DNA from: Daejeonella sp. JGW-45 | Lineage (GTDB): Bacteria > Bacteroidota > Bacteroidia > Sphingobacteriales > Sphingobacteriaceae | Assembly (NCBI RefSeq): GCF_029360805.1 | Contig: NZ_JARKNC010000001.1 | Span: 558,001 to 622,000 of the forward strand | Reading direction: 5' to 3' | DNA length: 64,000 nucleotides | Part shown: positions 1-64,000 of the stretch, piece after piece | Position numbering within the stretch: position 1 is the first letter of the stretch | Layout: every line of letters starts with the position of its first letter | The notes under the pieces: generated by a model | What the model saw: the letters and a program-made list of their open reading frames with translations, nothing else | Told to the model about the DNA's origin: nothing | Database searches by the model: none | Translations under genes and position numbers: made by a program

Positions 1-680
1 GAGCGGTTTGCAGTTGTTTTGATAACGGGAATAAGTTGCGGTCTCCCGTGAACGAGATTTTTCAAGTTATTAGCAAAAGTATCTGCGCCTTCCCTGTCAG
101 ACTTATTTACCACAAATATGTCGGCAATTTCCATCAATCCCGACTTAATGTTTTGTATTTCATCTCCCGATTCAGGCACAAGCACAACAACGCTGATATC
201 TGCAAGACCAGCTATCTCTACTTCAGACTGCCCTACCCCCACCGTTTCTATCAAAATATAATCAAAACCTGCAGCTTTCAGCACGTCGGTCATTTCAATG
301 GTCTTACTGGAAAGGCCTCCTAAAGAACCCCTGGTGGCTATTGACCGGATAAAAACATTTTTCTTGTTGAATTGCTCCGACATTCTGATCCTGTCGCCGA
401 GTAGTGATCCCAGATTAAAGGGAGAAGTAGGGTCTACCGCAAGAACAGCAACCGACTTCCCATTTCCAGACCAATAGTTTACTAATCCGTTTACCAAGCT
501 GCTTTTTCCCGCACCCGGCGGACCAGTGATGCCAATAACCGGCGTTTCTCGGTTAGTGAGGGATTTCAAAAACTCGGCGGAGCCGGCAAGGTCATTCTCA
601 ACAATGGTTAAAGCACGAGCAAGGCTTTTGAAATTACCTGATCTTACCTGAACTACCATTTCCGGGAGCGATATCGCCAT
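1..680 (-). CDS. meaB: MeaB/ArgK-type GTPase, partial (C-terminal end outside window)
   Basis: About 226 N-terminal residues of a methylmalonyl-CoA mutase-associated G3E GTPase are visible, starting at the ATG at 678-680 and running off the left edge. The family chaperones adenosylcobalamin loading and protects methylmalonyl-CoA mutase. The sequence shows a P-loop GPPGAGKSS near residue 52, the DPTSPF segment near residue 80, the conserved RGSLGGL stretch, and an IETVGVGQSE switch followed by a VVNKSD guanine-specificity motif. Full family members are about 310-330 residues, so roughly a third is missing only because the window ends. Identification is firm; whether a mutase gene follows cannot be seen. 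Confidence 0.93.
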   Translation of the reverse strand, partial: MAISLPEMVVQVRSGNFKSLARALTIVENDLAGSAEFLKSLTNRETPVIGITGPPGAGKSSLVNGLVNYWSGNGKSVAVLAVDPTSPFNLGSLLGDRIRMSEQFNKKNVFIRSIATRGSLGGLSSKTIEMTDVLKAAGFDYILIETVGVGQSEVEIAGLADISVVVLVPESGDEIQNIKSGLMEIADIFVVNKSDREGADTFANNLKNLVHGRPQLIPVIKTTANR

Positions 681-696
681 TAACCTATATTTTATC

Positions 697-704
697 TAAA
701 TTTG
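697..704 (+). promoter_or_regulatory. Bacteroidota -7 box upstream of GT2 gene
   Basis: TAAATTTG matches the TAnnTTTG -7 element of Bacteroidota primary-sigma promoters and lies 33 nt before the TTG start at 738. No convincing TTTG -33 element is seen 19 nt upstream, so this is a weak to moderate call. Confidence 0.4.
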
Positions 705-737
705 TACAAATAAAGGAATTTTATCACACCTTCAGAT

Positions 738-1730
738 TTGAAAGATTTGAACATTTCAGTTGTCATTCCGAACTATAATGGTGTGCATCTATTTCCAGAA
801 ACCCTTCCACCACTGATCCGGGCACTGGAGCAATCCGGCAAGCAATTTGAAATTATAATTAGTGACGACTGCTCAACCGATGATTCAGTGAATTATCTGA
901 AACAAAATTTTCCAGGAACCTCGGTATTAACCAACGAAAGAAATTCAGGGTTTTCCATTACCATTAACCGGGGTATAGCAAAATGTAAATACGAACTGGT
1001 TTTGTTGCTTAACAGCGATGTTAAACTCACAGATAATTATTTCACAGATCAATTTAAGTATTTCCAGATGCCCGATACATTCGGGGTAATGGGTAAGATT
1101 ATTGGCTGGCATGATGATATTGTGCAGGATGGAGCGAAGTATCCGAAGTTTGAAGGCTTCAAGCTTAAAACCTCTGTCAATCATTTACCCGATTCGAACA
1201 ACCCTGTTTACAGCATGTATCTCTCGGGGGCAAATGCCTTGGTAGACAGAAAAAAAATACTTAGTCTTAATGGATTTGACGAGCTGTTCAGTCCCTTTTA
1301 CATGGAAGATGTAGATCTTTCCATAAGAGCCTGGAGGATGGGATGGAAATGCTACTTTGAACCTGGCGCAGTTTGCCGTCACAAGACGTCCACGAGTATT
1401 ACGTCTAAAAACAAAAAAGACTTTATAAGACAGATCTATAACCGCAACAAAATGTACTTTCATGCAATTCACTTGCAAGGTTTATCGCTGATAGGATGGT
1501 ATATTCAAACTTTACTCGAACTGGTTTTCAGGGTACTCACATTTCGTTTTGATTATTTGAGGTCTTTTGTTGACTTTATACGAAACATCGATGGAGTCAG
1601 GAGCTCAAAAGTCAAAATTAGTAAACTGAGTAAAATCACCCAGACCAGCTTAAGTCTTCGCAAGGTGGTTGACAAAATAAGAAACTCTATCTCCGAAACA
1701 AATACCAACATTCTTAAAAGGAATGCATGA
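738..1730 (+). CDS. Family 2 glycosyltransferase
   Basis: A 330-residue GT-A glycosyltransferase. The N-terminus (VVIPNYNG) is the typical nucleotide-sugar binding strand, an NSD motif (LLLNSDV, near residue 94) replaces the usual DxD, and MEDVDLSIR near residue 190 supplies the ED catalytic region, followed by a basic C-terminal tail with amphipathic stretches that could sit on the membrane. It resembles rhamnosyl/galactosyl transferases of cell-surface glycan synthesis. The start used is TTG at 738, because the conserved N-terminal strand begins immediately after it. It precedes an ABC exporter and another transferase on the same strand, which suggests a small surface-polysaccharide group. 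Acceptor and sugar are unknown. Confidence 0.88.
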   Translation: MKDLNISVVIPNYNGVHLFPETLPPLIRALEQSGKQFEIIISDDCSTDDSVNYLKQNFPGTSVLTNERNSGFSITINRGIAKCKYELVLLLNSDVKLTDNYFTDQFKYFQMPDTFGVMGKIIGWHDDIVQDGAKYPKFEGFKLKTSVNHLPDSNNPVYSMYLSGANALVDRKKILSLNGFDELFSPFYMEDVDLSIRAWRMGWKCYFEPGAVCRHKTSTSITSKNKKDFIRQIYNRNKMYFHAIHLQGLSLIGWYIQTLLELVFRVLTFRFDYLRSFVDFIRNIDGVRSSKVKISKLSKITQTSLSLRKVVDKIRNSISETNTNILKRNA

Positions 1731-1767
1731 GCATTGTAATATGCATAAGGAGTACTCTCCAAATGAG

Positions 1768-1775
1768 TAACTTTG
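1768..1775 (+). promoter_or_regulatory. -7 box TAACTTTG before ABC exporter
   Basis: TAACTTTG is a perfect TAnnTTTG element 17 nt ahead of the ATG at 1793, which would give a 5' leader of only about 10 nt. No matching -33 element at the ideal spacing. Confidence 0.45.
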
Positions 1776-1792
1776 CACGCTAATCCCGATTA

Positions 1793-3628
1793 ATGAAGAC
1801 TTTTTTTCGACTTTTGCGCTTTGCGACACCCATAGAGAACTTCGCTGTTCCTTTCTTTATAACATCTATTTTAGGAGTAATTTTCGGTCTCTTGAATTTT
1901 ACGTTGCTGATACCTGTATTCGAGTTATTGTTCAATCAGACTAGCGAATTTGGAGCTAAGGCGCCCCAGGTAGCGCCAGTTTTTGATTTTAGCTTGTCCT
2001 ATTTCAAAGACGTCTTTTACTATCATTTTCAAGCTGTAATTGATAGCGCGGGTAAGGTGGGAGCGTTAAAAATGGTTTGCGCAATCATAGTCGCATCGGT
2101 AATTCTCAGCAATCTGTTTAAATATCTTTCTATGAGAGTTATTGAGAATTTCAGGTTAGTGATAATTACGCGAATCCGCAATAGTATTTTCAAAAAGCTG
2201 ACCGACATTGATATTCAATATTTTAGCAGTCAACGCAAAGGCGATCTTATTTCAAGATTTATGACAGACGTGATTACGATACAGGATTCTATTATACGTT
2301 CCATGCAGGTCATTCTCCGCGAGCCGATAACAATTATTTTAAATTTTGCTGTTCTTTTTGCTATATCAGTCCAATTAACTCTTTTTGCTCTGGTACTGAT
2401 TCCCATATCAGGCATATTAATCACAACCATTGTTAAACGCTTGAAAAAGCATGCCACGGCTGCCCAGGAATCACAGGGTGCCCTTGTATCAAGTATTGAG
2501 GAAAGCTTAAGTGGAGTGAAGATCATCAAGTCTTTCAATGCAGAGTCATACATGCAAAAGAAGTTTAGTGAGGTGAATATGCATGCAAGCAGGATACACA
2601 GGCGATTGGCGCGCAGAGTTCTGCTGGCGTCCCCCGTTTCAGAAATGCTGGGAGTAATAACGGTTGCTGCATTATTATTTTATGGTGGAACACTTATTCT
2701 CGCGGAGGGGTCTGAATTACAGGGTGCGGAATTTATAGGTTATATTATAATTTTTTCGCAGATCATCCCCCCTGCTAAGGCATTTTCAGAGGCATTTGGA
2801 AATATTTCACAGGGCATCTCTGCCGGGGAAAGAGTTTTTCAATTACTGGATGCTCCTGAGAATATTACTAATTCGACCAGGGCCATCAATAAAAATTCTT
2901 TTTCTAACTCAATTGAAGTTAAAAATGTGTCTTTTTCCTATGGCAGTAAAAAAGTACTGAATAAAATCAGCTTTGCCGTCGACAAAGGAAATACGGTTGC
3001 TTTGGTTGGCCCTTCCGGAGGCGGAAAAACAACATTGATGGATATGTTTCCCCGCTTTATGGATCCTGGCTCAGGTAAGCTTCTTATTGACGATATTGAT
3101 ATCAAAGATATTCTGATGACAGATCTGAGGGCCTTGATGGGTATAGTAAATCAGGAATCTGTTCTCTTTAATGATACTATATTTAATAACATTGCGTTTG
3201 GAAGATCGGTATCTGAAAAAGAAGTCCACGAGGCAGCAAAGATTGCGAATGCACATGAATTTATTTTAAGTAGTGAGCATGGCTATCAAACCAATATCGG
3301 GGACAGAGGAATGAAACTTTCGGGGGGGCAGAAACAAAGGATTTGCATAGCTAGGGCGGTACTGAGTAATCCTCCTATACTATTACTGGACGAAGCCACA
3401 TCTGCACTTGACACGAAATCAGAGAAACTTGTTCAGCAAGCCTTGCAAAAGTTAATGCAAAACAGAACCTCTATTGTAATTGCTCATCGTCTAAGCACAA
3501 TCAAGGAAGCTGATCGTATTATTGTTATCGATGGAGGACAGATTGTTGAGGAAGGAAAGCATCATGAATTAATGGATAACCAAGGGTTATATAAAAAGCT
3601 TGTTGACATGCAAACTTTTAGCAGCTAA
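1793..3628 (+). CDS. MsbA-like ABC exporter (fused permease and ATPase)
   Basis: A 611-residue half-transporter that would work as a homodimer in the inner membrane. Residues about 1-340 form the six-helix type I exporter domain; the ATPase follows with Walker A GPSGGGKTT near 406, the signature LSGGQ near 509, Walker B ILLLDEATSAL near 529 and the H-loop IAHRLST near 562. The family flips lipid A, lipid-linked glycans or drugs. Placement between two glycosyltransferases argues for export of a lipid-linked glycan or lipid A rather than drugs, but this is inference from context. The next gene begins one base after its stop, so the two are almost certainly cotranscribed. Confidence 0.93.
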   Translation: MKTFFRLLRFATPIENFAVPFFITSILGVIFGLLNFTLLIPVFELLFNQTSEFGAKAPQVAPVFDFSLSYFKDVFYYHFQAVIDSAGKVGALKMVCAIIVASVILSNLFKYLSMRVIENFRLVIITRIRNSIFKKLTDIDIQYFSSQRKGDLISRFMTDVITIQDSIIRSMQVILREPITIILNFAVLFAISVQLTLFALVLIPISGILITTIVKRLKKHATAAQESQGALVSSIEESLSGVKIIKSFNAESYMQKKFSEVNMHASRIHRRLARRVLLASPVSEMLGVITVAALLFYGGTLILAEGSELQGAEFIGYIIIFSQIIPPAKAFSEAFGNISQGISAGERVFQLLDAPENITNSTRAINKNSFSNSIEVKNVSFSYGSKKVLNKISFAVDKGNTVALVGPSGGGKTTLMDMFPRFMDPGSGKLLIDDIDIKDILMTDLRALMGIVNQESVLFNDTIFNNIAFGRSVSEKEVHEAAKIANAHEFILSSEHGYQTNIGDRGMKLSGGQKQRICIARAVLSNPPILLLDEATSALDTKSEKLVQQALQKLMQNRTSIVIAHRLSTIKEADRIIVIDGGQIVEEGKHHELMDNQGLYKKLVDMQTFSS

Positions 3629-3629
3629 G

Positions 3630-4430
3630 ATGCCGCCACTAAAAATATCAAAAACTGAAAACTTTAAATTCCGGTTTTCCATATGCACACTGGTAACTAA
3701 GCCGGCGGAGTATACCGGAATGGTGGAGTCATTCGTAAAAGCAGGTTTCACTGAAATGGACTGCCAATACCTCTATGCAGATAATTCTGACGGGAATGAA
3801 TTCGAAGCTTTTGGCAGTATAAACCGTTTTCTAAGGGAGTCCCAGGGCGAATTCGTCATTATTTGCCATCAGGATGTCTTAATTACTATTGATGATCGCC
3901 GGCAGCTTGAAGATCAGATTACACTGGTTTCGAGCCTGGATCCGGATTGGGCTGTTCTGGGAAATGCAGGAGTTAATAACATGTATAATATTTCTATGGT
4001 AATTACTCATTATGATAAGCAATCTCATCGCTCTGGATTATTACCGTCAAAAGTTCAATCACTCGACGAAAATTTCCTGCTGATTAAAGCATCTGCTAAT
4101 CTGGCCGTAGCAGGTGACCTTGAGGGGTTTCATTTATATGGAACTGATATATGCCTTATCGCCGAATGCCTGGGCTATTCGGCATTCGCCATAGATTTTC
4201 ATATCGTACACAACGGCAGGGGTATTATGGATAAATCTTTTTATAATCTCTCTGAGAAACTATCGCTGAAATATTCATCTTTCTTCCGAAGCAGATACAT
4301 CCGGTCGACAATGACAAGTTTTTATGTCACTTCAAATCAATTAATGAGTTTATTAATGAATATAAGAATTGTAAAGGGTCTTGCGAGACAGTATTACAAA
4401 CTAAGATTTAAGTATACGGGGAAGATATAA
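3630..4430 (+). CDS. Glycosyltransferase-like protein (GT2-type, HQDV motif)
   Basis: A 266-residue GT-A-like protein. The start is set at the ATG at 3630, one base after the exporter stop; an in-frame TTG further up would overlap the exporter. The segments YADNSDGN, NRFLRESQGEFV and ICHQDVLI are characteristic of the 'glycosyltransferase-like' family in which HQD takes the place of DxD. It also has a DLEGFHLYGTDICL region that fits the acceptor side of the fold. No signal peptide is seen, so it should be cytoplasmic or membrane-peripheral. It likely acts on the same glycan as its neighbours. The substrate is not predictable. Confidence 0.8.
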   Translation: MPPLKISKTENFKFRFSICTLVTKPAEYTGMVESFVKAGFTEMDCQYLYADNSDGNEFEAFGSINRFLRESQGEFVIICHQDVLITIDDRRQLEDQITLVSSLDPDWAVLGNAGVNNMYNISMVITHYDKQSHRSGLLPSKVQSLDENFLLIKASANLAVAGDLEGFHLYGTDICLIAECLGYSAFAIDFHIVHNGRGIMDKSFYNLSEKLSLKYSSFFRSRYIRSTMTSFYVTSNQLMSLLMNIRIVKGLARQYYKLRFKYTGKI

Positions 4431-4431
4431 G

Positions 4432-5271
4432 CTACTTCTTATAACAGAATACGTTCAGTGCCATATTAAAAGCTTCCGCTATATTGTGTTCATCAATAAA
4501 TGGCTTTTTACGAATATCAGATTCTTTAATGTAATAGGTAAAGCTCTGCTCAGATACTAATTCCAGTAACTTATGCAGCGTCTGAGGTTCCTTGATGCTG
4601 TTATGATATTCAAAGAATATATGCCGAACTTTATGTAATTCGTTGCGACAGCCGTTCAAAACAACTCCTTCGGCACCCTCTATATCAATCTTTAACAAGT
4701 CTACATCGGCACTGAGGAAATCGGTCAACGGAACAGTCTCAATTTTAATTGGCTTTGCGTGTTTATATGTATTTTCCAGCCTGCCTCCCATTTTTCCATC
4801 GGCAAAAAACGTTAAAACATCCACTTTATCCCAAACTGCTTTTTGGTAAGCGGTGACATTTTTCAAGTTGAACGTTTCTATATTTTCCTTTAAGATGCTA
4901 AATATCTCAGGATCAGGTTCAAATGCTATTATCTGATGATTCGGATAATTTTGAGAAAAATACAGGACACTTAAACCCATATTAGCTCCACAATCAATTA
5001 TCGTTCTGGCATCCCTTGAAGGCTTGAACTCATATATATTCGAATCAAAAAGCTCTTTATAGGTAGCCGTAAAACTTGCGCCGTCATGATATATAAAAGG
5101 CTTTCCAAATATATTGGTTGTACCTTTTTGAGATCTTGGATTGGCAGCAATGATTGACAGTTCTAAATTAATGTCCACACTATTACCTGCAACCTGTAGT
5201 AGCTTAAAATAGTTCCTTTTGATTGTCTTTCTTAAACCCACGCCGTTCTTATTCAGTAATAAAATATTCAA
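4432..5271 (-). CDS. FkbM family SAM-dependent methyltransferase
   Basis: A 279-residue Rossmann methyltransferase. The SAM-binding glycine motif is in TIIDCGANMGLSVLYF near residue 90, the acidic ribose contact is in IAFEPDPE, and LLKIDIEGAEG near residue 190 is the FkbM hallmark. FkbM proteins O-methylate sugars or small molecules, so capping of the neighbouring glycan product is plausible. The open frame starts with TTG at 5271, directly after the T-run of the infB terminator; a GTG ten codons inside (V11) is an alternative start. It converges with the glycosyltransferase (one base between stops) and lies downstream of infB, so its expression may depend on terminator read-through. Confidence 0.87.
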   Translation of the reverse strand: MNILLLNKNGVGLRKTIKRNYFKLLQVAGNSVDINLELSIIAANPRSQKGTTNIFGKPFIYHDGASFTATYKELFDSNIYEFKPSRDARTIIDCGANMGLSVLYFSQNYPNHQIIAFEPDPEIFSILKENIETFNLKNVTAYQKAVWDKVDVLTFFADGKMGGRLENTYKHAKPIKIETVPLTDFLSADVDLLKIDIEGAEGVVLNGCRNELHKVRHIFFEYHNSIKEPQTLHKLLELVSEQSFTYYIKESDIRKKPFIDEHNIAEAFNMALNVFCYKK

Positions 5272-5301
5272 AAAAAAAAGCGATCATCGCAGACCGCTTT
5301 T
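5271..5301 (-). terminator. infB terminator
   Basis: On the minus strand GAAAAGCG and CGCTTTT form a 7-bp stem (5295-5301 with 5276-5282) and are followed by a run of nine to ten T. It lies 18 nt after the infB stop. Confidence 0.75.
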
Positions 5302-5318
5302 CCAATTTATGTTAAAAC

Positions 5319-8315
5319 CTATAATTTCCTCTTCACCTCAACCTGCTCATACGACTCGACGATATCGCCAACTTCAATGTTGTTGAAGTTTTGAATGTTC
5401 AAACCGCACTCGTAGCCTGTGGCAACTTCTTTTACGTCATCTTTGAAACGTTTTAACGAAGCCAGCTCACCTGTGTAGATAACCACGCCATCGCGAATGA
5501 TACGTATCTTGCTATTCCTGGTGATCTTACCGTCGAGTACCATACAACCTGCGATAGTACCCACTTTACTGATCTTGAATACCTCACGGATCTCAACGTT
5601 TGAAGTAATTTTCTCTTCAAATTCAGGATCAAGCATTCCCTCCATCGCAGCTTTAACTTCGTTGATGGCATCGTAAATGATAGAGTATAGCCGGATATCG
5701 ATCTGCTCTGCTTCTGCGAGTTTGCGGGCACTGGCCGAAGGGCGTACCTGGAAACCTATGATGATCGCATCTGAGGCAGAAGCCAGCAAAACATCCGATT
5801 CGGAGATCTGGCCTACTGATTTATGTATGATATTAACCTGTATCTGTTCGGTTGATAGTTTCAATAATGAATCCGAAAGTGCTTCGATAGATCCATCCAC
5901 GTCACCCTTAACAATAACGTTAAGCTCCTTGAAGTTACCGATCGCCAGACGACGGCCGATCTCGTCAAGGGTAATGTGTTTCTGTGTACGTAATCCCTGC
6001 TCGCGCTGTAATTGAAGTCTCTTGTTTGCCACCTGGCGCGCTTCAACTTCACTTTCCATTACATTGAACTTATCTCCGGAAGTTGGTGCTCCCTGCATAC
6101 CAAGAACCTGTACCGGCGTCGAAGGACCTGCTTTGTCCACCTTTACTCCACGTTCATTATGCAGCGCTTTTACCCTTCCGGAATACCCCCCCGCAAGGAT
6201 CGGATCGCCTACCTTCAACGTTCCCGCCTGTATTAGGACGGTAGTTACAATACCTCGTCCTTTATCTAAAGCTGCTTCTATAACGCTACCCACAGCACGC
6301 TTATTAGGATTAGCTTTAAGTTCGAGCAGATCTGCTTCGAGTAATACCTTTTCTAATAAAAGGTCTATACCCGCACCCGTTTTACCGGAAATTTCCTGGC
6401 TCTGATATTTACCACCCCAGTCTTCGACAAGGATGTTCATCGCCGACAATTGCTCTCTGATCTTATCTGCGTTTGCTCCGGCTTTGTCTACCTTACTAAA
6501 GGCGAACACAATCGGAACATTAGCTGCCTGCGCATGATTAATAGCCTCACGTGTTTGAGGCATAACGCTATCGTCAGCCGCGATTACAATAATTGCAATA
6601 TCTGTTACCATGGCACCACGGGCACGCATCGCAGTAAAGGCTTCGTGACCAGGTGTATCAAGGAATGTTATCTTACGGCCGTTCTCAAGTGTTACCTCAT
6701 AAGCACCGATGTGCTGAGTAATACCCCCTGCCTCACCGGCAATAACGTTGGTTTTGCGTACAAAATCAAGTAATGATGTTTTACCGTGATCGACGTGACC
6801 CATTACGGTAACTATCGGTGCTCTTGGAACTAATGACTCTTCGGTATCAACTTCTTCCAACAGTCCGCTTTCCTCATCCTCCGGTTTAACGAATTCTACT
6901 TCGTAACCAAACTCATCCGCAACAATAGTCAGAGTTTCCGCATCTAACCTTTGATTGATCGATACGAACATTCCCAGGCTCATACAGGTTGAGATGATCT
7001 GTGTTACCGGAACATCAAGCATTAAAGCAAGCTCGTTGGCTGTTACAAACTCCGTGACCTTTATAGTCTTGGATTGCATTTCCAGTTCCATTGCTGCCTC
7101 TTCCGCTGTTTGCGCAACATCATCACGTTTTTGACGGCGAAGTTTAGCGCGCTGAGCGAATTTTCCTGATTTACCTGCACCGCTTAAACGCGCCAGTGTG
7201 GCTTTTATCTGGTCTTGTATTTCTTTATCTGTTGGCTCGGCTTTAGGAGTACTATCTGTACGCGGCTTATTCCTGAAATCAGGACGTGCACCGCCGGGAG
7301 TATTTTGGCCCGGTCTTGCATTTCTGAAATCCGGGCGATTACCCTGATATCCTCCTCCGGGAGCTCCGGGAGCTGGTGCCGGCCGATTGGTTCCGGGTTG
7401 TTGATTCCCACCCGGCTGTCCGGGAACGTTATCCTTACGTTTACGCTTGCGCTTATGATCTGCACCAGCCGCACTTGACGACGAGGCTACGGGTTGTCCG
7501 CGGCGTGCAGGCGTAACTGGCAGTTCAATTCTTCCAATTACATTCGGCCCGCTTAAGCGTTCCGCCTTAGCCCGTATAACCGTTGCATCAGGGTTACTTT
7601 CCTGCGTATTTGGTCTGTTCTCTATCTTTTCTTCTGCTGGTTTAACTTCTGCAGCAGGCTCAGCTTTCGCCTGAGGTTTGTCTTCAGTTTCAGCAACAAC
7701 CCGTTTAGAAACTTCAACCGGTTTTTCTACCTCCTTTACAGGCTCAACTGGTTCGGCTTTAGGTTCAGCAGCTTTTACTGGTTCCGCTGGTACGGGTGGA
7801 GCAACTGGAGCTTCCGGTTGAACCGCTGGCTTTTCTGCTTCAACAGGCTTTTTATCAGGGCGTGTTTTAGAATTAAGATCATCCAGATTGATCTTACCAA
7901 CTATTTTCACACCAGGTAATGCACCCTCATCGGGCTTCTGCTGTTCAGCAGCAGGCTCGGCAGGAGCAGACTTTGGCCTTTCAACCACAGGGGGCGTATA
8001 CGAACTCACGTTCTTGATCAGGATCTCTTCCTGTTCAAAATCTTTTGAACGTGGCTGCGGTTCAGCCCTCTCAGGTGTAACAGGCAGATCATCGCGACGA
8101 ATCTTGCCTATAACAATCTGTTTGGCTTCTTCTTTTACGATCTTATCACCCTGGTACTCCTTTAAAAGAACATCATACATCTCATCCGTGAGTTTAGTGT
8201 TCGGACGGGCTTCAACTTTGTAACCCTTCTTCGCTAAAAACTCAACCGCTGTAGATAAGCCTATATTCAGCTCTTTCGCAGTTTTAAGTAAATTTGTGCT
8301 TTTACCTTCTGACAT
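5319..8315 (-). CDS. infB: Translation initiation factor IF-2
   Basis: A 998-residue IF-2, the GTPase that places initiator tRNA on the ribosome. Residues 1-60 are an IF2-N domain; a long Pro/Ala/Glu-rich linker (about 70-375) includes two RPDFRN repeats and a KRKRKRK patch. A second IF2-N domain is followed by the G domain: G1 GHVDHGKT near residue 508, G3 DTPGHEAF, and a G4 region that reads SKVD near residue 606 where NKxD is the rule (see findings). Domains II-IV are complete. It is the third gene of the rimP-nusA-infB operon, with a 160-nt gap from nusA that holds its own -7 box. Length fits the Bacteroidota family. Confidence 0.98.
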
Positions 8316-8343
8316 TTATTATTTAACCTCGCTTATTTTTGTA

Positions 8344-8351
8344 CAAAAGTA
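8344..8351 (-). promoter_or_regulatory. Internal -7 box before infB
   Basis: On the minus strand TACTTTTG matches TAnnTTTG 29 nt before the infB ATG, so infB may also be transcribed independently of rimP-nusA. No -33 TTTG at 19 nt. The same GTACTTTTG context recurs upstream of aspS. Confidence 0.45.
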
Positions 8352-8370
8352 CGGTTTTTATCTTTGTTTC

Positions 8371-8403
8371 AGTATCAAGAATCAAGTATCAGGTATCAAA
8401 GAT
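8371..8403. repeat. Short ATCAAG-type direct repeats between nusA and infB
   Basis: Four related 9-10-nt units (variations on tatcaag/aatcaag/tatcagg/tatcaaa) follow each other. The same core recurs at 49663-49774. No function is apparent. Confidence 0.4.
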
Positions 8404-8476
8404 TAATTCCTGCTTACTATCTGGCATCTTATTATACTAATTTAACGTAAACGTATCACGTAAAACGAAATACTTT

Positions 8477-9712
8477 TTACTCAAACTCTGATCTCAGGAT
8501 TTCCATCACATCTTTAACCGTGTTCTCTTCAAGATCAGTACGTTTCACCAATTCATCTACTGTTAAAGCCAGAACTGATTTTGCCGTATCCAACCCAACG
8601 CGTTTAAATTCGTCAATGATCCATCCTTCAATTTCATCTGAGAACTCTTCGATATCTACATCTTCATCATCTTCATGTGCCTCACGGTAAACATCGATCT
8701 CATAGCCTGTCAGTTTGCCGGCAAGCTTGATATTATGTCCGCCACGCCCAATTGCTAACGAAACCTGATCAGGCTTTAAATACACCGCCGCTCTCTTCTC
8801 TTCATCATCCAATTTGATGCTGGTGATCTTCGCCGGGCTCAGTGCACGCTGTATATACAACGAAATATTATTTGTATAGTTTATAACATCGATGTTCTCA
8901 TTCTTCAGCTCACGAACAATGCCATGGATGCGTGAACCTTTCATACCCACACATGCTCCTACCGGGTCAATCCTGTCGTCGTATGATTCAACTGCAACTT
9001 TAGCACGCTCACCCGGTTCACGAACGATCTTCTTAATAGTGATCAAGCCGTCGAAGATCTCAGGCACTTCCATCTCGAACAAACGCTGAAGGAACTCAGG
9101 AGCGGTACGCGAAATAATGATCTTAGGGTTGCCGTTAAGCATCTCTACTTTATCAATAATAGCCCGTACAGAATCGCCTTTCTTAAAATAATCTGCCGGG
9201 ATCTGCTCCGTTTTCGGAAGTAAAAGTTCATTGCCTTCATCATCAAGCACAAGCGTTTCTTTCTTCCACACCTGATAAACTTCACCAGTTACTATTTCTC
9301 CCACACGATCTTTGTATTTCTTAAAGATCTCATCTTTCTCCAGCTCAAGGATCTTTGAAACCAGGGTTTGGCGGGCAGCAAGTATCGCACGGCGGCCGAA
9401 ACTTTCAAGAGTGATCTGCTCGATAAAATCATCACCCACTTCGAGGTCGGGATCTATAGCTTTTGCTTCCGCGAGCTCTATTTCCAGATCGTCATCCTCT
9501 GAGAAACCATCTTCCATAACGGTTCTTGTACGCCAGATCTCCAAATCCCCGTTATCCGGATTTACAATGACGTCGCAGTTTTCGTCGTTGCCATACCTTT
9601 TACGCAACATGCTCCGAAAAACCTCTTCCAACACGCTAATAACCGTAGGACGGTCAATATTCTTAAAGTCTTTAAACTCCTGGAATGAATCGATTAAATT
9701 AATATTGCTCAT
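8477..9712 (-). CDS. nusA: Transcription termination/antitermination factor NusA
   Basis: A 411-residue NusA that binds RNA polymerase and modulates pausing, termination and antitermination. The N-terminal RNAP-binding domain covers about residues 1-125, then an S1 domain (GEIVTGEVYQVWKKETLVL), and two KH domains containing VGACVGMKGSRI and VSLAIGRGGHNIKLA. The acidic segment EDDEDVDIEEFSDE leads to a short C-terminal helical region, so the two acidic repeats of the enterobacterial protein are missing, as is usual outside Gammaproteobacteria. It lies between rimP and infB as in most bacteria. Its upstream flank carries a tandem duplication that includes a relic of its own first codons. Confidence 0.97.
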   Translation of the reverse strand: MSNINLIDSFQEFKDFKNIDRPTVISVLEEVFRSMLRKRYGNDENCDVIVNPDNGDLEIWRTRTVMEDGFSEDDDLEIELAEAKAIDPDLEVGDDFIEQITLESFGRRAILAARQTLVSKILELEKDEIFKKYKDRVGEIVTGEVYQVWKKETLVLDDEGNELLLPKTEQIPADYFKKGDSVRAIIDKVEMLNGNPKIIISRTAPEFLQRLFEMEVPEIFDGLITIKKIVREPGERAKVAVESYDDRIDPVGACVGMKGSRIHGIVRELKNENIDVINYTNNISLYIQRALSPAKITSIKLDDEEKRAAVYLKPDQVSLAIGRGGHNIKLAGKLTGYEIDVYREAHEDDEDVDIEEFSDEIEGWIIDEFKRVGLDTAKSVLALTVDELVKRTDLEENTVKDVMEILRSEFE

Positions 9713-9880
9713 TTTTTATTGAGATTTGAAATTTGAGATATGAGATGTGAGATTGAACGCTATCTAACGTCTCACATCTAGCATCTCATATCTAATTATT
9801 TAAAATTAATATTGCTCTTTTTTTTTGAGATATGGGATGTGGGATCGAACGCTGTCTCACATCTAGCATCTCATATCTAA
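9696..9880. repeat. Tandem duplication (period 107 nt) between nusA and rimP
   Basis: The 15-nt string at 9696-9710 (the reverse complement of the nusA start region) reappears exactly at 9803-9817, and the following poly-T tract and the palindromic block (gagatatgagatgtgaga / tctcacatctagcatctc) are also repeated with small changes. Copy 1 spans 9696-9802 and copy 2 9803 to about 9880. In copy 2 the nusA start codon is destroyed. Each copy is itself an inverted repeat able to form a long hairpin in the rimP-nusA transcript. Confidence 0.85.
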
Positions 9881-10345
9881 TTATTTAAAACTCACTAAAA
9901 CTTTTGTTTCTGATATATCTGTAAAGGGAATAACGTTCTGCATCACAGTTGCCTTTTTCCCTTTTTCCTTAATACTTTCTTCTAAAGTAATTCCATCCCC
10001 GTCAGCTGCGATCAGCTTGCCCTCCTTCTTATCACCGTTTTTCAGCTTAATACTCAACGAACGGTTAATATTTTTCTGATACTGCCGGAACGATTTTAAA
10101 GGCGTATCCAATCCGGGCGAAGAAACCTCCAGGTTATATGCCTGCTCAATCGTATTTTCTTCTTCCAGGTGAAATCCAACGTGGCGGCTAACAGCTACGC
10201 AATCAGTTATTGCAACTCCATTATCACCATCTATAAGGATGGATAACTGACCGCTGCTGCGCATCTGTACATCTACTAAAAACAGATCCGGGCGATCAGC
10301 GATCTTCTCTTCAACCAGTTCAATAACCCTCTTTTCTATGCTCAT
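9881..10345 (-). CDS. rimP: Ribosome maturation factor RimP
   Basis: A 154-residue RimP, needed for 30S subunit maturation. The start is the ATG at 10343-10345 (MSIEKRVIELVEEKI), because residues further upstream in frame are not conserved. The N-terminal alpha/beta domain has DNGVAITDCVAVSRHVG and the motif LEVSSPGLDTPLK, the most diagnostic part of the family, followed by a C-terminal SH3-like domain. It is the first gene of the rimP-nusA-infB operon and is preceded by a leader containing a terminator-like hairpin. Confidence 0.96.
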   Translation of the reverse strand: MSIEKRVIELVEEKIADRPDLFLVDVQMRSSGQLSILIDGDNGVAITDCVAVSRHVGFHLEEENTIEQAYNLEVSSPGLDTPLKSFRQYQKNINRSLSIKLKNGDKKEGKLIAADGDGITLEESIKEKGKKATVMQNVIPFTDISETKVLVSFK

Positions 10346-10381
10346 AATACCTTTTTGTCCGTGTTTAAAAAACAAACGGGT

Positions 10382-10413
10382 AAAAAAAGAGCCCCGATAA
10401 TGTCGGGGCTCTT
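10382..10413 (-). terminator. Terminator-like hairpin in the rimP leader
   Basis: Read on the minus strand, an 11-bp perfect stem (10403-10413 with 10387-10397) closes a CATTA loop and is followed by seven T. It lies between the promoter at 10427-10457 and the rimP start at 10345, so it is placed as a leader attenuator or 5' protective stem-loop. It could also end transcripts arriving from the lipoprotein gene at 10.7-11.1 kb. Confidence 0.8.
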
Positions 10414-10426
10414 CTCAGATCGGATG

Positions 10427-10457
10427 CAAATATAAATAAAAACATTCTGATTACAAA
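10427..10457 (-). promoter_or_regulatory. Consensus promoter of the rimP-nusA-infB operon
   Basis: On the minus strand TTTG (10457-10454), exactly 19 nt, then TATATTTG (10434-10427): a full match to the Bacteroidota TTTG-N19-TAnnTTTG consensus. Transcription should begin near 10421, giving a leader of about 76 nt. The rest of the 10421-10673 interval shows no ORF or recognisable element. Confidence 0.8.
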
Positions 10458-10673
10458 CAACTAAAATAGAACAGGTTAGAAATCATCGCCTTTACTTTGA
10501 ATTTTTCGAAGAGCCAGATACCAGGGGCGGCTGACGATATACACTAAGTCCAACCGGATAACCCTTCCTGACGTATTTCTATCCATTCACTCTCTATTCA
10601 CTACCGGTTCACTAACAATAAACCTTAAATCCAGGCTTTTCTTTTTGTAGAAATACACTAAGCTCTTGTCAAT

Positions 10674-11126
10674 CTATCGTTTAATGAATTTGTACTCCAG
10701 GAAGTCGCCCGCCGGCAAAAGATCCCTTTGGGAAATAATATCTTCCGGTTCCTGCATAAGCTCACGGGTATAACATCGCGAAAAGTAAGCCTGCCCCTTT
10801 TTAAAACCTGCTGCAGGTGTGAATTGCACCAGGCTATCCAAAACAAGGTAAGATCCATCCAGTGCGTCCTGGAAATCTCTCATTTCTTTGTCGGCCGGCT
10901 CTTCATAAACAGCAAAGAAATCTTTCCATTGCTCAGTGCCAAGGGAATCTGCGCGAAACTCGGCAATAGCATAGGAAGAAATGTTCTGAAGTTCCACCGA
11001 GGTACTGTCGGCCGAAAGGGCTATGCGGACACCGGTTGAAGCATTGATTCTATCCTGCGCCGGACCACAGCCAACCGATGCCAGAAAAATAATTAACATA
11101 ATGTAAAACAGATTTTTCATCTTCAT
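10674..11126 (-). CDS. Small hypothetical lipoprotein
   Basis: A 150-residue protein of unknown function. A signal peptide ends in ASVGC with lipidation at Cys20 (Cys18 if the second Met at 11120 is the start). The mature part is mixed alpha/beta and acidic, with no recognised domain. It is divergent from the holin-like gene with only 30 nt between them. The wording of the sequence (SSYAIAEFRADSL, FFAVYEEPADKEMRDFQ) suggests a periplasmic beta-rich domain, but I cannot assign a family. Confidence 0.75.
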   Translation of the reverse strand: MKMKNLFYIMLIIFLASVGCGPAQDRINASTGVRIALSADSTSVELQNISSYAIAEFRADSLGTEQWKDFFAVYEEPADKEMRDFQDALDGSYLVLDSLVQFTPAAGFKKGQAYFSRCYTRELMQEPEDIISQRDLLPAGDFLEYKFIKR

Positions 11127-11156
11127 GGTTACATAGACTATTCTAAGCTAGTAATT

Positions 11157-11501
11157 ATGAGACTTATCATTGAAATTTTATTAATGGGCGTGGCCGTTGC
11201 GATAGCGGCTTACTTACTCCCCGGTGTAGATGTATCGGGATTCTGGAGTGCGGTTATAGCAGGCGTACTTATCGCGCTGGCGAATGCCACCATCGGAACT
11301 ATTCTGCGCATCCTGACATTCCCGATCAACTTTCTGACACTTGGCTTGATGTCGTTTATTATTACCGTGCTGATGGTGTTGCTGGTAGACAACCTGATGG
11401 ACAGCTTTAACACCACAGGATTCTTTTCAGCTCTCATGTTTGCAATCGTGCTGGCGGTGTTGAAGATGATATTTTCGGCGGTTGACAATGACCGGGGTTA
11501 A
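11157..11501 (+). CDS. Phage-holin-4-superfamily membrane protein
   Basis: A 114-residue integral membrane protein with four predicted helices and almost no soluble part. The pattern LLPGVDVSGFWSAVIAGVLIAL followed by NATIGTILRILTFPINFLTLGL is typical of the YvlD/'phage holin family 4' proteins found on many bacterial chromosomes. Despite the name, chromosomal members are not known to be lytic, and no phage genes are near. Function unknown. Confidence 0.85.
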   Translation: MRLIIEILLMGVAVAIAAYLLPGVDVSGFWSAVIAGVLIALANATIGTILRILTFPINFLTLGLMSFIITVLMVLLVDNLMDSFNTTGFFSALMFAIVLAVLKMIFSAVDNDRG

Positions 11502-11593
11502 TGGAATGGGGGGAATAGGGAATGGGGGAATAGGAAATGAATTCCGGTTTTCTTTTCTCTATTTCCCATTACCTATTTCCCATTCCCCTAACC
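11502..11593. repeat. Imperfect inverted repeat between convergent genes, probable bidirectional terminator
   Basis: The left half is built of ggaatagg/gaatggggg units and the right half of their complements (cctatttccc, cattcccc), separated by a T-rich centre. The whole interval between the holin-like gene and the M1 peptidase is occupied by it. A long imperfect hairpin can form on either strand. Confidence 0.6.
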
Positions 11594-11596
11594 CCC

Positions 11597-13714
11597 CTAT
11601 TTCCCCACAATCGCCTCCGTCGCCCTCACAACGCTCGGTGCCTTATCCTTTTTAGTGATCTCAAAAACATCTCTGTTGTTCCGGGATGTAAAATGACGCC
11701 CGAGTGCGTTAACCGCCGCTACGCGCACATGTGATACTTCATCCTTGAGCGCTATCGTACGGATGGTTTCGTAAGCAGCATTCTGCTCCTCAGATGTGAG
11801 TCTATCCGCAACGGCTATCGCTGCTGTACGGATAAACCAATTCTTATCCTTAAATGCTTCAACGAGGGTCAGCCGGGCAAGAGGATCACTTTTCTGCTGT
11901 AGCATCACCATAACCGCTTCAAATCTATCCATGAACAGGGGGGCGTTCTTATATTGAAAAATATATTGGGCCAGAGTCTTATTTTCCGTTTTCTCTCCGA
12001 GAAGGTATTTCCCGGCGTCGGCATTCACCAGGTCGGGCGCAACAGAAGATGAGAACAGGAACGTTTGATCTGGCTTATCCAGCACTATACTTTTACGCTC
12101 AACCTTACCTCCCGAGTAAATGTCGACTTCAAGCGGGATACGGTACACAGGCGTCTTTGTCAAATCCTGCGTTTGCCTGATGTTAACAGAAATCTCTTTT
12201 TTATCTGCATTATAGCTGCTTTGGATATTTAATACAGGATGACCTGAAGCCAGGAACCACTGGTTGAAAAACCAGTTCAGGTCCGTGCCGGTCACCTCTT
12301 CGAAAGCAAGCCTCAGATCGTGGATCTCAGCGCTCTTGTAAGAATGCCTGGTAAGGTAGAGGTGCAGGGCTTGAAAAAAGGCCTCATCTCCGACCGTCTT
12401 ACGAAGCATGTGAAGTATTCGCCCGCCTTTTTGATAACTGATCTCATCAAACATTTGCTCCCGGTCGGCATAGTCGAAACGGATCACATCCGGGCTTTTC
12501 TTACGATCGCCGCCCAGGTAGGCAGAGAGGTCCTCAAGGCCCTTCAGATCCGCAATGTCACGGCCGTATTTATGTTCTTCCCATAGGTATTCTCCATAGG
12601 TTGCGAACGATTCGTTTAAAGGAAGGTTCGACCACGACTCGGCTGTTACCAGGTTGCCGAACCATTGGTGAAACAGCTCGTGAGCAATTATATCCTCATG
12701 GTTTTCATCCAGGTACTGGCCCGCCGACATATTCATCCTGTCAAAAAACACGCTGGCTGTGGTATTTTCCATGGCGCCGCTGACAAAATCGCGGACAACG
12801 ATCTGTGAGTACTTATCCCACGGATAGTCTATGCCAAGTTTCTTTGAGAAGAACTCGATCATTTCCGGTGTTTTGCCAAAAACAAGTTTAGCGGTCGAAG
12901 CGAAAGCAGGTTCGGTGTAATAGTTGACTTCTTTATCCCGCCACTTATCTTTTGTAATGGTAAAATCGCCAACTGCGATCATTGTAAGATAGGTAGCGTG
13001 GGGCTGCTCCTGGCGCCAGCTATCGGTGCGGGTACCATTTCCATTCAGGCTGCTGTACTCAAGCGATCCGTTAGAAAGGCTGACATATTCATTTGGCACA
13101 GTGATGTTGATCTCCTGTGTCATCTTTTCCTGCGGGCCGTTAATAGTCGGGAACCAACTGGAATTACACTCCGTTTCTCCCTGGGTCCAGATCTGGCGCG
13201 GCTTCTCTTTGTCCTTCCCCTCCCGGTTGATAAAATAGAGCCCGCGGTCACCGGCCGAGGCAATATCTTCGCCAATCTTTAACTTATTCGGCATTGCCAC
13301 GTAGTCCACATAAACGGTATAGGTCTGATCACGGGTATATTGTTTGTCAAGTTTAATCTGCAGCTTCTTGCCATCGTAGGTATAGCGCACCGGCTGGTGG
13401 TCGTCCTTTTTGACAAGAGACACGCTGTTGATCTTAAAGCCATTCGCATCCAGGGTCATCTGATCCGACGAATAGAAATACGGCCGGGCTTGTATAGTCG
13501 CTTTACCGTAGACGTAGGCGCTGTCCCAATTGAAGCTGAGATCGAGTTTAGTATGAATTATATCGGTTAACTTAGGATAACTCGCCCTGTAAATATTTAA
13601 TCCCGGCGCGTTCTCGCTTACTGTTATCGGATCGAGATTTACCATTTTGGGAGTTGAGCATGATAGGAAAAATGCCGCCAGGATGGAGCAGGGTAGGAAG
13701 TATTTTGTCTTCAT
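11597..13714 (-). CDS. M1 family metallopeptidase (aminopeptidase), lipoprotein
   Basis: A 705-residue gluzincin aminopeptidase. A lipoprotein signal peptide ends at Cys19 (AFFLSC). The exopeptidase motif GAMENT is near residue 311, the zinc site HELFH near residue 341 with the third ligand Glu in NESFATYGEYLWEEH downstream. The C-terminal about 120 residues are helical repeats of the HEAT type (FKDKNWFIRTAAIAVADRL). It should trim peptides in the periplasm or at the outer-membrane face. It is followed three bases upstream by the redoxin gene, so both are probably cotranscribed. Confidence 0.92.
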   Translation of the reverse strand: MKTKYFLPCSILAAFFLSCSTPKMVNLDPITVSENAPGLNIYRASYPKLTDIIHTKLDLSFNWDSAYVYGKATIQARPYFYSSDQMTLDANGFKINSVSLVKKDDHQPVRYTYDGKKLQIKLDKQYTRDQTYTVYVDYVAMPNKLKIGEDIASAGDRGLYFINREGKDKEKPRQIWTQGETECNSSWFPTINGPQEKMTQEINITVPNEYVSLSNGSLEYSSLNGNGTRTDSWRQEQPHATYLTMIAVGDFTITKDKWRDKEVNYYTEPAFASTAKLVFGKTPEMIEFFSKKLGIDYPWDKYSQIVVRDFVSGAMENTTASVFFDRMNMSAGQYLDENHEDIIAHELFHQWFGNLVTAESWSNLPLNESFATYGEYLWEEHKYGRDIADLKGLEDLSAYLGGDRKKSPDVIRFDYADREQMFDEISYQKGGRILHMLRKTVGDEAFFQALHLYLTRHSYKSAEIHDLRLAFEEVTGTDLNWFFNQWFLASGHPVLNIQSSYNADKKEISVNIRQTQDLTKTPVYRIPLEVDIYSGGKVERKSIVLDKPDQTFLFSSSVAPDLVNADAGKYLLGEKTENKTLAQYIFQYKNAPLFMDRFEAVMVMLQQKSDPLARLTLVEAFKDKNWFIRTAAIAVADRLTSEEQNAAYETIRTIALKDEVSHVRVAAVNALGRHFTSRNNRDVFEITKKDKAPSVVRATEAIVGK

Positions 13715-13717
13715 AGA

Positions 13718-14959
13718 TTAGTCTTCAGCGAGCAGGTCATTAATTGTTTTCTCAAATTCCTGTACGAAATCATCATAATGCTTGCCGGTACCGGGCCCGC
13801 TAAAGCCGGTGTGTATTTTTCTTACTACCCCTTTTTTGTCGATGATCATCAGGGTAGGGAAAGCTTCGAAGTTATTAAGCATCGGCAGGCTTTTTTGGAC
13901 ATCACCTTTCTCGTTCGTATACCCGGTTAACAGCATCTCATAAGGCACGTTGAACCTGTCACGCAGACGCCGGACGTTCTTCCTCGAACGTTCGAGATCG
14001 GTGGTCCGCTCATAAGCAAGGCCGATAATCTCCACGCCCCTGCTGTTAAACTTATTGTAAAACGGCACAAGGTAAGCAGTTTCGTCCATGCAGTTAGGGC
14101 ACCATGAGCCGAGGAATTGTACCAATACAACTTTGTTCCGGTATTTCTCGTCAGTAATAGACACATCTTTTCCATCTAATGACGGAAAGGTAAAATCTAT
14201 CCGGTCAAAACCCTTTTTTAATGCAGTTAACGAATAGGCATCCGGTAACAGGGCCTGTTCATCTTTACGGGCTGCCCAGGTCCTGATGCCTGAAGGCCCA
14301 TAATAGAACTTACCGTCTACAATGGTACTATCATTAACCAGGGTGCCGGTAAACAAATAGGCATTGCCCCCATCAAAGCTGGATAGATAGAGTCTACTAT
14401 CTGAAACCGTTCCCTCCAGGAAGCGGTAATCGCCGGTGGTGGTTAGAAAGGTACCCGACAAGCGGCCATTTTCCTGACTAAATTCTCCTACAGCAATAGT
14501 AGTATCTCCGGTATCAGGAGTGGCAAATGTGGCAGACCACCGTCCGGACACATTCGGTATCGCGCTTTTATTGGCTTTAAAGAATCGCCAGTCGTCGCCA
14601 TATTTCGCCTCGAAATTCATGACCGCATCTTTGTCTGCCAGATGCTTGATCCATTTTCCCGAAAGCAAATTGCCTTTGTTCTTAGCTTTGATCTCTGTGT
14701 CAAAAAGGGGCATATTGATGAAGATAGAATCGTCGGCATGTGAAATTTCATCCACCCCCAGACGTTCCTTACCGTTCATGAGATAGATGTATTTTTTACC
14801 CAGCGAATCAACAACCTCGAAGTTAAAAGGGATTTCAGCTGCTGAATCCGTTTTAAGCGTCGCCCGCCAAATTCCTGTCTTCAGTTCTGTATCAGAAGAT
14901 TTGCACGAAAAAGCTAATAAGATAGCAAAAACACAGGTAATGTTTAAAATTGATCTCAT
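13718..14959 (-). CDS. TlpA-like thioredoxin-fold lipoprotein
   Basis: A 413-residue protein. A lipobox gives Cys19 (LLAFSC). Residues about 25-240 form a beta-rich domain with repeated 'SGTFLTTTGDYRFLEG'-style strands, common in Bacteroidota redoxins; the C-terminal 165 residues are a thioredoxin fold with the redox pair WCPNC near residue 288. Such proteins reduce or isomerise disulfides in the periplasm, or serve as thiol peroxidases. The stop is three bases from the M1 peptidase start, indicating an operon. Partner substrates unknown. Confidence 0.88.
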   Translation of the reverse strand: MRSILNITCVFAILLAFSCKSSDTELKTGIWRATLKTDSAAEIPFNFEVVDSLGKKYIYLMNGKERLGVDEISHADDSIFINMPLFDTEIKAKNKGNLLSGKWIKHLADKDAVMNFEAKYGDDWRFFKANKSAIPNVSGRWSATFATPDTGDTTIAVGEFSQENGRLSGTFLTTTGDYRFLEGTVSDSRLYLSSFDGGNAYLFTGTLVNDSTIVDGKFYYGPSGIRTWAARKDEQALLPDAYSLTALKKGFDRIDFTFPSLDGKDVSITDEKYRNKVVLVQFLGSWCPNCMDETAYLVPFYNKFNSRGVEIIGLAYERTTDLERSRKNVRRLRDRFNVPYEMLLTGYTNEKGDVQKSLPMLNNFEAFPTLMIIDKKGVVRKIHTGFSGPGTGKHYDDFVQEFEKTINDLLAED

Positions 14960-14970
14960 CCGTTTTATTT

Positions 14971-16110
14971 TTATTTCAATATTTCACGTGCTATAATGAT
15001 CTTTTGGATCTCTGAAGTACCTTCATATATCTGGGTGATCTTAGCATCCCTCATAAGCCTTTCCACATGATATTCTTTAACAAACCCATAACCCCCATGA
15101 ATCTGTACTGCTTCGACAGTGACTTTCATCGCTACCTGCGAAGCATAGAGCTTGGCCATTGAGCTCGCCTGGGCATATGGCAGATCCTGGTCTTTAAGCC
15201 AGGCAGCTTTAAGGCATAACATTCTAGCGGCCTCAATTTCCGTAGCCATATCGGCGAGTTTAAACTGGATTGCCTGGTGGCCCGATATAGGCTTTCCGAA
15301 AGCTTTCCTTTCCTGTGAATAGTTCAACGCCAGCTCATAGGCGCCCGAGGCGATGCCTAATGCCTGTGACGCGATACCGATCCTGCCACCCTCCAGCGTT
15401 TTCATAGCAAATTTGAAACCAGAACCCTCTTCGCCGATACGGTTCTCTTTAGGCACTTTCACATCTGTGAACATTAAAGAGTGCGTGTCTGAGCCCCTGA
15501 TCCCCAGCTTGTTTTCTTTTGGCCCGACAGTGAAGCCAGGCATACCCTTTTCTACGATCAGCGCGTTTATGCCCTGGTGCCTCTTTGCGGGATTTGTCTG
15601 GGCAATGACGAGGTACGTAGACGCGGAACTTCCGTTAGTGATCCAGTTCTTTGTTCCATTCAGCAAATAGTGGTCGCCCATATCCACGGCGGTAGTCTGC
15701 TGCGATGTGGCGTCAGACCCTGCCTCAGGTTCAGAAAGACAGAATGCGCCGAGTTTTTCGCCAGCAGCGAGAGGCTTCAAATATTTTTCCTTTTGTTCTT
15801 CTGAACCATACTTCTCCAGCCCGAAACATACTAGGGAATTATTTACTGATACCACTACGGATGCTGAAGCATCAATTTTGGACAGCTCCTCCATAGCCAA
15901 TACGTAAGACACGGTGTCGAGACCCGATCCATTATACTTTGGGTCCACCATCATACCCAGAAAACCCAGTTCGCCTAATTTCCTGATTTGTTCCGCAGGA
16001 AATTTCTGGTTCTCATCCCGATCAATGACTCCCGGCTTAAGTTCGGTATTAGCAAAATCCCGCGCCGCATCACGGATCATTAATTGCTCTTCTGAAAGTT
16101 CGAAATACAT
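14971..16110 (-). CDS. Acyl-CoA dehydrogenase (short-chain type)
   Basis: A 379-residue flavoprotein that introduces the alpha,beta double bond into acyl-CoA. The two signature patterns are present: GAFCLSEPEAGSDA and the C-terminal QIHGGYGFVKEYHVERLMRDAKI. The catalytic base is expected to be the Glu in IYEGTSEIQ, the arrangement of butyryl-CoA/short-chain enzymes. Size and ends match the family. The gene stands alone on this strand between the redoxin and the heptose gene, without beta-oxidation partners nearby. Confidence 0.95.
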   Translation of the reverse strand: MYFELSEEQLMIRDAARDFANTELKPGVIDRDENQKFPAEQIRKLGELGFLGMMVDPKYNGSGLDTVSYVLAMEELSKIDASASVVVSVNNSLVCFGLEKYGSEEQKEKYLKPLAAGEKLGAFCLSEPEAGSDATSQQTTAVDMGDHYLLNGTKNWITNGSSASTYLVIAQTNPAKRHQGINALIVEKGMPGFTVGPKENKLGIRGSDTHSLMFTDVKVPKENRIGEEGSGFKFAMKTLEGGRIGIASQALGIASGAYELALNYSQERKAFGKPISGHQAIQFKLADMATEIEAARMLCLKAAWLKDQDLPYAQASSMAKLYASQVAMKVTVEAVQIHGGYGFVKEYHVERLMRDAKITQIYEGTSEIQKIIIAREILK

Positions 16111-16219
16111 AGATAATTGGTTAGTTCAGCAAGATAATCTTTTGGGTGACTATTTGCCGGAATACAAATTAAGGAATATTTCTCATCAACTGTATTGATG
16201 AAGGTTGGAATTAGACCGG

Positions 16220-16717
16220 TTATTTAGTGAATGACCTGATCTTTTGCTCGATCAAAGTAGTCGAATATCCCGGCAGATAATCCAATGTCTTTACCTGCCC
16301 GCCATTTTCCAGAACAACATCCGCGCCCACAATCTGCCCGATGGTATAATCTGCACCTTTCACCAGTATATCCGGCTTCACGACTGTAATAAGATTGAGG
16401 GGAGTGTCTTCATCAAACAATATAACCGCGTCGACGAAGGAGAAAGAAGCCAGCATCAGCGCACGCGAGTCTTCAGCCATTATGGGTCTGCCCGGACCTT
16501 TCACTCCTTTTGCTGATTTATCAGAATTCAACCCGATGATCAGCCTGTCGCCAAGATCGGCCGCCTTGGATAAATAATCAATGTGACCCTTATGGAGCAG
16601 ATCAAACCAACCGTTGGTAAAGACAATCTTTTTTTCAAGCAAACGCCACATATTGAGCCTTGCCTGAAGCTGCTCCAGGGTAAATATTTTTTCCTCTATG
16701 TGCTGAAGTTTACCCAT
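16220..16717 (-). CDS. rfaE2: D-glycero-beta-D-manno-heptose 1-phosphate adenylyltransferase
   Basis: A 165-residue cytidylyltransferase-fold enzyme matching the C-terminal half of HldE; it makes ADP-heptose for the lipopolysaccharide inner core. The nucleotide motif HKGH lies at residues 42-45 within TNGWFDLLHKGH, and GLNSDKSAKGVKGPGRPI is diagnostic. The kinase half is not fused and not in the window. It overlaps the upstream membrane protein gene by 8 bases, so translation is probably coupled. Confidence 0.94.
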   Translation of the reverse strand: MGKLQHIEEKIFTLEQLQARLNMWRLLEKKIVFTNGWFDLLHKGHIDYLSKAADLGDRLIIGLNSDKSAKGVKGPGRPIMAEDSRALMLASFSFVDAVILFDEDTPLNLITVVKPDILVKGADYTIGQIVGADVVLENGGQVKTLDYLPGYSTTLIEQKIRSFTK

Positions 16718-17705
16718 TCCGAATAGCTTTTGACGTTTTTAACATGATCAAAATTAAGCTAATTGCACCAGCAAATAGAATTAATATCGTTTGTGAGGAG
16801 TGAATGAGAAGCGCATAGGCAAGTCCCTCGCTCTTTGGAATATCGTATACAAGCAAACCCTCAGATACCATATAATGGAAAGCACCGATGCCACCCTGAA
16901 CAGGCACGATCATACCGAGACTGCTAAATACCAATACCGAAAGCGCAGCAAACACACCCAGGCCCGAAGTGGCTTCGAGTGCGAAGAAACATAGGTAGGT
17001 GGACAGGCCATAAAGGAACCATATAAGCACGGAACAGAAAACAAAACCGGTTTTATCTTCGAGGCCCTTTACGGACATAATACCACTTTTCATGTCCATA
17101 AATAATTTATACAGCTTGTTCTTTATTCCCCACTCCCGTTTTTTCATGAGCAGGTAAAATAATCCGATAGCCAGAAGAAGAACAAGGCCTGCAAATACCA
17201 GAATAGTCAAATTACCGGCGCTTCCATCAAGCTTGACCAGGACGTTCTGGTAGAGGAAGTTGGCAAGAAGATCAAACTGCAATATTATTCCCAGGGCGAG
17301 TATGATCAGCAGCATAAGGAGATCAACTACCCGCTCAACGATCACCGTTCCGATGAGTTTAATAATAGGGATATTATCCGTCTTATTTATTACACCGCAG
17401 CGTGACACTTCACCCATTCGCGGGAATGCGACATTGGCCATATATCCTATGATGATAGCGTAACAGGCGCTCAATATAGAAGGGGTGCCATGCCCCAGAG
17501 GGCTGATCATCATTCTCCACCGGATAGCCCTGACCACGTGTGCCAGGAAACACACTATAAGAGAGGCCGCAACCCAAACATAGTCTGCTTCACGCAGATC
17601 TTCCAGCAACTTACCCCAATCCTGTCCGCGGAATGCCAGGACCATTAAAGCGATTCCCAGAACCAATAAGAGTAAATATTTAAGAGCCGATATGTATTGT
17701 TTCAA
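16710..17705 (-). CDS. YbhN/AglD-type integral membrane protein (lysylphosphatidylglycerol synthase TM region family)
   Basis: A 331-residue polytopic protein with about eight transmembrane helices. The pattern RAIRWRMMISPLG, GYMANVAFPRMGEVSRCGVI and VPVQGGIGAFHYMVSEGLL is the UPF0104 signature shared with the flippase part of MprF. It lacks the aminoacyl transferase domain. Its position between panC and the heptose adenylyltransferase gene, with overlap to the latter, suggests a role in envelope lipid or glycan handling, but that is contextual only. It begins one base after panC ends. Confidence 0.88.
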   Translation of the reverse strand: MKQYISALKYLLLLVLGIALMVLAFRGQDWGKLLEDLREADYVWVAASLIVCFLAHVVRAIRWRMMISPLGHGTPSILSACYAIIIGYMANVAFPRMGEVSRCGVINKTDNIPIIKLIGTVIVERVVDLLMLLIILALGIILQFDLLANFLYQNVLVKLDGSAGNLTILVFAGLVLLLAIGLFYLLMKKREWGIKNKLYKLFMDMKSGIMSVKGLEDKTGFVFCSVLIWFLYGLSTYLCFFALEATSGLGVFAALSVLVFSSLGMIVPVQGGIGAFHYMVSEGLLVYDIPKSEGLAYALLIHSSQTILILFAGAISLILIMLKTSKAIRNG

Positions 17706-18551
17706 TTATTTAGTTGTTAATATCATATTATCGATAATCCGGATACTTCCTACCCGGGCAGCTACAAGCGCGATAATAGTACCTTCTTGCTTTGAGGCGG
17801 CTGGCTGAAAAGTTTCTGCGTTGAAGATCTCGAAATATTCAGGCTCAATTCCGGGACTTGCTGCAAGAAAATCAAGCGCTTCTTCCCTGACTTGCGCAAT
17901 ACTTTTGTCTTTAAATCCTGTCTTCGCCCGCGTTAGCGCCTTATATAATGCCAGGGCATTTTGCCGGTCTGCTTCTGACAGGTAAACATTCCTGGAGCTC
18001 ATGGCAAGACCATCTTTCTCACGCACTATCGGGCACCTGACCAGCTTAACTGACATCTGGAGTTTCTTCACCATGAGAGAGATGATCATAAACTGCTGAA
18101 AGTCCTTCTGACCAAAAAATGCATAATCAGGGTTGACGATATCGAACAGCTTTTTAACTATCTGGGTAACGCCCTGGTAATGCCCTGGCCTGATCTCTCC
18201 TTCAAGGATAATATCAAGCCCATCCAGCTCTATATGCCAGTTATCTGAACTCCTGTACATCTCATCTACCTCGGGCAAAAAAAGCACATCACAACTAACC
18301 TCGCGAAGTTTGCGGATATCGTCTTCGATTGGTCTTGGATAGTTTTCAAGATCGCTTTTATCATTAAACTGGGTGGGGTTAACAAAAATGCTGCAAACTA
18401 CAATACTGGTTTTGTTTTTTGCTGCCTCTATTAACGATAAATGTCCCTGATGCAACGCTCCCATCGTAGGTACAAAACCTACCGTCCTGCCCGGCGATCT
18501 TAATTCATTTAAATAGTTGTGAACTTCTGCGCGGGTCCTGAAAATTTCCAA
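17706..18551 (-). CDS. panC: Pantothenate synthetase
   Basis: A 281-residue ATP-dependent ligase joining pantoate and beta-alanine. The HIGH-like motif HQGH is at residues 34-37, the pantoate site FVNPTQFN follows, and MSSRNVYL is the KMSKS-like loop. The beta-alanine it uses is made by PanD, encoded 4.4 kb away on the other strand. It is divergent from the glycogen-synthase-like gene. Confidence 0.97.
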   Translation of the reverse strand: MEIFRTRAEVHNYLNELRSPGRTVGFVPTMGALHQGHLSLIEAAKNKTSIVVCSIFVNPTQFNDKSDLENYPRPIEDDIRKLREVSCDVLFLPEVDEMYRSSDNWHIELDGLDIILEGEIRPGHYQGVTQIVKKLFDIVNPDYAFFGQKDFQQFMIISLMVKKLQMSVKLVRCPIVREKDGLAMSSRNVYLSEADRQNALALYKALTRAKTGFKDKSIAQVREEALDFLAASPGIEPEYFEIFNAETFQPAASKQEGTIIALVAARVGSIRIIDNMILTTK

Positions 18552-18623
18552 AATATGTATCCGTTAATTGTGCTCAAAAATGGTTAAATACTTAAATACC
18601 ACCAAAACAACTTGCCTAAATCG

Positions 18624-18654
18624 TTGATATTTCATAAGATATTGCTTATCTTTG
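18624..18654 (+). promoter_or_regulatory. Promoter of the glycogen-synthase-like gene
   Basis: TTG at 18624-18626 and TATCTTTG at 18647-18654 are spaced by about 20 nt, close to the Bacteroidota consensus. The expected leader is about 40 nt to the ATG at 18699. This position excludes the upstream in-frame start at 18612. Confidence 0.65.
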
Positions 18655-18698
18655 CTGTTCGAAAACTTTTCTTAACCCTTAATTTAATCAAATTGGAG

Positions 18699-19523
18699 AT
18701 GGCAAAAACGAAGATTCTTTTTATTACGCATGAGATGTCGCCTTTCCTTGAACTTACCAAAATTTCTGAGATCACCCGCCAGCTTCCCCAGGCAATGCAA
18801 GACAAAGGATTTGAGATCCGGATCCTGATGCCACGTTTTGGTAATATTAACGAACGCCGTAACAGGCTACACGAAGTGATTCGTCTTTCAGGAATGAATA
18901 TTATCATTAATGACAATGATAACCCATTAATAATCAAGGTAGCTTCTATTCCTTCAGCACGGATGCAGGTTTACTTCCTTGATAACGAAGAATATTTTCA
19001 AAGGAAGCATGTATTTGCTGACGGAAACAATAAGTTTTATGAAGATAATGACGAGCGTACTATCTTTTTCTGCAAAGGTGCGCTCGAAACAGTTAAAAAA
19101 CTAGGCTGGTCTCCTGATGTGGTTCACTGTCACGGATGGATGAGTTCTTTGGTTCCTGCTTATCTGAAAACTATCTATAAAGATGATCCTACCTTCAAGA
19201 ATTCAAAAGTAGTTTACTCTGTCTACGACGACGCGTTTGAAAACAGCCTTAATGCAGGGTTTGCTGCCAAAGCAATCATGAACGGCATGAATGCAGAGCA
19301 CACGGAAGTTTATACTGCTGCAACAAATACCGCGTTGAATATCGGCGCTATTTCTTATTCTGATGCGGTTATTTATGCAAGCGAAAATATAAGCGAGGAA
19401 GTGTTAAAGTTTGTTAAAAAAGGCAATAAACCTACGCTGGAATTCAATTCCACTTCAGATTTCGAAAATTATTACAACCTTTACGAAGAAATCGCTAACG
19501 AAGAGCTGGTCTCTTTAGCTTAA
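18699..19523 (+). CDS. Glycogen/starch-synthase catalytic-domain protein (N-terminal half only)
   Basis: A 274-residue protein matching only the N-terminal Rossmann half of GT5 glycogen synthases (KILFITHEMSPFLELTKISEI, DVVHCHGWMSSLVPAYLKT). The start is the ATG at 18699, placed by the promoter and by homology. The ADP-glucose-binding KxGGL motif is replaced by KISEI at residues 21-25, and the C-terminal half carrying much of the nucleotide site is absent. Members of this short form occur in Bacteroidota beside panC; catalysis seems doubtful. Function is unknown. The next gene downstream is a DUF4270 lipoprotein. Confidence 0.8.
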   Translation: MAKTKILFITHEMSPFLELTKISEITRQLPQAMQDKGFEIRILMPRFGNINERRNRLHEVIRLSGMNIIINDNDNPLIIKVASIPSARMQVYFLDNEEYFQRKHVFADGNNKFYEDNDERTIFFCKGALETVKKLGWSPDVVHCHGWMSSLVPAYLKTIYKDDPTFKNSKVVYSVYDDAFENSLNAGFAAKAIMNGMNAEHTEVYTAATNTALNIGAISYSDAVIYASENISEEVLKFVKKGNKPTLEFNSTSDFENYYNLYEEIANEELVSLA

Positions 19524-19548
19524 AGGTGTATCGCCAATGAAACCACGA

Positions 19549-19567
19549 CTATCGCTTAAAGCGATAG
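19549..19567. other. Short perfect hairpin before the DUF4270 gene
   Basis: An 8-bp perfect stem (CTATCGCT / AGCGATAG) with a three-base TAA loop, 25 nt after the upstream stop. No T-run follows on the plus strand, so it is not a standard terminator; it could process or stabilise the transcript. Confidence 0.5.
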
Positions 19568-19609
19568 CCATTCGGGATTCATAAGGCTCTTAAAACAAAT
19601 GTAATACAG

Positions 19610-20992
19610 ATGAAATTATACAAATTAGACTTATTAACGTTGTTGATAAGTCTTTTTATTTTAAGTGGCTGTCAGAATACAGATTCTATAGGTCTGGATG
19701 TGGATCCCGCAACTGGGATTAGCGGAACGTTTACCGATACGGTAACGGTCAGGACATCCACTGTACGTGAGGATTCAATACCGACAAATTCATTATCTCA
19801 ATATCCGCTTGGATATTTTAACGATCCTGTTTTTGGGAAAACCACTGCCAATATCGCCATGACGTTAAAGATCGCTAATACCGGTGCTACTTTTGGAACA
19901 TCCCCCACATTAGACTCAGCTGTTCTTATTCTTCATTATGGTAAGGAGTTTTATGGCGACAGTACTTCTAAATTTCAGATCGAGGTACGCCAGCTGTCCG
20001 AGCAAATGAACAGAACAAAGAGCCACTATAATCAATATGGGTTTAACGTTTCTCCCGCGGTTATAGGGAGCCAGCTTGTTACTGTAAGGAGAAGAGACAG
20101 TGTTAAAGTTAATGAAATCGTTACCGGTAAGCCTGATGTCGTTAAAACCAAGGCTCCTCAGATACGTATTCCAATAAGCGCGGCGTTTATAAACAACAAC
20201 TTTCTAAATGCGCCGGCAACGAACTTCAGCACTAACGAGCTTTTTATTAAATTTATTAAAGGCCTGCACCTTCGGGTCAATGAGGCACAGAGTTCCGGAC
20301 CAGGTGGTATCGCATTCCTTAACCTTACAGATTCGAGCAGGCTGGATGTTTTCTACAAAAGTACAAGCGGAACAACTATCGATACGACCATGATGTCGTT
20401 TCCTATTTCAAACCTTGAATACCCGGTATCTGCGCAGTTTACACACGATTATACAGGAACTGATGTCCAAACTCAGCTTAACAATCCAAATACCCAATAC
20501 GATTTTACGTATGTACAGGGCTTGGGGGGCGTTCGTACCAAGATCCGTTTCCCGTATATCGAGAAACTAAAGGAACTGGGTAATATTACCATTAATAAAG
20601 CTGAGCTGATAGTCACCGTGGTCGGAGGTACAGATAATTATACGCCTTCGCCGCGCATGATCATTTATACGACGGATATTGCGAACCAACGGCAGTTTAT
20701 ACCCGATTTTGGTACAGACCCCCTTGTCTCATTAACTGACAATGAGTTCGGCGGCTTTTACGACGCTACTAAAAAGCGTTATAAATTTGTAGTTACAACT
20801 TTTCTGCAGGATATCATTAAAGGAAAATCTAAACAGTACGATACCTTTATAGCCCCTGTTAGTGAAGGTTACACTCGTTCGGAAGGCAAAGGCCCTTCAG
20901 GCACTACCGCATCAAGAACAATTTTCGGCAGCGGCAAGACTGGGGTGACCTACAAGATGAAGTTGAATATTTTTTACAGTAAAATAAATTAA
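19610..20992 (+). CDS. DUF4270 domain lipoprotein
   Basis: A 460-residue lipoprotein (lipobox FILSGC, Cys21) covering nearly its whole length with the DUF4270 family typical of Bacteroidota. The mature protein is beta-rich, with SIGLDVDPATG at the start and a late FVVTTFLQDIIKGKSKQYDTFI region. The function of the family is not known; it is expected to be anchored in the outer membrane. It lies between the glycogen-synthase-like gene and glmS on the same strand. Confidence 0.88.
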   Translation: MKLYKLDLLTLLISLFILSGCQNTDSIGLDVDPATGISGTFTDTVTVRTSTVREDSIPTNSLSQYPLGYFNDPVFGKTTANIAMTLKIANTGATFGTSPTLDSAVLILHYGKEFYGDSTSKFQIEVRQLSEQMNRTKSHYNQYGFNVSPAVIGSQLVTVRRRDSVKVNEIVTGKPDVVKTKAPQIRIPISAAFINNNFLNAPATNFSTNELFIKFIKGLHLRVNEAQSSGPGGIAFLNLTDSSRLDVFYKSTSGTTIDTTMMSFPISNLEYPVSAQFTHDYTGTDVQTQLNNPNTQYDFTYVQGLGGVRTKIRFPYIEKLKELGNITINKAELIVTVVGGTDNYTPSPRMIIYTTDIANQRQFIPDFGTDPLVSLTDNEFGGFYDATKKRYKFVVTTFLQDIIKGKSKQYDTFIAPVSEGYTRSEGKGPSGTTASRTIFGSGKTGVTYKMKLNIFYSKIN

Positions 20993-21059
20993 GTTCCGGT
21001 AAATTTCTTCATTTACTTCTTAGTTTTCAGTAGTTTCGTCACATACATTATTAACAACT

Positions 21060-22895
21060 ATGTGCGGAATTGTTGGATACATCGGTTATCGGGATGCCTG
21101 GCCGATCGTAATTAAAGGGCTCCACAGGCTTGAATACCGGGGCTATGACAGCGCCGGAGTGGCACTGATAAATGATACCCTTAAAATCTATAAAAAAGCT
21201 GGCAAGGTAAGTGACCTTGAAGATGCCGTTAAGGGAATAGATCTTAATGGCAAAATAGGCATGGGGCATACCCGTTGGGCAACCCACGGTGAACCTTCGG
21301 ATAGAAACTCGCACCCGCATACATCGGGTGACGAGCGTCTCGCTATCATCCATAATGGGATCATTGAAAATTATTCCGCGCTCAAAGAAACCCTGTTGTC
21401 CAGGGGGCACGTTTTTAAAAGCGACACCGATACAGAAGTTCTGATACACCTGATAGAAGACATTCAGGATCAAACTGGCCTTGATCTCAGAGAGGCTGTA
21501 AGGATAGCTTTAAATGAGGTTGTCGGTGCATTTGCCATAGTGATTATGAGCAAAGACGATCCTGATGAACTTATTGCCGCGCGTAAAGGCAGTCCTATGG
21601 TTCTGGGTGTGGGAGACGATGAGTACTTTATTGCTTCAGATGCTTCCCCGATCATAGAATATACTAAAAACGTAATCTACCTTAACGACAACGAAATTGC
21701 TTTTATCAGGAGAGAAGAGCTGCTGATTAAAAATATCGATAATGTTGTGCAGATCCCCTATGTGCAGGAATTGGAATTAAAGCTGGAGATGCTTGAGAAA
21801 GGAGGATTCGACCACTTCATGTTAAAAGAGATTTACGAACAGCCTCGATCTATAAAAGACTGTATGCGCGGAAGGATCTACCCTTCCAGCGGGCAGGTAC
21901 AATTAGGAGGTATCAAGGAATATGCTGAAAAGCTAAAAAATGTTGACCGGATAATCATTGTAGCCTGCGGTACCTCCTGGCACGCAGGCCTGGTTGGTGA
22001 GTATCTTATCGAAGAATGTGCAAGAATACCGGTGGAAGTGGAATACGCCTCAGAATTCAGATACCGTAACCCAATCATATCAGAAAAGGATATCGTTATC
22101 GCTGTTTCACAATCCGGCGAGACTGCTGATACAATGGCCGCAATCGAGCTTGCGAAAGAGAAGGGAGCAACCATATTTGGAATTTGTAATGTAGTAGGTG
22201 CTTCAATCCCGAGACTGAGCCACGCCGGCGTTTACACTCATGCCGGCCCCGAAATAGGCGTAGCCTCTACCAAAGCCTTTACAGCACAGGTGACTGTACT
22301 GACATTGATGGCCTTATATATGGCCCAGCAGCGAGGAACGATCTCTCAAAGTAAATTGATTCACTTACTTACCGAACTTGACAATATCCCCGGTCTGGTA
22401 GAGAAATGTCTTGAATCAAATGAGAAGATCAAAACTATTTCAGAGCATTTTAAAGGGGCCCTTAATTTCCTCTTTCTGGGCAGGGGAAGCGGTTTCCCGG
22501 TCGCACTTGAAGGTGCTCTCAAGCTGAAGGAAATCTCATATATCCACGCTGAAGGATATCCGGCAGCTGAAATGAAACACGGCCCTATCGCGCTGATCGA
22601 TGAGGAGATGCCGGTGGTGTTTATCGCAACAAAGAATTCATCTTATGAGAAAGTAATTAGCAACATCCAGGAAGTAAAGGCTAGAAAGGGAAGGGTTATC
22701 GCAATAGTTACTGAGGGTGATACTGTTGTACGGGGTATGGCGGACTACGTGATTGAAATCCCTGATGCGGATGAAGTATTTTTACCTTTGCTGGCTACCA
22801 TTCCGTTGCAGCTGCTATCATATCACATCGCTGTGCTTCGTGACTGCAATGTTGATCAGCCCCGGAATCTGGCTAAATCGGTAACAGTAGAGTAA
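21060..22895 (+). CDS. glmS: Glutamine-fructose-6-phosphate aminotransferase (isomerizing)
   Basis: A 611-residue enzyme that makes glucosamine-6-phosphate for peptidoglycan and lipopolysaccharide. Cys2 (MCGIVGYIG) is the glutaminase nucleophile once Met is removed; HTRWATHGEPS and the GlnH-type DTE segment complete that domain. Two SIS domains follow (ACGTSWHAG and FLGRGSGFPVALEGALKLKEIS), and the C-terminus DQPRNLAKSVTVE is canonical. No glmS ribozyme is visible in the 67-nt upstream interval, consistent with the Bacteroidota. Confidence 0.98.
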   Translation: MCGIVGYIGYRDAWPIVIKGLHRLEYRGYDSAGVALINDTLKIYKKAGKVSDLEDAVKGIDLNGKIGMGHTRWATHGEPSDRNSHPHTSGDERLAIIHNGIIENYSALKETLLSRGHVFKSDTDTEVLIHLIEDIQDQTGLDLREAVRIALNEVVGAFAIVIMSKDDPDELIAARKGSPMVLGVGDDEYFIASDASPIIEYTKNVIYLNDNEIAFIRREELLIKNIDNVVQIPYVQELELKLEMLEKGGFDHFMLKEIYEQPRSIKDCMRGRIYPSSGQVQLGGIKEYAEKLKNVDRIIIVACGTSWHAGLVGEYLIEECARIPVEVEYASEFRYRNPIISEKDIVIAVSQSGETADTMAAIELAKEKGATIFGICNVVGASIPRLSHAGVYTHAGPEIGVASTKAFTAQVTVLTLMALYMAQQRGTISQSKLIHLLTELDNIPGLVEKCLESNEKIKTISEHFKGALNFLFLGRGSGFPVALEGALKLKEISYIHAEGYPAAEMKHGPIALIDEEMPVVFIATKNSSYEKVISNIQEVKARKGRVIAIVTEGDTVVRGMADYVIEIPDADEVFLPLLATIPLQLLSYHIAVLRDCNVDQPRNLAKSVTVE

Positions 22896-22920
22896 ATTCC
22901 TGTTAAATCCTATCAATTAT

Positions 22921-22945
22921 GGCACAAGGTGCGTAACTTTGTGCC
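22921..22945 (+). promoter_or_regulatory. panD promoter with -7 box inside a palindrome
   Basis: TAACTTTG at 22934-22941 is a perfect -7 box ending four bases before the panD ATG (22946), so the transcript may be leaderless. GGCACAA (22921-22927) and TTGTGCC (22939-22945) are inverted repeats that overlap the box and could be an operator. Confidence 0.55.
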
Positions 22946-23296
22946 ATGTTTATTACTGTTCTTAAATCAAAGATCCACCGCGCGACGGTTACGGACGCAG
23001 ATCTAAATTATGTTGGCAGCATTACAATAGATGAAGACCTTATGGATGCTGCAAATCTGATTGAAGGCGAAAAGGTGCAGATCGTCAATAATAACAATGG
23101 AGAACGCTTTGAAACTTACGTCATAACTGGTGAGCGGAAAAGTGGTACGATAACACTAAATGGGGCTGCAGCCAGGAGAGTGATGAAGGGTGACATCATC
23201 ATCATCATTTCATACGCAATAATTGATACCGAAGAAGCAAAGAAATTTAAGCCTGCTATCGTATTTCCGGTAGAAGGAACGAATTTATTAAAATAG
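22946..23296 (+). CDS. panD: Aspartate 1-decarboxylase
   Basis: A 116-residue pyruvoyl enzyme that makes beta-alanine for pantothenate. The self-cleavage site Gly24-Ser25 is in NYVGSITID, and the catalytic segment [26 protein letters not shown] is conserved. Its product feeds PanC at 17.7-18.6 kb. It follows glmS by 50 nt but seems to have its own promoter. Its end overlaps the convergent rluF-like gene by 9 bases. Confidence 0.97.
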
Positions 23297-24040
23297 CTGT
23301 TCCGGCAGATCGGTATGCGTTTTTGAAGATGTTGATATCAGGTTGTTGATATCATTCAGTTCCCGGTCTGTCAGGTATCGCCATTTACCTATAGGCAGAT
23401 CAAGCACGATATTCATTATTCTTACACGTTTAAGCTTAACCACTTTAAAGTCAAGATACTCACACATACGGCGAATTTGTCTGTTAAGCCCCTGTGTAAG
23501 AATTATCTTAAACGTATTCCGGTTAATCTGTATTACTTCACATTTTCTTGTCACGGTATCCAGAATAGGCACTCCTGCGCGCATCTTTTTTAAGAAATCC
23601 GGCGTCACGGGCTTGTTTACAGTTACTATGTACTCTTTTTCGTGATTATTTCTGGACCGAAGGATTTTGTTGACAATATCCCCATCACTGGTCAGGAGGA
23701 TTAATCCTTCACTTGGCTTATCCAACCGGCCTATCGGAAATATCCGCTTAGGATATTTAATGTAGTCGATGATATTATTCTTCTCTGCCTTTGTATCCGT
23801 TGTACACACGATACCTATAGGTTTATTAAAAGCGATATATACCGGCTTTTCGTCAGGGGGAGAGACAAACTTCCCGTCCACCTTTACCACGTCTCCCTGA
23901 ACGATCTTCGTTCCCATCTCCGGAACGGCCCCATTGATAGTTACCCTGTTCTGAAGTATCAGACTATCCGCTGCCCTTCTGGAACAATATCCGATCTCGC
24001 TTAAGTATTTGTTTATCCGGGTAGTTTTTTCGTCCTCCAT
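23288..24040 (-). CDS. rluF: 23S rRNA pseudouridine synthase, RluF-like
   Basis: A 250-residue pseudouridine synthase of the RsuA/RluB/E/F group. Residues 1-60 form an S4 RNA-binding domain ([21 protein letters not shown]); the catalytic Asp107 lies in [10 protein letters not shown], and [26 protein letters not shown] is typical of RluF. RluF modifies U2604 of 23S rRNA in E. coli; the exact site here is inferred. It converges on panD with 9 bases of overlap and is divergent from oxyR. Confidence 0.9.
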
Positions 24041-24136
24041 CTCTGATTGCCGCCTTCAGGTATTATGGGCTAATTGATTTTCACTGCAAAGGTAGGAGGA
24101 TTTAAATATTTAACTTTACATCAACAACAAAATACC

Positions 24137-25072
24137 ATGACCATTGTCCAACTTGAATATATTGTTGCAGTCGACACCTACAGAAGTTTCGGTACTGCAG
24201 CAGAGAAATGCTTTATAACACAGCCAACTATGAGCATGCAAGTGCAAAAGCTGGAAGAAGAGCTCGGAGTAATCCTTTTCGACAGAGGTAAACAACCCGT
24301 AGTGCCTACAGAAATAGGGACCGAAATAATCGAACAAGCGAGGATTATTCTGAAAGAAAGTTATAAGGTAAAGGAACTTATAAGGAACAGAAAAGGAAAA
24401 ATTGAGGGTGAGCTGAAGATTGGTATCATCCCAACTATGGCCCCCTACCTGATGCCTAAGGTCATCTCTGCTTTTATGAATAAATTTCCAGGTGTCCAGT
24501 TATTAATCTGGGAATATACAACAGACCAGATCATCCACGAGTTAAAAAATGGTTTGCTCGACTGCGGCATTCTGTCAACACCCGTTGATGATAAGAGTTT
24601 ACACGAAAATCCGCTCTTTTATGAATCGTTTGTTGCTTACCTGTCCAAATCCAGTCCGCTCATTAAAAAGAGAAATCTGGTTCCGAAAGATATCGACCTA
24701 AATGACCTATGGCTGCTAAACGATGGGCATTGCATGAGAAATCAAATACTGAATATCTGTAACAGGGAAAAATCGACCATGCTCAAGCCATTTGAATACA
24801 ACACCGACAGCGTTGAAAGTCTCAAGAGAATGGTAGACATGAATAACGGAATTACCCTCTTACCCGAGCTTTCGACGGCAGACTTTTCTGTGAAGCAACT
24901 CGATCGTGTACGCTATTTCAAATCACCCGAGCCCAGCCGGGAGATAAGTATAGTCACTCACCGGAACTTCCTTAAGAAAAAACTGATCTCTGCACTTGAG
25001 CAGGAAATTATTGCTGCAATACCTAAGCGTATGCAAAGCAAAAAGAAAAAAGAGATACTGGATATATATTGA
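24137..25072 (+). CDS. oxyR: Hydrogen-peroxide sensor OxyR
   Basis: A 311-residue LysR-family regulator. The start is the ATG at 24137 (MTIVQLEYIV); residues upstream are not conserved. The helix-turn-helix is at about 1-60, then the linker helix and a periplasmic-binding-like sensor domain. Counting from this start, Cys199 and Cys208 fall in DGHCMRNQILNIC, exactly at the E. coli OxyR peroxide-sensing positions and numbering. It should activate peroxide-defence genes. Superoxide dismutase and an AhpD-like protein are encoded just downstream on the other strand. A TAACTTTA box (one mismatch) lies 18 nt before the start. Confidence 0.94.
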   Translation: MTIVQLEYIVAVDTYRSFGTAAEKCFITQPTMSMQVQKLEEELGVILFDRGKQPVVPTEIGTEIIEQARIILKESYKVKELIRNRKGKIEGELKIGIIPTMAPYLMPKVISAFMNKFPGVQLLIWEYTTDQIIHELKNGLLDCGILSTPVDDKSLHENPLFYESFVAYLSKSSPLIKKRNLVPKDIDLNDLWLLNDGHCMRNQILNICNREKSTMLKPFEYNTDSVESLKRMVDMNNGITLLPELSTADFSVKQLDRVRYFKSPEPSREISIVTHRNFLKKKLISALEQEIIAAIPKRMQSKKKKEILDIY

Positions 25073-25073
25073 A

Positions 25074-25241
25074 TTATCCTCTGCCCCTGAATTTTGACAA
25101 GAGCCAAATGATCAGCGCAATAATAATAACAACAATGAAAATTCCGGTATAGGCACCAGCTGCAAAGATATCACCTATAAGCTCGCAGCCTGACAATAAG
25201 GTGATGACGAAAAGAGCAACTATCGGATATATTTTGTTCAT
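25074..25241 (-). CDS. Small membrane lipoprotein (55 residues)
   Basis: Start at the ATG at 25239-25241. The signal peptide ends in LLSGC (Cys19), followed by ELIGDIFAAGAYTG and one long hydrophobic helix (IFIVVIIIALIIWLL) with a basic tail KFRGRG. Similar tiny proteins are common in Bacteroidota and are sometimes mislabelled as phosphatidate cytidylyltransferase; there is no enzyme domain. It ends two bases from the oxyR stop and lies just after the sodA terminator. Confidence 0.7.
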   Translation of the reverse strand: MNKIYPIVALFVITLLSGCELIGDIFAAGAYTGIFIVVIIIALIIWLLSKFRGRG

Positions 25242-25253
25242 GATCTTTAAATT

Positions 25254-25290
25254 AAAAAAGTGATGTACTTTCATAATACATCACTTTTTT
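25254..25290 (-). terminator. sodA terminator
   Basis: AAAAAAGTGATGTA and its complement TACATCACTTTTTT form a long stem with a short loop; T-runs exist on both strands. It lies 24 nt after the sodA stop. Confidence 0.85.
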
Positions 25291-25313
25291 AATAAAGTTT
25301 GCTTTCGCAGGTT

Positions 25314-25922
25314 TTATTTTGCTTTTGCGTAACGATCTGAAACTGCGTTCCAGTCGACAACATTCCAGAAAGCAGCAATATAATCAGGACGCTTATTCTG
25401 ATATTTTAAATAATAGGCGTGCTCCCAAACGTCCATACCAAGAATCGGAGTCCCTTTAACCTCAGCAACATCCATTAAAGGGTTATCCTGGTTTGGAGTT
25501 GAACTCACCTGTACCTTACCGTCGCCGCCTACACTTAACCAGGCCCATCCTGAACCAAATCTGGTAGTGCCTGCCTCAGCAAATTTCTTCTTAAATTCTT
25601 CGAATGACCCGAAGGCTTCGTCAATAGCTTTTGCAAGATCGCCAGAAGGAGCACCACCTCCATTTGGTGACATCACCGACCAATACAAAGTATGATTAAA
25701 ATGACCGCCACCATTATTTCTAACCGCCGCCGGGTACTTTGAAACATTTTTCTGAATATCTTCTATGCTTTGGCTTTCACCATCTGTCCCGGCCAGAGCT
25801 TTGTTTAAATTATCTACATAAGCCTGGTGATGCTTCCCATGGTGGATCTCCATGGTAGCTTTATCAATATGTGGTTCTAAAGCGTCGGCCGCGTACGACA
25901 GCGCAGGTAGTTCAAATGCCAT
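25314..25922 (-). CDS. sodA: Superoxide dismutase, Mn-type signature
   Basis: A 202-residue Fe/Mn superoxide dismutase. Metal ligands are His27, His77, Asp164 and His168. The GGGHFNH segment and Gln145 in TPNQDNP are the marks of Mn-type (or cambialistic) enzymes rather than Fe-type, which carry AAQ and an Ala at these places. No signal peptide, so it is cytoplasmic. The promoter region has a TATATTTG box on the minus strand (25966-25959). oxyR is nearby, but no direct control can be shown from sequence. Confidence 0.95.
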
Positions 25923-25958
25923 GATATTTTAATTTTAAGTTTAACAATATTACTTTAA

Positions 25959-25966
25959 CAAATATA
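25959..25966 (-). promoter_or_regulatory. -7 box of sodA
   Basis: On the minus strand TATATTTG matches TAnnTTTG, 36 nt before the sodA ATG. No TTTG at ideal -33 spacing. Confidence 0.5.
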
Positions 25967-25999
25967 AGAGTGTAATGTTGGAAATTATTCAATTAGATG

Positions 26000-26476
26000 T
26001 CATGATTTATTACGTTTTGCAATAAAAAAATCTTTCATTAACTGCGCCGCATTCTCAGCCATAACGCCGCTTATCACCTCAGTTCGCGGATGCACAATTC
26101 TTTGCTTGATCTGGCTGAATCCACGTTTCATATCATGTGCTGCAAAAACTATTCTGCTGATCTGTGTCCAGTAAGAAGCACCTGCACACATAACACAGGG
26201 CTCAATAGTAACAAACAGCGTGCAGTCTTTTAAGTACTTTCCTCCCGTATAATTCGCAGCTGCAGTAAAAGCCTGCATTTCGGCATGAGCAGTTACATCG
26301 TTAAGTTGTTCAGTAAGGTTATGCCCACGCCCGATTATCCGCCCGTTATGGACAATCACGGCGCCAATAGGCACCTCATCGAGCTCTAGTGCCTTCTGGG
26401 CTTCCTTAAGTGCCTCTTTCATGAAGAACTCATCCGGAACTACTGCCGGTTCGCTGTTAAAGCTGACATATTTCAT
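26000..26476 (-). CDS. tadA: tRNA-specific adenosine deaminase-type enzyme
   Basis: A 158-residue zinc deaminase. His64 and Glu66 are in HAEMQA and Cys93/Cys96 in PCVMCAGA, the full zinc and catalytic set. The length and ends match TadA, which converts A34 to inosine in tRNA-Arg; some related proteins are guanine deaminases, so the substrate is the main uncertainty. It lies downstream of the AhpD-like gene, separated by a repeat-bearing interval. Confidence 0.85.
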   Translation of the reverse strand: MKYVSFNSEPAVVPDEFFMKEALKEAQKALELDEVPIGAVIVHNGRIIGRGHNLTEQLNDVTAHAEMQAFTAAANYTGGKYLKDCTLFVTIEPCVMCAGASYWTQISRIVFAAHDMKRGFSQIKQRIVHPRTEVISGVMAENAAQLMKDFFIAKRNKS

Positions 26477-26521
26477 AGATCAAAGCTAGGCTTGTTTTAT
26501 TTAGGAAGCAAGCCAATGGTA

Positions 26522-26549
26522 GTTGTAAGTTATACGTTGTAAGTTATAC
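26522..26549. repeat. 14-nt tandem repeat, two exact copies
   Basis: gttgtaagttatac occurs twice in a row (26522-26535, 26536-26549). An inverted version of the same family lies at about 26610-26633, so the interval can fold back on itself. A 13/14-matching unit is present inside the TPP riboswitch at 51806-51832. Confidence 0.75.
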
Positions 26550-26633
26550 GTGCTGCTTCGAAAGGGAAACTATCTTATTTGACGCATGGTACACTTGAAA
26601 GAAACGCACAACCTATAACGTACAATCTATAAC

Positions 26634-27074
26634 TTATTTAGGTATTTCAGTTTGGCAACTTATCGCGATCCTGTTCCACGCATTGATGGTTACAATTGCC
26701 ATGATCAGCTGAGCAATATACTGTTCGTCAAAGATTTCGATAGCTCGCTGATAAGTCTTATCGGTAAGTCCGTGCTGGCTGATTAGAGTAACCTCTTCAG
26801 TAACAGCTAAGATCACTTTCTCTTCGTCAGTAAATAGATCTGTTTCCTTCCAGGCATTTAACAGGAAAATCCGTTGAGCTGTCTCACCATTTTTTAAGGC
26901 GTCTTTACTGTGCATATCAATACAATAGGCACAGCCATTTATTTGAGATGCCCTGATCTTTAAAAGTTCCATATGCGTTTTGGAGATCTTGCTCGTTCCC
27001 AAATAGTTCACCAAACCATACATAGCTTTGTAAGCTGCGGATTCGGTTTCTGCGATGTTTACTCGTTTACTCAT
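26634..27074 (-). CDS. Carboxymuconolactone decarboxylase/AhpD-like protein
   Basis: A 146-residue AhpD-fold protein. CAYC at residues 48-51 with His55 (CAYCIDMHSKDAL) is the alkylhydroperoxidase catalytic arrangement, so a peroxidase or disulfide-reductase role is likely. No decarboxylase context is present. It fits the oxidative-stress character of this stretch (oxyR, sodA). It may also be controlled by the Crp/Fnr regulator encoded 98 nt upstream on the same strand. Confidence 0.85.
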   Translation of the reverse strand: MSKRVNIAETESAAYKAMYGLVNYLGTSKISKTHMELLKIRASQINGCAYCIDMHSKDALKNGETAQRIFLLNAWKETDLFTDEEKVILAVTEEVTLISQHGLTDKTYQRAIEIFDEQYIAQLIMAIVTINAWNRIAISCQTEIPK

Positions 27075-27172
27075 TTCGTTTGACTAAAGTTTGTTAATTA
27101 TTCAAGGGCGTGCCTCGTTTGTGTTTACACATCAAAGGTCTTAAATGATTAAACAGAAAAACTTAAACTGGT

Positions 27173-27754
27173 TTAAGAAATGATCCTCGCCCTTAATTCA
27201 CTTAAATATTCGGGGGTCATGCCAAGATAAGAAGCTAGCAAATACTGGGGCACCCGTTGGATAAATTGGGGGAAATTCGCTGAAAAGTATCGATAGTTTT
27301 CTTCCCGTGAAAAGTCATAAAGATATCTGATCCTTACCTGGGTGGCCGCATTGGCAGTCTGATGTACCATTCTAAAATAACGCTCCATCTGCGGAAATTT
27401 CCTCAGCATATTTTCCTGTTCCTGAAGACCAAGAGCCCATACTTCAGATTTTTCAACTGCCTGAATGCAGAAGCTGGAGGCGGTTTGGTTTTGAAAAGAA
27501 AAATAGTCAGCCAGCCACCAGTGCTCAAGAGCAAACTGTGTGGTTTTTTCAACACCTTTTTCGTCGATAAAGAACATCCGCAGACATCCGCTGGAAACAA
27601 AATAGTTGAACTTGCAGATCTGTCCTTCTGTTAACAGATCCTCTTTCTTTTTCGAATGGATGATCTTAAAATAACCCAGGATAGAAGAAAGGTCTTCATC
27701 ATTTACTGCTATAAATTTGCGAATGTGATCCTGAAGAATTTGTGACATATACAA
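27173..27754 (-). CDS. Crp/Fnr family transcriptional regulator
   Basis: A 193-residue protein with an N-terminal cyclic-nucleotide-binding-like beta roll (residues about 25-115) and a degenerate C-terminal helix-turn-helix (YLLASYLGMTPEYLSELRARI). It lacks the Fnr cysteines. Such short regulators in Bacteroidota commonly sit next to the single gene they control, here the AhpD-like gene. ATG at 27748 (MSQILQDHIRK) is an equally good start. The ligand is unknown. Confidence 0.82.
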   Translation of the reverse strand: MYMSQILQDHIRKFIAVNDEDLSSILGYFKIIHSKKKEDLLTEGQICKFNYFVSSGCLRMFFIDEKGVEKTTQFALEHWWLADYFSFQNQTASSFCIQAVEKSEVWALGLQEQENMLRKFPQMERYFRMVHQTANAATQVRIRYLYDFSREENYRYFSANFPQFIQRVPQYLLASYLGMTPEYLSELRARIIS

Positions 27755-27821
27755 AGGTATTCGATTCCGGATGAAACTTTTATGTCTTATTAATTTCCAA
27801 GAGTGGTTGCTTAAAGCGGCT

Positions 27822-28157
27822 TCAGATAAGCGCAGATCCGTTTGGAACGTTACGTTCTACTGTTGACAAGACAATATCTCCATTTTCATCGGCAAAACCT
27901 GTCACAAGAAACTGCGATTGAAACCCTGCAATGTTCTTTTCAGCGAAATTAACGACCCCTATAACCTGGCGCCCAATTAATTCCTCTTTCGTATAATGTT
28001 TGGTAATCTGAGCGCTGCTCCACTTAAGACCGAGTTCACCAAAATCAACCTTGAGCTTATAAGCCGGCTTCCTAGCTTTAGGGAAATCGTAAACTTCCAG
28101 TACTGTTCCAACTCTTAATGCTACCTTTTCAAAGTCACTCCATTCTATTGTTTCCAT
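27822..28157 (-). CDS. csaA: tRNA-binding protein CsaA
   Basis: A 111-residue single OB-fold protein of the EMAP/tRNA-binding type. The start WSDFEKVALRVGTVLEV and KVDFGELGLKWSSAQITKHYTKEELIGRQVIGVVNF are clear family marks. CsaA binds tRNA and has chaperone-like activity in Bacillus. It is 18 nt downstream of the sulfatase start region on the same strand with no evident functional link. Confidence 0.92.
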   Translation of the reverse strand: METIEWSDFEKVALRVGTVLEVYDFPKARKPAYKLKVDFGELGLKWSSAQITKHYTKEELIGRQVIGVVNFAEKNIAGFQSQFLVTGFADENGDIVLSTVERNVPNGSALI

Positions 28158-28175
28158 TCTTGATCAATCGCATTA

Positions 28176-29723
28176 TTATTTTACAGTCGTTGTTCCATCC
28201 GGCCAGGCAACAGGCAGACCACTGCTTTTATATATAGGCATCTGCGCCTTATACGACTTCAGCATCTCACTAAGCTTCGCAGCCAGCTCTTTGGCTTTCT
28301 TGGGATTTGTTGCACTAATATCCTTTTTTTCACCCAGATCATCTTTAAGATTATAAAGCTCCAGCTTCTTCTGCTTCATCAAATAGATCAATTTCCAATC
28401 GCCTTGCCGGATGGCGCTTGCGTAACAGAATGCATTACTTTCATCGCTAGTCCAACGGTTAGGGTAATGCCATACAATAGCTCGGGAATCGTCTTTCAGC
28501 GCCGGATCTTTGAGGGACGGTATGAAGGTTATCCCGTCGACCGTCTGCTTTGTTGACACATTGCGGATCCCGGCCATTTCCAGAATTGTCGGAAAAAAAT
28601 CATTGATGTGAACATTCTGGCCCGAAACCGATCCCGCCTTCGTGACACCCGGCCATTTTACAAGCATCGGTTCACGGATTCCACCTTCATATAAAGAGCC
28701 TTTTCCGGCTTTAAGCGGATAGTTATGGGTATAAGCTTCGCCTCCGCGGGGAGGAACTAAGCTGAGTCCACCGTTATCAGATATGAACATAATGATCGTA
28801 TTATCAGCTATTTTCTTCTCTTCAAGCATATCCATCACATCCCCCAGGCTCTTATCCATTCCCTCGATCAAGCTGGCATATTTCGCCTCAATACTGTCAA
28901 CCCCCTTGTCCAGATACTTTTTCAAAAACCTCGGATCACCCTCGATAGGAGTATGTACGGCATAGTGAGACAAATACAAGAAAAATGGCTTCTTGTATTT
29001 TATCGGATCAGCTACTGCCTTTATCGCTTCTAGGGTCAAGGCTTCTGTCAGAAAGATATCTGAGCCATAATATTCTCCCAATCCGGGCACAGCGTTTAAC
29101 ATCAGCGGCCGGCCTGGATTGTTCCCATAATTCTCCTCTCCATAATAACTTTCAGGATGACCTATTGAACTGCCTGCTATGTTCACTACAAATCCTAGGT
29201 TTCGTGGGTTGGATGCCGGGGTACCAAATGGCCCCCAATGTGCCTTTCCTACATGTGCGGTGAAATATCCGGCGTCTTTAAGTAATTGCGGCAAAGGTGT
29301 AGCGTTTACGGTCGCAGGGATTGACGGGCCAGAACTTATACCATTCAGATTCCAGGAAGGCGAGGTAAATAAGTCATCTGCATAATCAGTAAGCTTATCT
29401 TTCTCAGGAGATGTCCAGTTAGTTACCCGATGCCGTGCCGCACTCATCCCGGTAAGGAAACTCACCCGTGTTGGTGTGCAGACTGAATTAGCATAGGCAT
29501 TCGTAAACTTCGTACCTTGTGCCGCGAGACGTTCCATATTGGGCGTTTTATAACGCTTGTTCATTTCCGTAACCCCGTCCGCGAAAGGTACAGACGTATC
29601 CTGCCAGCCCATATCGTCAACCATAAAAACAATGATGTTGGGACTATTTTGGGAAAAGGCCATCCCCGATGCTAATATTAAAGCAATGAGTATAAATAAT
29701 TGTCGTTTCAGAATCATAAGCAT
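28176..29723 (-). CDS. Arylsulfatase-type sulfatase, secreted
   Basis: A 515-residue sulfatase with a signal peptide ending near residue 25 (ASGMAFSQ). Asp36 and Asp37 are predicted calcium ligands; the formylglycine site is Cys82 in CTPTR, the CxPxR form recognised by FGE or anaerobic maturases. It belongs to the arylsulfatase A group. It should remove sulfate from polysaccharides or glycosaminoglycans in the periplasm. No SusC/SusD or maturase gene is within the window, so it appears solitary. Confidence 0.9.
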   Translation of the reverse strand: MLMILKRQLFILIALILASGMAFSQNSPNIIVFMVDDMGWQDTSVPFADGVTEMNKRYKTPNMERLAAQGTKFTNAYANSVCTPTRVSFLTGMSAARHRVTNWTSPEKDKLTDYADDLFTSPSWNLNGISSGPSIPATVNATPLPQLLKDAGYFTAHVGKAHWGPFGTPASNPRNLGFVVNIAGSSIGHPESYYGEENYGNNPGRPLMLNAVPGLGEYYGSDIFLTEALTLEAIKAVADPIKYKKPFFLYLSHYAVHTPIEGDPRFLKKYLDKGVDSIEAKYASLIEGMDKSLGDVMDMLEEKKIADNTIIMFISDNGGLSLVPPRGGEAYTHNYPLKAGKGSLYEGGIREPMLVKWPGVTKAGSVSGQNVHINDFFPTILEMAGIRNVSTKQTVDGITFIPSLKDPALKDDSRAIVWHYPNRWTSDESNAFCYASAIRQGDWKLIYLMKQKKLELYNLKDDLGEKKDISATNPKKAKELAAKLSEMLKSYKAQMPIYKSSGLPVAWPDGTTTVK

Positions 29724-29834
29724 AGTTTACATTCCCTGGCTAAAAATGAATAGCGATAGAATCGTATAAAAAGTACAAAATTACCATATTAAAGCTATAA
29801 TTCAATAAATTATGTCCGTCAGGTGCTAATGAAC

Positions 29835-29842
29835 TACCTTTG
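29835..29842 (+). promoter_or_regulatory. -7 box immediately before rlmI-like gene
   Basis: TACCTTTG (29835-29842) ends five bases before the ATG at 29848; transcription should begin at or very near the start codon, giving a leaderless or almost leaderless message. Confidence 0.5.
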
Positions 29843-29847
29843 CAGAT

Positions 29848-31035
29848 ATGTTCAAAGTCAGATTAAAAAAAGGTAAAGAGAAAGCGGTCAGGCAATTGCA
29901 CCCTTGGGTGTTTTCGGGGGCAATAGAAAATATAAAGGGTGCACCTCAAAACGGGGATATCGTGATGGTGAACGATAATAGCGACAACTTTCTTGCCTAC
30001 GGGTTTTTTAATGATAAATCGCGCGTGGCCGTTCGTCTGCTGGAATGGAACCTTGAAACTGAAATTAACGAAGACTGGTGGCGTAAAAAGATTGCAAAAG
30101 CGGTAAAAAGCCGGGAACACTTGTATACGGGGGATACAAATACTTATCGCCTGATCTTTAGTGAGGCAGATTTCATCCCCGGGCTGATAGTGGACCAATA
30201 TGCTGATTTCCTCTCCGTTCAAATACTTACCAGCGGCATAGAAAGGATAAAGCCGATAGTCATTGAAGAACTTCAAAAGCTTCTGGATCCTAAGGGAATA
30301 TTTGACCGCAGCGATGCTTCTGCACGTGCCCATGAAGGAATGGAGACATCTTCAGGCGGCGTCCTGGCAGGACTGCAGCCTCCTGATTTTGTCAGTGTAA
30401 AAGAGAATGGCATCTTTTATCATGTAAATATTGCTGATGGTCAAAAATCTGGCTTCTATTGTGATCAGCGTGATAATCGCAGAATGGTTGCAGATCATTC
30501 GAGTGGCAGAAAAGTCCTTGACTGCTTTTCTTATTCCGGTGGCTTTAGCCTGAATGCTTTTAGAGCAGGCGCATCGGAAGTTGTAAGTGTAGATAGCTCA
30601 GGCCTTGCAATTGAAACGTTAAGACGTAATATTGAAATAAATGACTTCAGTAAGATCCCGCACAGGTTAATTCAATCAGACGTCAATAAGCAATTGAGGC
30701 TGTTCCGTGAAACCAATGAGACATTTGATCTGATCATTCTCGATCCGCCGAAATACGCACCTTCACGGTCCGCGTTAACAAAGGCATCAAGAGCATATAA
30801 GGACCTGAACCGTCTTGCAATGCTCCTGCTGAATGAGGGCGGCCTCCTGGCCACGTTTTCATGCTCCGGGGCGGTCGATATCAATACATTTAAACAGATC
30901 CTTGCCTGGGCTGCGCTCGACGCCGGCAAAGAGGTCCAGTTTATAGAACAATTCGCGCAGCCGGCAGATCATCCGGTAAGGTCATCTTTTCCGGAAGGAG
31001 AGTATTTGAAGGGTTTGCTGTGCAGGGTGAACTGA
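29848..31035 (+). CDS. rlmI: 23S rRNA m5C methyltransferase, RlmI-like
   Basis: A 395-residue class I methyltransferase with an N-terminal PUA domain (VFSGAIENIKG), the middle segment QKSGFYCDQRDNRRMV, the SAM motif LDCFSYSGGFSLNAF and the catalytic LDPPKYAPSR. E. coli RlmI modifies C1962 of 23S rRNA; the same target is likely but not proven here. Full length for the family. It is divergent from the sulfatase and convergent with terC. Confidence 0.9.
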   Translation: MFKVRLKKGKEKAVRQLHPWVFSGAIENIKGAPQNGDIVMVNDNSDNFLAYGFFNDKSRVAVRLLEWNLETEINEDWWRKKIAKAVKSREHLYTGDTNTYRLIFSEADFIPGLIVDQYADFLSVQILTSGIERIKPIVIEELQKLLDPKGIFDRSDASARAHEGMETSSGGVLAGLQPPDFVSVKENGIFYHVNIADGQKSGFYCDQRDNRRMVADHSSGRKVLDCFSYSGGFSLNAFRAGASEVVSVDSSGLAIETLRRNIEINDFSKIPHRLIQSDVNKQLRLFRETNETFDLIILDPPKYAPSRSALTKASRAYKDLNRLAMLLLNEGGLLATFSCSGAVDINTFKQILAWAALDAGKEVQFIEQFAQPADHPVRSSFPEGEYLKGLLCRVN

Positions 31036-31046
31036 TTACTTCGGCA

Positions 31047-31826
31047 CTATTTCTCCTCAGGTACGTTTTTAAGCTTAACCGGCTTAGCGCTACCTGTTTT
31101 CATCTTGAGGTTCAACATTTCAACCAGTACAGAGAATGCCATGGCAAAATAGATATATCCTTTCGGTATATGCTGATCTAAACCTTCCGCTAAAAGGGAT
31201 ACTCCGATCAATAGAAGAAAAGACAAAGCCAGCATCTTCACGGTAGGATGCTTATTAACGAAATTGCTGATCCCTCCGGCAGACACCATCATAACTATTA
31301 CAGCAATTATCACGGCTGCTATCATCACCCAAATGTGGTCGGCCATACCAACGGCGGTGATTACAGAATCTAATGAGAATACTATGTCGAGAAGCAGGAT
31401 CTGAAATATTACGCCGCTAAATGTAACAACTGTCTTAGCCTGCACCGCATGCTCGTCGCCCTCCAGTTTTTCATGTATTTCACGTGTGCTTTTGTAAATA
31501 AGAAAGAGTCCGCCAATAATGAGTATCAGGTCGCGCCCGGAAATGGCCAGTTTTTCGTACCATTCTCCTGAACTTAAACCAACCCAGTCTGCCATATTGA
31601 ATAATGGAGAAGTTAGACGCATAATCCAGGTGAGCGACAGCAACAGCAGCACCCTGGTGATCATCGCCAGAGCAAGTCCAACCTGCCTGGCTTTCTTCTG
31701 CTGATTTGCCGGAAGCTTCGAAGCCATGATCGAAATAAATATGATATTATCTATTCCCAGCACTATCTCAAGTACTGTCAGGGTAACAAGGGAGATCCAG
31801 ATCTCAGGATTCGAAAGCCATTCCAT
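31047..31826 (-). CDS. TerC family integral membrane protein
   Basis: A 259-residue protein with about seven transmembrane helices. EIVLGIDNIIFISI and DIVFSLDSVITAVGM carry the paired acidic residues typical of the TerC/Alx family, which transports or senses metal ions, often manganese. It lacks CBS or CorC domains. No riboswitch of the yybP type is visible upstream. Confidence 0.9.
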   Translation of the reverse strand: MEWLSNPEIWISLVTLTVLEIVLGIDNIIFISIMASKLPANQQKKARQVGLALAMITRVLLLLSLTWIMRLTSPLFNMADWVGLSSGEWYEKLAISGRDLILIIGGLFLIYKSTREIHEKLEGDEHAVQAKTVVTFSGVIFQILLLDIVFSLDSVITAVGMADHIWVMIAAVIIAVIVMMVSAGGISNFVNKHPTVKMLALSFLLLIGVSLLAEGLDQHIPKGYIYFAMAFSVLVEMLNLKMKTGSAKPVKLKNVPEEK

Positions 31827-31869
31827 AGTTCAGTGTTTCTGCAAAAGTAATTAATTGCGGTTACTATAA

Positions 31870-31905
31870 ACAAAAAAACCTCCCGGAAGTTCCGGAAGGT
31901 TTTAA
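31870..31905 (-). terminator. Terminator after the beta-repeat protein gene
   Basis: A stem AAAACCT-C-CCGGA / TCCGG-A-AGGTTTT with a three-base loop and a T-run on the minus strand. It lies about 17 nt after the stop at 31922. Confidence 0.8.
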
Positions 31906-31921
31906 AACATTTAAAGCAGTA

Positions 31922-33154
31922 TTAAAGAAATTTCACCCCGCCGTAATTTGACTTGATGGTAATCTTTGAATCTGACCCTTTGCCCATGCTTCCCTTATAA
32001 TTCTTCGTTGGGTTCCATGACTTTGTCTTGCTGGCGTCTGTCATCTGATTTACGAGGTTCATCTTTTGATTATTATAGTTGAATCCGGCATAGCTTACAG
32101 TAACATCAAAGTTAAAATCAGCGTTTTCGTCTATCCCGAGAGTAACCCCTGAGTAAGACGAATTAATGTTCAAGCTCTTGACATTTTTATCTACATCATC
32201 GATTTTAAAGCCGCTGGCATAAGCTAATTCGAAGTTCCCCCCATTGCTAAGCGTGGCAATTTTAGCATTGCTATATTTTATAGTCGCATTTATCTTTTCA
32301 GCACGCGATAGCTTCAGGCCACTGTATGACACATTAAGGTTTCCATTCGCGTATTCCTCCATGGTAGCTGAACCATAGCTTATTTTTACCTGGTTAGCCG
32401 GATTATCCAATCTTCCGGATTTAAAGGAACCGTAGGAACTACTAATATTTACAGGACCTGAAAAATCGGGAACGGTTGTACTACCATGACGATTATGTAT
32501 GTCCAATGCATTTTTAGCCGGCATATAGATCACATAATTTATCTGCACACCGCGTCTTTCCTCTTTTCCATTTCTGATACGGGTCCAGATATTCATCGTG
32601 CTCTTTTCGATCGTTGTTTTAAAACTGATGAGATCATTCTGACGAAGATCGGTGATCTTTACTTTATCGAGCAGCTCCTGAGCACCATTATCAGTGGCTT
32701 CAAAAGCTTTTACCTCAACATCAACTTTTATTTCGTTCTTATTCCAGACGTGAACTTCAACTTTGCCATATTGGTTATTGATCGCAAGCTTATCGCTTTT
32801 ATTCACCGAATAAGTTTTGCTGATGATCCTGCTTTTCTCCGCAGTCCCCACAAGCTCCCTAGGCTCCGGATCCGGCTCATCCTGACCTTCAACTATTACT
32901 TCAATATCTCCAACTTCGCTGCCGATCTGATCTGCAACAGAGGCAACAGCATCGCCTACTCTTTCGAAATCGATCTTATTTATTTCGAAAGCAACTGTTC
33001 TGAAGACATTTGAGATTTCTTTCGAAATATTCCGGGTATCGATCCTGATGGTATTATGCTTATGTTCCTTAACGTCGGACTGCCCCACTGCCACCTGCGC
33101 TAAAAGAAGACTAAGAGCTACGAGAGCAAGCTTCTTAAATCTGTTGTGTATCAT
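31922..33154 (-). CDS. Secreted beta-repeat protein (DUF4097-like), ECF-cassette effector
   Basis: A 410-residue exported protein; the start is the ATG at 33152-33154, giving the signal peptide FKKLALVALSLLLAQVAVGQ. Residues about 110-400 are built of short beta-strand repeats of roughly 20-25 residues (ISSSYGSFKSGRL, VKISYGSATMEEY, LNVSYSGLKLSRA, INSSYSGVTLGID), the stacked-strand pattern of DUF4097/putative adhesin proteins. Its start overlaps the end of the anti-sigma gene by 20 bases, so the three genes sigma/anti-sigma/effector are translated together. Function unknown; surface or periplasmic. Confidence 0.82.
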   Translation of the reverse strand: MIHNRFKKLALVALSLLLAQVAVGQSDVKEHKHNTIRIDTRNISKEISNVFRTVAFEINKIDFERVGDAVASVADQIGSEVGDIEVIVEGQDEPDPEPRELVGTAEKSRIISKTYSVNKSDKLAINNQYGKVEVHVWNKNEIKVDVEVKAFEATDNGAQELLDKVKITDLRQNDLISFKTTIEKSTMNIWTRIRNGKEERRGVQINYVIYMPAKNALDIHNRHGSTTVPDFSGPVNISSSYGSFKSGRLDNPANQVKISYGSATMEEYANGNLNVSYSGLKLSRAEKINATIKYSNAKIATLSNGGNFELAYASGFKIDDVDKNVKSLNINSSYSGVTLGIDENADFNFDVTVSYAGFNYNNQKMNLVNQMTDASKTKSWNPTKNYKGSMGKGSDSKITIKSNYGGVKFL

Positions 33155-33701
33155 CTTTTTGTTCTTTTTTAACCTTATTAATTTGTTGAATAACATTGAG
33201 CTGCTGATTTAACAATTCTGTTTGTATCTGCAAGTTCTGGATCATGGCCCTTACTGTTTCCTCCTGGTTAGGACTGGCTGGCAGATCACTCTTTAATTTC
33301 TGATAATTAGCGTCCATTTTGCGGATTTCCGCAGAGAACTCATTAAATAACTGAGGTTCTTCTTTTTCTATCTGCTTCAGCTCGCTTCGCTTAATTTCAA
33401 TTAAGGTAGCGTAGTGGACCTGCTGCCTGGCTAACTGAGGGTCAATGTTACTCAAGTCCATCACCTCCTTTTTGTTGTACTGATATCCCCCGAGAGCCAC
33501 AGCCACCACAACAACAACAGTAGCCGCTATTTTCAGCAAAAAGCTCAATCGTACTACCTTTTCCGTTTTCCTGACAGGGGAACCACTTAAGCGCTTCTCA
33601 TCCAACTGCTTCTCTATTTTATCCCATAAAGCAGGAGGCGGATCAAACTGATCAAACTCCTTCCTATTATCCCTGACAAAATTTTCTAATCTATCATTCA
33701 T
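33135..33701 (-). CDS. Putative anti-sigma factor
   Basis: A 188-residue single-pass membrane protein. Residues 1-50 are cytoplasmic with the motif FDPPPALWDKIEKQL typical of Bacteroidota anti-sigma regions, residues 53-73 form a transmembrane helix, and the remainder is a long periplasmic coiled coil rich in Gln, Glu and Lys. It follows the ECF sigma gene and precedes the beta-repeat gene with overlap, which supports the assignment. No zinc-binding anti-sigma motif is present. Confidence 0.78.
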   Translation of the reverse strand: MNDRLENFVRDNRKEFDQFDPPPALWDKIEKQLDEKRLSGSPVRKTEKVVRLSFLLKIAATVVVVVAVALGGYQYNKKEVMDLSNIDPQLARQQVHYATLIEIKRSELKQIEKEEPQLFNEFSAEIRKMDANYQKLKSDLPASPNQEETVRAMIQNLQIQTELLNQQLNVIQQINKVKKEQKDDTQQI

Positions 33702-33747
33702 CTTTAATCTCTCCCTGCCCCTTCCCCAAGAGGCATATTTTTATTTA

Positions 33748-34311
33748 TTAATTATAACCTATTCCTTTGTTCCTCAATATTTCGGCAAGTTTCCTTCTCG
33801 CTCTCATAAACTGTGTCCTGGAGGTATTCTCACTGATCCGCAAAATATGCGAGATCTCTTCATGATCGTAACCCTCTAACAGGTACAGCGTCAGTACTAC
33901 CCGGTAACCATCCGGAAGCTGTTGGATGGCCGTTCGTACCTGCCGCACCTGCAATTCCATTTCTTCATTGTCAGACATTTCCGTATCCGGGATTGCCTCC
34001 ACATCCGTGTCATCAATTGATATCAGTTCTATCTTACGTTTACGAAGCTGGCTGATCGATTTATTGATCACTATCTGCTTCATCCACAGCCCAAAGGTTG
34101 TCTCCTGCCTGAAGTCTCCAATTCTTCCGAAAGCATCAATAAATGCTTCCTGTAATACATCTGCCGCCTCGTCCTGGTTGTTAACTATACGCATAGCTAT
34201 GTTATACATAGCTCTTGAATAGAGCTTGTACAGGTCGTTATGCGCCTTTCTACTACCGTTTCTGCATTCGACGACAAGGTCATAATGCTGATCTACGTAA
34301 ACAGCTTCCAA
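33748..34311 (-). CDS. ECF-type RNA polymerase sigma factor
   Basis: A 187-residue sigma-70 family protein with region 2 (MYNIAMRIVNNQDEAADVLQEAFIDAF) and region 4 (QLPDGYRVVLTLYLLEGYDHEEISHILRISENTSRTQFMRARRKL). Regions 1 and 3 are absent, as in ECF sigmas. It heads a three-gene cassette with a membrane anti-sigma and an exported beta-repeat protein, suggesting response to an envelope signal. The 293-nt upstream interval holds only a palindrome at 34457-34479. Confidence 0.93.
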   Translation of the reverse strand: MEAVYVDQHYDLVVECRNGSRKAHNDLYKLYSRAMYNIAMRIVNNQDEAADVLQEAFIDAFGRIGDFRQETTFGLWMKQIVINKSISQLRKRKIELISIDDTDVEAIPDTEMSDNEEMELQVRQVRTAIQQLPDGYRVVLTLYLLEGYDHEEISHILRISENTSRTQFMRARRKLAEILRNKGIGYN

Positions 34312-34456
34312 ATTTTTACGTGTTTCTTATTCAAGAGACGCAGAGATTTTCCCGGCGTTGCATGAGGTGTGAGAAATATTGTGCAGATAGGCTTATTTTG
34401 CGTTAATTGGTGTTTTTAGCATATATAAAGTTCATTTCCAGATCAAATAGGGGCTT

Positions 34457-34479
34457 TTTTCAGCCAAATTCGCTGAAAA
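34457..34479. other. Palindrome upstream of the ECF sigma gene
   Basis: TTTTCAGC and GCTGAAAA flank a seven-base CAAATTC spacer. There is no T-run on either side in the right orientation, so an operator or processing site is more likely than a terminator. Nothing else is recognisable between 34312 and 34604. Confidence 0.4.
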
Positions 34480-34604
34480 GATTTCCTTAGACCGGTGCTT
34501 CGTGTACTAAAGGTGTTATTATACTTAAATATACCAGATAAAATACTTCTGCAATAAGAAATGGATGAACGGACTAGACGCTGTGCAAGGAAAAAGGTCG
34601 TGCA

Positions 34605-35138
34605 TTAACTACCAAGAAAACCATCAATCCTTTTAATCGCGTTGCTCAGCCTCTCCTTATCCGTTCCGGAAATCAAATAATATTTGGCATCCAGGGTTTT
34701 CAATTCCTTATGCCAAACTTCCATAAAATACTCCCGGAGATGGGGAAAATCCCGGAGAGGATCATCCTGCCAGGGCAGGTCGATATCCATCAGGAGATAC
34801 AAGTCATAAGGGTGTTTTGGAAGCTCATCTAAAACTTCCTGGGGCGACTTCCCGAACATCTGGTCGCTCCAGATCTTTACGGTGATGAACGTTGTATCGC
34901 AGATAAGGATCTTATTTGCTTTGGGAAGCAGGCTCCTCTCAAGCTCCAGCTGCCCGCGAAACATATTTATTTCGTCTTGCCAGGTACATGGTTCAGTAAG
35001 AGCCGCACAATATTCACGGGCAAACTCCGGAACCCAGACCGTATGATAATGAGCTGCAAGCTGGGCGGAAATAGTGGATTTCCCCGTAGACTCGGGACCT
35101 ACGACCGCTATTTTGAATATTGAACGGTCCTGGTTCAT
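34605..35138 (-). CDS. NadR-like ribosylnicotinamide kinase (ATP-binding)
   Basis: A 177-residue P-loop kinase. Walker A GPESTGKS is at residues 14-21, followed by VPEFAREY and the Asp-rich segment LLMDIDLPWQDDPLRD. This matches the kinase half of NadR without the adenylyltransferase or regulatory domains. It overlaps pnuC by four bases (35135-35138), so the transporter and kinase are made together: nicotinamide riboside would be imported and trapped as NMN. A thiamine or other nucleoside substrate cannot be excluded. Confidence 0.85.
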   Translation of the reverse strand: MNQDRSIFKIAVVGPESTGKSTISAQLAAHYHTVWVPEFAREYCAALTEPCTWQDEINMFRGQLELERSLLPKANKILICDTTFITVKIWSDQMFGKSPQEVLDELPKHPYDLYLLMDIDLPWQDDPLRDFPHLREYFMEVWHKELKTLDAKYYLISGTDKERLSNAIKRIDGFLGS

Positions 35139-35770
35139 CCGGCAGCCTTAACAGAGTTTTTCGGGCCTTGGGAACGGAACTCACGACGCCATTCAACATA
35201 TCCCATAGCGGCAATGTAAATATATAATGCATACATACCTGCAGTTAAATGAAGATCTTTGGCTACATACACGCCCACGTAAATTATATCTACAAAGATC
35301 CAAATCAGCCAGTTCTCTATGACCTTGCGCGCAAGGAAGATCTGTGCTACGAGGCTGCAGGCCGTACAAAAGCTGTCTACAAAAGGAAACGACGCGTCTG
35401 TGCCTTTATATAGAAAAGTGCCGAGGCCGGCTGTAAAAACAGCAATGCCAATAACCGATAATATTATTTCCTTTAGCGTTATCGTCGAAACCGGAACTTT
35501 TAATTCTAAATCCTTCCGGCTCCAGAAATACCAGCCATACAGATTCATGATAAGAAAATAAACCTGCAACCCCATATCTGCATACAGCCTCGCATCCCAA
35601 AAAATAAAAATGTAGATGATTACGCTGACTATAGCGAAAGGCCAGTTCAGGATCTTGTTTTTCGCTGCAAGATAAACACACAAAATCCCGGTGATGACCC
35701 CGAAGGTTTCAAGAATGTTCTGGTTTTTAAGCCAATCAGCTACGGAATCTGAGAGAGTAAGGAGGATCAT
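35135..35770 (-). CDS. pnuC: PnuC-family vitamin transporter
   Basis: A 211-residue membrane protein with about seven helices. The family marks NLYGWYFW and ENWLIWIFVDIIYVGVY are present. PnuC takes up nicotinamide riboside by facilitated diffusion driven by phosphorylation, which fits the partner kinase gene it overlaps. Members of the same family move thiamine (PnuT); no TPP riboswitch precedes this gene, so the nicotinamide role is favoured. A palindromic repeat lies immediately upstream. Confidence 0.85.
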   Translation of the reverse strand: MILLTLSDSVADWLKNQNILETFGVITGILCVYLAAKNKILNWPFAIVSVIIYIFIFWDARLYADMGLQVYFLIMNLYGWYFWSRKDLELKVPVSTITLKEIILSVIGIAVFTAGLGTFLYKGTDASFPFVDSFCTACSLVAQIFLARKVIENWLIWIFVDIIYVGVYVAKDLHLTAGMYALYIYIAAMGYVEWRREFRSQGPKNSVKAAG

Positions 35771-35783
35771 CGATCAAATATAC

Positions 35784-35867
35784 GTTGCTTCGCTTCGCTC
35801 GCAATGACATAATAACAATTGTCACTGTGAAAAAAGGAGAACGTCATTGCGAGCGAAGCGAAACAAC
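35784..35867. repeat. Long palindromic intergenic repeat (25-nt arms)
   Basis: Arms 35784-35808 and 35843-35867 are reverse complements with one mismatch, containing the self-similar core cgcttcgctcgcaatgac / gtcattgcgagcgaagcg. The right arm touches the stop codon of the adjacent lipoprotein gene. It looks like a REP/MITE-type dispersed element. Confidence 0.8.
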
Positions 35868-36397
35868 TACCTTGCCGTATTGGGAGCCACACTAAAGCCT
35901 AGGCTGGCTTTTAAACTGACATCCGAAGTCAATGAACTTCTTAGTACGTATTCCATCCTTACTCTAACTGTCGAGCTCTTTATATAGTCGTCCAGCAATC
36001 TTGAATTATCAATATCCAGCATAATACTGTTGCCTACCGCGGTTCCAATATCATCCCGTGAAGCTACCAGAACTTCTGACGCGCTGTCACCTCTTGAGAC
36101 GTATATGCGGATCGATTTGAATGCTCCCATATTTTGACCGGACGGACTGGTTGCATCGAGCCTTGCCGAAGCAATTCGCACATCCTTTATCGCATCAGTA
36201 TTTGAACCTTGTCCGGTGAAGATCTGGTCGAAGCTACTCGCCTGACTGGTAGCAGATAGAGTAGTATTGACCTGGCTGGCGGCCGGGACAATTAAAGTAG
36301 CTGTGTAAGGAAATGATGAACGAACAATTGACTGTACTGCTGCGCATCCTGTCATAATAACTGCTATGACAAAAAGTAATACTAATGGCTTTTTCAT
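35867..36397 (-). CDS. Hypothetical lipoprotein
   Basis: A 176-residue lipoprotein (lipobox VIMTGC, Cys18) with no recognised domain. The mature part is rich in Ser, Thr and Ala and has alternating hydrophobic residues, consistent with a beta-sandwich. It is divergent from carB and its stop abuts a palindromic repeat. Function unknown. Confidence 0.72.
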   Translation of the reverse strand: MKKPLVLLFVIAVIMTGCAAVQSIVRSSFPYTATLIVPAASQVNTTLSATSQASSFDQIFTGQGSNTDAIKDVRIASARLDATSPSGQNMGAFKSIRIYVSRGDSASEVLVASRDDIGTAVGNSIMLDIDNSRLLDDYIKSSTVRVRMEYVLRSSLTSDVSLKASLGFSVAPNTAR

Positions 36398-36570
36398 TTC
36401 GTTTATTTGATTTAGGTCTGCGGTGCAAAATACGTTCCAATACTCACAGTATATTCATTTTTTAAACATTCGCGCTGCTTCAGGACCATTGCATAACTGA
36501 ATTTCTGACTAACTTGCTGGCAACTGTGTGATTTTTTCCTTATTCTCCCAATAAATCCGCTAAAAATATC

Positions 36571-36606
36571 TAACTTTGCATCCCGACAAAACAGCCGGGA
36601 TTTTTT
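36571..36606 (+). promoter_or_regulatory. carB -7 box followed by a hairpin and T-tract
   Basis: TAACTTTG (36571-36578) is a perfect -7 box. The expected start site is near 36584, inside ATCCCG (36580-36585), which pairs with CGGGAT (36596-36601) across a ten-base loop and is followed by six T (36601-36606). The leader to the ATG at 36666 is about 80 nt. It may attenuate transcription or protect the 5' end. Confidence 0.6.
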
Positions 36607-36665
36607 GTTTCCACAGCATAGCAATCTCGTTTTGTAGAGTCTTTTCAAGAATCCAAACACGTACT

Positions 36666-39482
36666 ATGCCATTAGATACCTCCATCCGCTCAGTTCTAAT
36701 CATCGGTTCAGGTCCAATTATCATTGGCCAGGCCTGCGAATTCGATTATGCCGGTTCACAAGCTGCGCTTTCATTAAAAGACGAAGGAATTAAGGTTTCC
36801 ATTATCAACTCTAACCCTGCCACTATTATGACAGATAAGGTTATTGCTGATCATGTATACCTTTTACCATTGACTTGCGAAAGTATTGAACAGATCCTGA
36901 ATGAGCAGAAGATTGATGCCGTGCTCCCGACAATGGGCGGACAGACAGCCCTGAACTTATGTATAGAGGCTGAAGAAAGAGGAATCTGGGAAAAGTATAA
37001 TGTGCGCATTGTTGGTGTAGATACTGCCGCAATAGAGAAAACTGAAAATCGCGAAGAGTTCAGGAAACTGATGGTCGAGATTGGAGTAGGTGTTGCGAAG
37101 TCTAAAATTGCCAATTCGTTTCTGGAAGGAAAAGAGGCCGCACAGGATATAGGTTATCCGTTGGTTATCCGTCCATCCTACACCCTGGGAGGATCAGGCG
37201 GTGGCTTTGTTCATAAAAAAGAGGACTTTGACCAGGCGTTAAGCCGTGGATTGCAGGCCTCGCCAACCCATGAAGTACTTGTTGAAAAAGCCGTTCTTGG
37301 GTGGAAAGAATATGAGCTGGAATTACTTCGCGATGGGAACGATAATGTGATCATTATTTGTTCGATCGAAAACTTCGATCCTATGGGAATTCACACAGGC
37401 GACTCTATAACTGTAGCGCCAGCTATGACCCTTAGCGACAGATGTTACCAGGAGATGAGAAACCAGGCGATCAAGATGATGCGTGCTATCGGAAATTTCG
37501 CTGGTGGTTGTAACGTTCAGTTTTCGGTTGATCCTACTACAGAAGATATCATTGCCATTGAGATAAACCCAAGAGTTTCGCGTTCATCAGCCCTTGCTTC
37601 GAAGGCGACAGGCTACCCGATCGCTAAGATCGCAGCTAAGCTTGCCGTTGGATACAATCTGGATGAAATAGAGAATCAGATCACCAAAACCACCTCGGCT
37701 TATTTCGAGCCGACGCTGGATTACGTCATAGTTAAAGTCCCAAGATGGAACTTTGATAAATTTAAAGGCGCTAACACCGAACTCGGACTTCAGATGAAAT
37801 CCGTGGGCGAGGTAATGGCAATCGGGCGTACGTTCATCGAAGCTCTTCAAAAAGCTTGTCAGAGTTTAGAGACAAACCGTCTCGGACTTGGAGCTGACGG
37901 AAGACAAAACCGCAACCTGGAAGAGATCATGCACAGCCTTGAACACCCAAGCTGGGACAGGCTTTTCCATGTAAAGGATGCCATGAGCCTTGGAGTGCCT
38001 TTAGAATCTATCCGCAAGATCACTCATATTGATAAATGGTTCCTGACCCAGATCCTGGAACTGGTTAACCTCGAAGCAGAATTAAAACGTTATTCCCTCA
38101 ACAATATTCCTACAGATTTCTTTACTAACCTGAAACAAAAAGGCTATGCCGATGCGCAAATTGCATGGCTTTTGGGAAATGTGACGGAAGACGAGGTTTA
38201 CAAGCGACGCAAGGAATTAGGTATTCACCGGGTCTACAAAATGGTTGATACATGTGCTGCGGAATTCCCTGCAAAGACGCCTTATTACTACTCTACATTT
38301 GAGGATGAAAATGAATCAATTGTAAGCGACAAGAAAAAAATAATTGTTCTGGGATCTGGTCCAAATCGTATCGGGCAGGGGATAGAGTTCGATTATTCAT
38401 GTGTTCACGGTTTGCTGGCGGCAAAAGAAGCTGGTTACGAGGCTATCATGGTCAACTGTAATCCGGAGACAGTCTCAACAGATTTCAATATGGCTGATAA
38501 GCTTTATTTTGAGCCGGTGTTCTGGGAGCATGTAAGGGAGATCATCGAGCTTGAAAAACCTGAAGGTGTTATTGTTCAGCTTGGCGGGCAAACAGCGCTT
38601 AAGATGGCTCAGAAGCTTCATGAAAATGGGATTAAAATCGTCGGTACATCTTATGATGATATGGATATCGCTGAAGACCGCGGACGCTTCTCTGATCTTC
38701 TTAAAGAGATGGATATTCCCTATCCATTGTACGGTGTTGCCGAAAGTGCAGAGGAAGCACTTGAGGTTGCTCATAAAGTAGGCTATCCGGTATTAGTTCG
38801 CCCAAGTTATGTACTTGGCGGGCAGGGCATGAGCATCGTTATAAACGATGAGGATCTCGAAAAGGCGGTAGTCAAGCTGTTAAGAAATCTGCCTGGAAAT
38901 CGTGTTCTGATTGACCATTTCCTGGATCGTGCAGAAGAAACTGAATCAGATTCGATATGTGACGGGGATGATGTGCATATTATTGGCTTGATGGAACATA
39001 TCGAGCCTGCGGGAATTCATTCCGGAGATTCATTTGCTGTGCTGCCACCGTTCAGCTTGCCGGAAAGTGTAATAAATGACATGACCGAATATAGCAAGAG
39101 AATTGCCAGAGCCTTAAATGTCAGGGGTTTATTAAACATCCAGTTTGCTGTCAAGGACAACAAAGTTTATGTAATTGAGGCAAATCCACGCGCTTCCAGA
39201 ACAGTTCCTTTTATAGCAAAGGCATATGATGTTCCATACATTAATATTGCCGCCAAGATCATGTTAGGTGCAAACAAATTAAAAGATTTTAACATCGAAA
39301 GAAAACTAAAAGGCTATGCGATTAAAGAGCCTGTTTTCTCTTTTGATAAATTCCCCGAAGTGGAGAAACAGCTTGGGCCTGAAATGAAATCAACAGGAGA
39401 GGCTATCAGGTTTATAGATTCACTTGAAGATCCTTATTTCAGACATTTATATAAAGAGAAGTCGATGTACCTCTCTAAGTAG
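36666..39482 (+). CDS. carB: Carbamoyl-phosphate synthase large subunit, lacking the C-terminal allosteric domain
   Basis: A 938-residue large subunit; the start is the ATG at 36666 (MPLDTSIRSVLIIGSG). Both ATP-grasp halves are present: SGPIIIGQACEFDYAG and RPSYTLGGSGGG in the first, GSGPNRIGQGIEFDYS and RPSYVLGGQGM in the second. The sequence stops after KEPVFSFDKFPEVEKQLGPEMKSTGEAI..., so the roughly 130-residue MGS-like domain that binds UMP/ornithine in E. coli (total 1073 residues) is missing. The small subunit gene is not in the window. Confidence 0.96.
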   Translation: MPLDTSIRSVLIIGSGPIIIGQACEFDYAGSQAALSLKDEGIKVSIINSNPATIMTDKVIADHVYLLPLTCESIEQILNEQKIDAVLPTMGGQTALNLCIEAEERGIWEKYNVRIVGVDTAAIEKTENREEFRKLMVEIGVGVAKSKIANSFLEGKEAAQDIGYPLVIRPSYTLGGSGGGFVHKKEDFDQALSRGLQASPTHEVLVEKAVLGWKEYELELLRDGNDNVIIICSIENFDPMGIHTGDSITVAPAMTLSDRCYQEMRNQAIKMMRAIGNFAGGCNVQFSVDPTTEDIIAIEINPRVSRSSALASKATGYPIAKIAAKLAVGYNLDEIENQITKTTSAYFEPTLDYVIVKVPRWNFDKFKGANTELGLQMKSVGEVMAIGRTFIEALQKACQSLETNRLGLGADGRQNRNLEEIMHSLEHPSWDRLFHVKDAMSLGVPLESIRKITHIDKWFLTQILELVNLEAELKRYSLNNIPTDFFTNLKQKGYADAQIAWLLGNVTEDEVYKRRKELGIHRVYKMVDTCAAEFPAKTPYYYSTFEDENESIVSDKKKIIVLGSGPNRIGQGIEFDYSCVHGLLAAKEAGYEAIMVNCNPETVSTDFNMADKLYFEPVFWEHVREIIELEKPEGVIVQLGGQTALKMAQKLHENGIKIVGTSYDDMDIAEDRGRFSDLLKEMDIPYPLYGVAESAEEALEVAHKVGYPVLVRPSYVLGGQGMSIVINDEDLEKAVVKLLRNLPGNRVLIDHFLDRAEETESDSICDGDDVHIIGLMEHIEPAGIHSGDSFAVLPPFSLPESVINDMTEYSKRIARALNVRGLLNIQFAVKDNKVYVIEANPRASRTVPFIAKAYDVPYINIAAKIMLGANKLKDFNIERKLKGYAIKEPVFSFDKFPEVEKQLGPEMKSTGEAIRFIDSLEDPYFRHLYKEKSMYLSK

Positions 39483-39509
39483 GAGTAATAAAGAGCTGAA
39501 AAACAAGAA

Positions 39510-39545
39510 AATGGCCGCCGGATTAAGATCTGGCGGCCATTTTTG
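39510..39545. terminator. Bidirectional terminator between carB and radA
   Basis: A nine-base perfect stem ATGGCCGCC / GGCGGCCAT (39511-39519, 39532-39540) followed by T's on the plus strand, and preceded by an A-rich stretch that gives T's on the minus strand. It separates convergent carB and radA. Confidence 0.85.
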
Positions 39546-39569
39546 ATCTGGAGGTAGGTATTTCCTTAT

Positions 39570-40997
39570 CTACCCAAAAAGTGCATTAAACACTTCCTCT
39601 ACCTTGGCCACCGTATGTATTTCGATTTTAAATTTCTTCCAGTTAGGGTCATCAGATACTTTCTTTCCTGCCGGCAGGTTATATTTCGATATAAAGATTT
39701 TCTGAAACCCTAATTTCTCCGCCTCGGCGATCCGCTGCTCTATACGGTTCACCGCCCTTATCTCCCCGGATAATCCTACCTCAGCTGCGAAACATATCTT
39801 AGAATCTACAGGCATATCCTCGTGAGATGAAATGATGGCAATAACCACCGAAAGGTCGATCGCGGGGTCTTCGACCCTGAGGCCACCTGCTATGTTCATA
39901 AAAACATCCTGGGTGCTCAGCTTAAAACCACATCGCTTTTCAAGTACCGCAAGCAGCATATTCATTCTCTTCGTATCAAAACCCGTAGCAGAGCGCTGCG
40001 GCGTGCCATAGGCTGAAATACTTACCAGAGCCTGGGTTTCGATAAGCATCGGCCGCAGGCCCTCTAAAATGACCGAGATCGTTATACCGCTGAGCGGCTC
40101 ATCGCGTTGGGAAAGCAAAATCTCTGAGGGGTTCGAAACCTCTCTAAGTCCGCTGCCCAGCATTTCATATATACCAAGTTCTGAAGCAGACCCAAACCGG
40201 TTTTTGACTGCCCGTAAGATCCGGTAAACATGATGCCTGTCGCCCTCAAACTGAAGAACCGTGTCAACCATGTGCTCCAGGATCTTTGGACCCGCAATCA
40301 TACCGTCTTTGGTAATATGTCCGATAAGGAAAACAGGAGTACCGCTTTCTTTCGCAAAACGAAGCAATTCTGCCGTGCACTCCCTTACCTGTGAAACGCT
40401 TCCCGGGCTGGACTCAATGTGCGCCGAATGCATAGTTTGTATGGAATCAACAACAACAATATCCGGTTCAAGGGTCTCGATCTGCTTGAATATATTCTGT
40501 GTAGCGGTCTCTGTGAGAATGTAAGTATCAGCAGTCCCGGTAATTTTCGGGCCATCGCCTGAAGGGATATTCATGAGCCTTTCTGCCCTCATCTTGATCT
40601 GCTGCTCACTTTCCTCTCCGGATACATACAGTACTTTAAGGCCGGGCAGGTTGAGAGCTACCTGGAGCATTAAAGTCGATTTGCCAATACCTGGTTCGCC
40701 GCCGATCAATACAATAGATCCGTTTACGATCCCTCCGCCAAGAACGCGGTTCAGTTCCTTATCCGGGGTAATGAGACGATGCTCCTCTGAATAGACAATG
40801 TCATGAATTGCTGCCGGCTTATTAGAACGCTGCGTACTTGAAGAATTGCTCTTCCAATCAGGAACAGAGGTATTGCCTTTTTCTACTATTTCCTCGACGA
40901 AGGTATTCCACTGACCACATGAAGGGCACTTGCCCAACCATTTTGCTGATTCATGGCCACAGCTCTGGCAAAAGTAGGCGGTACGGGTTTTAGCCAT
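39570..40997 (-). CDS. radA: DNA repair protein RadA
   Basis: A 475-residue RadA/Sms. A four-cysteine zinc finger uses Cys10, Cys13, Cys24 and Cys27; Walker A GGEPGIGKST is at residues 99-108; the RadA-specific KNRFG motif is present (VKNRFGSASELGIYEM), then a C-terminal Lon-like domain. RadA is a hexameric helicase that extends recombination intermediates. Complete. Confidence 0.97.
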   Translation of the reverse strand: MAKTRTAYFCQSCGHESAKWLGKCPSCGQWNTFVEEIVEKGNTSVPDWKSNSSSTQRSNKPAAIHDIVYSEEHRLITPDKELNRVLGGGIVNGSIVLIGGEPGIGKSTLMLQVALNLPGLKVLYVSGEESEQQIKMRAERLMNIPSGDGPKITGTADTYILTETATQNIFKQIETLEPDIVVVDSIQTMHSAHIESSPGSVSQVRECTAELLRFAKESGTPVFLIGHITKDGMIAGPKILEHMVDTVLQFEGDRHHVYRILRAVKNRFGSASELGIYEMLGSGLREVSNPSEILLSQRDEPLSGITISVILEGLRPMLIETQALVSISAYGTPQRSATGFDTKRMNMLLAVLEKRCGFKLSTQDVFMNIAGGLRVEDPAIDLSVVIAIISSHEDMPVDSKICFAAEVGLSGEIRAVNRIEQRIAEAEKLGFQKIFISKYNLPAGKKVSDDPNWKKFKIEIHTVAKVEEVFNALFG

Positions 40998-41056
40998 TGC
41001 TTATACGTTTCAGTAAAGGTATAAATTTAACTAAAAATATTAGTACGCGATAAAAC

Positions 41057-41090
41057 AAAAAATGCGCAATGATTACTCATATGCGCATTT
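41057..41090 (-). terminator. Terminator after the RNase G gene
   Basis: AAATGCGCA and TGCGCATTT form a stem with a T-run on the minus strand, about 21 nt after the RNase G stop and 60 nt before radA. Confidence 0.75.
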
Positions 41091-41110
41091 CTCAAGTCTA
41101 CAATTGGTTG

Positions 41111-42661
41111 TTATAGTTTTATTTCTTCCTCTTTAGAATTAAGGAAGTGGAACTCCGTAAGGTAATACGATGGTGAAGACTTAACGGTTATCCATTTACT
41201 GTACTTAAAGAACCATTTCCACTGGCGGGAAAACAATCCTTTTTTAATATATGCTTCGATATAAGGGTGCACACAAAGAGTAACATTCTTTTCATTCTGT
41301 TCATTAAGAATGTAATTCAGGTTATTCTCGATATCATCCATTAAAATGATGCTTGCCTTAATCTCACCTGTCCCATCACAGGCCGGGCACTTCTCGTTGG
41401 TTACTATATTCATTTCAGGCCTCACACGCTGGCGTGTTAGCTGGACAAGACCAAATTTACTTGGGGGCAGGATAGTATGCTTGGCGCGATCCAGAAGCAT
41501 CTGTTCCTTAAGATAATCGAAAAGCTCCTTCCGGTTCTGCGGTTTGTGCATATCGATAAAATCGATAACTACTATACCACCCATATCCCGGAGACGCAAT
41601 TGCCGGGCGATCTCCTTAGCAGCCTCCATATTGATCATCAGGGCATTTTGATCCTGATTTTCGGTATTGGCTGTCCGGTTGCCGCTATTTACATCGATAA
41701 CATGGAGAGCTTCGGTATGCTCGATCACAAGGTAAGCCCCGCCGGGGAGATTCACAGTCCGGCCGAAAGCAGCTTTTATCTGCTTTTCGATACCAAAATG
41801 CTCGAAGATTGGCTCCTTACCACGATAGTGCTTTACGATCTTCTCCATTTCAGGAGAGATCTCATGCACATAAGACCTTATCTCTTCGTGAAGGGCAGGA
41901 TCCTGGATGTGTATATTAGTAAAATCGGCATTTAAGATATCACGAAGAATAGTTGATGTGCGTCCCATCTCACCAAGGATTTTCTTTGACGGTTCGGTAT
42001 GAGGAAGCCGTTTTGAAAATTTCTCCCATTTTTCGATAAGGTCAAGCAAATCCTTCTGGAGTTCCGCAACACCTTTTCCTTCAGATACGGTTCGGATAAT
42101 GACGCCAAAGTTTTTAGGCTTTATGCTTTCAACGATCTTCTTAAGCCTGTTTCGCTCAGTATTACTTTTTATCTTTTTCGAAATCGAAATAACATCCGAA
42201 AAAGGAACGAGAACCGAAAAACGGCCCGCTATGGAAATATCCGAGCTTAGACGCGGACCCTTGGTTGAAATAGGCTCTTTTGCTATCTGTACCGGAAGCA
42301 ACATGTTCCGGTTTAATATTTCTGAAATCTTGCCCGACTTATTAATGTCGGCTTCCAGTCTGAAACTATTAAGCAGTTTATCTCTATAACTGCCATTCTT
42401 TACAATCTTGGTAAGCTTTAACAGCGACTGGACTTGTGGTCCAAGGTCAAGATAGTGCAGGAAAGCATCTTTTTCATAGCCAACATCTACAAATGCAGCA
42501 TTCAATCCGGGCATGATCTTTTTGATCTTGCCCATATATATATCGCCAACAGCATAATTGTTGTTGACCTGCTCTGTATTTAATTCTACGAGTTGCTTGT
42601 CCTGCAGTAAAGCAATAGTAACTCCGCTAGGAGATGAATTGATAATTAATTCCTTTACCAA
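41111..42661 (-). CDS. rng: Ribonuclease E/G family protein
   Basis: A 516-residue Rne/Rng ribonuclease. It has the S1 domain (GDIYMGKIKKIMPGLNAAFVDVG), the RNase H-like part, the DNase I-like catalytic region with VIDVNSGN and GGIVVIDFIDM, and the zinc-link CPACDGTG. No degradosome-type C-terminal extension, so it is RNase G-like in size. It shares its strand with the 29-residue basic protein and the TPR protein upstream. Confidence 0.94.
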   Translation of the reverse strand: MVKELIINSSPSGVTIALLQDKQLVELNTEQVNNNYAVGDIYMGKIKKIMPGLNAAFVDVGYEKDAFLHYLDLGPQVQSLLKLTKIVKNGSYRDKLLNSFRLEADINKSGKISEILNRNMLLPVQIAKEPISTKGPRLSSDISIAGRFSVLVPFSDVISISKKIKSNTERNRLKKIVESIKPKNFGVIIRTVSEGKGVAELQKDLLDLIEKWEKFSKRLPHTEPSKKILGEMGRTSTILRDILNADFTNIHIQDPALHEEIRSYVHEISPEMEKIVKHYRGKEPIFEHFGIEKQIKAAFGRTVNLPGGAYLVIEHTEALHVIDVNSGNRTANTENQDQNALMINMEAAKEIARQLRLRDMGGIVVIDFIDMHKPQNRKELFDYLKEQMLLDRAKHTILPPSKFGLVQLTRQRVRPEMNIVTNEKCPACDGTGEIKASIILMDDIENNLNYILNEQNEKNVTLCVHPYIEAYIKKGLFSRQWKWFFKYSKWITVKSSPSYYLTEFHFLNSKEEEIKL

Positions 42662-42738
42662 TAGCTACTGTTTATAATGCCGTGAACACGGCATTTGTTT
42701 AATACAAGGACTAATTTGAAAACGAACAGAAAACAGAC

Positions 42739-42765
42739 AACCTCCAGCGCTGATGCGGGGAGGTT
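42739..42765 (-). terminator. Weak hairpin upstream of rng
   Basis: AACCTCC / GGAGGTT stem (42739-42745, 42759-42765) with a moderately T-rich minus-strand flank, between the small basic protein and rng. It may end the upstream transcript or shape the rng 5' leader. Confidence 0.4.
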
Positions 42766-42821
42766 AACTGCGGTCGAGTCTTAAATAATCATATGAGGTT
42801 AAGCTCAGACAATTAATCAGA

Positions 42822-42911
42822 CTATTTTTTCTTATGTCTGTTCTTTCTTAAACGCTTTTTGCGTTTGTGGGTAGCCATTTTATGTCTCTTTCTTTTTTTA
42901 CCGCTTGGCAT
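42822..42911 (-). CDS. 29-residue highly basic protein, probable ribosomal protein
   Basis: ATG at 42909-42911, stop TAG at 42822-42824. The peptide begins MPSGKKRKRHKMATHKRKKR and ends LRKNRHKKK: about two thirds Lys, Arg or His, no acidic residue. Such composition is typical of tiny ribosomal proteins. I recall a Bacteroidota-specific small ribosomal protein (called bL38 in Flavobacterium ribosome work) of this kind next to an RNase E/G gene; that link is from memory and not verified. The gene lies between rng and the TPR protein gene, 26 nt after the latter's stop. Confidence 0.72.
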   Translation of the reverse strand: MPSGKKRKRHKMATHKRKKRLRKNRHKKK

Positions 42912-42937
42912 AATGTTGTTTTTTAATGTTTTCTAAC

Positions 42938-43783
42938 TTAATTACTTAATTCGTTCACTTTGCGATCCACGAACTGACTCATATTCGGGTCGGCTGCAAT
43001 CTCTTTGGTTTTTAAATAGGCCCCGATAGCTTCGGGTTTCATTCCCATGTTTTCATAACTTGAAGCAAGATAAAACCATGCTTCGGCGCTTGGTGCCTGA
43101 GCTATTACCGTTTTAAAACGCTCCACAGCTTTATCAAACTGACCAGACTTCATTGAGAATAAACCCAGGTTAAGGTTGGCCTTCAAATTTTCCGGATCGT
43201 CTTTTACAACCTCCAGCAGTAGTTGGATTCCCTGCATTGGATTTGGGGTTCCCGTTACATAGGCTATACCCAGGCCGGTTTTAACTTCAGGGGTATTAGG
43301 CTGAAGTTTATCTGCCTGTTGATAAGCATTGATAGCCTTTTGCACTAATGCCGGCTGCATCAGGGTGTCGGCGGTTTGCTGATATGCTTCTGTAAACTTG
43401 TCGCCCGTTTTTAACCAGGGTGTATAACCTGGCTCCTTTTGAGCGATAAGCTCATAGTAAAAAGCAGCTGGAGCAGGCTGACTCAGGTCGTCCCACTGCT
43501 GGGCTAACTGCTTTTGAAATTCAATCTTTTCTGTTTCGGAGGCATCCTTAAGAGCCGCCTCCAGATCAGAAACCTGTTTCTTAAGATTAGCAGTTAACTG
43601 CTGTTTGGAAACTTCAGAAACCTCTTCGACACTGAAGGACTTAACGGGAGCCGCTGCGGGAGTTGCCGTTGCAGCTTCATTACCTTCGTTCGGTTTAACA
43701 AGCCCTTGAATGTCCATAGAAAGCATAAGGCCCATCAGGACAACCGTCGAACCTACTACTATGATTTGCTTTCTATTTAACAT
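42938..43783 (-). CDS. TPR-repeat membrane protein
   Basis: A 281-residue protein with an N-terminal transmembrane helix (about residues 7-25), a Pro/Ala/Glu linker, a coiled-coil stretch (LTANLKKQVSDLEAALKDASETEKIEFQKQLAQQ) and about four tetratricopeptide repeats (NPMQGIQLLLEVVKDDPENLKANLNLGLFSMKSGQFDKAVERF). The TPR part should face the periplasm. It is between HU and the small basic protein on the same strand. The partner is unknown. Confidence 0.85.
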   Translation of the reverse strand: MLNRKQIIVVGSTVVLMGLMLSMDIQGLVKPNEGNEAATATPAAAPVKSFSVEEVSEVSKQQLTANLKKQVSDLEAALKDASETEKIEFQKQLAQQWDDLSQPAPAAFYYELIAQKEPGYTPWLKTGDKFTEAYQQTADTLMQPALVQKAINAYQQADKLQPNTPEVKTGLGIAYVTGTPNPMQGIQLLLEVVKDDPENLKANLNLGLFSMKSGQFDKAVERFKTVIAQAPSAEAWFYLASSYENMGMKPEAIGAYLKTKEIAADPNMSQFVDRKVNELSN

Positions 43784-43794
43784 CAGGATACTAA

Positions 43795-44079
43795 TTATTT
43801 GTTGCCGCTTTTAACCTTCTCTACAAATACCTTGGCAGGCTTAAAGCTAGGGACGTAGTGCTCGGGAATGATAATAGCAGTGTTCTTTGAAATATTACGC
43901 GCAGTTTTCTTAGCTCTCTTTTTAACAACGAAGCTACCAAAACCTCTCACATAAACATTCTCTCCACTTACCATAGAGTTCTTTACCACCTTAAAAAACG
44001 CCTCTACCGCTTCCTGAACGTCAACTTTCTCAATTCCTGTTTTATTAGCGATTTCTGTAATGATTTCTGCCTTGGTCAT
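43795..44079 (-). CDS. hup: HU-family DNA-binding protein
   Basis: A 94-residue HU/IHF protein; the start is the ATG at 44077-44079 (MTKAEIITEIANKTG). The DNA-binding arm carries GRNI-like ARNISKNTAIIIPEHYVPSFKPAK. It bends and compacts DNA. The extra residues upstream in frame lack conservation. A TACTTTTG box is 51 nt upstream, and mutY is divergent. Confidence 0.95.
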   Translation of the reverse strand: MTKAEIITEIANKTGIEKVDVQEAVEAFFKVVKNSMVSGENVYVRGFGSFVVKKRAKKTARNISKNTAIIIPEHYVPSFKPAKVFVEKVKSGNK

Positions 44080-44129
44080 GTCTGTATTCTTTATTTTTTT
44101 ATCGTAAAAACTCAACTGTTTTGGGGTTG

Positions 44130-44137
44130 CAAAAGTA
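44130..44137 (-). promoter_or_regulatory. -7 box of the HU gene
   Basis: On the minus strand TACTTTTG matches TAnnTTTG, 50 nt before the ATG. No ideal -33 element. Confidence 0.45.
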
Positions 44138-44209
44138 TTGGTTTAAATTGAATTTGGGAAATAAATCTGCTTTTTTTTACAGCAAATCGCTATAAAACAA
44201 ATAGTAAGA

Positions 44210-44217
44210 TACTTTTG
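44210..44217 (+). promoter_or_regulatory. -7 box of mutY
   Basis: TACTTTTG matches TAnnTTTG, 34 nt before the mutY ATG. No ideal -33 element. Confidence 0.45.
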
Positions 44218-44250
44218 TACGCGTAAAATTGTTAATACTAAACTTTATAT

Positions 44251-45309
44251 ATGGATTTTTCTGGCGAGATAATTAACTGGTATATGCTTCACAAAAGAGA
44301 CCTCCCCTGGAGACAAACAAGCGACCCATATATCATCTGGCTTTCAGAAATAATCATGCAACAAACACGTGTAGAGCAGGGTACACCGTACTTCATCCGC
44401 TTTGCAGAAAAGTATCCCACAGTAGCTGATTTTGCATCGGCAGAGGAGGGCGAAATACTTAAATTGTGGCAGGGCTTAGGCTACTATTCGCGCGGAAGGA
44501 ACATGCACCATACCGCTCAAATAGTGATGGAAGAGCATGGGGGTTATTTCCCTAAAGACTACAATTCGCTGATAAAACTTAAGGGAATCGGCGAATATAC
44601 AGCCGCGGCGATCTCGTCTTTCTCTTCTAATGAAGCCAAAGCAGTGGTCGACGGAAATGTCTTCAGGCTTTTATCCCGGTACTTCGGGATTGACACACCG
44701 ATAAACTCAAGCGCAGGCAAGAAGCTATTTACTGAACTTGCAAACGAGCTCATTGACAAATCAAACGCCGGCATTTATAACCAGGCGGCAATGGAGTTCG
44801 GTTCGCTTGTATGCAGACCTAAGAATCCGGATTGTTTTCAGTGCCCCTTAAGGCCGGGCTGTGAAGCATACAAAACCGGGCGCATAAATGATCTGCCGAT
44901 TAAAATTAAGAATCAGCGGATCAGGGAGCGCTATTTCAATTATATCGTTGTCCGAAATGAAAAGGGAATCTTAATGAATAAAAGAGGAGCTAACGATATC
45001 TGGGAAAATCTTTATGAACTTCCCCTTTTCGAGACTCATGAACGGCGTGAACCCCAAAACCTGATAAATCAGGATGATTTTCGGAAAGCGTTTGGTAATA
45101 AGGTTCTTATAAAATTTGTTAGCCCCGCAGTTAAACATATTTTGAGTCATCAAAAACTGTTTGCGACATTTATCGAAATCGAAAATTATTCAGAACAATT
45201 TGCCATCGAGAATGGTTGGTTCTATGTAAAAATAGAAGATCTGGAAAGTTTAGCGCAACCAAAACTAATATTTCAGTTCTTCGAAAATTTCCTTAAATTG
45301 AAAGATTGA
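44251..45309 (+). CDS. mutY: A/G-specific adenine glycosylase
   Basis: A 352-residue MutY, which removes adenine mispaired with 8-oxoguanine. Catalytic Glu33 (LSEIIMQQTR) and Asp134 (VVDGNV) are present, as is the helix-hairpin-helix LKGIGEYTAAAI. The iron-sulfur loop has Cys188, Cys195, Cys198 and Cys204 (C-X6-C-X2-C-X5-C). A C-terminal NUDIX-like domain (VVRNEKGILMNKRGANDIWENLYELP) recognises 8-oxoG. It is 21 nt from ssb. Confidence 0.96.
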   Translation: MDFSGEIINWYMLHKRDLPWRQTSDPYIIWLSEIIMQQTRVEQGTPYFIRFAEKYPTVADFASAEEGEILKLWQGLGYYSRGRNMHHTAQIVMEEHGGYFPKDYNSLIKLKGIGEYTAAAISSFSSNEAKAVVDGNVFRLLSRYFGIDTPINSSAGKKLFTELANELIDKSNAGIYNQAAMEFGSLVCRPKNPDCFQCPLRPGCEAYKTGRINDLPIKIKNQRIRERYFNYIVVRNEKGILMNKRGANDIWENLYELPLFETHERREPQNLINQDDFRKAFGNKVLIKFVSPAVKHILSHQKLFATFIEIENYSEQFAIENGWFYVKIEDLESLAQPKLIFQFFENFLKLKD

Positions 45310-45330
45310 TTCAACTAACCAAAGAAGAAT

Positions 45331-45786
45331 ATGTCGGGTATTAACAAAGTGATTCTGGTGGGACATCTGGGAAAGGATCCTGAGGTCCGCCATCTTGAAG
45401 GAAACGTAACTGTCGCCAGCTTCCCCCTGGCAACTTCAGAAACCTATAACAAGGACGGAAAGAAAATTGAGCAAACCGAGTGGCACAATATTGTGATGTG
45501 GAGGGGGCTTGCGGATGTTGCGTCAAAATACTTACAGAAAGGGAAGCTGGTTTATATAGAAGGTAAATTACGTACCCGGTCGTTCGAAGATAAGGAAGGT
45601 CATAAAAAATACACCACAGAGGTTGTTGCCGAAAACTTTACCATGCTGGGAAGAAAAAGTGATTTTGATAACGGGCATGGAGATAACGGTACGAACACTG
45701 ATCATACAACTCCGTCAAAAGCGGCAGAGGACCAACCGATGGATTATAACAAGCCGGGAAATGCCGAGGATGATCTGCCTTTTTAG
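45331..45786 (+). CDS. ssb: Single-stranded DNA-binding protein
   Basis: A 151-residue SSB with an OB fold (NKVILVGHLGKDPEVRHLEGNVTVASFPLATSETY), an acidic disordered tail and a C-terminal tip DDLPF that recruits partner proteins, slightly different from the DDDIPF consensus. It follows mutY closely, so both are probably on one transcript. Confidence 0.95.
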   Translation: MSGINKVILVGHLGKDPEVRHLEGNVTVASFPLATSETYNKDGKKIEQTEWHNIVMWRGLADVASKYLQKGKLVYIEGKLRTRSFEDKEGHKKYTTEVVAENFTMLGRKSDFDNGHGDNGTNTDHTTPSKAAEDQPMDYNKPGNAEDDLPF

Positions 45787-45851
45787 TTATGAGCTGCGAG
45801 CAATGAGATATGTGCATTGACCTCTGAGCTATTGGAATCATCCGCAGACGA

Positions 45852-47171
45852 TTACTTTTTCTGCATCTCCATATAATCTACTGTCAGGCCGGCAAGCGCC
45901 TTCACACCGAGCTTAAATGCACTCTCATCAATGAAGAAATCCGGTGTATGGTGCGATGTCGCAGTTTTAGGGTCCTTCCCTTTTGGCATCCCGCCCAGGA
46001 AGAAGAATAAGCCGGGAACTTTCTCCTGGAAAAATGAAAAGTCTTCGGCGCCGGTAATAGGCGGTATAAGCTTGACATTATCTGCTCCTGCGGTTCTCTG
46101 TAATGAGGGAAGCATCTTATCGGTTAGTGCAAGGTTATTGAATGTAACCGGATAGTGTGTACTGAACGGGATCTTAACTTCAGCCGTAGCACCTGCCGCT
46201 TCTGCCGTTTTAGTTGCGATGGTCTTGATCCTTTCCTCCATCATTTTGTAATCACCATCACTCAGGTAACGGATGGTGCCCATCATTTCAGCCTGCTCCG
46301 GAATGATATTGAACCTAACGCCTGAGTGCACCGATCCGATGGTAAGTACTCCCGCATTTTCAGTCACGTTTAGGTTTCTGCTTACAATAGTTTGCAAGTT
46401 GTTTATGATCTGGGCGGAAGTCACGATAGGGTCAACCGAGGACCACGGCGATGCGCCATGAGCTTGTTTTCCTTTTACAAGGATCCTTATATCGTCGGCA
46501 CCGGCCATCATGCCGCCAGGACGATAGGTTAGCGTTCCCACTTCTGTCTGTGCCCAAATGTGAAGCCCGAAGATGACATCAACTTTCGGATTTTCAAGAG
46601 CTCCTTCGGCAACCATTAGCTTAGCTCCACCTTCTTCGCCCGCCGGCGCACCCTCCTCTGCTGGTTGAAAAATAAACTTAACAGTCCCTTTAAGATCAGC
46701 CTTCATCCCAGCCAAAATCTCAGCAACGCCCATCAGCATAGCTGTATGTGAATCGTGTCCGCATGCATGCATTACGCCCACCTCTTGCCCTGCATATTGT
46801 GTTTTGACGGTTGATTTAAACGGCAGGTTACCTCGCTCAGTTACAGGGAGTGCATCCATATCGGCTCGTAAAGCTACTACAGGTCCTGGCTTACCCCCTC
46901 TAAGAATGGCTACTACACCGGTTTTTGCAACACCTGTTTTAACTTCCAAACCCAGGCTCTGCAAGTGCTTGGCAACAATACCAGCGGTCCGGTTCTCACG
47001 GTTTCCAAGTTCTGGATTGGCGTGAAAGTCGCGCCGCCATTCGATTACTTTAGCCTCTATTTTATCGGCAGCGAGACTGAGTTTAACTCTGGAATTAACA
47101 GTCTGTGCAAAAGCGGGTAATGATCCAGAAAAGATAATAGCCGCAAGTAAATGTTTAATAGTGTTGCTCAT
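45852..47171 (-). CDS. M20-family amidohydrolase (secreted)
   Basis: A 439-residue M20D amidohydrolase with a signal peptide ending near ALPAFAQ. The di-zinc motifs ADMDALPV and HACGHDSHTAML and the glutamate pair in EEGAPAGEEGGAK are present. Family members cleave acyl groups from amino acids or peptides; being exported, it would act on periplasmic substrates. No partner genes. Confidence 0.92.
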   Translation of the reverse strand: MSNTIKHLLAAIIFSGSLPAFAQTVNSRVKLSLAADKIEAKVIEWRRDFHANPELGNRENRTAGIVAKHLQSLGLEVKTGVAKTGVVAILRGGKPGPVVALRADMDALPVTERGNLPFKSTVKTQYAGQEVGVMHACGHDSHTAMLMGVAEILAGMKADLKGTVKFIFQPAEEGAPAGEEGGAKLMVAEGALENPKVDVIFGLHIWAQTEVGTLTYRPGGMMAGADDIRILVKGKQAHGASPWSSVDPIVTSAQIINNLQTIVSRNLNVTENAGVLTIGSVHSGVRFNIIPEQAEMMGTIRYLSDGDYKMMEERIKTIATKTAEAAGATAEVKIPFSTHYPVTFNNLALTDKMLPSLQRTAGADNVKLIPPITGAEDFSFFQEKVPGLFFFLGGMPKGKDPKTATSHHTPDFFIDESAFKLGVKALAGLTVDYMEMQKK

Positions 47172-47272
47172 GAGACTAAATGTAGTAAAAATCTGGGATT
47201 GTACTCCCGCCTACATTTCTTTCAAAACAACAGACATTTGAAACATTCGCTTCGTATATGTCTGCGAGCTTC

Positions 47273-47773
47273 TTATTTCAGCAGGTAATATATTTTCCTG
47301 TACATCTCCGGCAACGATGGTTCGGGATGGATCAGGTTGCCGTCAATCTTAACATTCTCGGGGTTGCCTTTAGAAATGTCATAGTCGAAAGTCAGCGTAT
47401 GTACTTGCCCGTCTCCCAGGTCTAGAAAAAATTCATTTGCTTTATTGCTCAGTCTTAAAGCAACAAGTTCTGTTGACATAATCTGGTTGAAGGGAAATGT
47501 GTTTTTGAGATTCTCGCCATAGGAAAATGGTTGCCTTATAATAAAGCTAATATTCTTGGAAACGCCGTTTTCCTTATAGCTGATCTTAATATTATCCTTA
47601 TTAAACGACCCGGCAAACGCGGTATTCAAACGATCTTTATTCTGATCGTCTTTTATGATTAATCTAAACTCCGGGCTGTCTACCGGACTGCATCCGCAGA
47701 CGCTCATTGGGTCTTCTTTTGTGCAGCTAAGCCCCATTGTTAAAACAAACAGGCAGGCAAGGAACTTTTTCAT
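47273..47773 (-). CDS. Hypothetical lipoprotein
   Basis: A 166-residue lipoprotein; the start is the ATG at 47771-47773 with lipobox GLSC. The mature part has two cysteines close together (SVCGCSP) and a beta-rich sequence with no recognised domain. It lies between the M20 gene and cutC. Function unknown. Confidence 0.72.
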   Translation of the reverse strand: MKKFLACLFVLTMGLSCTKEDPMSVCGCSPVDSPEFRLIIKDDQNKDRLNTAFAGSFNKDNIKISYKENGVSKNISFIIRQPFSYGENLKNTFPFNQIMSTELVALRLSNKANEFFLDLGDGQVHTLTFDYDISKGNPENVKIDGNLIHPEPSLPEMYRKIYYLLK

Positions 47774-47870
47774 AGAATTGAGGATGATTGTGAAACCAAA
47801 TAGGATCTTTATAACGATACGCCTGATCTGGTTTAAATGCAACAGACTGGTAGCAGTTTATTCTCCCAGC

Positions 47871-48596
47871 TTAAATCGCCCTCAGGATCTGCCGCATTAA
47901 TTTCACTTTTTCAATATCAGTCTGATACGGATACTGATCGCCGACACTATTCTGAATCATGTCCACGGGTGCTTCGGTCATCTTTGATTTGGCTGTGCTA
48001 TGGAACTCAATCGCGCCGGTTTCTTCTATTATTCTCGGCAAATTAGCCGTAGTAATTCCCGATCCCGGCATAATGATGATCCTTTTTCGGGCTTTTTTTA
48101 TAAGCTTAGCAAGCAATGGTATACCATCCTCTGCAGATGCTTCTCCGCCGGATGTTAAAATACGGCTAAATCCAAGATCAATAACATCCTCGAGCCCCTG
48201 CAAAAGATCATTGCAGCGGTCAAAAGCACGATGGAATGTAACCTGCATTGTCCCGGCTAAAGCCATAAGCTCCTCGCATCTTTCCGTGTCAATACTGCCG
48301 TCCGCTTTCAGTATTCCAAATACAACTCCAGGACAGCCGGATTCTGCGCAGCAAGCCACATCCTGCTTCATTACTTCGAACTCGTTACGGGAATACACAA
48401 AATCACCGCCTCTGGGACGGATTATTGGAAAGACAGGTATATTGAATAAGCTAATGCAGGTTTTAATCATCCCATACGAGGGTGTGGTCCCGCCTTCCGA
48501 AAGATTATCGCAAAGTTCAATACGATCAGCGCCTCCATCTGCTGCCGCGGAGACCGAAGCCAGTGAGCCTGCGCATATTTCAAGAGTATAGTTCAT
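47871..48596 (-). CDS. cutC: CutC family protein
   Basis: A 241-residue TIM-barrel protein. ADRIELCDNLSEGGTTPSYGM, RPRGGDFVYS and TFHRAFDRC are CutC marks. The name suggests copper homeostasis, but the enzymatic role is unsettled. It overlaps the upstream glycosylasparaginase by one base (stop/start TAATG), so the two are translationally coupled. Confidence 0.92.
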   Translation of the reverse strand: MNYTLEICAGSLASVSAAADGGADRIELCDNLSEGGTTPSYGMIKTCISLFNIPVFPIIRPRGGDFVYSRNEFEVMKQDVACCAESGCPGVVFGILKADGSIDTERCEELMALAGTMQVTFHRAFDRCNDLLQGLEDVIDLGFSRILTSGGEASAEDGIPLLAKLIKKARKRIIIMPGSGITTANLPRIIEETGAIEFHSTAKSKMTEAPVDMIQNSVGDQYPYQTDIEKVKLMRQILRAI

Positions 48597-49621
48597 TAAT
48601 AATAACTATTGCCCTTTATGAGTAATGCCTGATCGTTTTTATCACACACAGCAAAGCTAAAGCCCTTCTGGATCGCATAGGCTCCGTATTCCCCTTGTTT
48701 ATTGATTGCCAGAAAGCCCACCTGGATATTCTTTGCCGTCTCAGGCTTCTTTTTAATGATCCTCATTACCGCTTCTTTGCAGGCATTCTCCGGCGAATAA
48801 CCCTGACGCATTAATTCCACTACGAGAAAACTTCCAACATTCCTGATCACTTCCTCGCCCACACCGGTCGAAGTAGCTCCGCCGATCTCATTATCTACAT
48901 ACAAACCCGCGCCTATAATAGGCGAATCCCCAACGCGCCCATGCATTTTAAAGGCCATCCCGCTTGTGGTACAGGCTCCTGATATATTGCCTTTCGCATC
49001 AATAGCCAACATTCCGATCGTATCGTGATTGTATTTATTACCGGGAAGCTTGTCGGGCCGGAAAGATTTATTCTCAATATTTATTTCCGGCTTATATTCA
49101 GATTTCTTAAGCCATTGTTTCCAGGCCTCTTCCGATTCCGGAGTCAGAAGGTTTTCCTTTTTGAAGCCTTGCTGCAGCGCAAAATTCAGGGCTCCCTCAC
49201 CTACTAACATGACATGAGGTGTTTTTTCCATTACCAGCCGTGCAACAGAGATAGGATGAACTATGTTTTCAAGAGCAGCAACGCTGCCGCAATTACCAAA
49301 TTCATCCATGATGCAGGCGTCAAGCGTTACTTTGCCATCCCGGTCAGGGAAACCTCCCAGGCCAACGCTTTGATTGTCCGGGTCGGCCTCGGGGATGCGG
49401 ACACCTTTTTCTACCGCATCCAATGCCCGTCCATTATTTCTCAGCACTTCCCACGCAGCAGCGTTGGCGGCAAGGCCAAAATCCCAGGTGGAAATTACAA
49501 TGGGCTTGTCTGAGACGGGATTAGAATTAGGAATACCGGCTTCGCCGAATGAACTGTTTCCAGCCAGTATTGAAGCTCCGGCTAAAGAAGTGGCTTTAAG
49601 AAATTTTCGACGGTCTACCAT
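48596..49621 (-). CDS. Glycosylasparaginase (isoaspartyl peptidase/L-asparaginase family), Tat-type signal
   Basis: A 341-residue Ntn-hydrolase; the start is the ATG at 49619-49621. The N-terminus MVDRRKFLKATSLAGAS is a twin-arginine export signal. The precursor is cut before Thr201 (NHDTIGML), which becomes the nucleophile; GRVGDSPIIGAGLY completes the active site. It cleaves Asn-linked GlcNAc or beta-aspartyl bonds in the periplasm. Coupled to cutC by a one-base overlap. Confidence 0.92.
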   Translation of the reverse strand: MVDRRKFLKATSLAGASILAGNSSFGEAGIPNSNPVSDKPIVISTWDFGLAANAAAWEVLRNNGRALDAVEKGVRIPEADPDNQSVGLGGFPDRDGKVTLDACIMDEFGNCGSVAALENIVHPISVARLVMEKTPHVMLVGEGALNFALQQGFKKENLLTPESEEAWKQWLKKSEYKPEINIENKSFRPDKLPGNKYNHDTIGMLAIDAKGNISGACTTSGMAFKMHGRVGDSPIIGAGLYVDNEIGGATSTGVGEEVIRNVGSFLVVELMRQGYSPENACKEAVMRIIKKKPETAKNIQVGFLAINKQGEYGAYAIQKGFSFAVCDKNDQALLIKGNSYY

Positions 49622-49662
49622 GATTAAAGGTAGCGAATTGAGTGGGAATATATTGACACAAG

Positions 49663-49774
49663 AGCCAAGAATCAAGACCTATTTATACTTAGCATCAAAT
49701 TTCTTCATCGATTTTACACTGGGCGTTTTGTGAAAATCCTGATTCTTGGCTCCTGATTCTTGATTCTCGGTTCT
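49663..49774. repeat. Inverted and direct repeats of an agccaagaatca unit
   Basis: agccaagaatca (49663-49674) and tgattcttggct (49740-49751) are perfect 12-nt reverse complements, followed by two more direct copies of tgattctt up to the aspS stop region. A related unit occurs at 8371-8403. Confidence 0.65.
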
Positions 49775-51518
49775 AAACAGTTGTATCAATACTCAACTCC
49801 TTCAACTGCTCAATAGAAATAGTCGAAGGTGAATCAATCATAATATCCCGTCCGGAATTGTTTTTAGGGAAGGCGATCACGTCCCGGATTGAATCCAGGC
49901 CGGCAAAGATCGATACCAAGCGGTCGAAACCAAATGCTATCCCCCCGTGCGGCGGCGCACCGTACTCGAAGGCGTCGAGCAGGAAGCCGAATTGCTTCTG
50001 TGCTTCCTCTGTACTAAAGCCCAGGTGCCTGAACATCAGTGATTGCAGCTCACGATCGTGGATCCGGATAGACCCGCCACCAATTTCGGTACCGTTGATA
50101 ACCATATCATACGCATTGGCGCGAACTTCGCCCGGATTGCTATCCAGCATGGAAATATCTTCCGGCTTAGGTGAAGTGAACGGATGGTGCATGGCATGGT
50201 ACCGCTGGGTATCCTCATCCCACTCCAAAAGAGGAAAGTCCAGCACCCATAATGGGGCAAATGTGTTCTTATCCCTCAAACCTAGTCGGGTGCCCATCTC
50301 AAGGCGAAGCTCGCTTAATTGTTTACGAACCCTGTCTTTTTGGCCAGCCATGATCAGCATCAAGTCACCCGGCTTCGAATCGAAGGCTGCCGACCATTTC
50401 TTCAGATCGTCTTCATTATAGAATTTATCTACGGAAGATTTCAGACTGTCATCGGCGTTATGGCGAAGGTAGATCAGGCCAGTTGCCCCAATCTGAGGTC
50501 TTTTAATAAAGTCTGTAAGCTCATCAACCTGCTTACGGGTATATTCCGCACAGTTTTGAGCATTAATACCGATAATAAGTTCTGCATTGTCAAATACCGG
50601 GAAATCCTTGCCTTTAACTATATCCGTAAGATCAACGAACTTCATTTCAAAACGGGTATCCGGTTTGTCTGAACCATATAAACGCATAGCATCAGCATAC
50701 TGCATCCTTGGCACATCAACGAGGTCAACGTTTTTCACGTTCTTAAACAGTGTACGGATCAGTCCCTCAAAAACGTTCAGAATATCTTCCTGCTCGATAA
50801 ACGCCATTTCACAATCGATCTGAGTAAATTCAGGCTGACGGTCCGCACGAAGGTCTTCGTCACGGAAACATTTAACGATCTGGAAATATCTGTCAAAACC
50901 CGACACCATCAAAAGCTGTTTAAACGTTTGCGGCGACTGGGGCAGGGCATAAAACTCACCAGGGTTCATGCGGCTCGGTACCACAAAATCACGCGCACCC
51001 TCGGGTGTAGACTTAATCAGAACCGGGGTCTCCACCTCTATAAAGTCAAGGCCATCCAGGTACTTACGCACCTCCTGAGCCATTTTATGACGCAACACAA
51101 GGTTATTCCTTACCGGATTACGGCGCAGATCAAGGTATCTGTATTTTGCACGAAGGTCGTCGCCCCCGTCGGTTTCGTCTTCTATAAGGAACGGGGGAAG
51201 CTTCGCGGCATTTAAAAGCTCCATATTGGAAACTTTTATCTCCACTTCTCCAGTTGGCATTTTAAGGTTTTTATTTGAACGCTCAATAACCTTACCGCTC
51301 ACCTTAATTACAAATTCACGCCCAAGATCACGTGCCTGTGCACGCAGATCAGCATTGTCGTCAGAGTTAAAGGTCAGCTGCGTAATACCGTACCGATCGC
51401 GCATATCAATGAAGGTCATACCTCCCAGATCGCGCGATTTCTGCACCCAACCGGTAAGCGTAACTTCTTTGTCTAAATCGTTGATGGTTAGTTCTCCGCA
51501 AGTGTGTGTTCTGAGCAT
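49773..51518 (-). CDS. aspS: Aspartyl-tRNA synthetase
   Basis: A 581-residue bacterial-type class II synthetase. An N-terminal OB domain ([23 protein letters not shown]) binds the anticodon; motif 2 is in [18 protein letters not shown], a GAD insertion domain follows, and motif 3 is [12 protein letters not shown]. Complete. A TACTTTTG box on the minus strand lies 18 nt upstream. Confidence 0.98.
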
Positions 51519-51535
51519 AAAATTTCTTAAAGTGG

Positions 51536-51543
51536 CAAAAGTA
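51536..51543 (-). promoter_or_regulatory. -7 box of aspS
   Basis: On the minus strand TACTTTTG matches TAnnTTTG; the context GTACTTTTG resembles the infB internal box. It would give a very short leader. Confidence 0.45.
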
Positions 51544-51724
51544 CGGTTTTTGGAAAACTTGAGATACTATAAATTGCATTTTTATGCAGGGTTCTGCTAG
51601 AAGTCAGCCATTTAAGGCATTTGACAACGCAGGCTTATTATCCAAAACAAAATAGCGGGATTCAGAGGAAGGCAGAGGGCAGCAATAATAGCAAGGTTTC
51701 AATACAATAATTAGTTTTTATTCA

Positions 51725-51732
51725 TAACTTTG
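51725..51732 (+). promoter_or_regulatory. -7 box of the TPP-regulated transcript
   Basis: TAACTTTG is a perfect TAnnTTTG element placed 12 nt before the TPP aptamer. No ideal -33 element. Confidence 0.55.
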
Positions 51733-51743
51733 CTCCATCAATA

Positions 51744-51920
51744 AGGGGTGCCTTGTTTGCGAAATCAAACACAAAAACAGGCTGAGATTAAACCCATCGA
51801 TGGACGTTGTACGTTATACGTTGTACGTTATAAGTCTTACACAAGGCTCATAGCTCACAGCTGATAGCTCATCTCCTGAGAGCACCTGATCCGGATAATG
51901 CCGGCGTAGGGAGGTAATGT
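51744..51920 (+). ncRNA. TPP (THI-box) riboswitch with large internal insertion
   Basis: The conserved parts are all present: GGGGTGCC at 51745-51752, GGCTGAGA at 51780-51787, AACCC at 51791-51795, and ACCTGATCCGGATAATGCCGG / CGTAGGGA running to about 51912. Between AACCC and ACCTGATC, where other TPP aptamers have a few bases, there is an 88-nt insert (51796-51883). The insert carries a 14-nt tandem repeat and a tagctca direct repeat. It controls the downstream TonB receptor and probably thiE. Confidence 0.93.
51804..51831 (+). repeat. 14-nt tandem repeat inside the riboswitch
   Basis: acgttgtacgttat occurs twice in a row without error (51804-51817, 51818-51831). In the frame gttgtacgttatac it matches 13 of 14 bases of the unit at 26522-26549. 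Confidence 0.8.
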
Positions 51921-51927
51921 TAAGGAA

Positions 51928-52031
51928 CTGGATAGAACCCCACTGTCCAGCATGTTTAACTGTTTTATTTTATTCATTTTGAAACCATCATGAGCATACA
52001 GCTCAAAAATTAGCATAACTATGCTCATGAT
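51928..52031 (+). promoter_or_regulatory. Putative expression platform of the TPP riboswitch
   Basis: Two hairpins: an 8-bp stem with a 7-nt loop (51928-51935 with 51943-51950) followed by a T-rich stretch, and a 12-bp perfect stem (51987-51998 with 52020-52031) ending 33 nt before the receptor ATG. Either could be the TPP-dependent terminator or a translation block. Confidence 0.5.
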
Positions 52032-52064
52032 AGCTTCATTGCCGTTGAAACAATCATTTAATCA

Positions 52065-54431
52065 ATGAAAAACTTATTAATCATCGCTGCGGCGATCCTG
52101 ATGCCATGCATGGCTTCAGCTCAATTTTCCATTAACGGAAAAATTACCGACAAACAAACCGGAAAGGCTCTTGAACGGGCCAGCGTTTACCTCGAAGACT
52201 CCTTTTTTTCAACCCAGACAGACAAGTCGGGCGAATATTCGCTGAAAAACCTCAGGGCTGGAAATTATGTGATCCGGGTATCCTACCTGGGCTACCAGAA
52301 TACCCGGAATGCAATATCTGTTTCCGGCAACACAACTCTTGATTTCCAGCTTGACCTGAATACTTTAGTAGCTGATGAAGTTCTCGTAAGATCTACCCGG
52401 GCTACTGAAAACTCGGCAACTACATACCGCAACATCGGCAAAGAAGAGCTCACTAAAAACAATCTGGGCCAGGATTTGCCCTATCTCCTGAACCAGACCC
52501 CTTCAGTAGTAGTAAGTTCCGATGCAGGAGCGGGAATAGGTTATACCGGTATCCGCATCCGCGGAAGCGATCCAACGCGGATCAACGTTACGATCAATGG
52601 CATTCCATATAACGAAGCCGAAAGCCAGGGTACCTTTTGGGTAAATATGCCAGATTTTGCGTCCTCTGTTGATAATATCCAGATCCAACGCGGTGTAGGT
52701 ACATCAACAAACGGCGCCGGTGCATTCGGCGGAAGTCTCAATATCCAGACAACCACAAGAAAGGATTCGGCCTACGCCGAACTTAACAATACCTTCGGCT
52801 CATACCAAACCCTGAAGAACACGGTCAACGTCGGGACCGGTCTGATCAACAACAAGTTCAGTTTTGACGGGCGCCTTTCCCGGATCAAATCAGATGGCTA
52901 TATAGACCGTGGGGCATCTGACCTTAAATCATATTTCCTGAGCGGTGCCTATTATGGAAAGAATAATCTGTTGCGGGCAAATGTATTTTCAGGAAGCGAA
53001 AAGACCTACCAGGCCTGGAATGGCGTCCCACAAAGCCTGTTAAACACAAACCGGACTTTCAATAGCTTTGACTACGAGGATCAGACCGACAACTACTGGC
53101 AAAGCCACTACCAGCTTCTTTATTCACATTCATTTTCATCGCAGTTTACCGCCAATGCCGCTCTCCACTATACCCGCGGAAGAGGCTATTATGAAGAGTT
53201 TAAAGAGGAACAGGATTTCGCAAATTATGGCATAGCACCTTACACCGTTGGCGGCACGACAATTTCTGAAAGTGACCTTGTGCGACGGAGGTGGCTGGAC
53301 AATAATTTCTACGGAATGACCTACTCTGTCAGCTACGCTCCATCAGCAGCGCTTGACTTTACATTGGGGGGCGGCTACAACGAATATGACGGCGACCACT
53401 TCGGAGAAGTTATCCGGGGACAATTTGTTCCGGTTAATTTAAGCCTGCAGCGTTACTACCAGGGCAACGGGTTTAAAACAGATTTCAACACCTATGCTAA
53501 AGCCGGCTACACCATTGGCAAGCTAAACCTCTTTGCCGACCTTCAGTATCGGGCAATAAATTATAAGATACGCGGCACCGATAAGAACCGCCTTCCGCTG
53601 GGCCAGGCTGATCAGCTGAACTTCTTCAATCCCAAAATCGGCTTAAGTTATCAGATCAATACCGCTAGTAATATCTACGCCTCTTTTGCCGTGGCAAACA
53701 AAGAACCAAACCGCGATGATTATATAAATTCCACCCCGGCAACCCGGCCCTCATCAGAGAATTTACTGGATATTGAAGCCGGCTACAGGTTACAGAAAAG
53801 CAATTTTTCTGCGGGTTTGAACTGGTATGCAATGCTGTATAAAGATCAGCTGGTGCTGACGGGGAAGATCAACGATGTGGGTGAATATATCCGTCAGAAT
53901 GTAAAGGATAGCTACCGGCTGGGACTGGAGCTTGACAGCCGCTTACAATTGAACCGAGTTCTTGCGTGGGGATTAACTGCTTCGCTGAGCGAGAACAAGA
54001 TCAAAAACTTCTCTGAGTTTATTGATGATTATGATAATGGCGGACAGATCGAGAACACTTACACCAATGTCGATCTGGCATTCTCTCCTCAGTTCATCGG
54101 TTCGAGTGAGCTCAGCCTGCGTCCCTTCAAACGAACTGAAATAGCTTTATTAAGCAAGTACATCAGTGATCAGTATTTGGATAACACGTCTAATTCTGCA
54201 AGAAGACTGGATGCTTTTTTTGTGAATGACGTCAGACTTGCCTACAACACCTCATTTAAAGGCTTGAAAAATATCGGTCTTACCCTTTTATTCAACAATG
54301 TATTTTCCGAGAAATACGAGTCGAATGGTTATACATTCAGCTATTTATATGGCGGGGCTTTCACAACAGAAAATTATTATTTCACTCAGGCACCAAGTAA
54401 TTTCTTACTTTCATTGAGTCTTAAATTTTGA
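52065..54431 (+). CDS. TonB-dependent receptor, probable thiamine transporter
   Basis: A 788-residue outer-membrane receptor. A signal peptide ends at MASAQ (about residue 19), then a carboxypeptidase-regulatory-like beta-sandwich (ITDKQTGKALERASVYL), a plug domain with IGYTGIRIRGSDPTRINVTINGIPYNEAESQGTFWVNMPDFASSVDNIQIQRG, and a 22-strand barrel ending in LLSLSLKF. It follows a TPP riboswitch and precedes thiE, so thiamine or a precursor is the expected substrate. No SusD partner, as expected for vitamin receptors. Confidence 0.9.
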   Translation: MKNLLIIAAAILMPCMASAQFSINGKITDKQTGKALERASVYLEDSFFSTQTDKSGEYSLKNLRAGNYVIRVSYLGYQNTRNAISVSGNTTLDFQLDLNTLVADEVLVRSTRATENSATTYRNIGKEELTKNNLGQDLPYLLNQTPSVVVSSDAGAGIGYTGIRIRGSDPTRINVTINGIPYNEAESQGTFWVNMPDFASSVDNIQIQRGVGTSTNGAGAFGGSLNIQTTTRKDSAYAELNNTFGSYQTLKNTVNVGTGLINNKFSFDGRLSRIKSDGYIDRGASDLKSYFLSGAYYGKNNLLRANVFSGSEKTYQAWNGVPQSLLNTNRTFNSFDYEDQTDNYWQSHYQLLYSHSFSSQFTANAALHYTRGRGYYEEFKEEQDFANYGIAPYTVGGTTISESDLVRRRWLDNNFYGMTYSVSYAPSAALDFTLGGGYNEYDGDHFGEVIRGQFVPVNLSLQRYYQGNGFKTDFNTYAKAGYTIGKLNLFADLQYRAINYKIRGTDKNRLPLGQADQLNFFNPKIGLSYQINTASNIYASFAVANKEPNRDDYINSTPATRPSSENLLDIEAGYRLQKSNFSAGLNWYAMLYKDQLVLTGKINDVGEYIRQNVKDSYRLGLELDSRLQLNRVLAWGLTASLSENKIKNFSEFIDDYDNGGQIENTYTNVDLAFSPQFIGSSELSLRPFKRTEIALLSKYISDQYLDNTSNSARRLDAFFVNDVRLAYNTSFKGLKNIGLTLLFNNVFSEKYESNGYTFSYLYGGAFTTENYYFTQAPSNFLLSLSLKF

Positions 54432-54469
54432 TCAACAGGAAACTTACCACTACCGCTTGAACGAATAAT

Positions 54470-54597
54470 TAAACGCAAAGGTCACAAATACACCTGCCTA
54501 CCGGCAGGCAGACGCGACGGATGCAAAAGTTTTATCCAGAGTATCCTGTAATTGTCGAAGATAAAATCAGGCAAATGCTTTGCGACCTTTGCGTTTA
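54470..54597. repeat. Inverted-repeat element with an inner hairpin, upstream of thiE
   Basis: Outer arms 54470-54488 and 54579-54597 are 19-nt reverse complements with one mismatch. Inside is a second hairpin CCTGCC-TACC-GGCAGG at 54493-54508. It looks like a dispersed palindromic element with a nested copy of another repeat. Confidence 0.75.
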
Positions 54598-54624
54598 AAA
54601 ATTTCAGACTGCAATCATCTTATC

Positions 54625-55260
54625 ATGAAAAAATACATCTCTAAATTGCACTACCTAACCCAGGATCTGCCAAACCGCAGCCATATCGAGCAGGCTCAGA
54701 TAGCATGTCAGGCGGGCGCAAACTGGATCCAATACCGTTGTTTCAGTAAAGATGATGACGAGCTTATTGGCGAACTCCATCAGGTTGCTTCAATTTGTGA
54801 TGATTGGGGCGCGACCCTGATTCTTACTGATCATTACCATCTCCTGGATAAAGTAGATGCACAAGGGGTTCATCTTGAAAATATGAAAGCCGACCTTAAT
54901 GAGATCCGCGAGATCATCAGTGATGAAAAAACACTTGGCGCATCAGCAAATTCAATAGCTGATATCCAGAAGGTAGTCGATTCGGGAGTTGCAGACTATA
55001 TCGGTTGCGGGCCTTTTAGCATAACTAAAACAAAACCTAATGACTATCCCATTTTGGGGTTAAAAGGTTATGAAGCGCTTATCCGGGAAATGACTGAAAG
55101 AAAAATTGACATACCCGTGCTCGCTGTTGGCGGTGTGCAGATTAACGATGTTGAGGTCCTTATGCAAACAGGTATTTTTGGCATAGCCGTATCTGCTGCG
55201 GTGAATCTCGCCGACGAACCAGGAAGAACTTTAAAAGAGTTTTATCAAAAGATCTACTGA
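54625..55260 (+). CDS. thiE: Thiamine phosphate synthase
   Basis: A 211-residue TIM-barrel protein; the start is the ATG at 54625 (MKKYISKLHYLTQ). IQYRCFSKDDDE holds the pyrophosphate-binding region, DHYHLLDKVDAQGVHLE is the ThiE signature, and YIGCGPFSITKTKPN plus LAVGGVQINDV complete it. It joins the pyrimidine and thiazole moieties. Cys and Phe in IQYRCF replace the usual R/K pattern, so activity deserves a check. It lies downstream of the TPP-regulated receptor. Confidence 0.9.
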   Translation: MKKYISKLHYLTQDLPNRSHIEQAQIACQAGANWIQYRCFSKDDDELIGELHQVASICDDWGATLILTDHYHLLDKVDAQGVHLENMKADLNEIREIISDEKTLGASANSIADIQKVVDSGVADYIGCGPFSITKTKPNDYPILGLKGYEALIREMTERKIDIPVLAVGGVQINDVEVLMQTGIFGIAVSAAVNLADEPGRTLKEFYQKIY

Positions 55261-55367
55261 TGGATCAAGGAATAAAGAGTAAGGACCGTATTCGGTGGCA
55301 CGCCATTTGTCTCTGATCTTTGTTCCTTGCTTTTTGTTCATTATATTCATTTTCCTAAGTTTGATCT

Positions 55368-55934
55368 ATGTCCTCACACCATATCGTTCGCGAAAAGCAG
55401 GAGCCTGCATTGCTTATCATGAGCCTTGACGGGTTTGAAACAGAAAATCTCGGACAGCTCCTGGAGTGGAGTCCTACGGTGATTGTTAATGAGGATCTTT
55501 ACGAGCTGGCAGATTCCCTCGCTTTAAAAGTTGATTGCGTCTTAACGCGTGATCCGGATTTTGTGGCACAAGAAAATACCCGGATTATCTTAACAGATAC
55601 CGATCCGCTGGAGGATTGCCTGAAGCATCTCGTTGGTGAAGCATACCCTGCCGTAAATATTATCGCCAGGGATTTCGTCTTGAAAGACTATGCTTTATTT
55701 GTCGAGGATATAGATATCGTTGTTTTTATCGGCAACCAAAAGATCTTTCCGGTCCGGTCCGGCTTTAGTAAATGGCAGCCTGCCGCTGAGCAGGTACATC
55801 TGCTTCATGAGATCCATAACCTGAGCACAAGCGGCCTCGTTCACAAAGAAGAGCAGGTGCTGGAAACTGAAAAAGACGGTTTTTATTCCCTGACATTCGA
55901 CCAGCCCTTTATATTCATTGCCGAAAAGATCTGA
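55368..55934 (+). CDS. Thiamine-pyrophosphokinase-like protein with degenerate active site
   Basis: A 188-residue protein with TPK-like N-terminal (EPALLIMSLDGFETENLGQLLEWSP) and C-terminal B1-binding-like parts (GFYSLTFDQPFIFIAEK). The catalytic landmarks are altered: the GDxDS motif reads TRDPDF, the DQ-x-TD-x-EKA stretch reads DTDPLEDCLKHL, and the GGRxDH loop is missing. Catalysis is therefore doubtful; it may sense or bind TPP. It is downstream of thiE and overlaps the GNAT gene region (ATG 2 nt after its stop). Confidence 0.72.
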   Translation: MSSHHIVREKQEPALLIMSLDGFETENLGQLLEWSPTVIVNEDLYELADSLALKVDCVLTRDPDFVAQENTRIILTDTDPLEDCLKHLVGEAYPAVNIIARDFVLKDYALFVEDIDIVVFIGNQKIFPVRSGFSKWQPAAEQVHLLHEIHNLSTSGLVHKEEQVLETEKDGFYSLTFDQPFIFIAEKI

Positions 55935-55935
55935 T

Positions 55936-56415
55936 ATGCATATCGTCAGGGTCAGCCAACGAGACATCCCGGTTATTCATCAACTGGCACATCAGATCTG
56001 GTGGCCCACCTATAGCGCCATTCTATCGGAGGAACAGATCAGCTTTATGCTGAAGAACATGTACTCCCCGGACGCACTCGGCGAACAAATTAAAAATGGC
56101 AGCCAATTTATTCTCGTGAAAAACGAGGGGACAGATGTTGCCTTCGCGGGGTATTCTATAGAAGCCAAAGTGCTGAAGATCCATAAGATCTATATTCTAC
56201 CTTCGGAACAAGGGAAGGGCACCGGCAGGAAGCTGATCGAATATTTAGATAATATTGCCCGTGAATGCGGTATCAGCAAACTTCAGCTAAATGTAAACCG
56301 GGCTAATCCTGCTTTAAGCTTTTATCAAAAAGTAGGCTTCAAGATCGTCAAGACCGTTGATATTCCGTATTTTGAGTTTGTGCTGAATGATTATGTGATG
56401 CGGAAGGAGGTTTGA
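55936..56415 (+). CDS. GNAT-family N-acetyltransferase
   Basis: A 159-residue GNAT protein; the start is the ATG at 55936, one base after the TPK-like stop. Motif A is IYILPSEQGKGTGRKLIEYL and motif B NVNRANPALSFYQKVGFK. It transfers an acetyl group from acetyl-CoA to an amine of unknown identity. Its tight spacing with the TPK-like gene suggests cotranscription. Confidence 0.88.
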   Translation: MHIVRVSQRDIPVIHQLAHQIWWPTYSAILSEEQISFMLKNMYSPDALGEQIKNGSQFILVKNEGTDVAFAGYSIEAKVLKIHKIYILPSEQGKGTGRKLIEYLDNIARECGISKLQLNVNRANPALSFYQKVGFKIVKTVDIPYFEFVLNDYVMRKEV

Positions 56416-56430
56416 ATTGGTTTCGCCAAT

Positions 56431-56560
56431 GTTTTACCGCAGAGTTCGCGAAGTAATCGCAAAGGCCGCATACTTTTTTACAAAATCTACCGACAAATTC
56501 TTAAGCAAAACTTTCTCCGCGTCCTTTGTGTTTTTCCACTGCGCTCTCTGCGGTTAAAAC
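56431..56560. repeat. Inverted-repeat element with gttttaccgcagag-type ends
   Basis: gttttaccgcagag (56431-56444) and ctctgcggttaaaac (56546-56560) are reverse complements apart from one extra base. The interior has gcgaagtaatcgcaaagg and its imperfect partner. It fills the interval between the GNAT gene and the M28 stop. Confidence 0.65.
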
Positions 56561-57864
56561 TATCTCGCGTCCAGCTTCTGTATCCGTTTCGGTGTATCCG
56601 TTCCCGCTACTATACTTCTCGCGCTTAACGCGATTGCCTTAATTGTGGCCCAGATATTAGCTGCATCCAGTGTCTCCACCTCATCATCCACAGTATGATA
56701 GAATTTATCTGAATCGATCTGAACAGTAGAGATAGTGTGTGCCGGAACGCCAAGAGCAGCCAGGGTCGCATTATCACTTCGATAGAACAAATTCTGATCG
56801 GGATAAGGATCGGGGTGAAACATGAAGTCGGTTCCGGCAAGGTTCTTCTGGAGGATCTCGCCAAAATCAGAACGCTCATAGCCGGTAATAAATGCTGCGT
56901 TCCTGCCAAACTTTGATTCCTTGCCGATCATTTCTATATTGAACATTGCTGTCACATCATCGGGATTAAGTTTCGATGAAAAATGACGTGCGCCAAAGCC
57001 GCCAATTTCTTCTGCCGTAAAAGCCGCAAAGATCAGTGTGCGCTCATTATCCTTTAATTTCTTGTAATATTTTGCCAGGGCAATAACTGCCGTAGTACCC
57101 GAGGCATCATCATCTGCGCCATTTGCGATCGAATCGCCCTGTACACTTTTGATCAGTCCGATGTGATCGTAATGAGCTGAAAACAAAACAAGCTCTTTTT
57201 CCTTTGATTTCCCCGGTATCATTCCAGCAACGTTAAACAGCGAAAGATGCTCCACTTTGTTTTCAATTCTCACGTTGTAAGCCGCCGCCTCCGTTGCGCC
57301 CAGTACAAAGACTGAACCTCCATCCCCACCCGGTTCTTCGACTATACGCCCGCGCCTGGAATTCTCCTGCAGACGCTTGAAAATTGCCTGATGCGACTGA
57401 TCCACCAATACCAGCACGGGCGTTTTACTGGCTAATGCCTCGCGGTAGCGCTGACCAAACTGGTCGCCGGCTGCTATTTTCAAAATTTTAGCGCCCGAAG
57501 TATTGTTCATTTCAAAAAGGCCCTGATCAGAGAATGTTATCAGATTGGCCGCATCGATCTTTTTGCCGTCAATGGTAACATCAGCCAGGGAAGGCAAAAC
57601 CCTCGTTACTTTAAACTCCTGACGGAAACCGCTGGCACCTGTCAGGGGCTGCAGCCCGGCTTTTCTAAACTCGTTCTCGATAAAGCTGGCTGCTTTTTCG
57701 ATGCCCGGTGTGAATGTCCCGCGTCCTTCCATTTCATCCGCCGACAGGCTGCTGATGATACAGCTTATTTCGTCCTGCTGAATGTATTGTTCCGGCTTCT
57801 GTACTGCACACGATCCTAAAATAAGTATCGACGCAGCGACTGCAATTATCTTGTTAACCTTCAT
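56560..57864 (-). CDS. M28-family aminopeptidase, lipoprotein
   Basis: A 434-residue zinc peptidase with lipobox ILILGSC (Cys19). The two-zinc site is formed by HYDHIG, NGADDDASGT, EEIGGFGARHF and a late His/Asp pair in VDDEVETLD. It trims N-terminal residues of peptides at the periplasmic face. It overlaps the upstream M61 gene by four bases (ATGA), so the two peptidases are translated in a coupled way. Confidence 0.93.
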   Translation of the reverse strand: MKVNKIIAVAASILILGSCAVQKPEQYIQQDEISCIISSLSADEMEGRGTFTPGIEKAASFIENEFRKAGLQPLTGASGFRQEFKVTRVLPSLADVTIDGKKIDAANLITFSDQGLFEMNNTSGAKILKIAAGDQFGQRYREALASKTPVLVLVDQSHQAIFKRLQENSRRGRIVEEPGGDGGSVFVLGATEAAAYNVRIENKVEHLSLFNVAGMIPGKSKEKELVLFSAHYDHIGLIKSVQGDSIANGADDDASGTTAVIALAKYYKKLKDNERTLIFAAFTAEEIGGFGARHFSSKLNPDDVTAMFNIEMIGKESKFGRNAAFITGYERSDFGEILQKNLAGTDFMFHPDPYPDQNLFYRSDNATLAALGVPAHTISTVQIDSDKFYHTVDDEVETLDAANIWATIKAIALSARSIVAGTDTPKRIQKLDAR

Positions 57865-59690
57865 TGTTTTATTTTTGACGAGAGCCAGTTATTTCTAAAC
57901 TGTAACTGTTGAAGAGTCGCATTTTCTAAAGCCACCACTTCCAGAGTATTATCTTCCTGAATTATTAAATCGGCTGTTTTAATTATACCCTTATGTTCGA
58001 AAGTAACAGGAACGCGCTGGCCCGGTTTGTACCTGGAAATAAGCTGATCTATGTCAATATTACCAAGTAAATTGTCATCGCCGATCTTAAGAATATAATC
58101 GCCGATGTCAATCCCTGCTTCATAAATCGGCGAACCTTTAACAGTAGGATTTGCTACACGATTCTTGCCGGTATAAGATACAAGCGTGAATCGAAGCGGC
58201 CCGATAACCGGCTTTCCCGGAGCTGCTTTACGCAGCCGCAGCCCAGCCTTCTTTAATAATTCCGAATAATCATTTTTATCAGTTCCTTCAATGTACTTCT
58301 TAAAAAAATCTGCCGCGAAGGATGTGCTGGTGAGCTTTGCCAAAACATTCTGCAGGTCTGAAACAGTATAAGGGATCTCTGTTTTACCGTGAACAGTCCA
58401 GACTGCCTTCATATAATCGTCCAGGCTAAGCTTAAACTCAGAGCGAAGGCGAAGATCAAGTCCAAGGGCGACAGCTGCACCGTAAGTATAATACGAAGCA
58501 AAAGTGTTTGCATAATTATTCTGATCTACAGATACGCCAGCATCCACAAACACCGCGTACCTGCTCATGTGCGTAACGGGAAACCGGCCTGGCCCGGGTG
58601 CATTTAAAATTCCGTTAAGAATTCCTGACAGGACAGCTAGGTATTGTTTATCGGTACGGTAGCCGGCACGTTTGAGAATAAGGTTGCCATAATATTGGGT
58701 AAAGCCCTCGGCAAACCAAAGATCGCTGCTCATATTGGCATGAGAAAAGTCAAAAGGCTCAAGGCTTTTCGGGCGGATACGTTCTACATTCCAGGCATGA
58801 AAGAATTCATGTGAGAAGGTGCTCAGCATGGCTTCCTGGTTTCCCGCGATCTTAAATCCGCTGTTGGTGATCACAGTCGAGTTTCGATGCTCCATCCCGT
58901 CACCGTTATTATCCGGGTTTACGTCCTGAAGGAAGGTATATTCGCCGTTATCAAATAACGGCAGTTCGCCGAAAACGGCCTTTTGTTCTTCCACCACCTT
59001 TGCAACCATACCGGCATAATCATCAATCACCTTCTGGTCGTCTGCCGTGCCATGAGAGCTAAGCCGGATAGTCTGACGTCTACCCCCCGGATTTACGTCC
59101 TGCCAGGTAGCAATCTTAAAATCAGAAAGTTCAACCGGACTATCCATAAAATACTGCAGGTCGGGCGCTGTGAAGATATTAGCACCGCCCGGCTTTAACT
59201 GAGTAGCCACCTTCCATTTATATTTCTCCAGATCATTGAACCGGATCCTGACAGGCCTGTTTGTCATAGCAGGGAACCACATAAATGTAGCCGGCATATT
59301 CATGTGAGCATGGCTTTCATCTATCGCCAGGTAGGTTCCATCTACATGATTACCATAGATCGTGTAACTTATCCTGGCTGAGCCATCATGCTTGTCAATA
59401 CGATATATATCACCCTGAACCTGCGTTACCGGCACCGGATTTCCCTTCCCGTCGATGGCCTTCACACCATATACATTCTTTCCAAACTCATGCGTTGCAT
59501 ACCGGCCGGGCGATGAGCGGCTCATCCGGAAGGTAAGCGGTCCGGATGGCACCCTGTTGACGGTTATTTCAATTTCGGCTTCATGATGCACCGCGTTAGG
59601 GAACGAGATGGAATAATCTATTGTTTCCTGTCCGATAGCGCGGAAGATCCCGGAAAAGGATAAAAAAAAGATCAGGAGGTAAAATCTCAT
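57861..59690 (-). CDS. M61-family glycyl aminopeptidase with PDZ domain
   Basis: A 609-residue peptidase; the start is the ATG at 59688-59690, which gives a signal peptide ending near FRAIGQ. An N-terminal beta domain is followed by the gluzincin region FSHEFFHAWNVERIRPKSLEPFDF (HExxH with the third ligand downstream) and a C-terminal PDZ-like domain (SPIYEAGIDIGDYILKIGDDNL). It is the middle gene of DUF4407-M61-M28. Periplasmic, acting on N-terminal glycine or alanine. Confidence 0.92.
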   Translation of the reverse strand: MRFYLLIFFLSFSGIFRAIGQETIDYSISFPNAVHHEAEIEITVNRVPSGPLTFRMSRSSPGRYATHEFGKNVYGVKAIDGKGNPVPVTQVQGDIYRIDKHDGSARISYTIYGNHVDGTYLAIDESHAHMNMPATFMWFPAMTNRPVRIRFNDLEKYKWKVATQLKPGGANIFTAPDLQYFMDSPVELSDFKIATWQDVNPGGRRQTIRLSSHGTADDQKVIDDYAGMVAKVVEEQKAVFGELPLFDNGEYTFLQDVNPDNNGDGMEHRNSTVITNSGFKIAGNQEAMLSTFSHEFFHAWNVERIRPKSLEPFDFSHANMSSDLWFAEGFTQYYGNLILKRAGYRTDKQYLAVLSGILNGILNAPGPGRFPVTHMSRYAVFVDAGVSVDQNNYANTFASYYTYGAAVALGLDLRLRSEFKLSLDDYMKAVWTVHGKTEIPYTVSDLQNVLAKLTSTSFAADFFKKYIEGTDKNDYSELLKKAGLRLRKAAPGKPVIGPLRFTLVSYTGKNRVANPTVKGSPIYEAGIDIGDYILKIGDDNLLGNIDIDQLISRYKPGQRVPVTFEHKGIIKTADLIIQEDNTLEVVALENATLQQLQFRNNWLSSKIKQ

Positions 59691-59701
59691 AGCGGCTCTG
59701 C

Positions 59702-60820
59702 TTAATCCCATTCATGCCTTTCCAGTTCACGGGCTGAACTGCGGGATACCAGTTGTTTCTGTTTATCGATCTCGGTATTTATCCTGGTATCGTGAACGCC
59801 ATCGGTAACGGCAATATCATGATCCCTGGTTTTGTCTGATTTGTAAATATAAGTTTCATCCACATTCTGCAGGGCGATATCATAAGGGCCCTTATTACTC
59901 ATCAATTTTACGAATACCGGCAGACATTCGAATAAAATAAAAAGAAATCCTATAAATGAAATGGCAAGATAGTTATCCAGGTCGCGCGAGCCATCTTCCT
60001 TGAAGGTCAGTTGTCCCAAGGCCCAGTTGCGGTCGGCAAATCCGGCAACACTTGCCAAGCTGTCCAGCTGCTTGCCGCTAAACATCCGCTGGTCCGAAAG
60101 GCCATCCAGATCCTTTCGCCGGGTAAAGAAAACGTCCATTGCGGCAAGCTCAGAGCGAATATTTTCCAGTCTTTGTTCCTTCTGGACTACAATCGATTCT
60201 TTTTGCTTCGCATAAGTCCCGTACCCGGTAATGCCAGACGTCTGGTTCGTTTTATCTCCAAAAACCTCCTGATTGAGAATATACCGTGAGCGGTTTATAT
60301 CTTTTTCGAGCGAATCCTTCTCAGTCTTAAGTTCCGCAGTCTTTTGAAGTTCCGCAGCATATTTATTCGCGAAAGTCTTGTTCAGCGTGTCTATTTTAGA
60401 ACGCTGCCCATTCAGATAGCTGGTCTTAAGCTTCTCACGGATCTCCTTGTCAAATATTTTTAGCTCAAGCGGCCGCGATATGACGATTCCTATCATGATT
60501 GCTAAAAGTATCCTCGGTGTAGCTTGCAGTATTTGCTGGTTAGTTGTACCGCTCTTACTGATACTGGCTACGATATAGCGATCCATATTGAATATGGCCA
60601 GGCCCCATATCAGGCCAAAGAAGATTGCAAAAATTACCGCCATGGGGTTTCCGGCAAAAACGAAATACATGGCATACCCACCGGAAAGAGAAGCAAAAAG
60701 TGCTGTGAAGAATATCGTTGCGCCTATACCAACATATTTATTGTGCTCTGTGGGGTACCTCTTCAGCGTATCTACATGTGCTCCGGAACAGAACCAGAAA
60801 AAATCGGTTATCTTTTTCAT
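59702..60820 (-). CDS. DUF4407 membrane protein
   Basis: A 372-residue inner-membrane protein. Three transmembrane helices lie in the first 110 residues, a long soluble coiled coil spans about 125-255 (LKTSYLNGQRSKIDTLNKTFANKYAAELQKTAELKTEKDSLEKDI), and a fourth helix is near 290. Function of the family is unknown. It is just upstream of the M61/M28 peptidases and likely in one operon. Confidence 0.88.
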   Translation of the reverse strand: MKKITDFFWFCSGAHVDTLKRYPTEHNKYVGIGATIFFTALFASLSGGYAMYFVFAGNPMAVIFAIFFGLIWGLAIFNMDRYIVASISKSGTTNQQILQATPRILLAIMIGIVISRPLELKIFDKEIREKLKTSYLNGQRSKIDTLNKTFANKYAAELQKTAELKTEKDSLEKDINRSRYILNQEVFGDKTNQTSGITGYGTYAKQKESIVVQKEQRLENIRSELAAMDVFFTRRKDLDGLSDQRMFSGKQLDSLASVAGFADRNWALGQLTFKEDGSRDLDNYLAISFIGFLFILFECLPVFVKLMSNKGPYDIALQNVDETYIYKSDKTRDHDIAVTDGVHDTRINTEIDKQKQLVSRSSARELERHEWD

Positions 60821-60973
60821 CTACTTAGTTTTTGCTTTTCAGCTCATGCGGTACCGTTGTGAATTGAAATATCTAATTAAACGCCCGCTTTATCAACATG
60901 TTACAAGAGCGTCATTTTATTTAATGCAACACCACATCGCCCCTTTGGTTTATATAAATATTTAGGAAAACCG

Positions 60974-60981
60974 TATCTTTG
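60974..60981 (+). promoter_or_regulatory. -7 box of the rhodanese gene
   Basis: TATCTTTG matches TAnnTTTG; a TTTG lies at 60944-60947 but 26 nt away, longer than ideal. The leader is about 100 nt and has the agcttcattgcc motif shared with the TonB receptor leader. Confidence 0.45.
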
Positions 60982-61086
60982 GCTTACAAATATATCAGAG
61001 ATGAAACCTGCTTGAACCTGCCTTTCAAAAAAAAATAATTTAAGCTCAAGCAAGCTTCATTGCCATTGAAAAACAAACTATAAGCA

Positions 61087-61401
61087 ATGAAAGAAGTTAC
61101 AGTACAGGAATTGAAGCAAAAAATTGACAACAACGAAAGTTTCCAGCTTATCGACGTTCGTGAACCTTTCGAGTATGAAATGTCTAATATCGACGGCGAA
61201 AATATTCCGTTGGCAGGAATCGTAATTGAATCTTCAAAGATAAGCAGAGATAAGCCTGTTATCATGCAATGCCGTAGTGGTGCCAGGAGTGCTGCAGCGG
61301 TGATGCAACTTGAACAACTGGGTTATACCAACCTTTATAATCTTAAAGGCGGCATTCTTGCCTGGGCTGCAGAATATGAGCCAGACATGAGGGTCTATTA
61401 A
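61087..61401 (+). CDS. Rhodanese-like sulfurtransferase
   Basis: A 104-residue single-domain rhodanese. Catalytic Cys62 is in CRSGARS, the six-residue loop of sulfur (not arsenate) type. It lacks a signal peptide. It probably carries a persulfide for other enzymes; an MBL-fold hydrolase of the persulfide-dioxygenase kind is encoded 2.4 kb downstream. The small membrane protein starts one base after its stop. Confidence 0.92.
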   Translation: MKEVTVQELKQKIDNNESFQLIDVREPFEYEMSNIDGENIPLAGIVIESSKISRDKPVIMQCRSGARSAAAVMQLEQLGYTNLYNLKGGILAWAAEYEPDMRVY

Positions 61402-61402
61402 T

Positions 61403-61594
61403 ATGCTGAAGAAGATTCTTTTTAATATTTTCCTGAACATTGCCCTTATCATACTCATCCTGTGTATTGTCTGGTCAATAAAGAACGGTTTCTATCTGTA
61501 CGCCATAGCTGCAACCCCTCCGTTTGCCATGCTCATATTTCTGAAGGTCAGGCTTGCAAAAAGCGTGAGGGATATGACCAGCAAGAAAAAATAA
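61403..61594 (+). CDS. Small two-helix membrane protein
   Basis: A 63-residue protein with two transmembrane helices (ILFNIFLNIALIILILCIVW and LYAIAATPPFAMLIFL) and a basic tail VRLAKSVRDMTSKKK. It starts one base after the rhodanese stop, so the two are cotranscribed. It resembles short DUF proteins of Bacteroidota but I cannot name the family with confidence. Confidence 0.7.
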   Translation: MLKKILFNIFLNIALIILILCIVWSIKNGFYLYAIAATPPFAMLIFLKVRLAKSVRDMTSKKK

Positions 61595-61596
61595 AC

Positions 61597-61728
61597 ACCG
61601 CGTTCAGTCCGCTTATACTCCGCTTGATGTCCGCTCGGACTCCGGTTCAGGTCCGCTTGAGGTCCGCCTGGACCCCGGTTTAGAACCGGCTTAGGAATGT
61701 CTTAGAACCGGTATAACACCGCTTGAAT
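61597..61728. repeat. Array of twelve degenerate 11-nt units
   Basis: Exactly 12 consecutive 11-mers with no gap, each beginning (T/A/C)CCG followed by (C/G)(T/C)T or similar and a variable four-base tail; example units are tccgcttgatg, tccgctcggac, tccgcttgagg, accggcttagg. One unit (61696-61706) is degenerate. The array begins two bases after the small membrane protein stop and ends 26 nt before the epimerase stop. Confidence 0.85.
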
Positions 61729-61753
61729 AAAGAGCTGTCTCCGTGTGGTGTTT

Positions 61754-62779
61754 CTAAATAACCTGCTGATCGTGCCTTATCCCCAGACCGGGGTCATCAC
61801 TAAGAACCCACTTCCCATCTTTAAAATCGGGATCTTTATAGGGATTATTACTGGTAAGGAAAGGCCCGTCTAGATCGGCCCAATCGCACAAAGGAGCCAG
61901 GGCCGCAGCGGCAAGCGTGGCGCAGCTGGTTTCGCTCATGCAGCCGATCATTACTTTCATGTCCAGCTCTTTGGCTTTCTTTATCATCCGGTAGCCCTCA
62001 TGCATCCCCCCGCTTTTCATCAGCTTCATGTTAATCGCATGGTAAACACCTTTAGCTTTTTCAACATCCGCAAAGCGCTGCACCGATTCATCGCCGACAA
62101 TAGCGACCGGGCTTCGTTCAGTGATCCAGGCGTTCGAATCAGGGTCGTCCTTTGCCATAGGCTGCTCAATCAGGACAACTCCCTGCTCATGAAGCCAGTG
62201 AGCCATATCCAGTCCCTGCTGCCTGTCTAACCAGCCCTGATTGGCGTCTACGAATAAGGGCTTATTGCTTACCGAACGGATAGTATTAATGAGCTCCTTA
62301 TCATTATCACGGCCGAGTTTCACTTTGATGATGTGGCAGTGTTCGCCCTCTTTGATCTTTTGAATCAGCACTTCCGGTGTGTCTATACCCAGAGTGTACG
62401 ATGTTTTCGGCATCCGGGCCGGGTCAGTGCCAAAAAACTTATAACATGCCGTATTCTCCATCTTTCCTTTGAGGTCATGCAGGGAAATATCTATTGCAGC
62501 TTTGATACTCGGATTGGCAGGAGCGATACTATCGAGGTACGCAACAAGCTCCTCGAAATCAAATGGTTCTTTCAGCCAGGACAGGTCTACCTTCGACAAA
62601 AATGCTGTGGCAGTTTCCATATTTTCACCCATATAAGGCACCATCGAAGCTTCTCCATACCCCGTGAAACCTTCATGGCTTATTTCCAAAAGCATGATCG
62701 GGGTTGAAGTGCGTGAGAATTTTGCAATGGTAAAAGGATGCTTTAATGCAAGTTCGAAAGGCTTATAAGTGATCTTCAT
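61754..62779 (-). CDS. L-Ala-D/L-Glu (dipeptide) epimerase
   Basis: A 341-residue enolase-superfamily epimerase; the start is the ATG at 62777-62779 (MKITYKPFELALKHPF). The lysine pair is in IIKVKLG, metal ligands in FVDANQG, EQP and GDES, and the second lysine in MKLMKSGG. The enzyme epimerises L-Ala-D-Glu from peptidoglycan recycling. Residues upstream in frame are not conserved. Substrate specificity within the dipeptide epimerases is not certain. Confidence 0.9.
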   Translation of the reverse strand: MKITYKPFELALKHPFTIAKFSRTSTPIMLLEISHEGFTGYGEASMVPYMGENMETATAFLSKVDLSWLKEPFDFEELVAYLDSIAPANPSIKAAIDISLHDLKGKMENTACYKFFGTDPARMPKTSYTLGIDTPEVLIQKIKEGEHCHIIKVKLGRDNDKELINTIRSVSNKPLFVDANQGWLDRQQGLDMAHWLHEQGVVLIEQPMAKDDPDSNAWITERSPVAIVGDESVQRFADVEKAKGVYHAINMKLMKSGGMHEGYRMIKKAKELDMKVMIGCMSETSCATLAAAALAPLCDWADLDGPFLTSNNPYKDPDFKDGKWVLSDDPGLGIRHDQQVI

Positions 62780-62959
62780 AATGAGTTTTTGACAGTACGA
62801 AATAACAAAATTTATTATGTTCAATACGATTAAATTTTGGGGGACCGCAACAGGTCTAACTCGCCAAATCACAAATAAACTTTTATTTTTTCAAACATTC
62901 ACCTAGATTGCGAGCCTCTTAACATAGCATAAAATTAATATTGGCTTAACGTTGTCTTT

Positions 62960-63715
62960 GTGAAAAAAACCCTCCTTTTATTTTTATTTTGTTCCCTTTA
63001 TTTTACTTCTTACTCTCAAAACACTCGCTTAAAAGATAAAAACAGCATAGGCTGGTATGCGTTTAATGCTTCCCTGAAGTTAGATCCGAAATGGAGCCTC
63101 ACCGGTGAATTTCAATGGCGCAGAGATCATGTTATTTCTGATCCGCAGCAAGCTGTATATAAACTGGCCGTCAACCATCTGGTAGCGCCCGGGCTGAACA
63201 TAAGAGCGGGCGTCGCACTAGCCGACACTTACAACTATGGCGATATACCGGTTAATGGTATGGGTAAACAGTTTACCGAATACCGCACTTACCAGATGGC
63301 GGGATTGAGTAACAAGACCGGTATTGCTGAAAACAATCATCGTTTCATGCTCGAACAGCGTTGGGTGGGCAGGTATTCTGATGCTTCCCTGAATAAAGAA
63401 GACGAGTACGTATATACAAACCGATTTCGCTATATGTACCGGCTTCAAATCCCCTTAAAGGGAAAGGCAATTGCTGACAATACTCCCTACGCGGCTGTAT
63501 ATGATGAAATATTTATCGGATTCGGTGAAAATGTTGGCGAAAATGTTTTTGACCAGAACAGGTTTGGACTTTTACTGGGGTATCGCTTTTCCCCGCAAAT
63601 AAGGATAGAAGGTGGCTTCTTAAGTCAGATTGCTCAATTCGGGCGCGAAATTAACGGAAGAAACGTCTTTCAGCATAACAGGGGAATTATTCTAAGCACT
63701 AACCTGAGCTTCTAA
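62960..63715 (+). CDS. DUF2490 outer-membrane beta-barrel protein
   Basis: A 251-residue exported protein starting with GTG at 62960; the signal peptide ends near LYFTSYSQ. The strands FNASLKLDPKWSLTGEFQWRRDHVI and YRMQIPL-type alternation end in an aromatic C-terminus (LSTNLSF), typical of an outer-membrane barrel of 12 or so strands. Function unknown. A TAACGTTG box (one mismatch) is just upstream. Confidence 0.85.
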   Translation: MKKTLLLFLFCSLYFTSYSQNTRLKDKNSIGWYAFNASLKLDPKWSLTGEFQWRRDHVISDPQQAVYKLAVNHLVAPGLNIRAGVALADTYNYGDIPVNGMGKQFTEYRTYQMAGLSNKTGIAENNHRFMLEQRWVGRYSDASLNKEDEYVYTNRFRYMYRLQIPLKGKAIADNTPYAAVYDEIFIGFGENVGENVFDQNRFGLLLGYRFSPQIRIEGGFLSQIAQFGREINGRNVFQHNRGIILSTNLSF

Positions 63716-63741
63716 ACTTTACATTAAAACATTATTTCCCC

Positions 63742-63776
63742 GGACAATTATTACCAACTTTGTAGTCAAATTGTCC
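63742..63776 (+). promoter_or_regulatory. Palindrome around the -7 box of the MBL gene
   Basis: GGACAATT (63742-63749) and AATTGTCC (63769-63776) flank a CAACTTTG box (63755-63762, one mismatch to TAnnTTTG). The second arm ends four bases before the ATG. A candidate operator. Confidence 0.4.
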
Positions 63777-63780
63777 TGGT

Positions 63781-64000
63781 ATGCAGATAGAACAAATTTA
63801 TACAGGTTGCCTGGCTCAGGGGGCCTATTATATTACCTCCAACGGCGAAGGAGCGATCATTGATCCATTACGCGAAGTGCAGCCTTACCTCGACCGCCTG
63901 GAAAGGGATAATGTAAAACTTAAATATATTTTCGAAACACACTTTCACGCTGACTTTGTGTCGGGTCACCTCGATCTGAGCGATAAAACAAAAGCGCCGA
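63781..64000 (+). CDS. MBL-fold hydrolase, persulfide-dioxygenase-like, partial
   Basis: The first 73 residues are visible, from the ATG at 63781 to the window edge. IEQIYTGCLAQGAYYI opens the beta-lactamase fold and THFHADFVSGH carries metal ligands His54, His56, Asp58 and His63; the HxHxDF-VSGH form is typical of MBL proteins fused to rhodanese domains. These oxidise persulfides. The C-terminal rhodanese part, if present, is outside the window. The single-domain rhodanese at 61.1 kb is a likely partner. Confidence 0.88.
   Translation, partial: MQIEQIYTGCLAQGAYYITSNGEGAIIDPLREVQPYLDRLERDNVKLKYIFETHFHADFVSGHLDLSDKTKAP

Follow-up and report, generated by a model that had tools for sequence, protein, structure and literature searches.

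The window analysed here is a stretch of 64,000 nucleotides from Daejeonella sp. JGW-45, and it carries an array of short tandem units at 61597..61728 on the plus strand. Upstream lie a gene encoding a rhodanese-like domain (61087..61401, plus strand; PF00581, E 1.2e-16), with synteny in relatives, and a gene for a 63-aa small membrane protein of the DUF6358 type (61403..61594, plus strand; PF19885, E 9.6e-22). On the other side a gene of the mandelate racemase / muconate lactonizing kind (PF13378, PF02746), which we take to be epimerase-like, runs convergently on the minus strand at 61754..62764; its start is uncertain, and the listed open reading frame extends to 62872. The array begins two bases past the stop codon of the membrane protein gene (61592-61594), and 25 bases separate its end from the stop codon of the convergent gene. 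It thus lies in a spacer between two convergent gene ends and not at a promoter.

As the sequence-only reading had stated, the array consists of exactly twelve head-to-tail 11-nt units without indels. Its phased-column score was 132, compared with 60 for the runner-up position of the window, and this score was reached by none of 100 second-order Markov copies of the window (largest value 66.9). Identity at lag 11 amounted to 72 of 121 positions in the array and to 51 of 121 at the window's next best place. The strict 11-nt array is far above chance expectation. The motif (T/A/C)CCG(C/G)TT that had been proposed for the unit starts holds as a consensus, with H-CCG at the start of 11 of the 12 units, but it is no rule, as the full form occurs in six of them; the G at the fourth position is present in all twelve. 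Seven units, mostly of TCCGCTT type, form the left block (61597..61673, plus strand), while the last five form the right block (61674..61728, plus strand), which lines up with the right ends of two other arrays in this genome (C2:922k and C3:363k, described below). The 11 bases directly after 61728 fail to fit the unit pattern. The head-to-tail units of constant length are those of a minisatellite, whereas the near-identity of units that also marks a minisatellite was not found, the mean unit-to-unit identity being 0.54. Beside the near-identical TTATCCTACGT arrays described below, the window array would be a degenerate or old relation of this type.

To look for other arrays of this kind, the own genome was searched with a three-unit pattern allowing at most three mismatches, which gave 36 matches against 9 for the reversed pattern. 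Besides scattered single matches, these revealed three more arrays, namely C2:921999-922141 (minus strand, 13 units), C3:362925-363001 (7 units) and C9:712936-713012 (7 units). Similar phased arrays, whose absence elsewhere the sequence-only reading had named as speaking against its proposal, are thus present at three further places in the genome. The four arrays differ in their number of units, including that of the left-block TCCGCTT-type units. For the window-C2, C2-C3 and window-C3 pairs the best register was the one with the right ends lined up, and over the last five units, without indel, these pairs showed 13, 10 and 19 mismatches in 55 positions, respectively. Among 5000 shuffled unit orders, 13 reached the observed score for window-C2, 7 for C2-C3 and 496 for window-C3; by this comparison a shared unit order is well supported for the first two pairs and weakly for the third. 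The C9 array departs from the shared order, with 749, 2841 and 1437 of 5000 shuffles reaching the score. The window, C2 and C3 arrays line up as diverged copies would, though weakly so for window-C3. Alignments of overlapping unit windows slip by whole units and were left out of these comparisons. In the flanks of the four arrays there was no clear likeness outside the units, nor were there conserved element ends. Separately, a pair of short 11-nt runs of TCCGSGTTTAG occurs in the own genome at C7:71634 and C9:573085 (L034:2635-2677 and L035); these runs share an AT-rich left flank and represent another dispersed repeat.

The age of the array at the window site was judged from the corresponding spacers in relatives. 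A close copy of the convergent gene was found in 17 of 20 genomes, the own genome included, and at 11 loci of those 17, again counting the own one, a comparable small gene stands beside it. Measured from last aligned codon to last aligned codon, the two genes are 165 nt apart in the own genome, while in the ten same-genus relatives, all of which lack the array in this spacer, they are 35, 10, 30, 30, 10, 28, 42, 24, 25 and 30 nt apart. Because of this difference in spacer length the array is considered young at the window site. In the nearest relative, G018, the spacer is shorter by ~156 nt at the C2 site and by ~122 nt at the C3 site, with no array at either, and the C9 site has a different neighbour gene. 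Judged by these spacers, the array is confined to its own lineage at the sites where comparison was possible. The relatives' short spacers also bear on the idea of a decayed coding repeat. The array does have a good period at 33 nt, as a coding repeat might, but its basic period is 11 nt and no open reading frame of at least 40 aa spans it (a 73-aa frame extends into the first 87 bases), in line with the earlier view of a strictly phased, non-coding structure; with only 10-42 nt at the same place in ten relatives, we regard a coding origin as hardly credible.

Relatives of the window family were then sought more widely. A profile model built from the four arrays was applied to 20 genus genomes, considering the best 150 of 251-652 first-look candidates per genome. 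It returned the four arrays at E <1e-14, as it must, being built from them, and no clear match beyond them among these candidates. There were 15 weaker matches outside the four arrays (again among the best 150 candidates per genome), three of which are separate 11-nt arrays, at G000:C2:867716 (G000 being the own genome), G006:C64:88128 and G325:C5:307-380. The last of these (L271:307-380), from another species of the genus, has units of ACTGGTCTGCA / ACCGGTCCGGA type and 39 of 66 matches at lag 11, against at most 28 at lags 7-10 and 12-15. Since the units of the G006 and G325 arrays (ACCGGTACAGA, ACCGGTCCGGA and similar) resemble those of the window, these two arrays are possibly distant kin of the window family across the genus. 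An exact three-unit pattern matched in none of 296 genomes of the phylum, which means little because this pattern is too strict and was also absent from the own genome. With two mismatches allowed, no array of the window's own motif was found in 18 same-genus and 12 same-class relatives, where 14 scattered matches compare with 10 for the reversed control.

Beyond the phylum, an exact pattern spanning three and a half units gave matches in other phyla at no fewer than 119 loci under at least 88 accession prefixes. The matches listed (119 loci) were mostly near-perfect 11-nt repeats, plus one hairpin family, and nine of the 88 listed prefixes had two or more loci, in several cases with the same unit. 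These matches are no evidence of kinship, because the pattern catches any 11-nt repeat with a fitting unit. Nor is ORF masking reliable for placing such foreign arrays, because an 11-nt repeat opens frames. The hairpin family (prefix CADALO; L055, L058, L066 and others) comes from an uncultured Bacteroidetes assembly with at least 19 loci, and in it four TCCGCTTGTTG-type 11-nt units face four inverted ones.

A sister family was recognised through a TTATCCTACGT array at C9:212180 (L302:12180-12234) that had been found in a blindly chosen stretch. The TTATCCTACGT pattern gave 15 matches at six loci of the own genome, 17 at five loci in the sister species G018 and none in the 18 other genus genomes; the reversed pattern gave no match at all. 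The eleven loci, collected at up to two mismatches in 22, hold arrays of near-identical units. By their flanking proteins, two pairs are orthologous: C9:212180 with C10:1510310 of G018 (5 and 5 units) and C7:273637 with C10:89113 of G018 (5 and 6 units). In both pairs the array is nearly the same in the two species while the adjacent spacer is no longer alignable. The C9:212180 pair is the fairer test because its G018 copy was reached via the neighbouring genes as well; the other pair was found through the array itself. Two further dispersed repeats were noticed in L302, one of ~128 nt (L302:11537-11664) with 25 matches in the own genome and one of ~41 nt (L302:12405-12445) that occurs in many genus genomes.

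The four copies of the window family and the eleven sister-family loci, with flanks that cannot be aligned, are what one would expect of a selfish dispersed element, comparable to a minisatellite carried by a MITE, in which a small array would be mobilised by an enzyme whose gene lies at another place. Such an arrangement is known from Porphyromonas gingivalis, where BrickBuilt, in the part of the report drawn on here (PMC4596501), is a minisatellite of 23-nt units within a MITE with small inverted-repeat ends. The window array resembles BrickBuilt, as described there, in being a dispersed tandem array with special end units, and differs from it in its 11-nt units and in the absence of inverted repeats of at least 10 nt, no pair of which was present in 61500-61850. 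As there are also no conserved element ends outside the units, and as 61590-61760 has no match in phage or plasmid collections, we consider a selfish element improbable.

The gene setting of the arrays was compared across both dispersed families. Of the 15 arrays (both members of each of the two orthologous pairs being counted), 10 have co-directional neighbours, five are placed between convergent genes and none between divergent genes, and all 15 are flanked on at least one side by the 3' end of a gene. The position between convergent genes, which the sequence-only reading had stressed for the window array, is thus no rule, as the C2, C3 and C9 arrays all lie between co-directional genes. The constant presence of a gene end, together with the lack of an intrinsic terminator (a GC-rich hairpin followed by a T run) in 60700-62000, could point to a terminator, Rho-dependent or of another type, that stops transcription in both directions between convergent genes. 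This function is very improbable in our view, since C is hardly richer than G in the array (40 versus 34), the same convergent pair has a spacer of merely 10-42 nt in ten relatives, the C2 and C9 arrays are antisense to both of their neighbour genes, and divergent genes flank three of eight other 11-nt arrays. The mixed direction of the arrays with respect to genes points to DNA rather than RNA. Rfam covariance models gave no match up to E 1 in 58000-64000. The folding z-scores were -1.00 and -0.77 for the two strands of the window array. When each of the four arrays was folded on both strands, the eight z-scores ranged from -1.00 to +2.65, and none indicated an RNA fold of unusual stability.

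The turnover of 11-nt arrays could be followed at a single site in a different branch of the genus. There, G009 has a near-perfect TATACTTATTG run (score 102), G006 has mixed units (74) and G011 a weaker array (63); the corresponding spacers are L388 ~2184-2270 in G009 and L314:8020-8129 in G006. At the same site in G017, G325, G007 and G018 the period-11 score was 34-46, no higher than that of other periods, although the length of the G018 piece did not suffice for this comparison. Arrays of this kind thus seem to expand, become uniform and degrade in constant steps of 11 nt. It had been argued from the sequence that the high divergence of the window units speaks against slippage, which gives near-identical units. 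This argument found no support: 11-nt arrays in the clade range from near-perfect to very degenerate, two orthologous arrays differ by one unit and another array differs in unit make-up between species, which fits growth followed by decay.

Sampled stretches were also scanned for periodicity independently of any motif, after coding DNA had been masked on the basis of simple ORF calls. In a blind scan, for which the stretches were chosen blindly and a spacer segment was counted if it outscored all of its 20 Markov copies, period 7 was found in 11 of 129 segments of the own genome, 5 of 127 of G006 and 9 of 93 of G018. The corresponding numbers for period 11 were 3, 0 and 3 in the same sets of segments, one of the three in G018 being the edge of a heptad array, and periods that are not multiples of 7 or 11 were found in 0-1, 0-2 and 1-2 segments, respectively. 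The period-7 excess is clear in all three genomes, while a period-11 excess is present in the own genome, weakly so in G018, and absent from the blind stretches of G006. A wider scan covered all samples with five Markov copies, part of the samples having been picked for known arrays; here, period 7 was found in 13 of 193 (own genome), 10 of 175 (G006) and 10 of 93 segments (G018), and period 11 in 7 of 193, 1 of 175 and 4 of 93. In G015 none of 67 segments was above threshold at any period, and the 17 segments of G012 included two with period 7 and one with period 11. Other families of the class, pooled into a set of 89 segments, gave four segments at 7, four at 8, three at 9 and one at 11, the last of which adjoins a run of N. 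Across the scanned genomes the motifs differ from array to array. The window itself contains short 7-nt tandem arrays at 8371-8399, 9719-9754, 49740-49767, 51804-51832 and 51846-51872, each with its own motif.

With moderate confidence, we regard the window array as a lineage-specific, non-coding, degenerate and dispersed array of minisatellite type that grows in whole units. It would have originated after the split from the nearest compared relative, when a short array may have been copied into the spacer between two gene ends. The array would then have grown or shrunk in whole 11-nt units, through slippage during replication or through unequal exchange, each step being close to a turn of the helix; point mutations would have accumulated afterwards. 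It would do little harm, since it lies between gene ends. Growth in whole units followed by decay accounts for the window array with few assumptions, and the other copies suggest dispersal. Several observations go against this reading. Simple decay would not leave zero indels beside so much substitution. There is no mechanism for the copying step, since neither an insertion duplication nor a terminal repeat nor a carrier turned up. The relatives' short spacers are too diverged for the junction to be placed. Moreover, the C9 array is off the shared order, and the period-11 excess is absent from the blind stretches of G006 and amounts to 3 versus 1-2 segments in G018. Finally, the constancy of the TTATCCTACGT array beside a diverged spacer speaks for selection acting on the unit or for an exchange among loci, and not for neutral drift; this constancy in two species argues that at least some arrays are recognised by something or kept alike through mutual correction.

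The array could instead be a row of protein sites, with one subunit of a putative protein per 11-nt unit, polymerising along one face of the helix. OmpR/PhoB-type sites are direct repeats near 11 bp of which part of each is conserved, and they consist of few units at promoters. The window array shares their spacing of about 11 bp but not their promoter position. A row of binding sites is unlikely in our estimation; the candidate proteins for it would be nucleoid proteins, architectural proteins or winged-helix regulators similar to OmpR and PhoB. The strict 11-nt phase would suit such sites, as would the unequal conservation of columns, whose majority counts range from 14 to 38 over the 39 units of the four arrays, but this inequality stems partly from the two unit types, and the window units match at only 54 percent. 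The conservation of the TTATCCTACGT array at orthologous sites in two species with otherwise diverged spacers is also in favour, and the occurrence in both orientations relative to genes is rather that of a DNA-level feature. In the 66 nt on either side of the eleven TTATCCTACGT arrays there is in addition a weak in-phase signal beyond the core, with values of 0.326 at lag 11, 0.305 at lag 22 and 0.310 at lag 33, compared with 0.21-0.29 at the other lags from 5 to 33; none of 2000 letter shuffles reached the lag-11 value. The flanks of the window family lack this signal (lag 11 0.255), and the likeness of the eleven TTATCCTACGT loci is partly a product of the search by which they were collected. 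Furthermore, the window array lies between gene ends, off a promoter, and is absent in relatives, and the commoner 7-nt arrays have no one-face geometry. Binding sites are possible but unneeded for the repeat reading. A broader proposal is that 11-nt phased arrays are a class of clade-specific cis-elements with several units, each spread over gene ends in one lineage, built by one-turn duplication and kept constant by a protein polymerising on one face, with the window array as one family in turnover. We consider this proposal doubtful.

Comparable repeats are known from the literature. Simple repeats of 5-11 nt units in prokaryotes are, as cited in the consulted parts of two later papers, scattered between genomes, with heptamers most abundant and polymerase slippage as the proposed cause (Mrazek et al. 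2007, via PMC4679880, PMC4692102). The window array has tandem units in the size range of these long simple sequence repeats, as summarised in those parts, and is unlike them in that its units are degenerate and that the own genome has an 11-nt class beside the 7-nt class. TAACTGA heptamer arrays, in the part of the report used here (PMC4679880), occur in Beggiatoaceae, Cyanobacteria and five Bacteroidetes, and they are alike in that a genome carries the same unit sequence in many of its intergenic regions; by the same account these units are 7 nt long and in BOGUAY mostly lie a few nt before start codons, while those described here are 11 nt long and lie beside gene ends. According to the portion of a 2014 survey (PMC4060949) available to us, repeats of 4-11 nt are mostly normal or weakly over-represented, and those of 6-11 bp are extremely over-represented in the spacers of a few archaea. 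In titles and abstract openings, mostly from outside subscription journals, we found no 11-nt phased intergenic class.

As far as the consulted parts of these papers go, the heptamer excess and its explanation by slippage are already in print, and the 7-nt preference has been linked to the contact length of the polymerase (PMC4679880, PMC4692102). The spacers of the own genome, phased at 7 and 11 nt and at hardly any other period, are a readable trace of the birth of short tandem DNA, in which a preference for 11 nt, close to a turn of the helix, would add another constant to that of 7 nt. The TTATCCTACGT unit, kept in two species beside a diverged spacer, may serve as concrete bait in a search for a binding protein.
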